DNA of 50,660 nucleotides from Bacillota bacterium (GTDB lineage: Bacteria > Bacillota > DTU065). The notes below the pieces were generated by a model. That model was given only the letters and a program-made list of their open reading frames with translations. It ran no database searches and had not been told where the DNA came from. The DNA is taken from positions 1 through 50,660 of the forward strand of contig JAHDNZ010000035.1 in assembly GCA_018435125.1 (NCBI GenBank), given 5' to 3'. Positions 1 to 50,660 of the stretch are shown in pieces (position 1 is the stretch's first letter; each line of letters opens with the position of its first letter). The translations under genes were made by a program, and so were the position numbers.

Positions 1-95
1 GCTATCTCACCTCCCGCCCAGAGGATAAGAAAGTCTCGCCAAAATTCCGCAGCCAGGCAGGCTGCTAATAGGTCGACATAGACCACAAAAGACAT
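1..95 (-). CDS. spoIIGA: SpoIIGA-like sigma-E processing peptidase, N-terminal fragment
   Basis: Only about 31 codons are in the window; the gene runs off the left edge. The visible peptide begins MSFVVYVDLLAA and continues with a hydrophobic stretch containing FLILWA. This resembles the first membrane segment of SpoIIGA, the membrane aspartic protease that activates sigma-E in the mother cell. Location supports the call: spoIIGA follows ftsZ in many spore formers. The start at 95 is chosen because AGGGGAGGTGG (113-103) lies just upstream. An in-frame ATG at 116 would put that ribosome binding site inside the gene. The binding site lies in one arm of an inverted repeat (see 105-138). The catalytic part is outside the window, so identity rests on position and N-terminus. 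Confidence 0.6.
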   Translation of the reverse strand, partial: MSFVVYVDLLAACLAAEFWRDFLILWAGGEI

Positions 96-104
96 GCTCT
101 GCCA

Positions 105-138
105 CCTCCCCTTCATAATAAGATAATTACAGGGGAGG
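105..138 (-). promoter_or_regulatory. Inverted repeat that can mask the spoIIGA ribosome binding site
   Basis: On the minus strand CCTCCCCT (138-131) is followed 18 nt later by AGGGGAGG (112-105), an 8-bp perfect repeat that is mostly G-C. The downstream arm is the Shine-Dalgarno sequence of the spoIIGA-like gene. In a transcript reading through from ftsZ the hairpin would hide this site. A transcript starting inside or after the first arm would leave it open. Pairing is seen in the sequence; the function is inferred. Confidence 0.6.
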
Positions 139-153
139 AAAATTATTCCTGCA

Positions 154-1215
154 TTAATTTTTGGGTTTGCGCAAGAAAATCGGTATATCTATATCATGAC
201 CTGTTGAAAAAGGCTTGATCTCTTCTTTGGTGGGAGCAGCTTCTTTTTGAGCTGCTTCTTTAGGTACATCAAAACCGGTCGCGATTACAGTAATATGCAC
301 TTCGTCCTTAAGATTATCATCAATAACTGCTCCAAAAATAATATTTGCATCTGGATCTGCCGATTCCGAAATAACCTTGGCTGCTTCTGTAATTTCTAGA
401 ATTCTAATATCTGGCGAACCGGTAATACTTAAAAGAATGCCTTTGGCACCAAGAATGCTTGTTTCCAGTAACGGTGAAGCTATAGCCTGCTTAGCAGCTT
501 TGATAGCTTTATCTTCTCCTGAAGCGTTACCAATACCCATAATTGCAGTCCCGGCCGAAGACATGATAGTCTTGACATCAGCAAAATCCAGATTTATTAC
601 CCCAGGTACGGCAATTAAATCTGAAATGCCCTGAACACCTTGACGCAATACATCGTCAGCGATTTTAAAAGCGTCGATAAGTGTGGTATTCTTTTCGGCA
701 ATTGCTAACAGTTTATCATTGGGGATAACAATCAGAGTGTCGACACTTTCCTTAAGACTTTCAAGGCCAGCTTCAGCTTGACGCATACGCTTATTGCCTT
801 CAAAGAAAAATGGTTTGGTAACAACACCGACAGTAAGTGCTCCGGTTTCTCTGGCAATTTCAGCTACAATCGGTGCCGCGCCGGTGCCTGTACCACCACC
901 CATTCCTGCTGCAATAAAGACCATGTCTGCGCCTTGCAGCAGATTAAATATATCCTCTCTGGTTTCTTCAGCAGCTTTTTTACCAATTTCAGGATTGGAA
1001 CCTGCTCCAAGACCTTTGGTTAATTTTTCTCCTAGTTGCAGCTTAGTGTCAGCCTTTGAAAGAAGCAAGGCCTGGGCATCGGTGTTCATGGCCACAAACT
1101 CCACGCCTTTTACTTGTGCTTCAATCATGCGATTCACGGCGTTACTACCCCCGCCACCAACTCCAATTACCTTGATATTGCCAATCTGAGCTCTCTCTAG
1201 ATCAAACTCCAACAT
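154..1215 (-). CDS. ftsZ: Cell division protein FtsZ
   Basis: Tubulin-like GTPase that polymerises into the Z ring at midcell. The 353-residue protein has the N-terminal [11 protein letters not shown] nucleotide-binding segment (about 20-30) and the tubulin signature [12 protein letters not shown] (104-115). A T7-loop region NLDFADVK lies near 205. The conserved C-terminal peptide [13 protein letters not shown] is at the very end, where FtsA, SepF and other partners bind. The linker between the globular domain and this peptide is short, about 25 residues. It is the penultimate gene visible in the cluster, 17 bp after divIB and before the spoIIGA-like gene. No ftsA lies upstream, so membrane tethering may rely on SepF or on an ftsA elsewhere (inference). 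Confidence 0.98.
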
Positions 1216-1232
1216 CTTCTTCCCTCCTGACC

Positions 1233-1883
1233 CTACAGGCCTCGTGCATATCCTTTTTGGCTTAGATCTATATATTTATGCTCTTGGCCACGCATGGTTA
1301 TCTCTTTGAGTTTTTGCCTAATAATTTGGGGATCTTCTAACTCTTGTCCTAAAAATACTTCACATTTATTCCCTAGTTTTAAAGTTGTTCCTGTAGTTGA
1401 TAAGATGATTTCGGTAAGGCCTAATTCTTTTACTGCCTCTACTAACTGCAAGTAAAGAATATATTCCCGAGGAATTCGATTCCCCGGCAGAAAGGGAAAG
1501 ATTTCAACACCCCTAATAGTTGGAGCCTCAATCGTATCACCTACTGTTAAAATTGTACCATTGGCTGCAATTTGTAGCAATGCTCCGTTAAGGTCCAAGT
1601 TAACAATTGGTTTTAGCTCGTCCACCTTAACATTAATAGTAGAGGGTCCTTTTACCGATATGGTTACAATATCTATAAAATTATCTTTAGCTATTTTTTG
1701 GGCCAATTGATTTAAATCAGTCCATAAAAGATTAGGTTGGACAATAATCCGGCGAATGTGTCCTTCATTGGTCAAAACATTGCCTGTAATATTAACCTGC
1801 TTTACGGTAAATATTTTGGTAAGCAGTGCAAATCCCGATAAAGTTAAGAAAAGATAGAGCAAATACCGGCTATGGCGTCTCAT
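1233..1883 (-). CDS. divIB: Cell division protein DivIB/FtsQ
   Basis: Bitopic membrane protein of the divisome that works with FtsL and DivIC. The 216-residue product has a short basic cytoplasmic start (MRRHSRY), one transmembrane helix at about 7-24, and then a POTRA-like domain at about 28-95. The POTRA core includes [11 protein letters not shown] and KPIVNLDL. A beta domain follows. Length is at the short end for the family, which is usual for clostridial DivIB. It lies between murA and ftsZ, its normal place. The 81 bp to murA hold no further gene. Sequence divergence in this family is high, so the call rests on topology plus position. Confidence 0.9.
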
Positions 1884-1964
1884 AATACCGGCCCTCCCAA
1901 ATATCCTATAGCTTTTTTATTTCTTCTATTAGCTGTCAATTCCTTCTTTGGATTTTCTTGCTAT

Positions 1965-3224
1965 TTAGTTATGACGTTCAACTATAGCTCCCAGGGATAT
2001 AACTTTTTCACTAAAATTTTCATAACCACGATCAAGATGCTCCAACTCACAGACTCTGGACTCACCGTTTGCAGCTAGAGCTGCTAAAACTAGTGCGGCT
2101 GCTCCTCTCAAATCGGTGGCCAATACCTTTGCTCCTTTAAACTTAGGTATTCCTTTAATTATGGCACATTCTCCCTCAAGAACGATATTAGCTCCTAATC
2201 TAATCAGTTCGTGTACATATTTAAAACGATCGGGGAAAACAGTCTCGGTAACTAGACTTGTACCGTCTGCTAAGGCTAGTAGAGCTGTGATTTGCGGTTG
2301 GAGATCTGTAGGAAATCCTGGGTAAGGCATGGTTCTAATCCTAAGAGCTTTTGGTTTTTTTTGATTTTTTACTTCGATATAATTTGAACCGATAAAAAAC
2401 TCTGCCCCTGCCTCATGCAGTTTGTAAAGTAGTGCTTCGTTATGATCTGCTCTAGCTCCATATACCTTTACACATCCTCCGGTAATAGCCCCAGCTAGTA
2501 AGAAAGTACCTGCTTCAATTCGGTCTGGTATAACTGTATATTCGGTACCTTTTAATTTTTCCACACCTTCAATAATAATGGTATCTGTACCAGCACCATG
2601 AATATTAGCACCAAGATTTGATAAAAAACGCTGCAGTTCAACAATCTCTGGTTCCCTGGCAGCATTTTCAATGACCGTTCTGCCTTTTGCCAGCACAGCG
2701 GCCATCATGATATTTTCAGTGGCTCCAACCGAAGGAAAATCCAGATAAATCCGATTACCTTTAAGACCATTTTTCGTGTATAGAAATAGTACTCCCCCTT
2801 GTTCCTGTTCAATAGTTGCACCTAAAGATTCTAGCCCTTTTAAATGGAGATCAATAGGTCGTGGCCCAATAGCACAACCTCCCGGGTAGTAGATATGAGC
2901 TTTGTGTACTCTGGCAAGCAGTGGGCCTAAGATCAGAATAGAGGCTCTCATTTCACGCATGAGCCCCTCTGAACCATAACAGCTAATCTCGTTAGCATTA
3001 TGCAGATAAAGAGTACCTGGATTCAACCAGGTAGCTTCAGTTCCTAAATCAACTAATAGATCGAGCATTTTTTGGACATCGCTAAGGTTCGGGACATTCC
3101 TTAAAATACAGGGTTCTTTAGTCAAAAGAGAAGCTGCCATCATTTTAAGAACAGAGTTTTTTGCCCCAGAAACCTTAACACTTCCATATAAAGGTTTTGC
3201 ACCTGAGATTAACAGTTCTGACAT
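1965..3224 (-). CDS. murA: UDP-N-acetylglucosamine 1-carboxyvinyltransferase MurA
   Basis: Transfers enolpyruvate from PEP to UDP-GlcNAc, the first committed step of peptidoglycan precursor synthesis, in the cytoplasm. The 419-residue product has AKN with the conserved lysine at residue 22. The loop GGCAIGPRPID carries the catalytic cysteine at 117, the fosfomycin target. The start MSELLISG at 3224 is preferred over an upstream ATG at 3254 because AAGGTGAGG sits 9 nt before it. The gene occupies the place between murG and divIB where murB or murC often lies; neither of those is present here. A second murA elsewhere in the genome is possible, as in many Bacillota. Confidence 0.96.
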   Translation of the reverse strand: MSELLISGAKPLYGSVKVSGAKNSVLKMMAASLLTKEPCILRNVPNLSDVQKMLDLLVDLGTEATWLNPGTLYLHNANEISCYGSEGLMREMRASILILGPLLARVHKAHIYYPGGCAIGPRPIDLHLKGLESLGATIEQEQGGVLFLYTKNGLKGNRIYLDFPSVGATENIMMAAVLAKGRTVIENAAREPEIVELQRFLSNLGANIHGAGTDTIIIEGVEKLKGTEYTVIPDRIEAGTFLLAGAITGGCVKVYGARADHNEALLYKLHEAGAEFFIGSNYIEVKNQKKPKALRIRTMPYPGFPTDLQPQITALLALADGTSLVTETVFPDRFKYVHELIRLGANIVLEGECAIIKGIPKFKGAKVLATDLRGAAALVLAALAANGESRVCELEHLDRGYENFSEKVISLGAIVERHN

Positions 3225-3287
3225 GACATCAACCTCACCTTCAGAAGGCTTCACTCACAGATTATGAGTTAAAACCTATGAAGGTGA

Positions 3288-4394
3288 TTAAATATAGTTT
3301 AGTATCTCAGCGATAATAACCTGGGTAGCTCCTGGATTTCCTAAAGTTTTAGCATTTTGGGCCATTTCTACTCTAAGGTTGGGATGGTCAAGCAGCTGAA
3401 AAAGAGCTTCCGGAAGCTTATCCAACTCAGCTTCAGCCACTAATACTCCTGCCTGCTTTTCTTCCCAAATCTTAGCATTAAACGTTTGGTGATTTTCCGC
3501 AGCATAAGGATAGGGAATCAAGATTAAAGGAACACCTAAAACAGCAGCTTCACTTAAGAAGATCGCCCCAGCTCTAGAGATTACCAAATCACTTGCGGCC
3601 AGAACAGGAGCCATATTTTTAATAAACGGAGTTATAAAAATATTCTTTTCGATACTGATGGCATCCTTCCCCAAAAGCTTGGCAATTTGGGGGTAAGACG
3701 TCTTTTTAACTGTTGTTAGCTTGGGAAAATCGTTTTTACCGGTGTGATGAATAACAACCAGATTCTCTCGTTCGGAAAGTCTCTTGTAAAGAGGCCTTAG
3801 GGAGTTATTAATAGCTTTAGCCCCTTGAGAACCTCCGGTAATTAAAAGTAAGGTTTTATTTCCTATATTAAGCAACTTACGAGACTCTTCTCTTTTAGCC
3901 TGAACAATCTCTTCCCGAACAGGATTGCCGGTAAAAAGACATTTCTCGGCCGGTAAATACCGCTCGGCTCCCTTTGAACCCAAAAATATACGCACTGCTT
4001 TTTTCGCTAGCAGTCTAATAGTTACCCCAGGATAACTATTTTGCTCTTGTAAAAAAAGGGGTATTTCTAAAGAAGAAGCTGCTTGCCCCACCGGTCCTGA
4101 TACATATCCTCCTGTTACAACCACTAAATCCGGTTGAAAATCTTTGAGAAGCTGTCTGCTTTTTCTGGTAGCCTTGAAGGCTTTGACCAAAATTGCGATA
4201 TTGCGTAAGGTTAAATGGCGCTGAAATCCTTCAACATCAAGCAATACATAAGAAAGACCGCTTTGAGGTAAAATCTCCTTTTCAATACCCTTTTTACCAC
4301 CAATATAGAGTATTTCGCCACCTAAAGCCCTGGCAATGGCAAGAGCTGGGTTGATATGACCTCCTGTACCTCCTCCAGCTATGACAACTCTCAT
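3288..4394 (-). CDS. murG: UDP-GlcNAc:lipid I GlcNAc transferase MurG
   Basis: Converts lipid I to lipid II on the cytoplasmic membrane face. The 368-residue protein begins MRVVIAGGGTGGHINP, the conserved N-terminal glycine-rich loop and histidine of the family. It contains GGSQGAKAIN in the middle and SRAGAIFLSEAAVLGVP in the C-terminal GT-B donor-binding half. The start at 4394 is chosen because AGGAGGGG is directly upstream. That binding site overlaps the TAG stop of ftsW (4405-4407), so the two genes are tightly, probably translationally, coupled. A longer frame to 4445 has no such site and would overlap ftsW. Confidence 0.97.
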   Translation of the reverse strand: MRVVIAGGGTGGHINPALAIARALGGEILYIGGKKGIEKEILPQSGLSYVLLDVEGFQRHLTLRNIAILVKAFKATRKSRQLLKDFQPDLVVVTGGYVSGPVGQAASSLEIPLFLQEQNSYPGVTIRLLAKKAVRIFLGSKGAERYLPAEKCLFTGNPVREEIVQAKREESRKLLNIGNKTLLLITGGSQGAKAINNSLRPLYKRLSERENLVVIHHTGKNDFPKLTTVKKTSYPQIAKLLGKDAISIEKNIFITPFIKNMAPVLAASDLVISRAGAIFLSEAAVLGVPLILIPYPYAAENHQTFNAKIWEEKQAGVLVAEAELDKLPEALFQLLDHPNLRVEMAQNAKTLGNPGATQVIIAEILNYI

Positions 4395-4404
4395 AAAACC
4401 CCTC

Positions 4405-5490
4405 CTAGTCAATATAACGTGAAAGGTTAAGGAGCAGACCAACACCCACCATCGAAACCAGAAGTGATGAACCGCCTGAGCTAAAAAATGGCAGTGTCAA
4501 ACCTGTAACAGGTAATAAACCTGTCACTACTCCCATATTTAAAAACGCTTGAAAGGTTATCTGCATTGTTAAACCTACAGCCAAAAGGCAATGAAACTGA
4601 TCTTGTGTGCGCATAGCAATTCTTAATCCTCGCCAGGCGTATATAGTAAACAGGGCTACTATAATAAAAGTACCCAAAAATCCCAGTTCTTCTCCTACAA
4701 TAGGGAATATAAAATCGGTATGATTTTCCGGTAAATACAAGAACTTTTGTTTCGACTGACCAAGGCCGGCTCCTAGTAAACCTCCCGAGCCTAAAGCATA
4801 GATCGACTGAATCAGCTGATAGCCATCGCCAAGGGGATCAGTTTCGTAGTTTAGAAAGGTCATTAGACGTTCTAAGCGATATGGCTCAATAATTGTCATG
4901 CCTATAACCCCTATAATGCCTATTACCAGAAGTAATAGCAGATGACCCTTCTTTGCTCCTGCTGCAATTAACATAAAATAGCAAGTGCCTAGCAAAGCTA
5001 CCGTTGTTCCTAAATCAGGTTCTAAAATAATCAAGACTGCGACTATACCCATTACTACCAAAGCAGGAAGCAACCCTTTTATTGTTTGAACTTTCTCTTT
5101 TAAAAGGCTAAGATAGTAAGCTAAAAATATAATAAGGGCTAGTTTAGCCACTTCAGATGGCTGTAAGGTTCCCACTTTTAGATTGATCCAGCGCGTGGAA
5201 CCGTTTATCTCTTCACCGATAATCAAAACCACAATTAAAAGTACAATAGCTGTCGCTAAAATTAAAACACTAAGTTTCTTTAACTGTTCTAAGGGAAATA
5301 AAAGAGCTACTAGCAAGCCAACCAAACCAATAATAACAAAAGCAACTTGCTTATAAAAAATATAATAAGCATGGCCATGTTCTTGAAAGGAAATAACTGA
5401 GCTGGCACTAAGCAGTGAAAACAGCCCAATTATTATCAAAAGACTAGCACTTAATAGCAGCCAGAGGTCGATCTGTCCTTTGCGCTGCAT
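4405..5490 (-). CDS. ftsW: SEDS peptidoglycan glycosyltransferase FtsW/SpoVE
   Basis: Polytopic membrane glycosyltransferase that polymerises lipid II at the septum together with a class B PBP. The 361 residues form about ten hydrophobic segments. Family hallmarks are present: GSTRWINL near 95, the EPDLGT motif near 155, the long extracellular loop with GGLLGAGLG and LPENHTDFIFP, and the C-terminal GLTLPFFSSGGSS. Sequence alone does not separate vegetative FtsW from sporulation SpoVE; the place in the cluster fits both. It lies only 18 bp after mraY, so the murD gene usual at this point in Bacillus-type clusters is missing. Confidence 0.95.
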   Translation of the reverse strand: MQRKGQIDLWLLLSASLLIIIGLFSLLSASSVISFQEHGHAYYIFYKQVAFVIIGLVGLLVALLFPLEQLKKLSVLILATAIVLLIVVLIIGEEINGSTRWINLKVGTLQPSEVAKLALIIFLAYYLSLLKEKVQTIKGLLPALVVMGIVAVLIILEPDLGTTVALLGTCYFMLIAAGAKKGHLLLLLVIGIIGVIGMTIIEPYRLERLMTFLNYETDPLGDGYQLIQSIYALGSGGLLGAGLGQSKQKFLYLPENHTDFIFPIVGEELGFLGTFIIVALFTIYAWRGLRIAMRTQDQFHCLLAVGLTMQITFQAFLNMGVVTGLLPVTGLTLPFFSSGGSSLLVSMVGVGLLLNLSRYID

Positions 5491-5508
5491 CTTTTTTCAC
5501 CTCACAAA

Positions 5509-6468
5509 TTACCAAAACCTTAGAAATAGCGCTATTCCAAAAACTGCAAATAATAAAGCCACTGCCCAAAAGCGCATTACAATCTTAGTCTCCGGCCAAC
5601 CAGATAGTTCAAAATGATGGTGGATAGGAGCCATACGAAAGACTCTTTTGCCGGTTTTTTTAAATACAAATACCTGAATAATATCAGATAAGGTCTCCAA
5701 TACAAAAAGACCACCTATCACTACTAAGAATAATTCTGTCCCGGTTAAGACAGCAAGAGAACCCAAAGCTGCTCCCAAAGCCAGTGAACCCGTATCACCC
5801 ATAAATATTTGTGCCGGATAAGCATTAAACCATAAAAACCCGATTAAACTGCCAAAAAGCGAAGTGGTAAATGTTAAGAGATCGCCTCTGCCAGCTCTAA
5901 ACAAAAGAATAATATAAGGTATTAGAGCAATTGCCGTTGATCCTGCAGCTAAACCATCCAATCCATCGGTAATATTTACAGCGTTAGAAACAGCTACCAG
6001 AACTAGAGAGACAAAGGGAACAAAAACCCAAGCCGGAAGCTCCCACGCTCCACCCCAAGGCAAATAAATTAAAGTACCGATATGAGGCTCTTTAGCGGCC
6101 CATAAACCCACTATGAGTCCTAGCGTAATCTGAAAAAAAAGCTTTTGCCTTGCTTTTAGACCCAAAGTGCGCTTGCGCTTCACAATAATAAAATCATCTA
6201 AAAATCCTATTAACCCATATCCTAAAACAACTGCTAAAACTATCATTGACTCATCTGATCTCGCAAAAAGCAAAGTACTAAGCGTCGTTGCCGTAAGAAA
6301 CAAGACTCCGCCCATTGTGGCAACACCGCTTTTTTTCAAATGAGTTTGAGGGCCATCTTTTCTTACTGTTTGCCCATATTTCAGTTTATGAAGCTGGCCA
6401 ATTAATTTGGGCCCAAAAATTAAGACAACTAGAAATGCTGTCAAACCTGCAACTATACTTTTACTCAT
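5509..6468 (-). CDS. mraY: Phospho-N-acetylmuramoyl-pentapeptide transferase MraY
   Basis: Integral membrane enzyme that moves phospho-MurNAc-pentapeptide from UDP to undecaprenyl phosphate, giving lipid I. The 319-residue protein has about ten membrane helices. It carries the cytoplasmic loop signatures GFLDDFIIVKRKRTLGLKA, NAVNITDGLDGLAAG, FMGDTGSLALGAALG and the histidine motif APIHHHFELSGWPE. Length is normal. Its ribosome binding site GGAG (in 6477-6481) can pair with an upstream CTCC, which can also pair with another GGAG at 6497-6500 (see findings). A 100-bp gap separates it from murF. Confidence 0.97.
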   Translation of the reverse strand: MSKSIVAGLTAFLVVLIFGPKLIGQLHKLKYGQTVRKDGPQTHLKKSGVATMGGVLFLTATTLSTLLFARSDESMIVLAVVLGYGLIGFLDDFIIVKRKRTLGLKARQKLFFQITLGLIVGLWAAKEPHIGTLIYLPWGGAWELPAWVFVPFVSLVLVAVSNAVNITDGLDGLAAGSTAIALIPYIILLFRAGRGDLLTFTTSLFGSLIGFLWFNAYPAQIFMGDTGSLALGAALGSLAVLTGTELFLVVIGGLFVLETLSDIIQVFVFKKTGKRVFRMAPIHHHFELSGWPETKIVMRFWAVALLFAVFGIALFLRFW

Positions 6469-6568
6469 ATTTTGCAGCTCCGTTTTAGGAGCCTTCCTCC
6501 TTCGATCCCATTGATCTTACAGCAAATATCAGAAAAATAGAACAAGAACCCTGAATTAATAGAAGCTT

Positions 6569-7897
6569 TTAAGCTAGATAAGTAATTACCTTTTCCATTT
6601 CCTGCGAACGAGAACCTTTAAGAAGTAAGATACCTTTTAAAGATGAAACTTTAGTGGCTATCTCCTGGTGTGAACTACACACTACCGCTTCTAAACCATG
6701 TTCTCTAGCTGATTTTGCAGCCTCTTCCATCTCTTTACCATAAAGATAAAGCTCTTTGAGGTTAAGTTGAGCTGCCAATTCACCGATTTCTCTATGATAC
6801 CCTTTTGAATCATCTCCTAGCTCTTTCATATCGCCAAGGGCGGCATAAGCATCTAAGCCAAGATTTTTTGCTCTGGCTACCAAGTGATTTAACGCAGCTT
6901 TCATCGAAGTCGGACTGGCATTATAAGTATCATCAATAATAATTAAGCTACCTTTTCTAATCTCTGCCATCCGTTGGGCTAAATTGAGTGTTGTTTCCAG
7001 GCCAAGGCTAATATTATCTAAAGAGATCCCTGCACAAATCGCTGCAGCCCCCGCAGCTAAAGCATTGTTTATATTATGCTTGCCAGGCAAACTTAGAGAA
7101 ATTGGAATCTTCTCCTTTTTATAACAAAAAAGAAAGCTGGCACAGTTAGCTTCGTTAAAACTAATATTCTCTGCATAGACATCACCTGATATACCAAAGG
7201 AGAGGGAGTTTTTATGAAGGCCTTTTAAATACTCATAGTATTCGCTCTCTCTTGGTATTATACTTACGCCTTCTTTAGGTAAAGCCAAAAGTAGCTCCCC
7301 TTTGGCTTTAGCAATGTTATCTCTATTTCCCAAAAGCTCGGTATGAACTTCTCCTATATAGGTTATTATGCCAAGATGAGGTTTTGCGATGTGGGCTAAA
7401 TATTCAATTTGGCCTCTGCCTCGCATACCCATCTCTAAAACTAAATATTTATGAGCTTCTGTTAGTTGGAAAAGAGTTAATGGCATACCGATTTCGTTAT
7501 TAAAGTTACCTTGGGTAGCCAAAACTGAATCGGTAGTACCTAAAATTGCGTTTAGCATCTCCTTGGTGGTAGTTTTACCATTACTACCGGTAATACCAAA
7601 AACAAGAGGCTGAAACTGTGAGCGATAAAAGCTAGCTAGATCACCTAAAGCTTTTAGCGTATCTTGAACTATAATGTAACGATGAAAATCAACAGGCTTT
7701 TCTACTATAGCTAATTGGCCATTCATTGTTGGAGTAATATAATTATGACCATCGGTTTTTTCGCCCCTTAGGGCAAAAAACACCTCTTCTCCACTAAGCT
7801 CCCTAGTATCTATGGCCACACCAGTAAAATTACCATCATCACCATAGAGTGTTCCATTTAGAATTTGGCTAAGCTTTTTAGCGCTGATTTTTAGCAA
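6569..7897 (-). CDS. murF: UDP-MurNAc-tripeptide:D-Ala-D-Ala ligase MurF
   Basis: ATP-dependent ligase that adds D-Ala-D-Ala to UDP-MurNAc-tripeptide, completing the cytoplasmic precursor. The 442-residue protein shows the Mur-ligase order: an N-terminal substrate domain (DTRELSGEEVFFALRG), a central ATPase with FGITGSNGKTTTKEM near 100-115, and a C-terminal domain with DDTYNASPTSMKAAL and LGDMKELGDDS. These last motifs separate MurF from the other Mur ligases. It overlaps the end of murE by 20 bp, so translation is probably coupled. Confidence 0.96.
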   Translation of the reverse strand: MLKISAKKLSQILNGTLYGDDGNFTGVAIDTRELSGEEVFFALRGEKTDGHNYITPTMNGQLAIVEKPVDFHRYIIVQDTLKALGDLASFYRSQFQPLVFGITGSNGKTTTKEMLNAILGTTDSVLATQGNFNNEIGMPLTLFQLTEAHKYLVLEMGMRGRGQIEYLAHIAKPHLGIITYIGEVHTELLGNRDNIAKAKGELLLALPKEGVSIIPRESEYYEYLKGLHKNSLSFGISGDVYAENISFNEANCASFLFCYKKEKIPISLSLPGKHNINNALAAGAAAICAGISLDNISLGLETTLNLAQRMAEIRKGSLIIIDDTYNASPTSMKAALNHLVARAKNLGLDAYAALGDMKELGDDSKGYHREIGELAAQLNLKELYLYGKEMEEAAKSAREHGLEAVVCSSHQEIATKVSSLKGILLLKGSRSQEMEKVITYLA

Positions 7898-9299
7898 ACT
7901 TAATCAGCCCCTCTCTAGCAACTTGAGTATCATCAAAATGGTATTTTACGCCTTTGATCTCTTGGTAATCTTCATGACCTTTACCAGCAATCACTATTAT
8001 ATCCCCTTTTTGGGCTGCAGTAATAGCTTGAAAAATAGCTTTTTGGCGATCTGCTTCGACCCGGTAATCAGATGATTTAAAGCCGACTAAAATATCATTG
8101 ATTATCGCTTGTGCGTCTTCGCTGCGTGGGTTATCTGAAGTTACTATTATTTTATCCGCCCACTTTTCCGCTTCAGCTGCCATTTTTGGTCGTTTAGTCT
8201 TGTCGCGATCGCCACCACAGCCAAAAACAACAATGAGCTGTCCTTGGCATTGCCTTCTAGCACTAAAAAGCAGGTTTTTAAGTCCATCGGGCGTATGGGC
8301 ATAATCAACTATCACGGCAAAGTCCTGGCCTAAATCAACTTTTTGAAAACGTCCAGGTACACCCGGAAAAGATTTCAACCTTGATACGGCTAAGTCTAAA
8401 TCAAATCCCAAACCATATAAGAGAGCCAACACTCCTAAAGAATTATATACATTAAATTCCCCGCCAATTGGAAGGTTAACAAACCAAGTGTTTTTTTCTA
8501 TAGCTAGAGTGTAGGTTATCTCGGTGGCCGTAGCTTTAATATCATTAGCTCTTATACGACCTTGGTTAACACCAAATGAGATAGTTTTCCCCTTAAATCT
8601 ATCTAGCATGTAGTCGGCATATGGATCATCAAGGTTAAAAGCCGCTACACTATCTTGGTCCATCATCATAAAAAATTCTTTTTTTGCCTTTGCATACTCA
8701 GCCATGTTTTTATGAAAATCTAAATGATCTTGAGTTAAATTAGTAAATATTCCTCCCTTAAAGTGCAGACCACTTACACGGTCAAGAACTACACTATGGG
8801 AAGAAACCTCCATAATAGCATATTCAGCACCTGCATTTAACATTTTTGATAATAGCTCATCGATCTCTAAAACATCGGGAGTTGTACGCTCTTGAGGTAT
8901 TATCTTTGCACCTACTACAGTCTTTACTGTAGAAAAAAGACCAGCACCTTCTTTTTCCAAAATGTGGTGGAGCATAAAGACGGAACTTGTTTTACCGTTG
9001 GTTCCGGTTACACCAATTAACTTAAGCTTTTTCGAGGGATTATCATAAAAGGCATGTGAAAGATAGGCCAAAGCAGTGCGACTTGCCGGAACTATAATCT
9101 GATTAATTAACCCAAGATCTTTTTCAGTCACTATATATTTAGCCCCTTTGTCCGACGCATCGAAAGCATAGTCATGTCCGTCTGTGCTATAACCTTTAAT
9201 GCAGACAAACACGCTTCCGGGAATAACCTTTTTAGAATTGGAAACAATTCCAGTTACACCCTGATTTTTTACCAAATCCAGCAATTCGTTTAAATCCAT
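7878..9299 (-). CDS. murE: UDP-MurNAc-L-Ala-D-Glu:meso-diaminopimelate ligase MurE
   Basis: Adds the third stem amino acid. The protein has GVTGTNGKTSSV (ATP site, about residue 100), TTPDVLEID, SSHSVVLDRVSG and FTNLTQDHLDFH. The C-terminal DNPRSED motif, about residue 405, is the DNPR box associated with meso-diaminopimelate specificity, so this organism probably has A1gamma-type (mDAP) peptidoglycan. The start at 9299 (MDLNELL) is preferred over an in-frame GTG at 9308, which lies within the ribosome binding sequence AAAGGTGAG. Length (473 aa) is normal. It lies 19 bp after the class B PBP. Confidence 0.96.
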   Translation of the reverse strand: MDLNELLDLVKNQGVTGIVSNSKKVIPGSVFVCIKGYSTDGHDYAFDASDKGAKYIVTEKDLGLINQIIVPASRTALAYLSHAFYDNPSKKLKLIGVTGTNGKTSSVFMLHHILEKEGAGLFSTVKTVVGAKIIPQERTTPDVLEIDELLSKMLNAGAEYAIMEVSSHSVVLDRVSGLHFKGGIFTNLTQDHLDFHKNMAEYAKAKKEFFMMMDQDSVAAFNLDDPYADYMLDRFKGKTISFGVNQGRIRANDIKATATEITYTLAIEKNTWFVNLPIGGEFNVYNSLGVLALLYGLGFDLDLAVSRLKSFPGVPGRFQKVDLGQDFAVIVDYAHTPDGLKNLLFSARRQCQGQLIVVFGCGGDRDKTKRPKMAAEAEKWADKIIVTSDNPRSEDAQAIINDILVGFKSSDYRVEADRQKAIFQAITAAQKGDIIVIAGKGHEDYQEIKGVKYHFDDTQVAREGLIKFAKNQR

Positions 9300-9318
9300 C
9301 TTTCTCACCTTTCCAAAA

Positions 9319-11364
9319 CTAGTGTGCTATACAGGTTAGTTCGACAATCTCGTCAACTTGTAGCATGCTACCCGGTTCGGGTTTTTGGTTGGCTACAATT
9401 CCATTGCCCTTGATTTTTAGCTTAATACCTCTTAGTTTGGCCAGTGCCTCGGCTTGGCTTAGTGAAAGTCCGATAAAACGAGGTGTCTCCAGCAAGTCTT
9501 GTAAAGCACAAAACAGGGTAACTGTTGCATTGTCTTCTACAAAAGATCCAGACCGTGGTTCTTGGCTAGCAACCTTACTTCCTTCTCCTTTGATAATACC
9601 TCTTAAACCGATTTTCGTCAGCTCTTTAATAGCATCTTCTCGGGTTTTCCCTGCTAAATCAGGAACACATACTTTACCCCCAGATACAACACGAGTCCTG
9701 ATGCCTAAGTATTGCAATGTTTGTGAGATAAACTCTTTAAATACCGGTGCTGCTAAGACACCTCCTAGATTTTCAGTTGTTGCCGGTTCATAAATAACAA
9801 CCAGAGCAACTATTTGGGGATCATCTAAGGGAGCAAAACCTAAAAAAGAAACCACAAAACGATCGCTGGCATAGCCACCCTTTTCTGCAACCTGAGATGT
9901 ACCAGTCTTGCCGCCTACGGGAAAACCACTTATCTCGGCTCTTTTTCCGGATCCGTTAACAACAACAGAGCGCAACATCATACGTATAGTTTGAGCAGTT
10001 GCTGAGGATATTACCTGTCTTTTACTTTGAACTTGTTTTTCTATCAACTGCCCATTTGCTTTATAGCTCTTTACTAAAGTAGGTTGCGGTAAAAAGCCAT
10101 CGTTGGCTATGGCACTCATAGCAGTAACTAACTGGAGCGGGGTAACAGCTATCCCCTGACCAAAGCCTATATTTGCCCAACCCACCTGATTGATTTTGTC
10201 CTTAGCAGCCAGAATACCATTAGCTTCTCCAATAAAATCTAACCCTGTTTTTTCGCCAAAACCAAAACCTTTGATGTATTTATAAAGTACCTCTTTATCC
10301 ATATCTTCAGCAGCAAGTTTAGCAAATACTGGATTGCATGATCTTTCCATGGCTTCCAAAAATGTTTCCTCTCCATGTCCCCATATGCTAGAACAACGGA
10401 TTAATCTGTCTCCTACTTTATAAAACGGGGGATCATCAACAATAGTATCCGGCTTAATGATATTTTCTTCTATGGCCGACGCGGCTATAAAGACCTTAAA
10501 TGTCGACCCCGGTTCAAAGCTTTCTGTTATAGCTTTATTTTTCCTAACCTCAATTGTAGATGAGGTAAAATTATTAGGATCAAATTGAGGATATTGAGCC
10601 AAGGCCAATATATCACCGGATGTTGGTTCCATAGCAATGATTAGTCCAGCTTTAGCCTTACAATCTTTCACTGCTTTGGTTATTTCCCGTTCAGCTGTAT
10701 GTTGAATAACCGCATCTAGGGTAAGATAGATATCAACGCCATTTTCAGGGAATGTCTTTTCTGTAAAACCAACAGGTATCTCTCTACCGATGGGGTCTTT
10801 TTCGACTGTAGCAAGACCGGCCTCCCCAGCCAAGTAACTTTCATAAGTCACTTCTATTCCTTCCAAGCCTTGATTATCTATACCTGCAATACCAATTGTT
10901 GAAGCAGCCAGAACGCCTTCAGGATAAAAACGTCTGGGAAGACTGATAATGCGTATACCTTTGAGCTTGAGTTTCCTAAGTTCTTCTTTTTTTTCGCTAG
11001 GCAGCTTTCTTGTTAACCAAACAAAATTACCTGGTGTCTCTAAAAGTTTAACTAACTGTTTCTCATCTATCTCTAAAATAGGTGCCAAATCTTTAGCTGC
11101 TTTTTGGGGATCCTTAATAAGACTTGGATCGGCAAAAACAGCAGGTGTTGGCAAACTAATTGCTAGTTCTTTGCCATTGCGATCTAAAATTCTTCCCCTT
11201 TCTGGCGCTATTATTTCTAATTTTAATCTTTGGTAAAGTGCTCTCTCACTGAGTTCTTTATTTCTTACGATCTGAAGATAAAACAATCTACCTGTAATCA
11301 ATATAGCCATACTAATCACTAAAAAAAAGATGAGGCCCAGCCTCATCTTGTTATTTTTAATCAT
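9319..11364 (-). CDS. ftsI: Class B penicillin-binding protein (FtsI/PBP2B/SpoVD family) with two PASTA domains
   Basis: D,D-transpeptidase that cross-links septal peptidoglycan. Order in the 681 residues: a short cytoplasmic tail, one membrane helix (about 10-30), and a dimerisation domain starting at APERGRILDRNG. The transpeptidase follows, with S287-TFK (SxxK), S342-C-N (SxN) and K486-T-G. Two PASTA repeats are at about 565-620 and 623-681. It is the only class B PBP in the cluster. Two PASTA domains match Bacillus PBP2B more than SpoVD, which has one, so it may serve vegetative division, sporulation, or both. Its upstream 167-bp gap contains a perfect 11-bp inverted repeat. Confidence 0.93.
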   Translation of the reverse strand: MIKNNKMRLGLIFFLVISMAILITGRLFYLQIVRNKELSERALYQRLKLEIIAPERGRILDRNGKELAISLPTPAVFADPSLIKDPQKAAKDLAPILEIDEKQLVKLLETPGNFVWLTRKLPSEKKEELRKLKLKGIRIISLPRRFYPEGVLAASTIGIAGIDNQGLEGIEVTYESYLAGEAGLATVEKDPIGREIPVGFTEKTFPENGVDIYLTLDAVIQHTAEREITKAVKDCKAKAGLIIAMEPTSGDILALAQYPQFDPNNFTSSTIEVRKNKAITESFEPGSTFKVFIAASAIEENIIKPDTIVDDPPFYKVGDRLIRCSSIWGHGEETFLEAMERSCNPVFAKLAAEDMDKEVLYKYIKGFGFGEKTGLDFIGEANGILAAKDKINQVGWANIGFGQGIAVTPLQLVTAMSAIANDGFLPQPTLVKSYKANGQLIEKQVQSKRQVISSATAQTIRMMLRSVVVNGSGKRAEISGFPVGGKTGTSQVAEKGGYASDRFVVSFLGFAPLDDPQIVALVVIYEPATTENLGGVLAAPVFKEFISQTLQYLGIRTRVVSGGKVCVPDLAGKTREDAIKELTKIGLRGIIKGEGSKVASQEPRSGSFVEDNATVTLFCALQDLLETPRFIGLSLSQAEALAKLRGIKLKIKGNGIVANQKPEPGSMLQVDEIVELTCIAH

Positions 11365-11404
11365 AACAAACTAGACCCGTTACACAAAGCTTATAAAAAC
11401 TTAC

Positions 11405-11440
11405 AAATTCATAAGTCTTTATAATAAACCTTATGAATTT
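11405..11440. repeat. 11-bp perfect inverted repeat between ftsL and the class B PBP gene
   Basis: AAATTCATAAG (11405-11415) and CTTATGAATTT (11430-11440) are perfect complements around a 14-nt spacer. The repeat lies 40-75 bp upstream of the class B PBP start, inside the only sizeable gap in the early part of the cluster. No T-run follows on either strand, so it is not an evident terminator. It could be an operator or an mRNA structure. A run of nine C residues lies at about 11479-11487. Confidence 0.6.
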
Positions 11441-11531
11441 CTATTCAAGTTCTATAAGCCTTTGCTTATAACGGTTTGCCCCCCCCCTTCTGGTTATTGG
11501 TATTAGTAGTTAATCCGCGCTTTAACTGTAA

Positions 11532-11972
11532 TTACCCTCCCAAAAGACCATAGAGAAAATCTAACAGCCTGTTAAAAAGGCTTGCCGTTATAGCCCCTTT
11601 AATCTCAACAGGCCCAGCTTCTAAAGGTATATTATAAGTGGTAGGCATTGATACAGGTGGTGCTAAGACCACAATTTCAGTTTTATTATTTTTTACCATG
11701 CCCAAAGCCAGAGCTGTCTCTTCGATACTCTGCAAGGATTTGATCTCTTTAAGACGATAGTTGAGTTGTTCTAATTTTTCTTCTTCCACTATTAAGGAGT
11801 TTTTCGTATTTTCTAATTCCAAGGAGAGTTCAGCTATGCGACCTTGAAACAGAGCCAGAGATACAATGGGAATAATAATAACAAGTAACAAGATAACTAT
11901 AGCAGGAAAAAGCTCTTCGTAACGGGAAAAAACTTTTTGGTCTGCTGCTGATTTAGTTTGCTTAGCTATCAC
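11532..11972 (-). CDS. ftsL: Cell division protein FtsL
   Basis: Small bitopic divisome protein (146 aa). A basic N-terminus is followed by one strongly hydrophobic helix at about 22-43 ([20 protein letters not shown]). A heptad-like coiled coil comes next (ELSLELENTKNSL through EEKLEQLNYRLKEI), then an alanine/proline tail. This is the FtsL/septum-formation-initiator plan and it sits in the standard FtsL position between rsmH and the class B PBP. Primary sequence in this family is poorly conserved, so topology and position carry the call. It overlaps the end of rsmH by 4 bp. Confidence 0.88.
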   Translation of the reverse strand: MIAKQTKSAADQKVFSRYEELFPAIVILLLVIIIPIVSLALFQGRIAELSLELENTKNSLIVEEEKLEQLNYRLKEIKSLQSIEETALALGMVKNNKTEIVVLAPPVSMPTTYNIPLEAGPVEIKGAITASLFNRLLDFLYGLLGG

Positions 11973-12928
11973 TTTCCACCCTCCTCAATAGTTATTTTTT
12001 CAGCTACACGTAATTTGGAACTATGTGAGCGTCTATTGGCTTCTAGTTCTTCCCCAGATGGAGTTACAGGTCTTTTTGTTATTATTTTTAATGTTGGATT
12101 CTTATGGCAAATACAAGGCAGATTTTTAGGACAAGTACAAGGATTTGCTTGTTCCCGAAAAAACTCTTTAACAATTCGATCCTCAAGACTATGAAAAGCA
12201 ATAACTCCTATCCTTCCACCAGGATTTAAAACCTCCGTGCTCTCTATTAAACCTTTTTTCAAGGCATTTAATTCATCATTTACGGCTATCCTCAAAGCTT
12301 GAAAGGTCCTCTTGGCCGGATGCTGATCTTGCTTTGATTTTAGTGGCATAGCTTTTCTAATAACTTCAATTAGTTCGAAAGTAGTATTAATCGGTCTAGC
12401 TTTAACAATCTCTCGCGCTATATTTCTGGCATATTGTTCTTCACCATATTCTTTTATGATCCTAAAAATATCTTTTTGGTCAAAGGAATTGATGATATCC
12501 CAGGCAGACAAAGTCTGCGTTTGATCCATTCTCATATCCAGTTTTGCATCGAAACGATAGCTAAAACCCCTTTTGGGATTATCGAATTGTGGCGAAGAAA
12601 CTCCCAGATCCAAAAATACACCATCTACCATTTTTAACCCAAGGATATTTAACACTCTGGTCATTTCAGTAAAGTTAGCATGTACTACCGTTAGATCTTC
12701 ATTTTGGTAAATTTTAAGTTCTTTACAAAGCGTTTTTTCTAGTTGAAAATTATCTACGGCTTCATTTATAGCCTCTAAATCCTGATCAAATGCTATCACC
12801 TTAGCTCCTTTTTGAAGGAACCCTTTTGTATGCCCGCCTCTTCCTAAGGTACCATCAACAATAATCTTGTCTCTGCTTGCTTTTAATAGATCTATTGTTT
12901 CATTAAATAACACCGGCACATGACTCAT
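11969..12928 (-). CDS. rsmH: 16S rRNA (cytosine-1402-N4)-methyltransferase RsmH (MraW)
   Basis: SAM-dependent methyltransferase acting on C1402 of 16S rRNA. The 319-residue protein has HVPVLFNETIDLL at the start, the SAM loop DGTLGRGGHTKGFL (about 22-35), GVFLDLGVSSPQFD and FSYRFDAKLDMRMD. Further on are AKRTFQALRIAVNDEL and AFHSLEDRIVKEFF. A C-terminal segment has clustered cysteines (PCTCPKNLPCICH). It is the second gene of the dcw operon, 12 bp after mraZ. Confidence 0.97.
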   Translation of the reverse strand: MSHVPVLFNETIDLLKASRDKIIVDGTLGRGGHTKGFLQKGAKVIAFDQDLEAINEAVDNFQLEKTLCKELKIYQNEDLTVVHANFTEMTRVLNILGLKMVDGVFLDLGVSSPQFDNPKRGFSYRFDAKLDMRMDQTQTLSAWDIINSFDQKDIFRIIKEYGEEQYARNIAREIVKARPINTTFELIEVIRKAMPLKSKQDQHPAKRTFQALRIAVNDELNALKKGLIESTEVLNPGGRIGVIAFHSLEDRIVKEFFREQANPCTCPKNLPCICHKNPTLKIITKRPVTPSGEELEANRRSHSSKLRVAEKITIEEGGK

Positions 12929-12940
12929 TTACAGCACCCT

Positions 12941-13372
12941 CTATATTCCTAAATCAACAAGTTTTTCGGCGATCTCGGTAATTGAACTGCTGTAAGACTG
13001 CATATACTCTTGCCACTTTCCAGGTTCCCAAATCTCTATGCGATTTGAAACACCAACAACAGCAACTTCTTTATCGATACCTGCATGTTCTTTTAAACTA
13101 GTAGGCAGTACTATTCGACCTTGCTTATCGATCTCAGCTTCTGCAGCTGCAGAAAGAAAAAACCGCGAGAAAGCTCTAACCTCAGGTTTCCCTAAAGGTA
13201 AACTTTTAAGTTTTTCTACAATACTATTCCACTCTTCAGTGGGAAAAAGAAATAAACAGTTATCCAAACCTTTAGTAACAATAGGAAGAACACCTAGTTC
13301 GGGTCGGAATTTAGCTGGTATAGTTAGGCGGCTTTTAGTATCAAGACTATGTAAATATTCACCAATAAACAT
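12941..13372 (-). CDS. mraZ: Transcriptional regulator MraZ
   Basis: DNA-binding, AbrB-like ring protein that in studied bacteria represses the dcw operon it heads. The 143-residue length is exactly typical. Both internal repeats carry the motif: DTKSRLTIPAKFR near 12 and DKQGRIVLPTSLK near 83. The start MFIGEYLH at 13372 is chosen for its family match; the longer frame to 13405 would translate through the MraZ boxes. Three GTGGG repeats lie immediately upstream (13381-13405), and the last GTGGG is next to the ribosome binding site. Autoregulation is therefore likely and could also hinder translation start. Confidence 0.96.
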   Translation of the reverse strand: MFIGEYLHSLDTKSRLTIPAKFRPELGVLPIVTKGLDNCLFLFPTEEWNSIVEKLKSLPLGKPEVRAFSRFFLSAAAEAEIDKQGRIVLPTSLKEHAGIDKEVAVVGVSNRIEIWEPGKWQEYMQSYSSSITEIAEKLVDLGI

Positions 13373-13380
13373 CGAGCCAC

Positions 13381-13405
13381 CCCACTTTCCCCCACTTTCT
13401 CCCAC
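13381..13405 (-). promoter_or_regulatory. MraZ box: three GTGGG direct repeats at 10-bp spacing
   Basis: On the minus strand GTGGG occurs at 13405-13401, 13395-13391 and 13385-13381. The repeats are exactly one helical turn apart and are separated by AGAAA and GGAAA. This matches the known operator form of MraZ (repeated G/TGGG boxes at 10-bp periodicity). It lies 9-33 bp upstream of the mraZ ATG, so bound MraZ would cover the transcript leader or promoter. Confidence 0.88.
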
Positions 13406-13486
13406 TCTTAGTGCTATTATTCCCTTTTATTTTTATATCTCCTGCTAGAAATATTAATTATTTGAAAATATTTTTAAAATCTGTTT

Positions 13487-13516
13487 AAAAAAAAGCCTAG
13501 GCTACGCCTAGAGCTT
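13487..13516 (-). terminator. Intrinsic terminator on the minus strand upstream of mraZ
   Basis: Read on the minus strand, AGC-T-CTAGGC, a GTA loop, GCCTAGGCT and then eight T residues form a hairpin with one bulge plus a T-run. It lies between the HAD gene (plus strand) and mraZ. The nearest minus-strand gene upstream is yneA-like (14277-14573), whose transcript would have to run antisense through the whole HAD gene to reach it. It may instead act as an attenuator for a promoter further upstream of mraZ. Confidence 0.65.
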
Positions 13517-13623
13517 GAATGATTTTCTTTGAGGGTGGCATTTACCTAAAATATGTCTTAAAATGAAGATGTTGCAACTTCTACTCTAATGATATTAATT
13601 AAAACAACGAAAGGTGTGTCGAC

Positions 13624-14280
13624 ATGAATTGTAAAGCTGCCCTCTTTGATATGGATGGGACCTTACTTCATTCTGAATATGTAGCTATACCAGCATATAA
13701 AGCTGCATTTATAGAGCTACAACAAGCTGGTATCTATTCCGGTCCTGTCCCAGCTGAGGAAAAACTTTTAGCTCAGCTAGGTAAGACCTTAGATAAAATA
13801 TGGGAAGAACTTCTCCCTGATTCAACTCGGCAAGTACGTTATAAAGCTGACGAAATAATGCTTAAGAAGGAAATAGAACTGATTAAAGACGGAAAAAGTG
13901 TCTTTTACCCGGGTGTCAAAGAAACCCTAACTGATCTTAAAAAACATGGTTATGATATCTTTGTAGTTAGTAACGGTCTGGAGGATTACATTGCTGCTTT
14001 GGTAGAGCATAGTGGTTTTAAAGATCTTTTTACCGACCTTTATAGCGCAGGACGGTTTAAAACAAAAACCAAAGGTGATTTAGTAAAAAAACTTCTCCAG
14101 GATTACCCCTTCTATAACAAGATCTATATGATCGGTGATAGATCTTCGGATATCGAATCAGGCCGGCTAAATAACTTAACTACAGTCGGTTGCCTTTTTG
14201 GTTATGGTAGTTTAAACGAACTAAGAGATGCCGACTACCTTGTTGAAAGTTTTGAAGCCATCAAAACACTCCTGCTTTAA
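13624..14280 (+). CDS. HAD-superfamily hydrolase, phosphoglycolate-phosphatase-like
   Basis: Cytoplasmic phosphatase of the haloacid dehalogenase superfamily (218 aa). Motif I is FDMDGTLLHSE with the nucleophile Asp at 9 and the acid/base Asp at 11. Motif II is VVSNG near 117 and motif IV is GDRSSDIESG near 170. A helical cap lies between motifs I and II, as in the Gph/PGMB subgroup. The substrate cannot be read from the sequence; phosphoglycolate, pyrophosphate or sugar phosphates are all possible. AAAGGTG precedes the ATG. The stop codon overlaps the stop of the convergent yneA-like gene by 4 bp. Confidence 0.88.
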   Translation: MNCKAALFDMDGTLLHSEYVAIPAYKAAFIELQQAGIYSGPVPAEEKLLAQLGKTLDKIWEELLPDSTRQVRYKADEIMLKKEIELIKDGKSVFYPGVKETLTDLKKHGYDIFVVSNGLEDYIAALVEHSGFKDLFTDLYSAGRFKTKTKGDLVKKLLQDYPFYNKIYMIGDRSSDIESGRLNNLTTVGCLFGYGSLNELRDADYLVESFEAIKTLLL

Positions 14281-14573
14281 TCGAGTGCAGCATAATCAAA
14301 AGTTAGCTGTTCCCCTGCTTTTACTATTTTATTTTTTTTACCATTTAAATGAAGTAAGTACCAAATAATCTCATCGGTGTTATGATTTGGTGCGATCCTT
14401 CTGGCTATTGTCCATAAGCTATCACCTTTTTTAACTACAATACTGATTCTTCCTGTCGGCACCTTTTCATGGGCCTGACTTTTTCCGTAACTTAATGTAA
14501 AGACTATACTAAACAGTAAAAACAACAAAATGCTCCACTTAATAGTTTTTAAGAAAGCGTTGTCGTTTTTCAT
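14277..14573 (-). CDS. yneA: LysM-domain membrane protein, YneA-type SOS cell division inhibitor
   Basis: The 98-residue protein has an N-terminal membrane helix (about 11-29) and a C-terminal LysM module at about 43-95 (ISIVVKKGDSLWTIARRI ... AGEQLTFDY). This is the architecture of Bacillus YneA, which blocks septation during DNA damage. Context is diagnostic: it is divergent from lexA with three SOS boxes in the shared control region. A near-consensus promoter (TTGACA, 17 bp, TATCCT) has an SOS box inside its spacer. AAAGAGGTG precedes the ATG. The gene overlaps the end of the HAD gene tail to tail. Confidence 0.82.
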   Translation of the reverse strand: MKNDNAFLKTIKWSILLFLLFSIVFTLSYGKSQAHEKVPTGRISIVVKKGDSLWTIARRIAPNHNTDEIIWYLLHLNGKKNKIVKAGEQLTFDYAALD

Positions 14574-14604
14574 ATTTACACCTCTTTGAATTTAATGAAT
14601 GAAA

Positions 14605-14618
14605 CGAACGTCTGTTCA
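14605..14618. promoter_or_regulatory. SOS box 1 (LexA operator)
   Basis: CGAACGTCTGTTCA fits the Gram-positive GAAC-N4-GTTC pattern exactly. It lies just downstream of the -10 of the yneA-like promoter, so LexA bound here would block that gene. Confidence 0.85.
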
Positions 14619-14623
14619 TATAT

Positions 14624-14652
14624 AGGATACACCGTACACATGTTCGTGTCAA
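14624..14652 (-). promoter_or_regulatory. yneA-like gene promoter
   Basis: On the minus strand TTGACA (14652-14647), a 17-bp spacer and TATCCT (14629-14624) form a near-consensus sigma-A promoter. SOS box 2 occupies the spacer. The distance to the gene start is about 50 bp. Confidence 0.82.
14633..14646. promoter_or_regulatory. SOS box 2 (LexA operator)
   Basis: Read on the minus strand as CGAACATGTGTAC, this is GAAC-N4-GTAC, one base from consensus. It sits in the spacer of the yneA-like promoter. Confidence 0.75.
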
Positions 14653-14660
14653 GCAAAAAG

Positions 14661-14674
14661 TGAACATTTGTTTG
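14661..14674. promoter_or_regulatory. SOS box 3 (LexA operator)
   Basis: TGAACATTTGTTTG fits GAAC-N4-GTTT, one base from the palindromic consensus. It overlaps the -35 element of the lexA promoter, giving autorepression. Confidence 0.78.
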
Positions 14675-14700
14675 TTTTTTATTAAACCCTATGTTATACT
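14672..14700 (+). promoter_or_regulatory. lexA promoter
   Basis: TTGTTT (14672-14677), a 17-bp spacer and TATACT (14695-14700). Expected transcription start is about 14707, downstream of an ATG at 14660. This excludes that ATG as the lexA start. Confidence 0.8.
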
Positions 14701-14734
14701 ATATTCAACAAAAGGTTTTGGGGAGGTGTCTTTT

Positions 14735-15358
14735 TTGGCTTTCAAATCCGATCTTTCTCCACGGGAAGAGGAAATACTAAATCTCCTACAGCAAGGAATC
14801 GTCGAAAATGGCTATCCACCTACCGTTAGGGAAATTTGCGCACAAACAGGTCTTCGCTCAACGGCTACTGTTCATGGCTATCTTGAAAAGCTTGCAAAAA
14901 AAGGTTATATAAAAAAAGCTGAGGATAAACCTCGTGCGATAACACTAGTTAACAACGATGCTGTTCACGCCCATGCAGTTGAAGCAATCTTAGTACCCCT
15001 AGTTGGTGAAGTTGCTGCCGGAACACCTATACTAGCAGCAGAAAATATCGAGGATTCTTATCCCCTACCACAGGAAATGGTAAAAGATAGTACCTGTTTT
15101 CTACTCCGTATTCGTGGAGAAAGTATGATTGAAGCAGGAATCTTACCCGGCGACCTTGTTTTAGTCAGACAACAAAATGCCGCTGATAATGGTGATATTG
15201 TTGTGGCTTTAATTGACAACGATGCAACTGTTAAACGATTTTTTAAAGAAAAGAAAAGGGTTAGACTTCAACCCGAAAACGCCTTGATGGAACCTATCTA
15301 TACAACTGATGTTAGTATTTTAGGTAAAGTTATTGGTTTGTTAAGAACTATCAATTAA
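14735..15358 (+). CDS. lexA: SOS regulator LexA, TTG start
   Basis: Repressor of the SOS regulon that self-cleaves on RecA filaments. The 207-residue protein has an N-terminal winged helix (LSPREEEILNLLQ ... GLRSTATVHGYLEKL) and the cleavage site A95-G96 in GEVAAGTPI. The catalytic pair is S130 (RGESMIEAG) and K167 (ATVKRFF). The TTG at 14735 is taken as start because GGGGAGGTG lies 6-7 nt upstream. Family length also fits, and the promoter and SOS box 3 lie upstream of it but inside or downstream of the earlier ATG. It is divergent from the yneA-like gene. Confidence 0.95.
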   Translation: MAFKSDLSPREEEILNLLQQGIVENGYPPTVREICAQTGLRSTATVHGYLEKLAKKGYIKKAEDKPRAITLVNNDAVHAHAVEAILVPLVGEVAAGTPILAAENIEDSYPLPQEMVKDSTCFLLRIRGESMIEAGILPGDLVLVRQQNAADNGDIVVALIDNDATVKRFFKEKKRVRLQPENALMEPIYTTDVSILGKVIGLLRTIN

Positions 15359-15366
15359 ATTATATG

Positions 15367-15410
15367 AAAAAAAACCGGGTCAGCAACTTAGCTGACCCTT
15401 GCTTTTATTT
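15367..15410. terminator. Bidirectional terminator between lexA and 15405-15743
   Basis: GGGTCAGC (15377-15384) and GCTGACCC (15391-15398) form an 8-bp perfect stem with a 6-nt loop. There is a T-rich stretch on the plus side and eight A residues on the left, which read as a T-run on the minus strand. It serves both convergent genes. Confidence 0.85.
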
Positions 15411-15743
15411 ACTAGCTTTGTATTCGTCTTCGCTAACAAAGCTCCCTCCATTGATTTGGGTACCGATAATGCGAAACTGGCCATCAAATTCGAGATAGAT
15501 GCTGATGCGAGCAAAGCAACGATTATTACCACTTCCAGCAACATCCTTACGTAGGTAAAACGCACAGCTTTTTTCTTTGCTCTTATCATAATTCTCCTGT
15601 ACTTCCTCTTTAAGACTAATACGTACAGGAATTATTTCGTTACAAAGCTTGCATTTTACATATACATAAAGACTATCTTTAACATGATTGACTGGGATAA
15701 CATCTTTCCGTCCTACACCAATCTTACTAAGAAGATTCTCCAT
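15405..15743 (-). CDS. Conserved-looking small protein with one CxxC pair, unknown function
   Basis: I do not recognise this 112-residue soluble protein. It contains a single CKLCN pair at about 32-35 within KCKLCNEIIPVRIS and a lysine-rich middle. The C-terminal part, with strand-like segments (RISIYLEFDGQFRIIGTQI), may form a small beta domain. One CxxC could be half of a zinc site or redox-active; it is not a complete zinc ribbon. The frame ends inside the shared terminator with lexA, which supports a real transcript unit. Start at 15743 (MENLLSK). Confidence 0.65.
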   Translation of the reverse strand: MENLLSKIGVGRKDVIPVNHVKDSLYVYVKCKLCNEIIPVRISLKEEVQENYDKSKEKSCAFYLRKDVAGSGNNRCFARISIYLEFDGQFRIIGTQINGGSFVSEDEYKASK

Positions 15744-15827
15744 TAATTGTCACCGCCTAAAAGGTCTTTATCCCAAGTTTGCTTTATAAAACTTGGTAGT
15801 AATAATCAATATTCTAAATAACTAGTT

Positions 15828-16016
15828 TTAATCCTGCAGTGTGGTGTGATAGTTTGTTTCGTTAGCTTTTGTTATTACTCCAAAAATGTAGTAAGTTTTT
15901 CCATTGTCGTTAACTCGATAGTAAGCTTTATACCCATCTGAAGCGTCATACTTACCGATAAATTCAGCTTTGCCTTCTTCAACAAGTTTTCTAATCTGTT
16001 CGGAAATGGTTAACAC
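15828..16016 (-). CDS. Small protein of unknown function (62 aa), GTG start
   Basis: Hypothetical. The predicted protein begins MLTISEQIRKLVEEGKAEF and continues with a strand-rich, aromatic middle (GYKAYYRVNDNGKTYYIFG). It looks soluble. The start is GTG at 16016 with GGGGGAG about 10 nt upstream. It overlaps the end of the small membrane-protein frame upstream by 26 bp, which suggests translational coupling. No motif identifies its role. Confidence 0.55.
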   Translation of the reverse strand: MLTISEQIRKLVEEGKAEFIGKYDASDGYKAYYRVNDNGKTYYIFGVITKANETNYHTTLQD

Positions 16017-16200
16017 AACCTATCACTCCCCCGTAGTTTTTAGCATGACCTTGTAACCATAAACTATGCAGGAGTTGCCAGGCTGACAGGCTTAAAACAA
16101 ACAGGTAGATATCGACAATTATCTCAAATAATTTAAACAGACCCTCGTTATTTAGAAATAATCCTAAAAAAGCTGTATACATAGCCAATAGAGGCAGCAA
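15991..16200 (-). CDS. Small membrane protein, start uncertain
   Basis: The frame encodes two hydrophobic helices (LLPLLAMYTAFLGLF and IIVDIYLFVLSLSAW) and a short C-terminal tail. The codon at 16200 is TTG without a good ribosome binding site. The frame stays open and hydrophobic upstream (codons for GGFIYLLLV) without ATG, GTG or TTG there. A strong AGGGGGGTGG (about 16226-16235) lies just before that hydrophobic extension. Either an unusual start codon is used, or a base is wrong in the run of six Gs. It lies between surE and the 62-aa gene. Confidence 0.4.
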   Translation of the reverse strand: MLPLLAMYTAFLGLFLNNEGLFKLFEIIVDIYLFVLSLSAWQLLHSLWLQGHAKNYGGVIGCVNHFRTD

Positions 16201-16252
16201 AACAAGCAGGAGATAGATAAAACCACCCCCCTGCTTAAAATATATGCAGCTG

Positions 16253-16990
16253 CTATTCTAAAGGCCATTTTTTATATGGCAAAGGATCACTTATTCTTTC
16301 CAAGGAAAAGTTTACCGGTGTAATAGATGTTTGCTTTCTAGCTACAACATTCACATCTGCGTTTTCAGGAAAGCTACCAGTAATAACCTCTCCGGCCATC
16401 CAATAATATTCTCGACCGAAGGGATCTTTTCTTTCTTGAAACGCTTTGCTGTAAAGTCTTGGGGCTAGTATTGACAAGCTCCTGCCTTTAACTGGGGCTG
16501 GAACATTGATGTTTAAGACTGTCTCCGGATGCAACCCTTTGGCAAGAATCATAGTAGCTGCCCATAAAGCTTCTTCGGCTGCACTATCATAGGCTTCTTT
16601 AGTAAATTTTTCCACTAAAGAAACAGCAATCGCCGGAATACCATAAAAAGCTCCTTCCATAGCACCCGAAAAAGTACCTGAATAGAAGATATCTGTTCCT
16701 AAATTAGGTCCTCTATTGATTCCAGATGCAATCAAAGAAGGTCTCTCCGGTAAAATATTTTCCAGAGCCAGTTTAACACAGTCTGCTGGTGTTCCATCGA
16801 TCATAAACGCTTTTTCTCCATAACGTTTTACTCTAAGCGGTCTTGACATGGTAACAGCATGTCCAATTGCACTGCGCTCTCTGTCCGGTGCTGCTATATA
16901 TACAGTTGCTAACTTAGCTAACGCTTTGGCTAAAGCCCACAACCCTTCTGCAAGTATTCCATCATCATTAGTAACAAGAATAGTTGCCAT
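16253..16990 (-). CDS. surE: 5'/3'-nucleotidase SurE
   Basis: Metal-dependent nucleoside-monophosphate phosphatase (survival protein E). The protein starts MATILVTNDDG with the metal-binding Asp pair at 9-10. It contains RERSAIGHAVTM and the active-site stretch SGINRGPNLGTDIFYSGTFS with the conserved Asn. The end of the ORF carries TSITPVNFSLE. The start at 16990 is chosen because AGGGTGA precedes it; a GTG nine bases upstream would overlap that site. It lies 10 bp after the MgtC-family gene and is probably co-transcribed with it. Confidence 0.93.
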   Translation of the reverse strand: MATILVTNDDGILAEGLWALAKALAKLATVYIAAPDRERSAIGHAVTMSRPLRVKRYGEKAFMIDGTPADCVKLALENILPERPSLIASGINRGPNLGTDIFYSGTFSGAMEGAFYGIPAIAVSLVEKFTKEAYDSAAEEALWAATMILAKGLHPETVLNINVPAPVKGRSLSILAPRLYSKAFQERKDPFGREYYWMAGEVITGSFPENADVNVVARKQTSITPVNFSLERISDPLPYKKWPLE

Positions 16991-17000
16991 CTGTTTCACC

Positions 17001-17669
17001 CTATTCTAAGATGGTTGTTTTCATGCCCTCTAAGTTGGCCAGCTTTCTTAACATTTCGCCGGCATTAAAATATTTGGGCACATCAATCTCCATTTTTAAT
17101 GTTATCAAACGTTCTGGCTCTTCTTCATCTAGCTTAACTACTTCAACATTATAAATATTAACCTTAAACTCTCCTAAAACATTGCCGATACTTCCAAGCT
17201 GACCGGGCTTATCAATCGTAGTAATATATAGATACCTATAAAGCTTACGCAGAAATATTTTTTCCAGACGCTGGATATAAGTAAGGGTTAAAAAGGCTAG
17301 CACACTGGCAAAAGCTGCTGGAAGATACATACCAGCTCCGGTAGCAAGACCAATAGCAGATACCACCCAAAGACTTGCTGCTGTAGTAAGGCCGTGAACA
17401 TTAGCTCCTTGATGCAAGATAGTACCGGCACCTAAAAACCCTATCCCACTCACTACTTGAGCTGCTAGTCTAAAAGGATCCCTTGAGGGGGTTTGTGCAA
17501 ACCCATATATTGATATTAACATTATTAAAGCACTGCCAACACCTACAAGAATATGAGTCCTAAACCCTGCTACCTTACGGTTGCTTTCTCTTTCAAGGCC
17601 AATCAGTCCTGATAAAAGCAGTGCAAGAACTAGTCTTAATAGTGCTTCTCCCATAGAAATTCCCAACAT
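17001..17669 (-). CDS. MgtC/SapB-family membrane protein with C-terminal ACT-like domain
   Basis: The N-terminal half has four hydrophobic helices with the MgtC signatures LSGLIGLERE, GFRTHILVGVGSALIML, GIGFLGAGTILHQG and GLTTAASLWVVSAIGLATG. The C-terminal 80 residues (YITTIDKPGQLGSIGNVLGE ...) look like an ACT-type ligand-binding domain, common in Gram-positive MgtC homologues. Proposed roles in the family include magnesium homeostasis and modulation of membrane partners; the transport function is not established. The start at 17669 has AGGGAGGTG upstream. A terminator hairpin of sigH lies just before the gene, so it may depend on readthrough or on its own promoter. Confidence 0.85.
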   Translation of the reverse strand: MLGISMGEALLRLVLALLLSGLIGLERESNRKVAGFRTHILVGVGSALIMLISIYGFAQTPSRDPFRLAAQVVSGIGFLGAGTILHQGANVHGLTTAASLWVVSAIGLATGAGMYLPAAFASVLAFLTLTYIQRLEKIFLRKLYRYLYITTIDKPGQLGSIGNVLGEFKVNIYNVEVVKLDEEEPERLITLKMEIDVPKYFNAGEMLRKLANLEGMKTTILE

Positions 17670-17690
17670 GTATACACCTCCCTTATTCGA

Positions 17691-17714
17691 AAAATGGGCC
17701 CAATGGCCCATTTT
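17691..17714 (-). terminator. Hairpin terminator at the sigH stop codon
   Basis: AAAATGGGCC (17691-17700), loop CAAT, GGCCCATTTT (17705-17714): a perfect 10-bp stem. On the minus strand it starts at the sigH stop codon and ends in five Ts. It is followed after about 10 nt by the ribosome binding site of the MgtC-family gene. Confidence 0.82.
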
Positions 17715-18354
17715 ATAAATTCAACTCACTTTGAATCTTATTCTTAACGCGACAAAGTGCATTATCGATTGATTTAGTATGAGTTTTTAAAGTATCAGCC
17801 ATCTCTTTATAGCTTAACCCATTTAAATAAAGAGTAAAAACCTGATATTCAAAATCGCTAAGAGCTAATGCTACAAAACTATGTGTCAGTTCTAGCTTTT
17901 CCCGATCAATTATTAAAGCTTCCGGATCAACCACCTTACTGTCGGTGATAACTTCTACTAAGGTGCGATCCCCTTCACTGTCGAAAACAGACTTATAAAG
18001 CGAAGTATATGAATTTAGAGGAATATGTTTCTGTCTGGTGGTGCCTTTGATAGCGCTGATTATATTTCTGGTAATACATAATTTAGCAAAAGACCAAAAA
18101 TTAGAAGCTCCCTGATTAAAATCTCTTATTGCTTTAAATAAACCTATACGTCCTTCTTGAAGTAAGTCATCATCCTCTGCTCCTTGTAAAAAATATGGCT
18201 TACTCCAGAGTTGAACCATACGTTCATACTTACGAATAAGATATTCTTCGGCTTGACGTTCACCACCTTGAGCTAAAGCAACTATCTCTTCATCAGTCAT
18301 GCCTTCGTAGCGGTTACTTTTTCCTCTTTTCGCTACTTGGAGCAAGGTTACCAT
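17713..18354 (-). CDS. sigH: RNA polymerase sigma-H factor
   Basis: Alternative sigma factor for the transition to stationary phase and entry into sporulation. The 213-residue protein has region 2 (DEEIVALAQGGERQAEEYLI, DDDLLQEGRIGLFKAIRDF) and the characteristic SigH stretch TTRQKHIPLNSYTSL. Region 4 has a helix-turn-helix (LNGLSYKEMADTLKTHTKSI). The start MVTLLQVAKRG at 18354 is supported by GAGGGGTG upstream; an earlier in-frame ATG gives a 33-residue basic extension not seen in the family. It lies downstream of the M42 peptidase gene and ends in its own terminator. Confidence 0.93.
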   Translation of the reverse strand: MVTLLQVAKRGKSNRYEGMTDEEIVALAQGGERQAEEYLIRKYERMVQLWSKPYFLQGAEDDDLLQEGRIGLFKAIRDFNQGASNFWSFAKLCITRNIISAIKGTTRQKHIPLNSYTSLYKSVFDSEGDRTLVEVITDSKVVDPEALIIDREKLELTHSFVALALSDFEYQVFTLYLNGLSYKEMADTLKTHTKSIDNALCRVKNKIQSELNL

Positions 18355-18475
18355 CTCCACACCCCTCTTTATCTCTGGAATCTGTCTTTTAACATTTTTC
18401 CTATTCTTAGGGGTATTCTCCTGCATTGAGAGGATTTTTTCTTGTAGCAACAATTATTTCATTCAATAGCCGGAG

Positions 18476-19549
18476 TTACCAGACTTTTTTAATTAATGCC
18501 ACATTCTCTGCATCAAGCTTTGATACTATCGCCGAAGTCAGTTCAATGGCCTTATAATAATCTTGAATATTTATTACTCCTGTATGGCTATGAATATATC
18601 TTACCGGAACACCTATACAAAGTGAAGGAACTCCACTTTTAACTAGGCTAAGTCTACCGGCATCGGTACTTCCACCTTCCATAATATCAACCTGATATTC
18701 AATACCCATCTCTTTTGCAGTTTCAAAAGCAAGATCTCTCAGTCTTAAATTAGGAATTAAAGAGCGATCCAAAAGAAAAATGACTGGTCCCTTGCCCAAT
18801 TTTGCTTGGGCTTTATTCTCGTCTATCCCTGGAGTATCACCAGCAATAGCTACTTCAAAAGCCAAAGCAATATCCGGTTCAACCAAGGTGCCCGCTGTCT
18901 GTGCCCCTCTTAAGCCTACTTCCTCTTGAACTGTACCTGCAATATAAAGTTGATTAGGATGGCCTGTATTCTTTAATATTTTCAAAGTCTCGATACAAAT
19001 CGCACAACCTACACGATTGTCTAAGGCTTTTCCGATATACATATCTTCATTGCCCATACAGGTAAAAGGACTTACCGGAACAATAGGATCCCCTGGTTGA
19101 ATACCCATTGCTATGACTTCATTATCGGAAAAAGCACCTACATCAATAAACATCTCTTGTTTTTCAACTGGTTTTTTTCTTTCTTCTTCGGATAATACAT
19201 GGGGGGGTTTTGAGCCAATGATACCAATAATAGGTCCTTTACTACCATAAATAGCAACTCTTTGGCTTAATAAAACCTGATCCCACCAACCTCCCAAGGC
19301 TGAGAAACGAATAAACCCTTGTTTAGTAATAAGACGTACCATAAATCCAATTTCATCCATGTGCCCAGCTACCAATATTCTAGGTCCTTTATCGCTATCT
19401 CTGGCAATAATCGAGCCTAAATTATCGGTAACAATCTCCGTTTCTAGCTCTGAAAGTTCTTCCCGCATAATTGCCTGAATATCACCCTCGAAGCCTGAAA
19501 CACCCGGAGCATTACAAAGAGTTTCTAATAAAGATAAGGAATCTTTCAC
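18476..19549 (-). CDS. M42-family metallo-aminopeptidase (FrvX/PepA-type)
   Basis: Cytoplasmic dinuclear-metal aminopeptidase, usually a large dodecameric shell. The 357-residue protein has metal ligands in order: H63 in GHMDEIG, an Asp in GKALDNRVGC (about 180), the catalytic Glu pair in VQEEVGLRG (about 213), the Asp in GGSTDAGRLS, and His in RYIHSHTG (about 322). Some M42 members act as endoglucanases or deblocking peptidases, so the substrate is uncertain. The start is GTG at 19549 with GGGGAGGGGG about 11 nt upstream. It lies between the speD terminator and sigH. Confidence 0.9.
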   Translation of the reverse strand: MKDSLSLLETLCNAPGVSGFEGDIQAIMREELSELETEIVTDNLGSIIARDSDKGPRILVAGHMDEIGFMVRLITKQGFIRFSALGGWWDQVLLSQRVAIYGSKGPIIGIIGSKPPHVLSEEERKKPVEKQEMFIDVGAFSDNEVIAMGIQPGDPIVPVSPFTCMGNEDMYIGKALDNRVGCAICIETLKILKNTGHPNQLYIAGTVQEEVGLRGAQTAGTLVEPDIALAFEVAIAGDTPGIDENKAQAKLGKGPVIFLLDRSLIPNLRLRDLAFETAKEMGIEYQVDIMEGGSTDAGRLSLVKSGVPSLCIGVPVRYIHSHTGVINIQDYYKAIELTSAIVSKLDAENVALIKKVW

Positions 19550-19661
19550 TATTTAACTAACCCCCTCCCCAATAAACTCTAAATCTTTGCTTATTCTTTA
19601 ATATCTATTCTCCTAAAAAGGCCAGTTGCCTGCCTATCAAAAGCATTCTTAAAAAAATATC

Positions 19662-19714
19662 AAAAAAAGCCTACCCCGTCACGCAACCCTACTAATGCGA
19701 AACGGGCATAGGCT
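19662..19714 (-). terminator. speD terminator
   Basis: On the minus strand AGCCTA...CCCGT...CGCA pairs with TGCG...ACGGG...TAGGCT, followed by seven Ts. The stem has small internal mismatches and a terminal loop of about 10 nt. It lies 18 bp after the speD stop codon. Confidence 0.85.
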
Positions 19715-19732
19715 ATCTAGATGGTAACATAA

Positions 19733-20122
19733 TTAAGATACCCTTTCCTCTTCTAATTTCAAAAGCTCAGGTGGAAGTAAACCACGCTGTACTTCTGAGG
19801 ATTGAACATTTTGAGCACCGAATTTCTCCAAGAGATAATCGCATGCCACCCAGGGATCGACAGACTCACCGCAGGTAAATACATCAATTGCTGCATAACT
19901 GTATTCAGGCCATGTATGAATCGCTAAATGCGATTCGGAAATGACCACTACTCCACTGACGCCTTGTGGGCTGAAGTGATGAAATGCTACTTCTCTAACC
20001 TCAGCACCAGCGACTAATGCTGCAGCCACCATGATTTTTTCTACACGGCGAACATCATTTAGGATTTCCTTGTCACACCCGTATGCCTCACAGAGGATGT
20101 GTCTACCCAAAGCCTGGGTCAA
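19733..20122 (-). CDS. speD: S-adenosylmethionine decarboxylase proenzyme
   Basis: Provides decarboxylated SAM, the aminopropyl donor for spermidine. The 129-residue proenzyme has [18 protein letters not shown]. Self-cleavage between E63 and S64 would turn S64 into the pyruvoyl group. H69 and C84 (FTCGE) are the conserved processing and catalytic residues. Length and sequence match the SpeH class 1B type. The start is TTG at 20122, with GGAGGGAG well placed. Its promoter overlaps the ynbB stop codon, and its leader carries a 9-bp hairpin just before the ribosome binding site. No speE is in the window. Confidence 0.95.
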
Positions 20123-20144
20123 CTTATCTCCCTCCTTGTTTTAT

Positions 20145-20170
20145 TCTCTGAATTTATTGTTATTCAGAGA
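20145..20170 (-). promoter_or_regulatory. Leader hairpin in the speD transcript
   Basis: TCTCTGAAT (20145-20153) and ATTCAGAGA (20162-20170) are perfect 9-bp complements with an 8-nt loop. The hairpin lies in the 5' leader, directly upstream of the speD ribosome binding site. No T-run follows, so it is not a terminator. It may stabilise the mRNA or bind a regulator. Confidence 0.65.
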
Positions 20171-20192
20171 CCCGTCTATTTGAACTGAATTA

Positions 20193-20222
20193 ATTATACT
20201 CAGCTTTAAGCTGCAAAGTCAA
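20193..20222 (-). promoter_or_regulatory. speD promoter
   Basis: On the minus strand TTGACT (20222-20217), an 18-bp spacer and TATAAT (20198-20193). The -35 overlaps the TGA stop of ynbB. It gives speD its own transcription start. Confidence 0.78.
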
Positions 20223-21460
20223 GCAATTTTGCGCAAGAATTCGAGTAAAGCCAGTTTAGATTGGAAATAATTCAAGGATCCTTGCAAATACGCTCGATAT
20301 GGCTCTCTCAAAGGTGCATCTGCACTTAATTCGGAAGTCGCACCCTGAACAAAAGTTCCTGCGGCCATAATAACCTGACTATCATATCCTGGCATGGGAG
20401 CTGGTTCGGGAGTAACAAAACTATCGACAGGAGAACAATATTGAATAGCTCGGCAAAAATTTATTAACTCACTTTGAGATTCAAAACCAATTAACTGGAC
20501 CGTATCCGAGCGCCTTTCCTTTGAAGTAGGTGACACCCAGTAACCCCTGTTTTGCAGTACATGACTAAACAAAAGAGCAGATTTCATGGCTTGCAATACC
20601 ATTAGCGGTGCCTGATAGAGGCCTTGCAGAACCGATTTGGTTTGATTTAAACTAGCTCCCACTTCAGAACCTAAACCCGGCGCGGTAAGTGCTTCTGCTG
20701 CGAGTTCTACTAAATCAGCTTGTCCTACCAGATAACCTCCTGATTGAGCTAAGCCTCCACCTGGATTTTTAATTAACGAGCCAGCCATTAAATCAGCACC
20801 ATAAAATGTAGGTTCTTCTCGCTCAACAAACTCACCATAACAGTTATCAATAAAACAGACCGCATCACTTAAATCATGTACAATCTCCATAGCTTTTTTC
20901 ATCGTGTTACTATCAAGAGACGGTCTATCACTGTAACCGCGAGAACGTTGGAAATAAACCATTTTAGCCGGTGATAAAAGTTTATTTTTAAGACCTTCTA
21001 AATCGATGCCCCCATCTTTGAGAGGCAGAACATCAATTTCAATGTGATATTCTTTAAGAGCCGAAGGTGAGTTGCCACTTAATCCCATGACCGACTGCAT
21101 AGTATCATATGGTAATCCTGTAGCTATTAAAACTCTGTCAAAAGGACGCAAGACCCCTTTTAACCCAAGGGTAATGGCATGAGTGCCTGACACAATATGT
21201 GGACGCACCAAAGCACTCTCTGTACCAAAAACCTTGCTGTAGACCTCTTCTAACGCTTCACGTCCCTGATCATTGTAGCCATAACCACTACTGGAGAAAA
21301 AACTATACTCACTAACTCTAGCCTTTCGAAAGGCATCAAGAATACGTATACTCCATAATTCACAAATTGATTCTAACTCCCTAAACTGTTCTTTTAGATT
21401 ATGTTCTGCTTTTTGAACTTCGTCAATTAGATTGTTGTCTATTCCCAACTCTTTGTACAT
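20219..21460 (-). CDS. ynbB: YnbB-family PLP-dependent enzyme (methionine gamma-lyase / aluminium-resistance family)
   Basis: Fold-type I PLP protein of about 413 residues. The PLP lysine is probably K231 in SLIKNPGGG. The aspartate in CFIDNCYGEF (about 205) and SGTHAITLGL (about 91-100) fit the cofactor pocket. The family is annotated as methionine gamma-lyase or aluminium-resistance protein, but the reaction in Bacillota is not settled. The start at 21460 has AGGAGG 7 nt upstream. In Bacillus ynbB lies near spoVK; here about 4 kb with two DUF4434-like genes separates them. It has a good promoter (21501-21529). Confidence 0.9.
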   Translation of the reverse strand: MYKELGIDNNLIDEVQKAEHNLKEQFRELESICELWSIRILDAFRKARVSEYSFFSSSGYGYNDQGREALEEVYSKVFGTESALVRPHIVSGTHAITLGLKGVLRPFDRVLIATGLPYDTMQSVMGLSGNSPSALKEYHIEIDVLPLKDGGIDLEGLKNKLLSPAKMVYFQRSRGYSDRPSLDSNTMKKAMEIVHDLSDAVCFIDNCYGEFVEREEPTFYGADLMAGSLIKNPGGGLAQSGGYLVGQADLVELAAEALTAPGLGSEVGASLNQTKSVLQGLYQAPLMVLQAMKSALLFSHVLQNRGYWVSPTSKERRSDTVQLIGFESQSELINFCRAIQYCSPVDSFVTPEPAPMPGYDSQVIMAAGTFVQGATSELSADAPLREPYRAYLQGSLNYFQSKLALLEFLRKIA

Positions 21461-21500
21461 GGTAATCCTCCTAAAATCCAAATATAGGTGTTCTTAGTAT

Positions 21501-21529
21501 ATATTAAGCCTAGTTTGGTATTGTCTCAA
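21501..21529 (-). promoter_or_regulatory. ynbB promoter
   Basis: On the minus strand TTGAGA (21529-21524), a 17-bp spacer and TAATAT (21506-21501), 40 bp before the ynbB start. It lies between the decayed spoVK fragment and ynbB. Confidence 0.72.
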
Positions 21530-21536
21530 GCATTTT

Positions 21537-21650
21537 AAAGATCTTCTTCCCTTAGCATCATTAAATCCTCCTCCTTTTTATATTTTTGCTAAACCTTTAA
21601 GCTTTAGAGCTTGCTGATATGCAGCACGTTCTACAACATTGCAATTCTGG
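21537..21650 (-). pseudogene. Decayed second copy of the spoVK 3' end
   Basis: Nucleotides 21537-21650 align with 25704-25810, the last ~105 bp of the spoVK-like gene; about four in five positions match by eye, with several small indels. Translated on the minus strand it keeps VERAAYQQALKLKGLAKI, against the LERAMRQQALRLEGLEKI of the intact gene. It then meets a stop and shifts frame. Similarity begins at the stop codon and ends abruptly inside the gene. It is in the same orientation as the intact gene and forms a direct repeat flanking the DUF4434-like pair. Confidence 0.82.
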
Positions 21651-22127
21651 CTTAAATGTTCAGTCACAGAGTCCTTTTTAAAATTTATTTTCTCAGGATT
21701 AAGATTGCTTGAAATAGGTAAAAGTATATGATATTTTTTATAATAGAAAAGGTATTACTTTAACGTAATTAGTTACAAGAGTTATACTATACTTAGTTAA
21801 ATATACTCTCTTTTAAGTACAAACGTTTTCCTAGCTAAATAAAAATATTATTTAGGAAAGGCCTTTATACGAAAATAACTTTAGATGGTCTTACAAAGTG
21901 CTTATCTAGAATAGACTGTTAAGGATTGTAACCAAAGAAATGAATGTAGGACTTGCTAAAAAAGCAAAAAGAGCATATTTGTTTATTCGCAAATCATAAA
22001 AAAATGTTACACCTTGCACCCTTATATAAACAACATTTAAACAACCTACTTCAGAATCTGGTTGAAGGCTGTATTTATTTTTATAGGCTTTGTGCTACAT
22101 TAAATGTCCTTAAGGAGGAAGTTACTT
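21651..22127. other. Gene-free AT-rich stretch before the DUF4434-like pair
   Basis: No supported gene. A weak promoter candidate lies at 21759-21788 (TTTAAC, 18 bp, TATACT, plus strand). An imperfect inverted repeat lies around 21828-21860, with outer arms TTTCC/GGAAA and inner arms TAAATAA/TTATTTA. The leader of the first DUF4434-like gene begins to match that of the second from about 22090. Confidence 0.5.
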
Positions 22128-23603
22128 ATGCTTATCGTGTTTCTTGTTTTGGTACTTATTATCTTCCCTTTACCAGCTCTTGCTTGGGAAGCCCCACCAA
22201 TTAATCAAAATTTAGCAGAAAGTGATTCAGCTTGGTTCAATTATAGAGGTGTTGTAGAACTAACCAAAGAAGGTGTTTTATTTCCTCAAGTAAACTACTC
22301 GCTAATAGAGTTGGGTTATGAACTAAAAGACTTCGATCTGAGCTTTGATGTATATGTCAGAGAGTATGGTACTTATGGTAATCTCATGTTTATTTTAGTG
22401 GCACAGGACTCTTGGTTTGGCTATACTTGCTCTCTTGGTAGTATGATAAACGTTACAAAAACCTATGGTTATTGGGATGACTTCTCCAACATAGGTTACG
22501 CTAATAAGAGCTTACCTGCTAAAAAATGGAACCATGTGGAAGTTATCTCAAAAAGTAATACTTATACTTTTTTGATTGATGGAGAAAAGGTCTATGAATT
22601 TACGGATAAAGAATTTCTACAGGGTAGTCTGGTAATTCAATCTTCCAATTCATCTATGGAACTAAAAAATATTAGTTTGACTACACCAGATGAGCCTAAG
22701 TTAAAAACAACTTTTGCTATACCTAATTTGGATTACACAAAGAAAAAACCTCAAAATGGTAAAATTACAGGTACTTTTCTCGCCTTAGATTATTCTAATA
22801 TAAGAGATTATACTGGTTCCTGGGCTGAAGAATTCTCACAAATGAAAGATGCTAGTATTGATTTAATTGTTGTAGCTCCCTACAGTAATGGCGGACCTCT
22901 TTATTCTGTTTTAGATGAACTATTTAATGAAGCAGAAAAACAAGGCTTCCAGGTTATGATTGGCAGCAGATCTAATAACGAATATCAGTGGACTAACAAA
23001 AGCAAAAAGAAACTAACTGCTATATTAGAAACAACTCTTGCAGAACTTACTGAACTAAATAAACGCTATGCTCAAAGACCTGCTTTCTATGGTTGGTATC
23101 TTGCTGATGAAGTCGATGAAAAAGATTTCCTACACAATCGCTATAAAACAGCTATTTGGTATTATGGAGAGATTGCAAGTCACCTGAAAAGTTTAACTCC
23201 TGATAAACCTATTCTCATCTGTCCTTCCTATGCTTCAGATACAGCTACTTCTTGGTGGACACACAAGTACGCGGAGTTTATTAAACTTGTTAAAATCGAT
23301 ATCTTAGGACCCCAAGATAGTGTAGGAGCAAAAAGATCCACACCCGAAGAAGCTGCTAAGTTCTTTGCAGCTGTAAAGCAAGTTACCGATTTTTATAACA
23401 TCCAGCTGTGGGCCGATGTCGAAATCTTTGATATAGATACTTGGCAGCCTGGCTCTAGTGAACGTGTAATGAAGCAACTCTTGGCTGTAGACCCTTATGT
23501 AGAAAAAACTATTGTCTTTGAATATAATCACTACATGAACCCTAACCGCTCTTCGAAAACCAAAAAGCTTTATTACGATTATCTAGCTTGGCTTAATGAA
23601 TAA
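22128..23603 (+). CDS. Exported DUF4434-like protein, tandem copy 1
   Basis: The protein (about 491 aa) has a hydrophobic signal segment ending PLPALA-WEA. An N-terminal beta-rich domain (about 40-195: FDLSFDVYVREYGTYG, NHVEVISKSNTYTFLIDG) resembles laminin-G or keto-sugar-hydrolase jelly rolls. A C-terminal TIM-barrel-like domain (about 220-490) has AFYGWYLADEVDEKDF and ICPSYASDTATSWW, reminiscent of DUF4434 glycosidase-like proteins. It may act on cell-surface or environmental glycans (inference). The start at 22128 is chosen because AAGGAGG lies upstream and the same codon aligns with copy 2; an ATG at 22104 overlaps the binding site and its extension is not conserved. A 12-bp hairpin follows. 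Confidence 0.75.
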   Translation: MLIVFLVLVLIIFPLPALAWEAPPINQNLAESDSAWFNYRGVVELTKEGVLFPQVNYSLIELGYELKDFDLSFDVYVREYGTYGNLMFILVAQDSWFGYTCSLGSMINVTKTYGYWDDFSNIGYANKSLPAKKWNHVEVISKSNTYTFLIDGEKVYEFTDKEFLQGSLVIQSSNSSMELKNISLTTPDEPKLKTTFAIPNLDYTKKKPQNGKITGTFLALDYSNIRDYTGSWAEEFSQMKDASIDLIVVAPYSNGGPLYSVLDELFNEAEKQGFQVMIGSRSNNEYQWTNKSKKKLTAILETTLAELTELNKRYAQRPAFYGWYLADEVDEKDFLHNRYKTAIWYYGEIASHLKSLTPDKPILICPSYASDTATSWWTHKYAEFIKLVKIDILGPQDSVGAKRSTPEEAAKFFAAVKQVTDFYNIQLWADVEIFDIDTWQPGSSERVMKQLLAVDPYVEKTIVFEYNHYMNPNRSSKTKKLYYDYLAWLNE

Positions 23604-23604
23604 A

Positions 23605-23652
23605 AATATCTCCACTACCCCAAAGCTCTGTTTTTAGGGGTAGTGGAGATTT
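23605..23652 (+). terminator. Hairpin after DUF4434-like copy 1
   Basis: CTCCACTACCCC (23610-23621) pairs perfectly with GGGGTAGTGGAG (23637-23648) around a 15-nt loop. The tail is only modestly T-rich (ATTTC). The same hairpin, slightly diverged, follows copy 2, so it belongs to the duplicated unit. Confidence 0.7.
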
Positions 23653-23713
23653 CAATATAATTCCCATCTAGCTGTGTGTTACACTAAATTTCCTTTGCGA
23701 GGAGGAATTGCTT

Positions 23714-25216
23714 ATGTTTATCGTATTTCTTGTTTTGGCACTTATTATCTTCCCGTTACCAACTCTTGCTTGGGAAGCTTCACCTATTAACCAATATTTA
23801 TCAGAAACTGATTCAGCTTGGTTCAGTTATAAAGGCATTGTAAAACTAACTGAAGAAGGAGTCTTATTTCCACAAGTAAACTTCTCATTAATAGAGTTCA
23901 GTTATGAACTAAAAGACTTCGACCTAAGCTTTGATGTATATGTGAGAGAGTATGGTACCTATGGCAGTCTCATGCTTCTTTTAATGTCACAGGACTCTTG
24001 GTTTGGCTATGTTTGCTCACTTGGTAGTAGCATTAGCGTTAGAAAAACCTATGGTTATTGGGATGACTCCTCCTACAAAGGGATCTCTAAGAAAACCTTA
24101 CCTACTACTATTAAGAGCTTACCTGTTCAAAAATGGAGTCATGTAGAAGTTACATCAAAAAGTGGTACTTATACCATTTTGATTGATGGAGAAAAAGTCT
24201 ATGAATTTGCGGACAACGAATTTCCGCAAGGTGGTCTGGTAATTGAATCGTCTAATTCATCTATGGAACTGAAAAATATCAGCCTGATTGCACCGGATGA
24301 ACCTAAGATAAAAACACAAACACCTTTTGCTATGCCTAGTTTAGATTATACTAAGAACAAACCTCAAAACAGCAAAATAACTGGCACTTTTCTCTACTTA
24401 GATAATTCTAATATAAGAGATGATGCCGGTTCCTGGGCTGAAGAATTCACCCAAATGAAAGATGCTGGTATTGATCTACTTGTTGTGGCTCCCTACTTTT
24501 ATAGTGACCCTCTTTATTCTGTTTTAGATGAACTTTTTAATGAGGCAGAAAAACAAGGCCTCCAGATTATGATTGGTAGCAGATCAAATAACGAGTATCA
24601 TTGGACTAACCTAGGCAAAAGGAAATTAACTGCTATGTTAGAGATAACTCTTGCAGAACTTACTGAACTAAACAAACGTTATGCAGGTAGGCCTGCTTTC
24701 TTTGGTTGGTATTTAAACGATGAAATCGATGAAAAAGATTTTCTGAACAACCGTTTTAGAAAAGCTACATGGTATTATGGAGAGATGATAGATCACCTAA
24801 AAAGTTTAACTCCTGATAAACCTATTCTCATCTGCCCTTCCTATGCTTCAAATACAGCTATATCATGGTGGACAAACAAGTACAATGAATTTCTAAAACT
24901 TGTTAAAATCGATATTTTAGGCCCCCAAGATAGTGTGGGAGCTAAAAGATCTACACCTGAAGAAGCTGCTAAGTTCTTTGCAGCTCTAAAACAAATCACC
25001 GATTCTTATAATATCCAGCTGTGGGCTGATGTCGAAATCTTTGATATAGATACTTGGCAACCTGGCCCTAGTGAACGTGTAATGAAACAACTCCTTGCTG
25101 TAGACCCTTATGTAGAAAAAACTATTGTCTTCGAATATAACCACTACATGAACCCTAACTACTCTTCGAACGCTAAAAAGCTTTATTACGATTATCTAGC
25201 TTGGCTTAATGAATAA
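23714..25216 (+). CDS. Exported DUF4434-like protein, tandem copy 2
   Basis: Paralogue of the preceding gene (about 500 aa) with the same signal segment (MFIVFLVLALIIF), jelly-roll domain and barrel domain. The conserved barrel signatures are FFGWYLNDEIDEKDF and ICPSYASNTAISWW. The last 100 residues are almost identical between copies. Copy 2 has an insertion near residue 120 (GISKKTLPTTIKSL region). The start at 23714 has GAGGAGG upstream; the in-frame TTG at 23708 is too close to it. Similarity covers leader, gene and terminator, so a unit of about 1.6 kb was duplicated. Both copies are intact, which argues for retained function. Confidence 0.75.
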   Translation: MFIVFLVLALIIFPLPTLAWEASPINQYLSETDSAWFSYKGIVKLTEEGVLFPQVNFSLIEFSYELKDFDLSFDVYVREYGTYGSLMLLLMSQDSWFGYVCSLGSSISVRKTYGYWDDSSYKGISKKTLPTTIKSLPVQKWSHVEVTSKSGTYTILIDGEKVYEFADNEFPQGGLVIESSNSSMELKNISLIAPDEPKIKTQTPFAMPSLDYTKNKPQNSKITGTFLYLDNSNIRDDAGSWAEEFTQMKDAGIDLLVVAPYFYSDPLYSVLDELFNEAEKQGLQIMIGSRSNNEYHWTNLGKRKLTAMLEITLAELTELNKRYAGRPAFFGWYLNDEIDEKDFLNNRFRKATWYYGEMIDHLKSLTPDKPILICPSYASNTAISWWTNKYNEFLKLVKIDILGPQDSVGAKRSTPEEAAKFFAALKQITDSYNIQLWADVEIFDIDTWQPGPSERVMKQLLAVDPYVEKTIVFEYNHYMNPNYSSNAKKLYYDYLAWLNE

Positions 25217-25220
25217 AAAT

Positions 25221-25259
25221 CTCCACTACCCCTAAACTCTGCTTTTAGGGATAGTGGAG
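25221..25259 (+). terminator. Hairpin after DUF4434-like copy 2
   Basis: CTCCACTACCCCTAAA (25221-25236) pairs with TTTAGGGATAGTGGAG (25244-25259) with one A-C mismatch. It is the diverged partner of the hairpin at 23610-23648. Confidence 0.7.
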
Positions 25260-25698
25260 CGTCTAATATAATTCCCATTTAAAACAACCCTACTAATTTT
25301 ATTGTTAGTATTAGAAAGTTACCAACTAACAAAAACTAGGCATTGAGTTTTACTCTGTAAAACTACAAAAGGAAAATTTAAGATTGTCAAAAACTGCTCG
25401 GACAAAAAAACAGTAAAGAAATTATTTTGAAAATAAACCCTAAGGTTTTAATGCATATCAACTATGGCTTGGTTCATTTGTGTTAGTTTGTTTACCTAGG
25501 GCTATCAAAGGATAGTTTAACCTCTACTCCCCTTTTTAAAAATTTTACATATCTATTCAATATTTTTGTTATTTGGCAGCCTTTTTTTTGGGTATCTTTA
25601 ATTAAAGCCTACAAAAACAGAGAAGGTACGCTTTACCTGTAATTTCCCTGTTTCAGGGGCGATTTTGTGTATCCTTTTCAGACGAAAAACTTTCCTAG
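25260..25698. other. Gene-free stretch between the DUF4434-like pair and spoVK
   Basis: No supported gene on either strand. It contains a 12-bp palindrome CTTTAATTAAAG (about 25596-25607). A small hairpin CCCTG-TTT-CAGGG lies near 25646-25658, just beyond the spoVK stop on the minus strand. It has no good T-run, so termination of spoVK here is uncertain. Confidence 0.5.
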
Positions 25699-26553
25699 CT
25701 AGACAAGATCCTCTCCCTTTAGGATCATTAAATCCTCCCTTTTTATTTTTTCCAAACCTTCAAGCCTTAGAGCCTGCTGACGCATGGCACGTTCTAAGAT
25801 ATTGCGAACATCACGTCCATTGCCTTTTAGATGATTTAACTTTTTTCGCAGTTTTTCGACAGCTCCCGGTGCCAGGCGATAATCTCTAGCGGCAACAAAC
25901 AAAAGAGCTATCTCCATCAGTTCAACTTCGTTATAGTCTGGAAATTCAACAATAATTGGTATTCTTGATAATAGTCCCGGATTAAGTTTAAGAAACTGAG
26001 TCATTTCTTTAGGATAACCGGCTACAATTACCACTAGCTCATGACGATGATCTTCCAAAGCCTTTACCAAAGTATCTAAGGCTTCACGTCCAAAATCCTT
26101 GTCTCCTCCTCTTGCAAGTGAATAAGCTTCATCGATAAATAAAACTCCTCCCAGTGCCCGGTTAAGTACATCTTTAGTTTTTTTTGCGGTATGACCTACA
26201 TATTCGCCAACCAAGTCTGCTCGCTCTACTTCAATTAACTGTCCTCCGGTTAAAACTCCTGAACTTTTTAATATTCTACCGATAATACGGGCTACAGTGG
26301 TTTTCCCGGTTCCGGGATTCCCAACAAAAGCCATATTTAACATAAGTTCTTCAGCTTTCAACCCTAAAACCCGTCTTTTATGACAGATGGAAGCATAAGC
26401 ACAGATCTCTCTTATTTCCTTTTTAACCACCTCTAGTCCTACTAAAGCTTCCAGCTCCAACCAGGGGTTTGGGATCTCTTTATCCGGTTTGGCTTTTTCT
26501 GCCAAATATATTAAATGGCCCTCATATGGTGAGCCGTTGACCCAGGAAAGCAT
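25699..26553 (-). CDS. spoVK: SpoVK/CbbX-family AAA ATPase
   Basis: Ring-forming AAA ATPase. The 284-residue protein has Walker A GNPGTGKT (78-85), Walker B VLFIDEA (D141, E142), sensor-like VIVAGYPKEM and an arginine-finger region LNPGLLSRIP. A C-terminal helical lid ends VRNILERAMRQQALRLE. Bacillus SpoVK acts in late spore formation; the related CbbX remodels Rubisco. The start at 26553 has GGGAGG upstream. It is shorter than Bacillus SpoVK (about 320 aa), mainly at the N-terminus. It is the last gene of the block after miaA, and no hfq lies between them. Its 3' end is duplicated at 21537-21650. Confidence 0.85.
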   Translation of the reverse strand: MLSWVNGSPYEGHLIYLAEKAKPDKEIPNPWLELEALVGLEVVKKEIREICAYASICHKRRVLGLKAEELMLNMAFVGNPGTGKTTVARIIGRILKSSGVLTGGQLIEVERADLVGEYVGHTAKKTKDVLNRALGGVLFIDEAYSLARGGDKDFGREALDTLVKALEDHRHELVVIVAGYPKEMTQFLKLNPGLLSRIPIIVEFPDYNEVELMEIALLFVAARDYRLAPGAVEKLRKKLNHLKGNGRDVRNILERAMRQQALRLEGLEKIKREDLMILKGEDLV

Positions 26554-26604
26554 TATTATTCCTCCCTAGGTCTAGAGTATGGTTTCTCGTTAGACTCTGT
26601 CACC

Positions 26605-26641
26605 AAAAAGAGAACCTCACTTTAATTAAGGTTCTCTTTTT
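26605..26641 (-). terminator. Terminator overlapping the end of miaA
   Basis: AAAAAGAGAACCT (26605-26617) pairs with AGGTTCTCTTTTT (26629-26641), 13 bp perfect with an 11-nt loop, T-run on both strands. On the minus strand the upstream arm is made by the last miaA codons. It separates the mut/mia genes from spoVK. Confidence 0.88.
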
Positions 26642-27578
26642 TTTCCTCGTCCTTTGCTTTGATAAAATCTAAAGCTGCTTTTTTCAAGTTGCCAAAATCA
26701 AGATAATCTTCGTATGAAAGCCATTTGATCCTGCTGTCTTTTCTAAACCAGGATAGTTGCCTTTTGGCGTAATGTCTAGTATCTCTTTTTAAAATTCTTA
26801 CAGCCTCTTCATAGGAGACAAAACCCTTTAAGTACCAAATCATTTCTTTATACCCTAAGGCTTGATAAGCAGTAGAAGTTGGTCTTAAACCGCTTAGATA
26901 ATGTTTCTTTACTTCCTCTAAAAGCCCTTCACTTAACATTGCTTCGACTCGTTTATCAATTCTTTGATATAAAACATCTCTTGGCGCGGTTATACCAATC
27001 CATATGGTTTCATAGCGTGGTTTAAGTTCTTTGTATTCTTCCTGCAGTTTAGATAAGGGAATACCGGTTTTTATATAGACTTCCAAGGCTCTGATTATTC
27101 TTCTTATATCGTTGGGATGGATCTTTCTGGCAGATTCCTTGTCACAGTTTAATAATCTTCGGAACATATACTCATTACCTAGTTCTTTAGCTTCGGTTAG
27201 AAGTTTGTGCCGCAAACGCTCATCTTTATTAGGCTCAGGAAATAACAACCCATCTAATACAGACTGTAAATAAAGGCCTGTGCCACCAACAAAGATTGGT
27301 CTTTTACCCCTTTTTCTTATATCAAGAATGGCTTTTTCCGCGAGTTGATGGTAATCAGCTACACTAAAATTAATATCTGGTTTAACTACATCAATCAGAT
27401 GGTGGGGGACTGTTCTAGCTTCAGGTTTAATCTTAGCTGTACCAATATCTAAGCCTTCATAAACTTGCATGGAATCAGCTGAGATAATTTCACCATTTAA
27501 CTCTTTGGCTAAAAAAAGGCCCAGATCAGTCTTACCTGAAGCAGTAGGGCCAACTATAGCTATTATTGGTTTTGTCAT
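26622..27578 (-). CDS. miaA: tRNA dimethylallyltransferase MiaA
   Basis: Transfers a dimethylallyl group to N6 of A37 in tRNAs reading UNN codons. The 318-residue protein has the P-loop GPTASGKTDLG (10-20) and EIISADSMQVYEGLDIGTAK. Also present are PHHLIDVVKP, FVGGTGLYLQSVLDG, and YAKRQLSWFRKD near the C-terminus. All are standard. The product is the substrate for MiaB, encoded in the same block at 32349-33668. The last codons form one arm of the terminator. Confidence 0.96.
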   Translation of the reverse strand: MTKPIIAIVGPTASGKTDLGLFLAKELNGEIISADSMQVYEGLDIGTAKIKPEARTVPHHLIDVVKPDINFSVADYHQLAEKAILDIRKRGKRPIFVGGTGLYLQSVLDGLLFPEPNKDERLRHKLLTEAKELGNEYMFRRLLNCDKESARKIHPNDIRRIIRALEVYIKTGIPLSKLQEEYKELKPRYETIWIGITAPRDVLYQRIDKRVEAMLSEGLLEEVKKHYLSGLRPTSTAYQALGYKEMIWYLKGFVSYEEAVRILKRDTRHYAKRQLSWFRKDSRIKWLSYEDYLDFGNLKKAALDFIKAKDEEKKENLN

Positions 27579-27604
27579 TTCCGCACCCCCTAACTGTTTT
27601 TTAT

Positions 27605-29365
27605 CTATCTGCCTCGTCCAAATCTTTTTTCCATCTCATTCCAATCAAGGCGTAGCATCGTAGGCCGTCCATGTGGGCAAAGTGCAGGAGTTTTGCATTT
27701 TAAAAGGTCTCTTATTAGAGTATGCATCTGTTTTTCAGCCAACTTAACTCCAGCTTTAACTGCTCCTTTACAAGCCAGGATGGCTGCAGCTTTTTCTCGA
27801 AACTGAGGGTTTGGCTTTTCTAAAAGCAGCTCTTTTATGGTTGCTTCAGCCTCAGTACCCTGTACATCTACAGGAACATGAGTAATAGCTAAGCTTGCCG
27901 GGCCAAAATCGACTAGAGTAAAACCTAATTTCTCCAGCTCCTCTTTTAATCTTTCTAAAGCTGCAAATTCTTCTGGATCAAGTGTTAATGGCAGAGGAAA
28001 CAGTAGCTCGGTTTGAGGTAGTTTATGAAGAGATAAAAGATATTTTTCATAAAGAATTCTTTCGTGGGCTGAATGTTGGTCATACATTATAAGACAATCT
28101 TCCCATTCAGCAATAATATAGGTTAAATTTGCCTGTCCCAATATTTTTGGGTATAAAGTATTGGTATTATATTCGACAGTTGTATCTTTTATTATGGTTA
28201 GCGTTTCATCGGGCTCTGGCAGCCAAGACAGCTCTTTTGGTGTCGAAAACGGTGTATCACTCTCTTGTGGCCTTTGGCGATTTACGACCCACTCAGCATC
28301 ATTAGGGATTGTAAAACTTTTACTTTCAAATGGCTGCTGAAGCTGTTTTCGGCCATAAGGATTAGAAAAGCTACCCGGTTCCAGTAACCTGGTATCGACA
28401 GCTTCATTAATAGCCTTATAAACCAATGAAAAAACCTGGCTATCACTTGATAGACGCACAACCATCTTGGCTGGATGTACATTAACATCAACCTCATTTG
28501 GAGGTACACTTAAGTCTAAAAAAGCAACCGGGTAACGACCTTTGGGAATAATATCATAAAATGCCTTTTCCAAAGCAGCTAAAACTGTTTTGCACTCAAC
28601 TAAACGCTGGTTAATAATAAATATTTGCAGATCCCTTCGCCCACGGGCAATATCTGGTTTACCTACATAACCATTAATACTGTATTGTCCTAGTTGGTAG
28701 TTTACTTGTAATAATTCATCAGCTAGCTGGGAGCCATAAACCTCTTTTATAGCAAGAAGCCTGGTATCAGTCCCTTGTGTCTCTAAAGTCTTTTTTCCAT
28801 TATTAAGATAAGTAAAAGCCACATCTTCCCTAGCAATAGCTACAGCTTCCAGATACCTTTGTATGCGTCCGCTTTCTGTATTTTCAGTGCGTAAAAACTT
28901 TCGGCGTGCAGGAACATTGTAAAACAGGTCTTCGATTTCCACAATTGTCCCTCTGGCCATGGCTTTGGGAGTAGCTCCTAGAACCTCTCCACCTAAGACT
29001 TCAATTTGCGACCCTGTTTTCCCTTCGGTAGCACTAGCTAGCTTAAAGCGTGAAACTGCTGCTATTGAAGGCAAAGCTTCTCCTCTAAAACCTAGAGTAG
29101 CAATCTTTATAAGATCATCTGCCGAAGCTATTTTACTGGTAGCGTGACGCTTAAGGGCTAAAGGTAGTTCTTCTTTGTCTATGCCGTTGCCATTATCTCT
29201 GACTCGCAAAAAAGAGATACCTCCACCTAAAACCTCAACTGTTATTTCAGTTGCTCCTGCGTCCAAGGAATTTTCCACTAACTCTTTAACTACAGAAGCA
29301 GGTCTTTCTACGACTTCACCGGCAGCAATCTTATTGGCAGTATCCTGATCGAGAACTTTAATCAC
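27605..29365 (-). CDS. mutL: DNA mismatch repair protein MutL
   Basis: GHKL ATPase and, in organisms without MutH, nicking endonuclease of mismatch repair. The 586-residue protein has KIAAGEVVERPASVVKELVEN (motif I), DNGNGIDKEEL, ATSKIASADDL and TLGFRGEALPSIAAVS. The C-terminal domain carries the endonuclease metal motif as DQHSAHERI (the usual form has Ala for Ser). Further motifs are ACKGAVKAG and CPHGRP. The zinc/metal residues are therefore retained and nicking activity is likely. It lies 5 bp after mutS. Confidence 0.96.
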   Translation of the reverse strand: MIKVLDQDTANKIAAGEVVERPASVVKELVENSLDAGATEITVEVLGGGISFLRVRDNGNGIDKEELPLALKRHATSKIASADDLIKIATLGFRGEALPSIAAVSRFKLASATEGKTGSQIEVLGGEVLGATPKAMARGTIVEIEDLFYNVPARRKFLRTENTESGRIQRYLEAVAIAREDVAFTYLNNGKKTLETQGTDTRLLAIKEVYGSQLADELLQVNYQLGQYSINGYVGKPDIARGRRDLQIFIINQRLVECKTVLAALEKAFYDIIPKGRYPVAFLDLSVPPNEVDVNVHPAKMVVRLSSDSQVFSLVYKAINEAVDTRLLEPGSFSNPYGRKQLQQPFESKSFTIPNDAEWVVNRQRPQESDTPFSTPKELSWLPEPDETLTIIKDTTVEYNTNTLYPKILGQANLTYIIAEWEDCLIMYDQHSAHERILYEKYLLSLHKLPQTELLFPLPLTLDPEEFAALERLKEELEKLGFTLVDFGPASLAITHVPVDVQGTEAEATIKELLLEKPNPQFREKAAAILACKGAVKAGVKLAEKQMHTLIRDLLKCKTPALCPHGRPTMLRLDWNEMEKRFGRGR

Positions 29366-29370
29366 TTTAG

Positions 29371-31968
29371 CTACCTCCTTTGCACTTCATTGACCATACC
29401 GGACAAGATATTTAAAGCTTCCAGAGGCGTAAGATTGTTAATGTCAATTTCTTTAATTTTAGCAATAAGGAGATCTTCTTCGCTTTCAAAAAGGCTCAAT
29501 TGTGCAGGCTTATAAGCCGGCTTTTGAGTTTGCTTTTCTAGTTCTACTAAGACCTCACGTGCTCTTTGAAGCAGTTCTTCAGGCAGTCCTGCCAGTCTTG
29601 CTACATCAATTCCATAACTGCGATCTGCTCCTCCTGAAATAATCTTTCTCAAAAAGAATACCTGTTTACCGGAGTGTTGAACTGCTACTTGGAGGTTAAA
29701 TACTCCGGATAATTTTTCTTCCAGTTCTGTAAGCTCATGGTAGTGAGTAGCAAAAATCGCTTTGCAGCCGATATATTCGTGAAGATATTCCGTAACAGCC
29801 CAAGCTATACTTAGCCCATCAAAGGTAGCTGTTCCTCTCCCCACTTCGTCTAAGATAACGAGACTTTTTTCGGTAGCATTGTGTAAAATATTAGCCACTT
29901 CCGTCATCTCCACCATAAAAGTAGATTGACCGGAGGCTAGATCATCTGAGGCACCTACTCTGGTAAAAATACGGTCTACAACACCAATTTGGGCGCTTTT
30001 TGCCGGAACAAAAGAACCAATCTGAGCCATTAATACAATAAGAGCTACTTGGCGCATGTAGGTTGATTTGCCCGACATATTAGGCCCGGTTAAGATAGCG
30101 ATGCGTTCTTTTTTTAAGTTAAGAGTAGTATCATTGGGAACAAACTCACCTTTAGGCAGATACTCCTCCACCACCGGATGGCGACCTTCCCGAATCTCAA
30201 TACTTCTGCCGTTATTTAAAATAGGCCTGGTATAGTTTTTTTGTCTAGCTACTTCAGCCAGAGTAGAATAGACATCTAGCTCGGCAACTATTCGGGCTGC
30301 TTTTTGAATACGTTCGATATTTTTAGTCAGCCTGTCCCTAACCTCGGTAAAAAGCTCATACTCTAAAGAATTGATCTTCTCCTCTGCACCTAAAACCTTA
30401 GCTTCATATTCTTTTAACTCTGGAGTAATATAACGTTCACCATTGGCTAGAGTTTGTTTGCGTTGATAATCTTCAGGTACTAAACCCAGATTGGCATTGG
30501 TAACTTCTATAAAATAGCCAAAGACTTTATTAAAACCGACTTTTAGAGATTTAATGCCTGTCCGGTCTCTTTCTTTGGCCTGAAGGTTAGCAATCCACTC
30601 TTTCCCTCCACTAGCTATGTCGCGTAGATCATCTAGTCCATGATTATATCCTCTACAGATTAGACCTCCTTCAGTTAATACAAAAGGTGGGTTTTCGACA
30701 ATAGCCTCAGAAATCAAGCTTTCAAGATCTTTTAGTGAATCTAGTTTGGCGAAAATACTAAGTTCTTTTTTGGTTGCTACCAGCTCATTGATGGCTGGTA
30801 GTTCTAAAAACGAGTCTCTTAGGGCCACTAAATCTCTTGCATTAGCTGTTTTATAAGCCAGTTTAGCTGCCAGTCTTTCCAGATCAAAGACCTTTTCCAG
30901 AGAGCTTCTTAGCTTAGCTCTAATATGATCGTCTGTATAGAGAGAATTGATCCGTTCTTGCCTTTTTTGAATCTCTTTCAAATCGATCAATGGTTGAGAA
31001 AGATAGCTTCTTAAAAGTCTACCTCCCATGGCTGTTACAGTCTTATCTAGGATACTTAAAAGTGAACCTTGCTTTTTGTTATCTCTTAAAGTAACAAGAA
31101 TTTCCAGATTTCTTTGGGTGGAGTTATCTAGAACCATGTAATCATGCAAGGAATAGGCTTTAATAGTTCTGATATGATCCAGAGGTATTTTTTGAGTTTT
31201 AATAAGATAATCCAATAAAGCCCCTGCTGCTGCTATTAAAAAAGGCTTGTCTTCGAGTCCAAAACCTGCCAGTGTTGTGGTCTCAAAATGCCTAGTTAAG
31301 TTTTTATAGCCAATCTTGCTTTGAAAAGCATTTTCTTCTATTTTCTCATGGCTTATCTTCAAAGTTTTTAAGGTATCGATAACGCTTTGAGCCAAGAAAT
31401 TTTCGGGGTAGATGACTTCTTTGGGATTTAAGCGAATTAGTTCGTCCCTGGTTTTAATCTCTGCCTGTTCACCTTTGATCTCTGTGGCTCTAAAATCACC
31501 GGTTGAAACATCAGCATAAGCAATGCCAAAGGTATCTCCCATACCAAATATAGCTGCGAGGTAGTTGTTACTTTTCTCATCTAGAGCCTGAGGAAGAGTT
31601 ATGGTGCCTGGAGTAACCACTCGGGTTACATCTCGTTTTACCACACCTTTAGCTAGCTTGGGATCTTCTAATTGATCACAGATGGCAACCTTCATACCAT
31701 TTTCCACTAAGGTCAATAGGTAGCCTTCGATAGCATGGTAGGGTACTCCACACATAGGAATCCGTCCCTGGCTACCAGCATCTCTTCCTGTCAGGGTGAT
31801 TTCTAAAATCTTGGCAGCTTTCAAAGCATCATCACCAAACATTTCGTAAAAATCACCTAAACGAAAAAGCAAAATGCAATCTGGATATTGCATTTTTATT
31901 TGATAATACTGTCTAAGCATGGGTGTCAATTCGTTCATATCAATTATTTCTAGCTTTTCCAGACTCAT
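29371..31968 (-). CDS. mutS: DNA mismatch recognition protein MutS
   Basis: Mismatch sensor of the MutS1 family (about 865 aa). The N-terminal domain has LTPMLRQYYQIKMQYPDCIL and the phenylalanine-wedge motif GDFYEMFGDDA. The connector, core and clamp follow. The ATPase has GPNMSGKSTYMRQ (Walker A, around residue 610), DEVGRGTATFDG and FATHYHEL. A C-terminal helix-turn-helix and tail complete it. Three starts lie close together: GTG 31977, ATG 31971 and ATG 31968. The last has the best spacing from GGGGTGG. It follows the PRC-barrel gene by 27 bp and precedes mutL. Confidence 0.96.
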   Translation of the reverse strand: MSLEKLEIIDMNELTPMLRQYYQIKMQYPDCILLFRLGDFYEMFGDDALKAAKILEITLTGRDAGSQGRIPMCGVPYHAIEGYLLTLVENGMKVAICDQLEDPKLAKGVVKRDVTRVVTPGTITLPQALDEKSNNYLAAIFGMGDTFGIAYADVSTGDFRATEIKGEQAEIKTRDELIRLNPKEVIYPENFLAQSVIDTLKTLKISHEKIEENAFQSKIGYKNLTRHFETTTLAGFGLEDKPFLIAAAGALLDYLIKTQKIPLDHIRTIKAYSLHDYMVLDNSTQRNLEILVTLRDNKKQGSLLSILDKTVTAMGGRLLRSYLSQPLIDLKEIQKRQERINSLYTDDHIRAKLRSSLEKVFDLERLAAKLAYKTANARDLVALRDSFLELPAINELVATKKELSIFAKLDSLKDLESLISEAIVENPPFVLTEGGLICRGYNHGLDDLRDIASGGKEWIANLQAKERDRTGIKSLKVGFNKVFGYFIEVTNANLGLVPEDYQRKQTLANGERYITPELKEYEAKVLGAEEKINSLEYELFTEVRDRLTKNIERIQKAARIVAELDVYSTLAEVARQKNYTRPILNNGRSIEIREGRHPVVEEYLPKGEFVPNDTTLNLKKERIAILTGPNMSGKSTYMRQVALIVLMAQIGSFVPAKSAQIGVVDRIFTRVGASDDLASGQSTFMVEMTEVANILHNATEKSLVILDEVGRGTATFDGLSIAWAVTEYLHEYIGCKAIFATHYHELTELEEKLSGVFNLQVAVQHSGKQVFFLRKIISGGADRSYGIDVARLAGLPEELLQRAREVLVELEKQTQKPAYKPAQLSLFESEEDLLIAKIKEIDINNLTPLEALNILSGMVNEVQRR

Positions 31969-31995
31969 CATTTCCACCCCGGTTTAATTAATTTC

Positions 31996-32349
31996 TTAGT
32001 TGTGCCAATATGGCAGAGTTTTCAGAGCATGATAGATTTTTTCTTCAAAAGAACGATTAAAAACGTTTTCCCAATTCTCAGGTAAAGGCAAAAGATCCTT
32101 GACTTTTTCACCACTTAACTCAATTAACAAATCATCATCCTCTAGATCGATAAGGAGTTCTGCCGGTATCAGATATATCTTGGGATTGGTTGCTCTTTTT
32201 ACTGCCAGATAACGTACTGTAAATTGTTCAAGATCGACAATTTGAAAGATAACTTCTCCTAAAAGTGTTTTATCAGTTGTCAAAGCCTTAAATCCCACAA
32301 TATCGCACTTGTCTGTAAAAAGAAGATTGCCGATTCTTTTATCTTCCAC
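31996..32349 (-). CDS. PRC-barrel-like domain protein
   Basis: Soluble 117-residue protein. Residues 5-85 show the strand order of a PRC barrel: IGNLLFTDKCDIVGFKAL, GEVIFQIVDLEQFTVRYLAV, KIYLIPAELLIDL, LLIELSGEKVKDL. Family members occur in ribosome maturation factors, photosynthetic reaction centres and small RNA- or ligand-binding proteins; the role here is unknown. The start codon shares its position with the end of miaB (32349), so the two are translationally coupled. The place between miaB and mutS hints at RNA or DNA housekeeping but proves nothing. Confidence 0.6.
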   Translation of the reverse strand: MEDKRIGNLLFTDKCDIVGFKALTTDKTLLGEVIFQIVDLEQFTVRYLAVKRATNPKIYLIPAELLIDLEDDDLLIELSGEKVKDLLPLPENWENVFNRSFEEKIYHALKTLPYWHN

Positions 32350-33668
32350 TATAAAACACTCCCTTCAATAATCCCTTCAAGTGACGAGAGTTTTCCGGTT
32401 GTTACTTTAACTAAAACAGTCTGGCCAATTAGCTCTTTACCGCCTTGAAAGTTAATGGTTTTATTAGTTCTGGTTTTGCCAGTAAGTTTTGCGGTATCAG
32501 TTTTGCTAAGGCCCTCAACCAGTACTTCTACAGTCTGGCCCACACATTTTTGGTTTAAATCGCTTGAGATCTGGTTTTGCAGTTCCAGTAAACGGTAAAT
32601 ACGCTCTTTTTTAATATCCTCAGCAATCTGTTCCTTAATTTGTGCAGCCGGAGTACCTTTTCTGGGTGAGTAAATAAAGGTAAAGGCTGAATCATAACCA
32701 ACCTGTTTAACCAGATCTAAAGTTTCTTTAAAATCAGCTTCCGTTTCCCCCGGAAAACCGACAATCAAATCCGTAGTAAGGGCTATATCCGGAACTGCTT
32801 GTCTTAATTTTTCGACCAAATTAAGATAATGTTCGGCAGTGTAACGCCTATTCATCAATTTAAGAACACGATTACTTCCCGACTGTAGCGGCAGATGCAA
32901 GTGTTCGCAGAGTTTTGGCAGTTCTACAAAAGCTTGAATTAAATCCTCAGACAGATCTTTGGGATGGGATGTAGTAAATCTTATTCTTTCGATACCATCT
33001 ATGTTTTGCACGGCTTTTAAGAGGGAAGCAAAATCCGTGCCTAGATCTTTTCCATACGAATTTACATTTTGCCCCAGCAAGGTTATTTCTTTATATCCAT
33101 TCCTGGCAAGGTCTGTTATTTCCTCTAGGATATGCTGTTTTTGGCGAGATTTTTCTCTGCCTCTAGTATACGGAACAATACAATAAGTGCAAAAATTATT
33201 ACACCCGAAGGATATATTAACAAAAGCCTTAACCCCTTTTTCTCTTTTAGCCGGCAAGCCTTCTATTAAATCCTTTTTGTCTTCCCAGACCTCAAGCACT
33301 CTTTCACCTAGCATAACTCTTTCGATTAGCTGAGGTAATTCATGCAGGTTATGTGTACCAAAAACCAAAGACACCTGAGGTAGATGGTTTTTAATATACT
33401 CAAACTCCGCACCCTGCTGCACCATACAACCGCAAATACCAATAATCTTATCTGTACCTGGTTTATATTGTTGAATTCGGCCATATACTTTTCTTTCGGG
33501 GTTTTCTCTAACCGAGCAAGTGTTAAAAAGTATAAGATCCGCTTTAGCGGGATCTTCTGTTTCACAAAAGCCTATATTTTCTAATATACCTTTGATTGTC
33601 TCTGAATCTCTTACATTCATTTGGCAACCGAAGGTGAGAATAGCATATAATTTTATATCCTCATGCAT
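32349..33668 (-). CDS. miaB: tRNA-2-methylthio-N6-dimethylallyladenosine synthase MiaB
   Basis: Radical-SAM methylthiotransferase acting on i6A37 tRNA made by MiaA. The 439-residue protein has the N-terminal UPF0004 domain with iron-sulfur cysteines in FGCQMN (C15), FNTCSVRENP and GICGCM. The radical-SAM triad is in FGCNNFCTYCIVPYTRGRE (about 155). A C-terminal TRAM domain (about 375-439, VEVLVEGLSK ... TVLVKVTTGK) is present. The LPLQSGSNRVLKLMNRRY motif separates MiaB from RimO and MtaB. The start at 33668 has GAGGTGG upstream and a promoter at 33717-33745. Confidence 0.95.
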   Translation of the reverse strand: MHEDIKLYAILTFGCQMNVRDSETIKGILENIGFCETEDPAKADLILFNTCSVRENPERKVYGRIQQYKPGTDKIIGICGCMVQQGAEFEYIKNHLPQVSLVFGTHNLHELPQLIERVMLGERVLEVWEDKKDLIEGLPAKREKGVKAFVNISFGCNNFCTYCIVPYTRGREKSRQKQHILEEITDLARNGYKEITLLGQNVNSYGKDLGTDFASLLKAVQNIDGIERIRFTTSHPKDLSEDLIQAFVELPKLCEHLHLPLQSGSNRVLKLMNRRYTAEHYLNLVEKLRQAVPDIALTTDLIVGFPGETEADFKETLDLVKQVGYDSAFTFIYSPRKGTPAAQIKEQIAEDIKKERIYRLLELQNQISSDLNQKCVGQTVEVLVEGLSKTDTAKLTGKTRTNKTINFQGGKELIGQTVLVKVTTGKLSSLEGIIEGSVL

Positions 33669-33716
33669 TAGACTAATCCACCTCTTTAATAGTAGCTTGA
33701 AAACAGTATTATCTTT

Positions 33717-33745
33717 AGGATACCTTATTTAAGCTAGTTAAACAA
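33717..33745 (-). promoter_or_regulatory. Promoter of the miaB-mutS-mutL-miaA block
   Basis: On the minus strand TTGTTT (33745-33740), a 17-bp spacer and TATCCT (33722-33717). About 48 bp to the miaB ATG. It is the only reasonable promoter seen before this block. Confidence 0.65.
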
Positions 33746-33902
33746 CCAGGACAAAAAATCTTAAACGCCTATTAAAAACTAATTTATAAATCGTCTTAGT
33801 TCATCTTTAGCAAAGGAAATCTTTTCAGATAACAGAATATTAAAAATAAAGTTTGTAAAGGATAGCATTCAATAATCCTTTGTTACTGAGGAGACAAATA
33901 AA

Positions 33903-34628
33903 GTGGACAGCTACCAGCAATTTATCGCCAAATTAAAAATAGCGCTTCCTAGTTTTAATGATAGCGCTAGCATTATGGCTGTCTATTTAAGCGGAAGTGT
34001 TGCCCGTGGGGACTATATTGTCGGCACAAGCGATATTGATATTTATGTCGTTTGTAAAGATGAAAATAAAAGCTTAAATATTTCGTTTGAAAAGTATGCC
34101 AAACAGATTGCCAGTGAGTTTTTAGCTGAGATAATGGTGTGCTATCCGGATGTTGTTTCTTTAGCTTTTACCACCTATAAGGATGTAAAAAATGGCACCT
34201 CTTTTTTGGGTAAAGGGCCGGATTATCACGGGTTTATAAATTCTGCCCAACTTATTTACGGTAAAGACCTAAAAGAGGAAATTCGCAAAACCAATGTTAC
34301 CGAGAACGAAAAAATAGCAGCTGAGGTCTTAAAACAAGCTAAGGAAATTATTAGCCAGGATATTTCTAACGAATTATTAACAAAGTTTTTTATTAGAGGG
34401 GTTTTTAGCCTAGTGTTTACCGCTGTTCACAGTTTTTTGGTACTTAAGGGAGTTTATTTAAGAGGGAAAAAGCAACTAGTTGAGGAGTTGTTTAATTTCG
34501 ATACGGTTAATGGCGAAAAAATGCAACGCATTTATATTTTCTGGCTTGCTTTTGCAGAAGATACCTTAACCGAAAACGATAAACTGGTGCTGTTAAATCT
34601 CGTTAAAGAAGTTGTCTCAAGTTTCTAA
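33903..34628 (+). CDS. Nucleotidyltransferase-fold protein with helical C-terminal domain
   Basis: Pol-beta superfamily (NTP_transf_2) protein, 241 aa. The N-terminal catalytic site is complete: LSGSVARGD (GS at 31-32) followed by TSDIDIYVV with D44 and D46 as metal ligands. Residues ~105-240 are mostly helical and contain the hydrophobic segment GVFSLVFTAVHSFLVLKG, like the C-terminal domains of aminoglycoside or lincosamide nucleotidyltransferases and MNT-type antitoxins. The substrate is unknown. The start is GTG at 33903 with GAGGAG upstream. It is followed 35 bp later by a TGA-interrupted gene that has its own strong ribosome binding site. Confidence 0.75.
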   Translation: MDSYQQFIAKLKIALPSFNDSASIMAVYLSGSVARGDYIVGTSDIDIYVVCKDENKSLNISFEKYAKQIASEFLAEIMVCYPDVVSLAFTTYKDVKNGTSFLGKGPDYHGFINSAQLIYGKDLKEEIRKTNVTENEKIAAEVLKQAKEIISQDISNELLTKFFIRGVFSLVFTAVHSFLVLKGVYLRGKKQLVEELFNFDTVNGEKMQRIYIFWLAFAEDTLTENDKLVLLNLVKEVVSSF

Positions 34629-34663
34629 TTCATTAAAAAACAGCTTTTGGGAGGAGAGCAATA

Positions 34664-35098
34664 ATGACCAAAAAAGTTCCTCTAATCCACTCTACCAGAA
34701 AAGAATTTCTTAGTAGCATCTTAAAAGACGGATTAATAGCCCGTTCAGATTTTGACACCCTTAATCTTAAGATGCGTAAAAATGTTGTTTATTGCTGGCT
34801 GAAAAAAGACGACAATAAAATGTGATCATCTAATCCTAAATACATTGATCTATTGGTATGGGTTGAACCAAGCAGGTGTCTTGTAGCTGACATGGATCTC
34901 ATTGGCCTAGCTTTAATGTATAAACAAGGAAGTTCTAAAACCCTTCAAAACAATGAAGCCACAGAACTTTTAGCTCAAGTCTACCAGATAACTTCCCTTC
35001 CTTTAACTTCATATGATGGAAGATTTTTTACACCGGAGGTACTTGTAAAAGGGAACATTGAACCTTCTCTAATATCAATCTTAAAAGAAAACGCTTAG
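34664..35098 (+). pseudogene. Gene interrupted by an in-frame TGA; possible ADP-ribosyltransferase-fold protein
   Basis: GGGAGGAG precedes ATG 34664. The frame runs 53 codons to TGA at 34823-34825, then continues open in the same frame for 90 codons to TAG at 35096. Both halves look coding: IHSTRKEFLSSILKDGLIA near the start; YIDLLVWVEPSRCLVADMD just after the TGA. The pattern of an early I-H-S-T, a 'K-D-G-L' helix and later 'v-v-W/V-E-P' strands is reminiscent of small ADP-ribosyltransferase folds (DarT/KptA-like), but this is weak. No obvious selenocysteine-insertion hairpin follows the TGA. Readings: nonsense mutation, sequencing error, or recoding. Confidence 0.6.
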
Positions 35099-35387
35099 TC
35101 TTCTCAGCAGTGATCTTATCAACTAAAACCTAAAAAAACTCGCTCTTAAAAAGGGGCTACCTCTACTTTTTTATTAGCGGTAGCTTTAAAAAAGCCTTTA
35201 AGCTTGAACAAGCCATGTTCAGATGTTAAAAAACCGGCAAAAATAAACAAGGTGTTTGAAAGCCTTACCCTTTTCTTTACATAACCCAGCGAGAAAAGTT
35301 TCTTAAGTTAGATCGCATATAATTTCATCCTACATAATAACAGGTGGTTTAGCCTTATTACACTGCGAGTTGAAAGGAGAAGATTCG

Positions 35388-36557
35388 ATGGTAAAAACTG
35401 TAGCTATCTTATTCTTGATTACTCTTTTACCTATTTTCGGAAGGACTGCTCCTCTGAAAGAAGGTACCGCAGTAAGAATTAGCTGGCTTAAAAATATTGT
35501 CGAATTCAGTTCAGATGATATCTTGTATAAACTCGTAGGTGGGGCAGTTTTTGTCTCGAATGCTCCCGAAACAATTAACGAGGAAGGCACTGTTCTTTCC
35601 GACGGAAGTGTCGTAACTTCGCAATATAACAATACTCTTTATAGAGATTATATGGAAGGAACCTTTCGGTTTTGGGCCTCACATTACAACCAGACAAACC
35701 AGCAACTTAAATTTTGGTTTGTGGCCAAAAATGTTACCTCAGAAAAAATCGAGATTTTTCGAACTCTAGCAGCTTATGCACAGGGAGCAATAACTAGTGC
35801 TGCCTCTTTAGCCACAGTAGAGTTTATGCAATCAAGCTGCAAAAATGAGTTTTTAGGTTCTCTTATGCCGGGCGAAACCCTTTATTTTCAGTATTCGGAT
35901 TTAGTTCCCGAAGGCTTAGCCATGGTTTATATCGGAGAGTTTATGGCTAAAAATTTGGCCGGAGAAGATGCAAAAATCGAAGTTTCTAATGTCGTTACCA
36001 CCGATGATATACTAGATCCCACCGAGTTTATAAAAGCTAACCAAATTGCCAGAACCAATGCCACCAAAACCCAGTCCGACGATTATAGAGGTACCTTAAA
36101 ACACTGGGGAAGAGAAGGAATTATCTCGCTTAGGTTGAGCAATTTTTTCACCTCATGGGGAGTCAGTATTGGTGATAGAGGCTATATTGGAGAACAAGAA
36201 AACCTAATTTCCAGATGGAATATATACGGAGAACCAATTGAACCTAGCCAGGTTCGTTTTACCATAGCAACTATCGCTAAAATTAGGCAAGCCTATTGGT
36301 TTATTGACTACGAGATTGATATTACTATTGTTAACAAAAGTAGTTTCGAAGATTTCCAGTGTTTTTATGGAAGTGCGGGCTATAACCCAGGTTTTGTCAA
36401 TTACCAGATTAACTCCAATCCGGTAATAAATAAACATTTTGCGAAAGAAGAAGCTGTTTTAATCAGTTTGGAAAAAAATTTTCGGTTGCGTACTATGGTT
36501 ATGCCCTCAGCTTCCTTACCCTTAGTTTTGTATTTTGTAACCGGGCAAAAGAATTAA
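35388..36557 (+). CDS. Exported protein of unknown function
   Basis: I do not recognise the family. The 389-residue protein starts MVKTVAILFLITLLPIFG, a signal segment, followed by a mature region rich in predicted beta strands and aromatic residues (ISWLKNIVEFSSDD, GTFRFWASHYNQTNQQL, YWFIDYEIDITIV). It has no lipobox cysteine and no cell-wall anchor. The start at 35388 has AAGGAG upstream; an in-frame TTG at 35370 overlaps that site. A TATAAT at 35318-35323 may be its -10. It is followed 38 bp later by the solute-binding-protein gene and may be co-transcribed. Confidence 0.75.
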   Translation: MVKTVAILFLITLLPIFGRTAPLKEGTAVRISWLKNIVEFSSDDILYKLVGGAVFVSNAPETINEEGTVLSDGSVVTSQYNNTLYRDYMEGTFRFWASHYNQTNQQLKFWFVAKNVTSEKIEIFRTLAAYAQGAITSAASLATVEFMQSSCKNEFLGSLMPGETLYFQYSDLVPEGLAMVYIGEFMAKNLAGEDAKIEVSNVVTTDDILDPTEFIKANQIARTNATKTQSDDYRGTLKHWGREGIISLRLSNFFTSWGVSIGDRGYIGEQENLISRWNIYGEPIEPSQVRFTIATIAKIRQAYWFIDYEIDITIVNKSSFEDFQCFYGSAGYNPGFVNYQINSNPVINKHFAKEEAVLISLEKNFRLRTMVMPSASLPLVLYFVTGQKN

Positions 36558-36595
36558 AGCTAAAGGCTAAATCTACTAAAAAGGAGGCCGAAAAA

Positions 36596-37900
36596 ATGAC
36601 AAGAAGTGCTAAAGTCTTATTTTCGATTTGGCTACTCTTTTTACTTTCTGTCACTGTTTTTAGTGCTAAAAAGATTGATGTCTGGCTTGTCCAAAGTAAT
36701 GAAGAGATGAAAATTATAAGAGATTTAACAAGCGATTTCACTAAAAAAACAGGCATTGAAGTCATCTACACCTATGTGAATTCTGCAGATAGTGAGACAG
36801 TTTTTCTAATGGCTGCAGCTAGCAATACCCCTTATGATGTTGGCTCGGTAGGACTTTTATTTGCTCCTGAGCTCGGGCTAAGAGGAGGGGTACGGGATTT
36901 AGGTAGCTTTGCAGATTTTAATAAAGTTGCAGCTAGATTCCACCCCAAATACTTCAATTCTTTACAATACTTAAACTTAACCTTTGGTATACCTTATAGA
37001 AGCTATATCTATTTAGGTTATCAGCGTACAGATATTCTAAATGAAATGGGGATTGATCCTTTAAGAACATGGGAGGAATTAAAAAAGGTACTCCCTCGTC
37101 TACAAGCCAAAAAAAAGAATGCAGCATTGACCTTTGGATTGGGAGAGGCTGTATATGCTGATGTAAATATGTTTATGTGGCAACACGGTGGAGAAGATTA
37201 TAACTCGGATCTCACCCAATCAGGATATGATTCTTTTGAGGCAATTGCAGGTTTTAAAGAGTTTGTGGAGTTATATACAAAACATGGCCTAGCCAAAGAA
37301 GTAGTAGCTTTCCAAGCTTTTTTCCATGGTGATATCCCCATCTTGTTGCAATCAGGTCATTTTTGCTCAACCTTAGAATTGAGTGCCCCTCAGATAGCAG
37401 GACATTGGCAAATGACTCCGGCGCTTGGAACTATGAAAAGCGGGAAATTAAAATTCGACACCTTTATCGGTGGCTTGGCACTAACAATTTCCAAAGATAG
37501 TAAAGACCCCGCCTCGGCATGGGAGTATATTAAATGGATTACCAGCAACCAAACCCAGGCTGAAATTAGTAAGCGTTTTCTAGAGCAAATTAAAGGTACA
37601 GTTTTCATACCTGCCAATTTAGATGCTATTTCTCAAATGTCTCTTAAAGAAGAAAATACTAAAACCTTAAAATTACAAGCTGAAGGCTCCAGATCCTCTA
37701 CCTATGGCCTGGTTGCGCCAAGACTTAGACGAAGATATCTTCAGTTTGCAGCTCAAGAAGCTGTTTTAATGGGCAAAGACCCCGAAGAAGCTATGCGAAA
37801 AGCAGCTTTAGAACACAACGAAGAGATTAATAAAAAAAACAAAGAATACAAGCGGTTTATAGAAAAACTGTTAGCAGAGGCAAAAAAGAAACACAACTAA
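36596..37900 (+). CDS. Extracellular solute-binding protein, family 1 type, without lipobox
   Basis: The 434-residue protein has a signal peptide (VLFSIWLLFLLSVTVFSA) and the two-lobed SBP_bac_1 plan: DVWLVQSNEEM, FTKKTGIEVIYTYVN, then PYDVGSVGLLFAPELG, TWEELKKVLPRL, FWHG-like FMWQHGGED, and SKDSKDPASAWEYIKWITS. This family normally delivers sugars to an ABC importer. Two points are odd. There is no cysteine at the signal cleavage site, so it is not a lipoprotein, unlike most Gram-positive binding proteins. No permease or ATPase gene is near. The last 60 residues are highly charged (KKAALEHNEEINKKNK). GGAGG precedes the ATG. Confidence 0.85.
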   Translation: MTRSAKVLFSIWLLFLLSVTVFSAKKIDVWLVQSNEEMKIIRDLTSDFTKKTGIEVIYTYVNSADSETVFLMAAASNTPYDVGSVGLLFAPELGLRGGVRDLGSFADFNKVAARFHPKYFNSLQYLNLTFGIPYRSYIYLGYQRTDILNEMGIDPLRTWEELKKVLPRLQAKKKNAALTFGLGEAVYADVNMFMWQHGGEDYNSDLTQSGYDSFEAIAGFKEFVELYTKHGLAKEVVAFQAFFHGDIPILLQSGHFCSTLELSAPQIAGHWQMTPALGTMKSGKLKFDTFIGGLALTISKDSKDPASAWEYIKWITSNQTQAEISKRFLEQIKGTVFIPANLDAISQMSLKEENTKTLKLQAEGSRSSTYGLVAPRLRRRYLQFAAQEAVLMGKDPEEAMRKAALEHNEEINKKNKEYKRFIEKLLAEAKKKHN

Positions 37901-38074
37901 TTAACTACTGAGGAATACCTATTTTAACTAACCTCTGTCTTATTACCCTTTGCAATCTTTTTACTCCAACCCCCTTCAGGACTTATTAGAGCCCTCTTAA
38001 TTAAAAAATACCTGCTTAAAAGCAGCCCTTCTAAACAAGAGCTGCTTTCTCTTTTAATATGCTTTGTTTTATTA
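37901..38074. other. Intergenic stretch after the solute-binding-protein gene
   Basis: No gene supported. It contains the shared terminator at 38018-38048. Together with 38159-38447, also gene-free, it surrounds the YjcZ-like micro-ORF. Confidence 0.4.
38018..38048. terminator. Convergent terminator, solute-binding protein / micro-ORF
   Basis: AAAGCAGC (38019-38026) and GCTGCTTT (38041-38048) pair, with further G-U pairing inward. T-rich flanks are present on both strands. It lies between the convergent solute-binding-protein gene and the 27-aa micro-ORF. Confidence 0.72.
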
Positions 38075-38158
38075 TCAATTCATTGTTGCAATTACCAAAA
38101 GAATTAAAATCAAAAACAAGAAGGCGGCACCTTGGCCATCGGAAGCAACATCAGCCAT
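38075..38158 (-). CDS. YjcZ-like membrane micro-protein (27 aa)
   Basis: AAAGGAGG lies 8 nt before ATG 38158. The product starts MADVASDGQGAAFLFLI and continues with ILLVIATMN. It is a short polar, glycine-containing head followed by one hydrophobic helix. This is the plan of the YjcZ/SscA group of small sporulation proteins (a G-rich head plus FALIVVLFILL-type helix). The ideal ribosome binding site, amphipathic design and terminator 27 bp downstream (38018-38048) support a real gene. It is too short for default gene finders. The sporulation role is inferred from the family; no sigma-E/G/K promoter was recognised. Confidence 0.68.
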   Translation of the reverse strand: MADVASDGQGAAFLFLILILLVIATMN

Positions 38159-38447
38159 GAAGTAAGCCTCCTTTCACATAAGAATTACTATATAGATATT
38201 AAAGGTTTATTAGATGGGGCATTCTTTATACCCATTTTTTTGGAAACAGCAAACGATTGTAACAAGTTAAAAACACTAAGTTCATAGTCTTGGTTAGCCT
38301 AAAACAGGAAAGCTGATGTTAGATACCTAATTCCCTGCTGAAATGATCTGCAACCTAAACCTTTATACCCAAAAGAAAAAGTGTTAGAATAGAATCAAGG
38401 TATCCGAGAGTTGTTATTATTTGATTAATGAAGGGGTTGTAGATATC

Positions 38448-39950
38448 ATGCAGAAAGTTAATGTTTTCAAACTAAGGTTTTATTTTATAGCTATGGTGAT
38501 TCTGGTACTGTCTTCTTTTACCTTTGCCGAAAGAATTGGTGTAGCCATTCTATATAACCCCAAAACTGCCGCTTTAATTGGAGAAGATAACTACCAAGCA
38601 ATGATCACCAAAGCAGAAAAGACTTTTGCCGAAAACTATATTACCGCTGTTATAGTAGATACCGACGATGTAGCGGAAAATATTCTAGACTATTTTGAAA
38701 TAGCTGTTTTACTTTCGGATTCAGGATTAACCACCCAAACAGCAGACAAATTAGCTGATTTTGTCCTAAGGGGTGGGAAAATAGCAGCTACATATAATAC
38801 CAATTACCTTGACAATCTGGGAATTATGTCAACTAACAACACCGCTAGCCAATTGACATTAAGACGTGACGATTTAACACTAACTTCAACAAAAGCACTC
38901 CTTGTTAATGGGAAACCCGACTTAGAAATCCTCTATTGGACCAATAGCGATTATGCTGCTACTGTTAAGACAACTAATACTTTTTATTTGGCTGAAGAAC
39001 TCTTTGCTTCAAAAGAGCCAACTGACTGGGAAGCATTTTTCATTGATGAAATCTATTATATGCTGGAAACTCCTTCACTGATGTTTTCTTTATCTCTTCC
39101 TGAAATAAAGGCACTATATAAAACCGTTAATGAACGTTTTCTGACCTGTCAGAAGCTTTTTAAAAAATTAACCAAAGAAAATCTTTCGACTGAAGAGCAA
39201 GCGGCCTTATTTACTGAGGCCACCGAAAACAGAGAGGCCTTAAAATACTTTCTGGCCAAAGAATCTGCCGGGCATGCAACTTACTACCTTAGTAAATTAA
39301 AAAGTAGAACCGATTCTCTTTTCCCTCTTATTCATCCTCTTAAAACACCTGCCGATGAGCTTTTAAAAAGAGGCGAATACTGGTACAAAAAAGTCAATAC
39401 CTTCAGCTTAGAACGGGTACCTGAAAACGCTTTTCTTTTTATAGGCGATTCAATTACTGATGGTTATTATCTACAGGGTTATCTAGCAGGAATTCCGACT
39501 ATAAATCGTGGTATAAGTGCAGATATAGCCAGTGGTGTATATGCCAGACGCATTCTTTTTAACCTAGAGAGTAAACCTAAAGCTGCTTTGTTAATGATTG
39601 GCACTAACAATGTTAATTGTAGTCTTGAACTTGATACTTATTTTGATGATGTACAAAAGATCCTGGAATATTTACAAATCAATGCCCCACAAGCTATGAT
39701 CTATCTGCAGTCGATATTACCTTTGGGAAAGACTTTAGCTGCTGCTCCACAAGTTCGCGTATATAACCAAAGGTTAGAGGCCTTAGCCAAAAGCCTTGGG
39801 GTAGAATATCTTGATATCTATTCACTTTTAGAAGAAGATGATTATTTCCCTGCTTCTCTTTCTGAAGATGGTGTCCATCCTAATGGAAGAGCCTATCAGA
39901 TCTGGTCTGATTTCTTGCTAAAAAGATTTAAAGCTGATGGTTTAATTTAA
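38448..39950 (+). CDS. Secreted SGNH/GDSL hydrolase with N-terminal amidotransferase-like domain
   Basis: The 500-residue product has a signal peptide (FYFIAMVILVLSSFTFA). An alpha/beta region follows (about 30-150: RIGVAILYNPKTAALIG, YFEIAVLLSDSGLTT, LADFVLRGGKIAATYN), resembling class I glutamine-amidotransferase or ThuA-like folds. A helical linker (about 190-310) leads to a C-terminal SGNH hydrolase. The SGNH blocks are FIGDSITDG (nucleophile Ser, about 333), NRGISADIASG, MIGTNNV and EDGVHPNG (catalytic Asp/His). It is probably an esterase acting on acylated polysaccharide outside the cell. The ATG at 38448 is preferred; an in-frame TTG at 38421 would extend the signal with acidic residues. 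Confidence 0.8.
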   Translation: MQKVNVFKLRFYFIAMVILVLSSFTFAERIGVAILYNPKTAALIGEDNYQAMITKAEKTFAENYITAVIVDTDDVAENILDYFEIAVLLSDSGLTTQTADKLADFVLRGGKIAATYNTNYLDNLGIMSTNNTASQLTLRRDDLTLTSTKALLVNGKPDLEILYWTNSDYAATVKTTNTFYLAEELFASKEPTDWEAFFIDEIYYMLETPSLMFSLSLPEIKALYKTVNERFLTCQKLFKKLTKENLSTEEQAALFTEATENREALKYFLAKESAGHATYYLSKLKSRTDSLFPLIHPLKTPADELLKRGEYWYKKVNTFSLERVPENAFLFIGDSITDGYYLQGYLAGIPTINRGISADIASGVYARRILFNLESKPKAALLMIGTNNVNCSLELDTYFDDVQKILEYLQINAPQAMIYLQSILPLGKTLAAAPQVRVYNQRLEALAKSLGVEYLDIYSLLEEDDYFPASLSEDGVHPNGRAYQIWSDFLLKRFKADGLI

Positions 39951-39980
39951 CCGTCTGGCGTGGTAATAAAAAAATCCAAA

Positions 39981-40022
39981 AAAAGCGAGTCTGGCTTGAC
40001 AACTCAAACCAGACTCGCTTTT
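39981..40022. terminator. Convergent terminator, SGNH hydrolase / degV
   Basis: AAAAGCGAGTCTGG (39981-39994) pairs perfectly with CCAGACTCGCTTTT (40009-40022), 14 bp with a 14-nt loop and A/T-rich flanks on both sides. It overlaps the degV stop codon and serves both genes. Confidence 0.88.
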
Positions 40023-40851
40023 AAAATGCTAAAACTATACCACCCTTACCTGCGTAAGTACCAATAGTTCCACTCATAGTTGTTTGGAAAAATTCAGCAT
40101 CCTTCACAACTTGTTGCAGCATTTCTTTTAAGATCAGGGTACCTTTTTCATTAGCCACATGGGCAAGACCTACTAAAGGAACTGCTTTACCCTTTGCTTT
40201 TTCCTCAACTAACTGAACTAAACGTTCATAAGCTTTTTTGGTACCTCTAACCTTTTCAAGAATATTTACTTTGCCTTCATTAACTTCAACAATAACTTTT
40301 AAATTTAATAAATTGGCGATAACGCCTTTAATTGGGCTTAGTCGTCCACCCTTAACTGCGTTTTCTACTGTCTCAAGGAGAGCATACACCGTAAGGTTTT
40401 CAGCGTAATCTTTTATATCAGCAGTTATTTGTTGTAACGATTTTCCAACCTCAGCCCACTTGGCTGAAAGATAAGTTAAAATGCCTATTCCCGCTGAACC
40501 GGATTTAGTATCAATTACCTCTACCTCGGTATCACTCATACTTTTGGCTAGTAAAGCGCTGTTATAAGTTCCACTTAACCCACTCGATAAACAGAGACAA
40601 ATAATTTGGTAGCCTTTTTTACCATATTTTTCGAAAACTTCAAGAAACCTTCCGGGTGCAGGTTGGGCTGTCTTTGGTAATTCTTTTTCTATACTCATCC
40701 GATTGTAGAATTCTTCTGAGCTCATTTCAACGCGATCTAGATAGTGATCATTACCGAAGGTAACTGTTAATGGCACTACTTCAACATCTAATTTTTCTAA
40801 TATTTCTTCCGGTAGATCAACACTACTATCAACTACTACTTTTATAGACAT
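40021..40851 (-). CDS. DegV-family fatty-acid-binding protein
   Basis: Cytoplasmic FakB/DegV-type protein that binds a fatty acid and presents it to FakA kinase for phosphorylation. The protein (about 276 aa) starts MSIKVVVDSSVDLPEEIL. It has PLTVTFGNDHYLDRVE, PKTAQPAPGRFLEVFE (the T-S/T-Q-P fatty-acid carboxylate motif), CLCLSSGLSGTYNSA and ENAVKGGRLSPIKG. The C-terminal half ends GTYAGKGGIVLAF. The start at 40851 has GAGGTGAG upstream; ATG 40869 overlaps it. No fakA is in the window. Confidence 0.92.
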   Translation of the reverse strand: MSIKVVVDSSVDLPEEILEKLDVEVVPLTVTFGNDHYLDRVEMSSEEFYNRMSIEKELPKTAQPAPGRFLEVFEKYGKKGYQIICLCLSSGLSGTYNSALLAKSMSDTEVEVIDTKSGSAGIGILTYLSAKWAEVGKSLQQITADIKDYAENLTVYALLETVENAVKGGRLSPIKGVIANLLNLKVIVEVNEGKVNILEKVRGTKKAYERLVQLVEEKAKGKAVPLVGLAHVANEKGTLILKEMLQQVVKDAEFFQTTMSGTIGTYAGKGGIVLAF

Positions 40852-41003
40852 CATACTCACCTCTATCATCTAAATAAACTAAGCTAAAATGCGAATATTT
40901 TCTTGACTGTTTTTTAGGTTTCTATTTATATAATATCATTAACTTATGTGAACCTAAAGCAAAATAAATATTTAGCCTTCCAGATATCTCTCTAAAATGT
41001 AGT

Positions 41004-41032
41004 TTGACATCTTTTCTCTTAGTTGGTAGAAT
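41004..41032 (+). promoter_or_regulatory. Promoter of the ArsR-type regulator / MFS operon
   Basis: TTGACA (41004-41009), a 17-bp spacer and TAGAAT (41027-41032): close to the sigma-A consensus. The operator-like inverted repeat begins within the -10. Confidence 0.85.
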
Positions 41033-41073
41033 ATCCTTAAACGGAAAAATTATTTTTACCGTTTAAGGATATT
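41030..41073. promoter_or_regulatory. Long inverted repeat, likely operator of the ArsR-type regulator
   Basis: AATATCCTTAAACGG (41030-41044) and CCGTTTAAGGATATT (41059-41073) are perfect 15-bp complements. The spacer is itself nearly self-complementary (AAAAATTATTTTT). It starts at the -10 box and ends two bases before the AGGAGG ribosome binding site, so it could act as a DNA operator, an mRNA hairpin, or both. Confidence 0.8.
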
Positions 41074-41088
41074 AGGAGGAATGAGTTT

Positions 41089-41697
41089 ATGCCAACTGAT
41101 TTCTTTCAAATAAAGGATCCCGAAACAGTTAGAGCCATTGCCGATCCACTGAGGTTAGAAATAATTAATTTAACACAGAAGCAAAAACTATCAGCCCGAC
41201 AACTGGCTAAAGTACTCAATGAGCCTTCTAAAAATCTCTACTATCACTTAAACGAACTTGAAAAGCATGGGATTATTGAAGTTGCTGAAACCAAACAAAA
41301 GGGAAATCTGCTTGAGAAGTATTATCAAGCTAAATATTCCCACCTTACCTTTGCCCCCGAGCTACTGATGTTTAATGACCCCAACAGTCAGTTACTGTTT
41401 AGTACCTTAGCTAGTGGGCTACAACGTACTCTAGTTACTTTTCAGAAGGCAACTGAAAAGCCGGGGTTTTGGCAGAGACATTTTAATAGTTCAATTCTTT
41501 CAGAACAAATGACCGAAGAGCGTTATAACGAATTTTTGACAAAACTAAATGATCTTATTAGTGAGTATTTTAAAGATGAATCCGAAGGTCCGCTAGATGT
41601 AACCCTTTCCTGTCTATGTTTTTCTTCTCCCACACAACTCATCTCAGATGAAGACAAAGATCAGGATGATACCTTAAAACAAGAGGGAAATGATTAA
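41089..41697 (+). CDS. ArsR/HTH-20-type winged-helix repressor
   Basis: The 202-residue protein has an N-terminal winged helix (about 12-75): VRAIADPLRLEIINL, LSARQLAKVLNEPSKNLYYHLNELEKHGI, then the wing. This is the HTH_20 subgroup of ArsR-like regulators. No cysteine-rich metal site of classical ArsR is seen. The C-terminal ~120 residues could bind a ligand. Its stop codon directly abuts the ATG of the MFS transporter (TAA-ATG), so the two are one operon behind a consensus promoter with a 15-bp inverted repeat. This suggests a local drug- or metabolite-responsive exporter switch. Confidence 0.85.
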   Translation: MPTDFFQIKDPETVRAIADPLRLEIINLTQKQKLSARQLAKVLNEPSKNLYYHLNELEKHGIIEVAETKQKGNLLEKYYQAKYSHLTFAPELLMFNDPNSQLLFSTLASGLQRTLVTFQKATEKPGFWQRHFNSSILSEQMTEERYNEFLTKLNDLISEYFKDESEGPLDVTLSCLCFSSPTQLISDEDKDQDDTLKQEGND

Positions 41698-42957
41698 ATG
41701 GCAAAAAAAAGTAATTTAAGCTTATTCGTTTGGGGTAATTTTGTCTCTCTTTTGGGAAGTTCTATGCAACGTACTGCTTTACCACTTTATATTTTAGACC
41801 TTACAGGTAAGGGTAGTATTATGTCTTTACTTACCCTTTCGCATATGGTTCCAATGCTACTTACTACTCCCCTTGCCGGTGTCATAGGTGATCGAGCAAA
41901 CAGGAAACATATCATGGTTAGCATGGATATCATCCGTGGTTTGTTGATCTTGCCACTAGCAATATTAGGCTTACAAAAAAACCTAACCTTATCCTTAATT
42001 TTTCTTCTTATGTCCTTGTGTGCTGTGTTTGATTCCTTATTCTCTGCTGCTACCTCGGCCATGCTACCTGAGCTCGTCACTGAGAATAAATTGCGGCAAG
42101 CCAATTCTTACCATTCGCTATTTACCAGTATGGCTGATTTGCTTGGTCCTGTTTTAGGTGCTCTAAGTTATAGTATCTGGGGTATTGGAGCCATCTTTGT
42201 ATTTAATACTTTGTGTTATCTGATTTCTGGCTTCTTTGAAATTTTTATCAAATACTCACCTCAATCTCAGAGAGAGAAAACCTCTGTAAAAGAATTCCTT
42301 GCAAGTGCTAGAGCTGGTTTAGATTTTATCGTCCAAAACCCACAATTAAAAACATTTGCTAGCTTTTGCCTGCTTCTTAACTTCCTTTTGGCCCCTATTT
42401 TCTCAGTAGTCCTGCCTTTTTCAGCTAAAACTGAGCTACACCTCTCTGCTTTAACCTATGGCCTTATGGGTTCTTGTTTAACGGCAGGTTTTATTGCAGG
42501 GGCTCTAGCCACAGGAACAATACTCGTTAAAAATCCTTCCGGAACATTAATAAAAAGAGGTATCCTGGCTACCTGTACCTTGACTCTTCTTTTTAGTATT
42601 CTTATCTCACCCCCATTGCGTTTACTTTTTGAGCCGGGAAAACATATTGGGACCATTATTCTGCTTGGTTTGCTAACTCTTTTAGGCATAGCTATATCTA
42701 TAACCAATATTCCTATTAGAACAGATATGCAAAAGTTGGCCCCTAATCATATTCGCTCTAGAATTTTTTCCAGTATCGAGCTTTTAACTCAAGTAGCTAT
42801 ACCCTTAAGCATTGCTGGTGGAGGATTGGCTTTGGATTATATACCATCTCACTTAATAAGCGCTTGCTTTGCGAGTTTCCTTTTTATTGCTGGCATTAGC
42901 TTTGTAAAAACAATTGGTACTCAAGGCTTAATTACCCCTTCTAAAAAAGCTACCTGA
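41698..42957 (+). CDS. MFS efflux transporter, MFS_3/enterobactin-exporter type
   Basis: Integral membrane secondary transporter with about 12 hydrophobic segments in 419 residues. It has LFVWGNFVSLLGSSMQ at the start and the MFS loop motif LAGVIGDRANRKHIM between helices 2 and 3. ATSAMLPELVTENKLRQANS and GPVLGALSYSIWG are typical of the EntS/MFS_3 branch, which exports siderophores, macrolides and other drugs. The substrate is not deducible. It is expressed with the adjacent ArsR-type repressor and followed by a strong terminator. Confidence 0.88.
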   Translation: MAKKSNLSLFVWGNFVSLLGSSMQRTALPLYILDLTGKGSIMSLLTLSHMVPMLLTTPLAGVIGDRANRKHIMVSMDIIRGLLILPLAILGLQKNLTLSLIFLLMSLCAVFDSLFSAATSAMLPELVTENKLRQANSYHSLFTSMADLLGPVLGALSYSIWGIGAIFVFNTLCYLISGFFEIFIKYSPQSQREKTSVKEFLASARAGLDFIVQNPQLKTFASFCLLLNFLLAPIFSVVLPFSAKTELHLSALTYGLMGSCLTAGFIAGALATGTILVKNPSGTLIKRGILATCTLTLLFSILISPPLRLLFEPGKHIGTIILLGLLTLLGIAISITNIPIRTDMQKLAPNHIRSRIFSSIELLTQVAIPLSIAGGGLALDYIPSHLISACFASFLFIAGISFVKTIGTQGLITPSKKAT

Positions 42958-43004
42958 GGTTAAAGTCGTGTTTAAATATGCTGACTTACCATATCGTTTT
43001 CAAA

Positions 43005-43041
43005 AAAGATACCCCACAGGCATCAAAAATGGGGTATCTTT
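43005..43041 (+). terminator. Terminator of the ArsR-type/MFS operon
   Basis: AAAGATACCCC (43005-43015) pairs with GGGGTATCTTT (43031-43041), 11 bp perfect, 15-nt loop, T-rich tail. Confidence 0.85.
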
Positions 43042-43179
43042 ATCTTTTGATAGCTAAAACTGCAATAGGCTTTTTAGATATACCTAATGATTTTAGCCTA
43101 ACAAATCCCTTGGTACTTTTATTGATATAAAATTCTATAACTAAACCTAGTACAACTTCTAAATTTGTTTTATCCCTCT

Positions 43180-43195
43180 GGTTAACTCCTTAACC
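43180..43195. promoter_or_regulatory. GGTTAA palindrome upstream of feoA (distal)
   Basis: GGTTAA-CTCC-TTAACC, a perfect 6-bp inverted repeat, 63 bp before the feoA start. It shares its half-site with the proximal palindrome, so it may bind the same regulator. Confidence 0.55.
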
Positions 43196-43222
43196 GTAAA
43201 ATGCATATCTTAAAGAAAGAAT

Positions 43223-43242
43223 AAGTTAACCACGGTTAACTT
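43223..43242. promoter_or_regulatory. AAGTTAACC palindrome upstream of feoA (proximal)
   Basis: AAGTTAACC-AC-GGTTAACTT is a perfect 9-bp inverted repeat just before the AGGAGGG ribosome binding site of feoA. It is of the size bound by DtxR/MntR/Fur-type dimers. The adjacent MntR-like gene is an obvious candidate binder, but that is inference. Confidence 0.62.
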
Positions 43243-43258
43243 TTAGGAGGGAAACAAT

Positions 43259-43519
43259 TTGGAAACATACTATGCATTGAATCAATTCCCTTTAAATTCC
43301 TGGGGTCAAATTGTCTATATTAAAGAATCTGCTAAGATGCGCCGTCGTCTTTGGGATTTAGGTTTTACCAACGGTGCAGCTATTAAAGCGCTTTATGTCA
43401 GTCCTTCCGGAAACCCAAAAGCTTACCTTATCCGTGGCAGTGTTATAGCCTTAAGAAACGAAGATGCTGGGGCGATAATAATATCCCCCAAAGAGAAAGG
43501 AAGTACTTCATGGGATTAA
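43259..43519 (+). CDS. feoA: Ferrous iron transport protein FeoA
   Basis: Small SH3-like cytoplasmic partner of FeoB (86 aa). It carries the family core AKMRRRLWDLGFTNGAAIKALYVSPSGNPKAYLIRG and the end ALRNEDAGAIIIS. The start is TTG at 43259 with AGGAGGG 7 nt upstream. The 3' end overlaps the start of feoB by 10 bp, giving coupled translation. Two palindromes in the upstream region suggest metal-dependent control. Confidence 0.9.
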   Translation: METYYALNQFPLNSWGQIVYIKESAKMRRRLWDLGFTNGAAIKALYVSPSGNPKAYLIRGSVIALRNEDAGAIIISPKEKGSTSWD

Positions 43520-45633
43520 CAGCTAAATCCACAGGTAAATCACTGTTAACTCTGGAGCCGGATTTAAAGGCCCTCCAAGAAACAGCCCTTGTTGTAGCCC
43601 TTGCTGGCAACCCCAACACCGGTAAAAGTACTGTCTTTAACAGTTTAACAGGACTAAAACAACACACTGGTAACTGGCCCGGAAAAACTGTAGGCCTTTC
43701 GGTGGGAAAGTATATTTTTCAAGACCATGAGTTTTCGCTTATCGATCTTCCGGGTACTTATTCATTGTTTTCTGACTCGGTGGAAGAAGAGATCGCACGC
43801 GATTTTATTTGCTTTAATAAACCCGATGTTACTGTCATAGTAGTAGATGGTAGCTGCTTGGAAAGAAATCTACATCTGGTTTTACAAATTTTAGAAATAA
43901 CAACTCAAGTTGTTATTTGTGTAAATTTACTAGACGAAGCCAAATCTAAAGGCATCGACATTAATCTATCTAAACTTGCTAAGATTTTGGGTATAAAAGT
44001 TGTGGGAACTGTCGCTCGCAATGGTATGGGATTGGAAGCACTAAAAAAAGCAATCCTTCTAACTGCTACAAAAAAGAGAGAACCTCCGGTTATTAGCACC
44101 TTTTCACTTTTATATGATAGCAATTTAGAGCAAATGATCTCTGAAGGCATCAAACTTTTTGCTGCTAATGATCTTAATGACCACTATAAACGCTGGTTAG
44201 CTCTGCGTTTTCTAGATAGTGATTATACTTTAGCCAACAAACTCAAACAACTTCAACTTGCAAACGGCAATACTAATGAAATCTTGATTTATGAACAGTT
44301 TTGCTCTAAGGGTTTTAGTGGGGATATCCGTGAAAATATTGTGCATACCCTTTATAAAACAGCTGAAACAATTGCCAAATCAGTAACAACTCATAAAGCA
44401 AAACCTAATTTGCGAATCAATCTTGATAAGATCATCACCTCAAAGGCCTTAGGTATCCCCATTATGCTGCTCTTCCTCGGACTTGTTTTTTGGCTTACTA
44501 TAATCGGCGCCAATTACCCTTCACAGTTTTTATCTAATTGCTTTAGTGCTTTAGAGGATTATTTGCTTTTTATTTTTAAGGCTTTAAATTCTCCTGCCTG
44601 GCTGACCGGGCTCCTGATTTTAGGTGTATATCGCACCTTAGCCTGGGTTGTTTCAGTAATGCTTCCCCCAATGGCTATTTTTTTCCCTCTTTTTACTCTG
44701 CTCGAAGACTGGGGTTTTTTACCCAGAATTGCCTTTAATCTTGATAACTTTTTCCGTAAGGCAGGCGCTCATGGTAAGCAGTCTCTTTCAATGTGTATGG
44801 GCTTTGGCTGTAATGCTGCCGGAGCTGTCGCCTGTCGAATTATCGACTCTCCTCGAGAACGCCTTATTGCCATTTTAACCAATAACTTTGTCCCTTGTAA
44901 CGGTCGTTTTCCAACTTTATTAACCTTGATTACTCTTTTTGTTTCCGGATCAGGGGTAAGAGGTTCTTTGAGTGGCTCCCTGGTAATGGTTGCTCTGGTA
45001 GTTAGCGCCATCATAATCACTCTTGCTACCTCAAAGCTACTATCAATGACTCTATTAAGAGGCCTCCCCTCTTCTTTTGCTTTGGAACTGCCACCTTTCC
45101 GCAAACCACAAATAGGAAGAATCCTTATGCGTTCACTTCTTGATAGGACACTCTTTCTGCTTTCAAGAGCTGTAGTAGTAGCTGCACCAGCTGGCCTAAT
45201 AATCTGGCTATTAGCAAATTTCGGACTTGCGGACAAAACATTTCTAGAGATCCTAACGAATTTTTTAGCTCCTCTTGGAAGAATAATTGGTTTAGATGGT
45301 GTCATTCTTGCCGGATTTATTCTTGGTTTACCAGCTAATGAAATTGTTTTACCGATAATATTTATGGCATATACTTCCTCTGGTAGTTTAATTGAATTAG
45401 AAAGCTTAACTGCGACCAAAACGCTTTTAATAAATAACAACTGGACTTTATTAACAGCACTTTGCACTATAATATTTTCCCTTAACCATTTCCCCTGTGC
45501 TACCACACTACTAACTATAAAAAAAGAAACTCAAAGCTGGTATTGGAGTGTTCTGGCCTTTGTTATCCCTACTGTGATAGGTCTGATTACCTGTAGCTTG
45601 GTAGCTTTTTGCTATCGACTTTTTTTCGCATAA
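43510..45633 (+). CDS. feoB: Ferrous iron transporter FeoB
   Basis: Membrane Fe(II) importer with an N-terminal G domain, 707 aa. G1 is AGNPNTGKST (about 32-41), G2 region GNWPGKTVG, G3 DLPGTYSL (79-86) and G4 VNLLDEAK (about 138). A helical GDI-like segment (about 215-300) follows. About nine membrane helices come next, with the two conserved Gate cores around MCMGFGCNAAGAVACRIID and LPANEIVLPIIFM. The last helices contain NHFPCATTL with the conserved cysteine. It is overlapped by feoA and followed by a hairpin terminator. No feoC is seen. Confidence 0.96.
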   Translation: MGLTAKSTGKSLLTLEPDLKALQETALVVALAGNPNTGKSTVFNSLTGLKQHTGNWPGKTVGLSVGKYIFQDHEFSLIDLPGTYSLFSDSVEEEIARDFICFNKPDVTVIVVDGSCLERNLHLVLQILEITTQVVICVNLLDEAKSKGIDINLSKLAKILGIKVVGTVARNGMGLEALKKAILLTATKKREPPVISTFSLLYDSNLEQMISEGIKLFAANDLNDHYKRWLALRFLDSDYTLANKLKQLQLANGNTNEILIYEQFCSKGFSGDIRENIVHTLYKTAETIAKSVTTHKAKPNLRINLDKIITSKALGIPIMLLFLGLVFWLTIIGANYPSQFLSNCFSALEDYLLFIFKALNSPAWLTGLLILGVYRTLAWVVSVMLPPMAIFFPLFTLLEDWGFLPRIAFNLDNFFRKAGAHGKQSLSMCMGFGCNAAGAVACRIIDSPRERLIAILTNNFVPCNGRFPTLLTLITLFVSGSGVRGSLSGSLVMVALVVSAIIITLATSKLLSMTLLRGLPSSFALELPPFRKPQIGRILMRSLLDRTLFLLSRAVVVAAPAGLIIWLLANFGLADKTFLEILTNFLAPLGRIIGLDGVILAGFILGLPANEIVLPIIFMAYTSSGSLIELESLTATKTLLINNNWTLLTALCTIIFSLNHFPCATTLLTIKKETQSWYWSVLAFVIPTVIGLITCSLVAFCYRLFFA

Positions 45634-45636
45634 GAT

Positions 45637-45659
45637 AAGAAGGTCATAAAGACCTTCTT
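45637..45659. terminator. Hairpin after feoB
   Basis: AAGAAGGTC (45637-45645), loop ATAAA, GACCTTCTT (45651-45659): a perfect 9-bp stem 4 bp after the feoB stop codon. The T-run is short, so termination may be partial. Confidence 0.68.
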
Positions 45660-45731
45660 AATGTTTTGTAAACTGCAGACTAACGGAGTAACATTTAGTC
45701 TTTTTTCAGATAACAACGCCTTTACCTTAAA

Positions 45732-46193
45732 CTAAAGAAGCTCTTGTTTATAACACTCCCATTCTTTATGATACCTTTGTAAAAAAGCAGTTATTAATTC
45801 TAATCTTCTTACTGTACTTTGACTAAGATAATGTTCAATCATTTCTGTTTCAATAAAACCGGTATCATCAGAACCTAAGATCTGGAAAAACTTTTCAATA
45901 GTTTCATGTCTAGTATAAAGAAAAGCTCCGGTTGCTTCTCCTAAAGGTGTAAGTTTTATTTGTCCATAAGGCTCATAACTAATAAAACCAAGACAAGAAA
46001 GTCGCTGAACATTTTTGGTAACAGATGCTCCGGAAATATTTAACTCTGTTGCTAGCTCTGTAGTCCGCAAAGTTTCTTGGGATCTAGTTTTTCGATAAAT
46101 CATTTCTAAGTAATCCTCAAGGCTAGCTGATAATCTTTCTTCTAAATGGCGAAGCTGCTCAAAACATCTAAATGTCCTGAATTTTTTGCTCAT
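45732..46193 (-). CDS. MntR/DtxR-family metal-dependent repressor
   Basis: About 153 residues: an N-terminal winged helix (SLEDYLEMIYRK, then TTELATELNISGASVTKNVQRL) and a helical dimerisation domain. The MntR metal ligands are all present: Asp and Glu in LEDYLEMIY, His in YTRHETIEKFF, and the E-x-x-E-H cluster in TEMIEHYLS. There is no C-terminal SH3 domain, which fits MntR rather than DtxR/IdeR. Manganese or iron is the likely co-repressor. It is convergent with feoB. The start at 46193 has AAGG upstream; ATG 46202 lies too close to it. A TTAGGC-TTATGT-GCCTA-type repeat lies in its promoter region. Confidence 0.85.
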   Translation of the reverse strand: MSKKFRTFRCFEQLRHLEERLSASLEDYLEMIYRKTRSQETLRTTELATELNISGASVTKNVQRLSCLGFISYEPYGQIKLTPLGEATGAFLYTRHETIEKFFQILGSDDTGFIETEMIEHYLSQSTVRRLELITAFLQRYHKEWECYKQELL

Positions 46194-46226
46194 TTTAGCC
46201 ATCCTTATCTTTACTGTTAAGTAATT

Positions 46227-46244
46227 AGGCTTATGTGCCTATTT
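46227..46244. promoter_or_regulatory. Inverted repeat upstream of the MntR-like gene
   Basis: TAGGC-TTATGT-GCCTA lies about 35 bp before the regulator start. The half-site TTAGGCT also occurs upstream of feoA (minus strand, near 43092-43100). DtxR-family operators commonly carry TTAGG half-sites, so this may be an autoregulatory site. Confidence 0.45.
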
Positions 46245-46377
46245 ACAAAAATTATTGTAACTAAATCCACCTTGCTTAGACATATGTAATTAGTATGCTT
46301 ATGAACTCCCAATTATGTTATGGCTAGTAGCAAGTGTTTATAGTTTAATTATTTTAACTATAAAAGGAGGAGCTTTT

Positions 46378-46782
46378 ATGAAGAACAGCTTAATCATGGT
46401 CATAGTACTTGTTTTAGCACTTAGCTTTGGCTTTTCACTTGTTATCACCCCCAAATCCAACCAACCTCTGTTTACATTAAATGTTAAAACCACAATCTTT
46501 GATTGGGCCATCTCCATTAGCAGTGATGATTATGTAGAATCTAAATACTTTACCGTTAATAAACCTGCAAATTATCTATTCTATGCCGAAGGAAATGCTC
46601 CCAAAGGTCAAATCACTATCAGCATACTCAACTCATCTGGCAGAGTAGTTCGAGAAATAAAAGGTTCCCATCTAGAAAAAGAACAGCTGATCTATCTTTC
46701 TCCCGGAAAATATCGTGTTATTGTAAAGACGAAAAACTCCAAGCATAACAACTTTCGGATTTATATTAATAAGGCTAAGTAA
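46378..46782 (+). CDS. Small exported beta-sandwich protein, unknown function
   Basis: 134 residues. The signal segment is MKNSLIMVIVLVLALSFGFS. The remainder is strand-rich (YFTVNKPANYLFYAEGN, GQITISILNSSGRVV, YLSPGKYRVIVKTKN) and recalls the bacterial pre-peptidase C-terminal (PPC) or similar Ig-like modules. The start at 46378 has AAAGGAGG upstream; the longer frame from 46315 has no such site. It is divergent from the MntR-like gene across about 185 bp and followed by a good terminator. Its function is unknown. Confidence 0.72.
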   Translation: MKNSLIMVIVLVLALSFGFSLVITPKSNQPLFTLNVKTTIFDWAISISSDDYVESKYFTVNKPANYLFYAEGNAPKGQITISILNSSGRVVREIKGSHLEKEQLIYLSPGKYRVIVKTKNSKHNNFRIYINKAK

Positions 46783-46819
46783 ATATTTCAACCTGATATT
46801 CCCCCCCAAGTCAAAAATC

Positions 46820-46862
46820 AAAGCCAAGTCAAGCAACTCTTTCTTTGCTGACTTGGCTTTTT
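46820..46862 (+). terminator. Terminator after the small exported protein
   Basis: AAAGCCAAGTCA (46820-46831) pairs with TGACTTGGCTTT (46849-46860), 12 bp perfect, followed by further Ts. Confidence 0.85.
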
Positions 46863-46926
46863 AATCTGTAATATAAACTACCGCCTTGCATAATATAGAA
46901 ATAAAAAGAAAAAGGAAGTGATTTTT

Positions 46927-47373
46927 TTGAATTGTATACCAGAAAAATGTGAGGCTCGTCGAAAGGAATGTAGCCAAATTGAACTGCTAAATAAAATAGC
47001 AGAATATATCGAAGATGAGACCAATGATTCCATTTTTTATTACGAAATGGCTAAGTTAACCCCTATTCCACAAGCACAAGCTTTATTAGTAAGCTTTGCT
47101 CAGGATGAGGCTAATCATGCAACTAATTTTAAAACTCTCTATCGTCTTTTGACAGGCACTAACCCACCGGATATTGAGATAAAGCAGCCCAGAATAAACA
47201 GTATCGAAGAAGCTGTCCGGCAAAGAATTATCGCAGAATCAGAAGACTTTAAGAAGTATTCTATAGATTATTCAAATTTCCATAACCCACCAATCTGTGA
47301 CCTTTTTTATTTAACCTCTATCGTAGAAGGCCAGCATGCGATGCGTCTCACATTGCTATTAGAAAACTGTTAA
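46927..47373 (+). CDS. Ferritin-like / rubrerythrin-type diiron protein
   Basis: 148-residue all-helical protein. It has two Glu-x-x-His-type metal motifs of a four-helix diiron bundle: FAQDEANHATNFKTLY (about 60-75) and IVEGQHAMRL (about 133-142), with EDETNDSIFYYEMAKL supplying earlier acidic ligands. There is no C-terminal rubredoxin domain; the only cysteines lie at the N-terminus (NCIPEKCEARRKEC) and near the end. It may handle peroxide or iron in an anaerobe (inference). The start is TTG at 46927 with AAGGA upstream; GTG 46918 is too near that site. Confidence 0.72.
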   Translation: MNCIPEKCEARRKECSQIELLNKIAEYIEDETNDSIFYYEMAKLTPIPQAQALLVSFAQDEANHATNFKTLYRLLTGTNPPDIEIKQPRINSIEEAVRQRIIAESEDFKKYSIDYSNFHNPPICDLFYLTSIVEGQHAMRLTLLLENC

Positions 47374-47400
47374 AAAAAAGCCGTATAAACGGCTTTCTTT
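47372..47400. terminator. Convergent terminator, ferritin-like / HTH regulator
   Basis: AAAGCCGT (47377-47384), loop ATAA, ACGGCTTT (47389-47396), with A-run on the left and T-rich on the right. It serves both converging genes. Confidence 0.85.
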
Positions 47401-47912
47401 TATTCAACTGCTTTTTCTTGAGGTTGCTCTTTATTAACTTTATAAATTAGCTGTTTAAGATCCCCTGGAAGTTCAGTCTCTGCAATAACTTCAATAAGCC
47501 CGTCCTCAGTCTGATTTAACATAGCTTGCAGTCGTTCGTTTTCCCTTTCCAATCTATGTATTTTACTGCGAATATTAGCCACGACCTCAATTAAATCGGA
47601 ACCAGACCCAAATGAAACTATTTCAGTCTTCTTGGGTATTTCAAAGTCAATAGGTCCTTTTAGAATATAGGTATTGGCAATTCTGCGACTTGTAGCAGGA
47701 CGTCTTTCAATAAACCCTTGTTCAGACAGTACCTCGACCGCTTTAAAAACCGCACCTTTTGATAAGCCGGACATAGTGGACAGATCGTCGTATTTGAGTT
47801 GAAGTTCTGTACTCCCAGCTTCAATGCATTTCTTTACAAAAGCTCTTTTAAACTGCTCAAGAGTTTGTTGAGAAACATTACTTACCCAAGCCTTGCTTTT
47901 CTTTTGTTCCAT
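47400..47912 (-). CDS. Winged-helix DNA-binding protein with coiled-coil tail
   Basis: 170 residues. Positions ~15-90 form a winged helix (LKYDDLSTMSGLSKGAVFKAVEVLSEQGFIERRPATSRR) of MarR/GntR-like type. Residues ~110-150 form a coiled coil (NIRSKIHRLERENERLQAML) probably used for dimerisation. The tail is acidic. I do not recognise a named family, and there is no ligand domain. GGGGG precedes the ATG at 47912, and a weak promoter lies at 47960-47989. Targets are unknown; the downstream neighbour is convergent, so local control would concern itself or the yyaL region. Confidence 0.72.
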   Translation of the reverse strand: MEQKKSKAWVSNVSQQTLEQFKRAFVKKCIEAGSTELQLKYDDLSTMSGLSKGAVFKAVEVLSEQGFIERRPATSRRIANTYILKGPIDFEIPKKTEIVSFGSGSDLIEVVANIRSKIHRLERENERLQAMLNQTEDGLIEVIAETELPGDLKQLIYKVNKEQPQEKAVE

Positions 47913-47959
47913 ACACTAACCCCCGAGTAATCGTTTCTTATAAATCCAATGTTAGCTTC

Positions 47960-47989
47960 AGTATATCATAATTTTAATCTAAAAAGTAA
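47960..47989 (-). promoter_or_regulatory. Weak promoter candidate of the winged-helix gene
   Basis: On the minus strand TTACTT (47989-47984), 18 bp, TATACT (47965-47960) preceded by TGA. The -10 is good, the -35 poor. Confidence 0.4.
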
Positions 47990-48086
47990 TAAGGTTTAGT
48001 TCTTTTTTTAGTTTCTTTTATATTTTTCTTCTAATATAGCACATCTTTTTAAATAAACTCCCAGAACTGTTAGAACACAATCCCCC

Positions 48087-50092
48087 CTACCTAATAATAG
48101 TCGCAATCTTAGCTAAGATCTTATCTTTACCGGTAATTTTACTTTCACAGCGATCGCCCTGACATAGATATAAATTCAAACCTTCTGTGTTTTTTCCTGG
48201 TGTTAGTTTTAAATAATTGTTATTTTCACTCGCTATCCAAAATATGTTGCCTCGTAAATATTCTTGTTTGACTTTTAAAGAAATCTCTTTACTATCCTCT
48301 TGGCTTTCACGGCTATAGGTGAGAACCATCTTGTAAAAAGAGTCCAAATACCAACTGCCAACCATGGTTAAAAATGGTGCTGCGGTAGAATAAGTTGATA
48401 AAATTCCTGCTGCTCCATTAAGAGTTGCTTCTAATATTAAGCGGTATTTTTCTTCACCTGTTAACTGCAACAGTCTATACAAATTATAACTCATTACTGA
48501 GTTTCCTCCCGGCAGAGCTCCTTCGAAATAACTTTTAGGTCTTCTAGGGAGAATTGTCTCTTTAGAAATTGAAAAAAACCCTCCCTGGTCTTGATCAAAA
48601 AATATTTGTTCTGCTTGCCTAGTTAGGTCTTCAGCTAACTCAATAGCCTTAGTATTACTAAAAGCTAAGCCATATTCCAGAAAACCAAAGGCTAAAAAAG
48701 CATAGTCAGCTAAATGTCCTTGTGAAATAACTCTGTCATAGATTGCACCAGGTAATGGCTTAAGCTTAGCATATTGCCCCAGATAGTTAAAAAGTCTGGT
48801 GGCTTTATTGGCAAACGCTTTTCCCCATAGGCTAGCTTTAGATAAAGCGGCTAATAAAAGCCCGTTGGCAAAGACTAGTATTTTGGTGTCAACAAAAGGT
48901 TTGGTTTTTGCTTTTTCTCGCCAATTTTTAAGCTTATTAAAAATAGGTGTGAGTTTTAGATTTAGCTCCTGGTCTACAACTAGTAACCTAAAAGATTCTT
49001 GATCCTTTGGATATAGATGGATTTTCCCTTTAAAGTTACCTTTTTTTCTATCTGGTAATATTGGCTAAGAAACTCGAATTCAGATTCATTCAAAATGCTT
49101 TTGATCTCTATCTTTGAAAAAAGATAATAGCATCCTTCTCCTTCAAAAGTGTCTGCATCTTCTGCGGTGTAAAAGCCCCCTGACTTATCTTGCAGTCTAT
49201 CTTCTAGATAGGTTAATATCTCCAAGGCTTTTTTTTCATAATATAATTCTTTAGTTACTCGGTAAAACTCGGCCAGAGTATATATTAGAAAAGCGTTATC
49301 GTAGAGCATCTTTTCAAAGTGAGGTATTTTATATGAACTGTCTGTAGAATAACGGAAAATCCCACCTCCTACTTGATCATAACAACCTTTGGCCAGTAAA
49401 CTTTTTAAGGTATTATTTGCCATTTCGATGGCAACTTTATCCTTAAGAACATAACCTTGGTCTAAGACAAATAGTAGTGTATGAAGCTGAGGGAATTTGG
49501 GCGCAGGTAAAAATCCGGAGTTTTTAGTATCATACCTTGTTTTTAGATCTGAGAGTTGATTTTCTAGTAAGCTACGATTAAACAGTGCTTGGGAATAATA
49601 ATCGGGTAAGTCTTTTAATAAATTTTCACTACCCACAACAAGGCTTTGCCGATCATTTTCCCAAAGCCATTTAATTCTTTTTAACAAAGAAATGAAACCA
49701 ATATTTCTAAGTCCATCCTCTTTAGGAAAATAGCTCCCGGCAAAAAAAGGTTTTAACTCTGGTGTTAAAAATATATTCAGCGGCCAACCACCAGAACCTG
49801 TCATTTTTACACAAGCATCCATGTAAAACTCATCCACATCAGGATGTTGTTCCCGATCGACTTTGATCGCTACAAAATTATCGTTTAGCACCTTGGCTAC
49901 TAGCTGATCTGCAAAAGTTTCTTTGTTCATAACATGACACCAATGGCAAGTCGAATAGCCGATAGAAAGAAAGATAGGATAATTATCCTTTTTGGCTTTT
50001 TTTAGGGCTTCTTGACCCCAGGGATACCAGTCAATGGGGTTTTTGGCATGCAATCTTAAATAAGGCGAAGGTTCATTTTCAAGTCTATTCAT
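48087..50092 (-). pseudogene. yyaL: YyaL-family (DUF255) thioredoxin-like protein, frameshifted
   Basis: The gene spans 2006 nt, two short of a multiple of three plus stop. Residues 1-~365 start [19 protein letters not shown], with the thioredoxin motif STCHWCHVM and [17 protein letters not shown]. They run to GKSIYIQ and then hit a stop at 48980. From about 49018 the next frame continues without a break ([14 protein letters not shown] ... WREKAKTKPFVDTKIL ... NGLLLAAL ... GALPGGNSVMSYNLYRL) to 48087. One inserted base near 49005-49020 would restore about 668 aa, the normal family length. The start at 50092 has GGAGGG upstream. It is either a recent pseudogene or a sequencing error. Confidence 0.88.
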
Positions 50093-50205
50093 CGTAACCC
50101 TCCTCGATTTTCTCCTCAAATTAATTTGCCCTACTTTATATAACCTAATCATCTTCTGCTGGAGATACTTTTGCTTGTGATAATCATTTCAGATCAAACT
50201 TTCCC

Positions 50206-50234
50206 TTGCCAGATTCAAATATTTCTGTAATAAT
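50206..50234 (+). promoter_or_regulatory. Promoter of the leader-peptide transcript
   Basis: TTGCCA (50206-50211), 17 bp, AATAAT (50229-50234), with a TG extension before TAATAAT. Predicted start about 50241, 45 nt before the 28-codon ORF. Confidence 0.5.
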
Positions 50235-50287
50235 TAGGTTGTTAAAACTTCTTTAGCTTTACATAAATTGAAAGGAGGTGTGAGCAG

Positions 50288-50374
50288 ATGCTGAGGAAGA
50301 ACAGGTTTGCTCTTAACTTTGGTTTTATACTTTTTTCTACCATAACCCCAGCGTTGGCTCACACTAACTTGTAA
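50288..50374 (+). CDS. 28-aa signal-peptide-like leader ORF
   Basis: AAAGGAGGTG lies 7 nt before ATG 50288, an ideal site. The peptide begins MLRKNRFALNFGFIL and ends STITPALA-HTNL. It has a basic N-region, a hydrophobic core and an A-L-A cleavage site, so it is a complete signal peptide with only about four residues after it. It may be a regulatory leader whose translation controls the downstream hairpins, or a precursor of a short secreted peptide. Codons for P-A-L-A coincide with hairpin segment 1 (50350-50359). Confidence 0.62.
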   Translation: MLRKNRFALNFGFILFSTITPALAHTNL

Positions 50375-50435
50375 GAGCGATTTTTTGCCATGCTTATTTT
50401 ACAGCCAACGCTTCACGAAAGGAGACGTTGGCTGT
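50350..50435 (+). promoter_or_regulatory. Mutually exclusive hairpins (attenuator-like)
   Basis: Segment 1 AGCGTTGGCT (50350-50359), inside the leader ORF, is perfectly complementary to segment 2 AGCCAACGCT (50403-50412). Segment 2, shifted by two (ACAGCCAACG, 50401-50410), is equally complementary over 10 bp to segment 3 CGTTGGCTGT (50426-50435). The two pairings cannot coexist. The 2:3 hairpin places the ribosome binding site GAAAGGAG (50417-50424) in its loop, with the next ATG three bases past its stem. A ribosome on the leader would cover segment 1 and favour 2:3. Pairing is seen; control is inferred. Confidence 0.65.
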
Positions 50436-50437
50436 TT

Positions 50438-50569
50438 ATGTATACAAATGCTGAAGAAATTCTGCCAGAAGAACTCCTCCGGCAAGTACAAGAATATATT
50501 CAAGGTCAAGAAATTTATATACCCAAATTGCAATTTCAAGTTGAACTACCGTCCAAGATAGTTTTGTAG
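50438..50569 (+). CDS. Short CD3324-like ORF, probably truncated (43 aa)
   Basis: Starts MYTNAEEILPEELLRQVQ and continues EYIQGQEIYIPK. This matches the N-terminus of CD3324-type clostridial proteins (about 85-90 aa, with a C-terminal helix-turn-helix). After IYIPK the sequence diverges (LQFQVELPSKIVL) and stops at TAG 50567-50569, so the expected helix-turn-helix half is missing. No other frame restores it. It may be a truncated remnant or a genuine short form. Its ribosome binding site lies in the loop of the 2:3 hairpin. Confidence 0.55.
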   Translation: MYTNAEEILPEELLRQVQEYIQGQEIYIPKLQFQVELPSKIVL

Positions 50570-50578
50570 TAAAGATAT

Positions 50579-50594
50579 GGTTGGCTAGCCAACC
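50579..50594. repeat. 16-bp palindrome with TTGGCT/AGCCAA core
   Basis: GGTTGGCTAGCCAACC is a perfect palindrome 10 bp after the 43-aa ORF. Its core TTGGCT/AGCCAA is the same as in the three hairpin segments upstream. It also contains the stop codon (TAG, minus strand) of the partial frame at 50585-50660. Confidence 0.7.
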
Positions 50595-50660
50595 TTTGTG
50601 GCTTCAGCTAAACCTATAAAGTTATCATCAGCGTATATTTTGTCCAACTCTGCCTCAAAC
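50585..50660 (-). CDS. Partial ORF, C-terminal 24 residues
   Basis: Open frame entering from the right edge on the minus strand, ending in TAG at 50587-50585. The visible peptide FEAELDKIYADDNFIGLAEA plus TKVG looks like coding sequence. It is too short to identify. The stop codon lies inside the 16-bp palindrome. Confidence 0.4.
   Translation of the reverse strand, partial: FEAELDKIYADDNFIGLAEATKVG

Follow-up and report, generated by a model that had tools for sequence, protein, structure and literature searches.

At the right end of a Bacillota contig, a short open reading frame (ORF) led by its own Shine-Dalgarno (SD) sequence overlaps the first of several segments that can pair with one another in mutually exclusive ways upstream of another ORF. 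This arrangement raises the question of whether the segments form a regulatory leader, which gene such a leader would serve and what it would respond to. The window, i.e., the whole stretch of DNA analysed, is one complete contig (G000:C44; 50.7 kb) of a 2.5 Mb Bacillota draft genome, and its relevant features are listed in Table 1. A preliminary description made from the sequence had proposed an attenuator of three segments acting on translation start, with a leader peptide reporting secretion.

Table 1. Positions in the window of the leader, its pairing segments and the adjoining regulator gene.
Feature	Position	Strand	Basis
Promoter: ACTTTCCCTTG(CCA) -35 region, 17-nt spacer, TGtAATAAT -10	50198–50234	+	sigma-70 scan
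Leader SD, AAAGGAGG	50271–50278	+	sequence; SD-led leader start in 39/39 type-A loci
Segment A: 3' half of leader SD, start codon and first codons; pairs with B	50277–50293	+	fold, duplex and cross-locus test, pair counts
Leader ORF, 28 codons, MLRKNRFALNFGFILFSTITPALAHTNL	50288–50374	+	ORF list; frame control
Segment B: 3' end of leader ORF; contains earlier segment 1 (50350–50359); pairs with A or C	50349–50365	+	fold, cross-locus test
Weak GCTC..GAGC stem with T6 behind it, spanning the leader stop codon; putative weak terminator that shares B	50357–50386	+	sequence, by eye
Segment C: contains earlier segment 2; pairs with B or D	50401–50414	+	fold, cross-locus test
Segment D: regulator SD GGAG (50421–50424) and earlier segment 3 (50426–50435)	50421–50435	+	fold, cross-locus test
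CD3324-family (Mor-type HTH) regulator gene, 5' part	50438–50569	+	NCBIfam NF040785, E 4e-11
Multi-copy insertion sequence, left end	50524–50660		copies at several contig ends; flanks compared

The gene behind the leader had been taken for a short ORF. In fact, the reading frame starting at 50438 corresponds over its first ~30 codons to the N-terminus of a CD3324-family protein (NF040785, E 4e-11), whereas its codons past ~50523 derive from an insertion sequence which cuts the gene at ~50524, the remainder of the gene lying at the start of contig C91. The direct repeat AGAAATTTATATACC (50509–50523), found again at the start of C91, is a candidate 15-bp target duplication, and the same insertion sequence is probably behind the assembly breaks at several contig ends. 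The truncated copy scores below the curated cut-off of NF040785, and a Pfam search with the window ORF alone returned only sub-threshold chance names; its identification is based on the NCBIfam match together with its relatives, whose intact genes lie above the curated cut-off for NF040785 / PF08765. Since these intact homologues match the Pfam Mor family (PF08765) and PHROG late transcriptional activators, the CD3324 gene is, judged by family membership, one for a small HTH regulator. In the source genome the regulator is probably broken while the leader is intact; functional inference consequently rests on the relatives.

Upstream, a sigma-70 scan reveals a promoter core TTGCCA-17-AATAAT with an extended TG (50206–50234), and comparison of upstream regions shows the ACTTTCCCTTG block to be kept in front of CD3324 leaders in many families. 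The leader ORF and its strong SD are present as first described. Likewise, the two 10-bp pairings hold: 1:2 (B:C) joins 50350–50359 with 50403–50412 entirely by Watson-Crick pairs, and 2:3 (C:D) joins 50401–50410 with 50426–50435, sharing segment 2 in a slightly shifted register. The exact common core of the three segments is the 8-mer CGTTGGCT / AGCCAACG / CGTTGGCT. A comparable triple arises in 1/2000 dinucleotide shuffles of 50240–50440, and the entire window holds only three per strand. The fold of the region has a z of -4.85, none of 200 shuffles being as stable.

The three segments are thus real, but the set is incomplete, as a fourth segment, A, lies over the leader SD and start and forms a 16-bp helix with B at the 3' end of the leader ORF. 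The C:D helix consists of 10+4 bp, the last four being formed by GGAG (50421–50424) with CUUC (50411–50414). The regulator SD, previously placed within the 2:3 loop, is therefore not simply looped out but predicted to be paired, extending the stem. Both SDs are occluded when A:B and C:D form together, and B:C is incompatible with either helix. In the C:D state, the predicted pairing probability of the regulator SD is 0.80 in the window, with a median of 0.61 over 38 loci, falling below 0.4 in several of these.

Because the window's genus, order and class each comprise no more than 1 to 5 genomes, sampling was widened to the phylum and to the class of G136. All four other sequenced members of the window's family keep the promoter, the leader ORF, all four segments and an intact CD3324 gene, and complementary changes occur among the family members in A:B, B:C and C:D. 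In one of them (G003), CCAACG/CGTTGG in C/D becomes CTGACG/CGTCAG with B shifting along, and A/B exhibits U-A to C-G exchanges. Shuffle and slide controls within this family clearly favor A:B and C:D, and B:C less so; covariation of B:C is weak in the window's family and absent within alignment A5, but strong across families. B, C and D are largely invariant (CGTTGGCC), which leaves part of the pairing without support from change.

CD3324 genes are present in 41/399 sampled genomes of the phylum and in 37/73 genomes of another class. Altogether, 39 loci from 39 species share the A-B-C-D arrangement of the window (type A). In these loci, duplex energies of segments from one locus were compared with those of segments combined across loci, with zones set by position only. 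Own-locus pairing is favored for A:B (z = -5.2), B:C (-5.6) and C:D (-7.5), as opposed to the control pairs A:C (-1.8), A:D (-1.1) and B:D (+0.35); common ancestry inflates such values, and the three control pairs carry the same bias. Covariation, a check that the preliminary description had proposed for its three segments, is thus seen for all three helices across 39 species. Furthermore, a covariance model built from 11 sequences, all from the other class and none from the window, blindly recovers the window leader at full length (50263–50450; 40.5 bits, E 1.2e-7), the runner-up match scoring 27 bits lower. Over the 73 genomes, the model matches 29/37 with and 0/36 without CD3324 (Fisher 2e-13). 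Every site adjoins a CD3324 gene, one per genome except for an antisense echo in G439. Among the eight CD3324 genomes that the model missed, three (G405, G416 and G430) have the leader by eye, while the upstream regions of five more distant CD3324 genes of the same class lack it. Searched against Rfam, the leaders match no family at gathering score. Neighboring genes differ between clades, so that regulator and leader appear to be a self-contained unit. Far from being a product of chance, the feature is a conserved 5' leader that is dedicated to the CD3324 regulator.

On this basis, we consider it rather probable that the leader works as an attenuator which depends on its uORF and serves the CD3324-family regulator alone, a ribosome held early on the leader releasing the regulator. 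With no ribosome on the leader, A:B and C:D would form, hiding the leader SD and start as well as the regulator SD and keeping both off. A ribosome that stalls or lingers at the leader start or first codons would occupy A while B and C are being synthesized, allowing B:C to form, leaving D and both SDs free and permitting translation of the regulator. A ribosome running through to the leader stop would instead cover B, favor C:D and leave the regulator off. That B:C is the on state and stalling the trigger is what we infer from this geometry. Such a switch would report ribosomes held up near the beginning of a short ORF whose exact sequence matters little, and thus presumably general translation stress, and would release a small HTH activator which may also drive its own promoter via a motif around the -35 box. 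Consistent with this proposal, freeing D costs less with A masked in 31/39 loci (15.7 vs. 21.4 kcal/mol in the window; median 9.2 vs. 13.4). However, C:D remains the lowest-energy fold at equilibrium even with A masked; the switch would therefore need co-transcriptional kinetics or active help from the ribosome. The long spacing of ~13 nt between the regulator SD and its start also counts against the proposal.

Whether the leader acts through its peptide or through its translation can be judged from the relatives. The leader ORF is 21–54 codons long and open in 39/39 loci, the other frames in 0/39 and 9/39 (8.9 expected), a control biased in that the presence of a leader ORF was a criterion for choosing the loci. 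From the start codon to B the distances vary (40, 43, 49, and 64 nt), yet they keep a single frame in 12/13 relatives. The peptides themselves are unrelated between families, conserve no arrest motif and show no obvious regulatory amino acid in their composition. B is read in all three frames across families (as ALA, VGLP, or WPA/RWP), and it is therefore the RNA and not the peptide that is conserved. The leader ORF is probably translated, its product hardly mattering. These findings bear on the earlier suggestion of a SecM/VemP-like secretion monitor, in which a hydrophobic leader stalls on failed export and unmasks the gene. The window leader does resemble a short signal peptide, yet a strongly hydrophobic stretch (Kyte-Doolittle mean of 1.9 over 12 residues) occurs in only 5/39 leaders, four of them with a positive N-terminus, and the regulated gene encodes a DNA-binding protein rather than a Sec factor. 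Secretion sensing is largely refuted by the peptide comparison and very improbable; the lack of peptide conservation argues against nascent-chain arrest and points toward ribosome position itself.

A rival reading assigns the same leader a mainly transcriptional output: the alternative pairings would govern termination at an intrinsic site located between B and C, in the manner of whiB7- or trp-type systems, with translation control secondary. Contrary to the first description, which set the layout apart from T-run terminators, L029 and L045 possess strong ones (CCCACCGG..CCGGTGGG-TTTTTT) in the stretch separating B from C, meaning that control may extend to transcription, and the weak GCTC..GAGC-T(n) stem is kept in the five members of the window's family. 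Most type-A loci nevertheless have no convincing terminator there by eye, whereas the C:D helix stands beside the gene SD in nearly all loci and shows the strongest covariation, which makes a primarily transcriptional output rather unlikely. The constancy of CGTTGGCC in B, C and D, the HTH protein encoded by the gene and the inverted repeats beside its start codon could alternatively indicate DNA operator half-sites for the CD3324 protein or another factor, with RNA pairing a by-product. This appears improbable given that A:B uses unrelated, covarying sequence, that G-U pairs and compensatory changes are present, and that B in L037, L046 and L074 is devoid of the core yet still pairs with C; moreover, B:C spacing varies widely and the sites are found past the promoter, within a kept ORF. 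Finally, a strongly folded leader with mutually exclusive helices would also suit a ligand-binding riboswitch or an RNA thermometer with an incidental ORF. Apart from the absence of an Rfam match, the A-B loop and B-C spacer vary greatly and contain no conserved unpaired core of the kind expected of an aptamer, and the reading frame is kept, all of which renders this reading unlikely. An attenuator acting at translation start, as initially proposed, thus continues to be favored by three covarying helices, a kept frame and linkage to a single gene family.

Many families have, in front of the leader, a motif, GGAAAGnnnnnTTCCGAnnnnACTTT(C)CCTTG, whose end falls in the -35 box. It occurs once each in 19/30 genomes (≤3 mismatches), always upstream of CD3324; in the window promoter, only its ACTTTCCCTTG part is recognizable. 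The promoter motif GGAAAGnnnnnTTCCGAnnnnACTTTCCCTTG, seen upstream of CD3324 in many families (e.g., L109 and L124), is unique to the CD3324 promoter in the genomes having it. Autoregulation by the HTH protein would be the simplest reading of the promoter motif.

Beyond type A, CD3324 genes in other Bacillota (e.g., L032, L036, L050 and L062) also follow SD-led short ORFs with competing helices of unrelated sequence, and no such leader was seen upstream of CD3324 in L064, L065, L070, L099 and L105–L107. The attenuator logic may accordingly be older than its sequence. L038, L040 and L071 carry another family of CD3324 leader peptides, with the conserved core HAKPxxxxAILCMG, which overlap alternately pairing GCAAAG/CTTTGC segments. 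Searches of plasmids with the leader DNA or leader peptides, including one of the HAKPxxxxAILCMG type, gave no match; CD3324 itself appears there in five records, named as CD3324 family only, and none was found in phages. A PDB sequence search gave no useful relative, and in the literature library searched nothing relevant to CD3324 or yraL turned up, no paper there describing the family under the name CD3324.

The surroundings of the gene hold further small elements. Most type-A loci have a conserved micro-ORF of nine codons, led by an SD of its own, 63–120 nt downstream of the CD3324 stop (in the source genome at about 417–458 of L015, G000:C91), encoding M-I-x-x-R-W/Y peptides such as MINQRWLKL, MINQRWLRV, MINQRWWEA, MINPRWSQL, MIFRRYGKL and MIVRRYGQL. 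Its SD and start lie within a hairpin, GGTTGAnnTGATCAACC, in some families. As it is preceded by a TATAAT-like box and followed by an intrinsic terminator, it is probably a separate tiny transcript. The family-specific pattern occurs once per genome in 8/399 genomes. In other clades (L042, L058, L043, L057, L060), similar micro-ORFs lie upstream of CD3324 (MISVYEVVSV, MIKDIYEVANL, MIYNKRWCFA). A ZMP-ZTP riboswitch is located a few hundred nucleotides after the CD3324 gene in L045 (2136–2224).

With CD3324 genes in about a tenth of the sampled Bacillota genomes, the family is a widespread one, and the uORF switch provides a first testable hypothesis for its role, namely that translation stress is reported to transcription. 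It also adds a new class of target to uORF attenuation, and relatives with intact genes are at hand for testing.

The preliminary description knew of no system with such a layout, but known systems come close, the likeness to ermC, whiB7/wblC and toiL being one of working only, with no homology claimed. In translational attenuation of the ermC type (ErmCL leader), pairing 1:2 with 3:4 is the off state and 2:3 the on state. The CD3324 layout is essentially of this type: an SD-led leader ORF, the same off/on helix logic, a last segment masking the target SD and ribosome position as the deciding factor. It differs in that segment 1 takes in the SD and start of the leader itself, that segment 2 lies within the 3' coding end of the leader, that no arrest peptide is conserved and that the target is a transcription regulator instead of a resistance methylase. 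SecM and VemP likewise place a leader peptide upstream of a masked SD, but depend on a conserved arrest peptide and a secretion signal, neither of which was found in CD3324 leaders. The uORF toiL of Escherichia coli topAI-yjhQ senses several classes of ribosome inhibitors, since a ribosome stalled at any of its positions exposes the ribosome-binding site downstream (PMC12121999). CD3324 leaders may similarly require no specific peptide, although toiL differs in structure, in its toxin-antitoxin target and in its link to Rho. In whiB7/wblC of Actinobacteria, a uORF gates a transcription activator (PMC7157823, PMC11550727); stress on uORF translation switches whiB7 on (PMC11550727), and wblC is autoregulated, its protein binding beside the -35 box (PMC7157823). 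A uORF-controlled leader before a small DNA-binding activator is common to both, whiB7 employing a Rho-independent terminator and a WhiB protein where SD masking and a Mor-type HTH protein are predicted here. In gating an activator that may be autoregulated, the CD3324 leader is closest to whiB7. It may even be speculated, as a tentative and somewhat doubtful extension, that CD3324 is to Bacillota what WhiB7 is to Actinobacteria: an autoregulated activator that a uORF attenuator would set free under impaired translation. The logic of this attenuator would be kept though its sequence differs between clades, and the gene would travel with the nine-codon micro-ORF transcript as a self-contained cassette.
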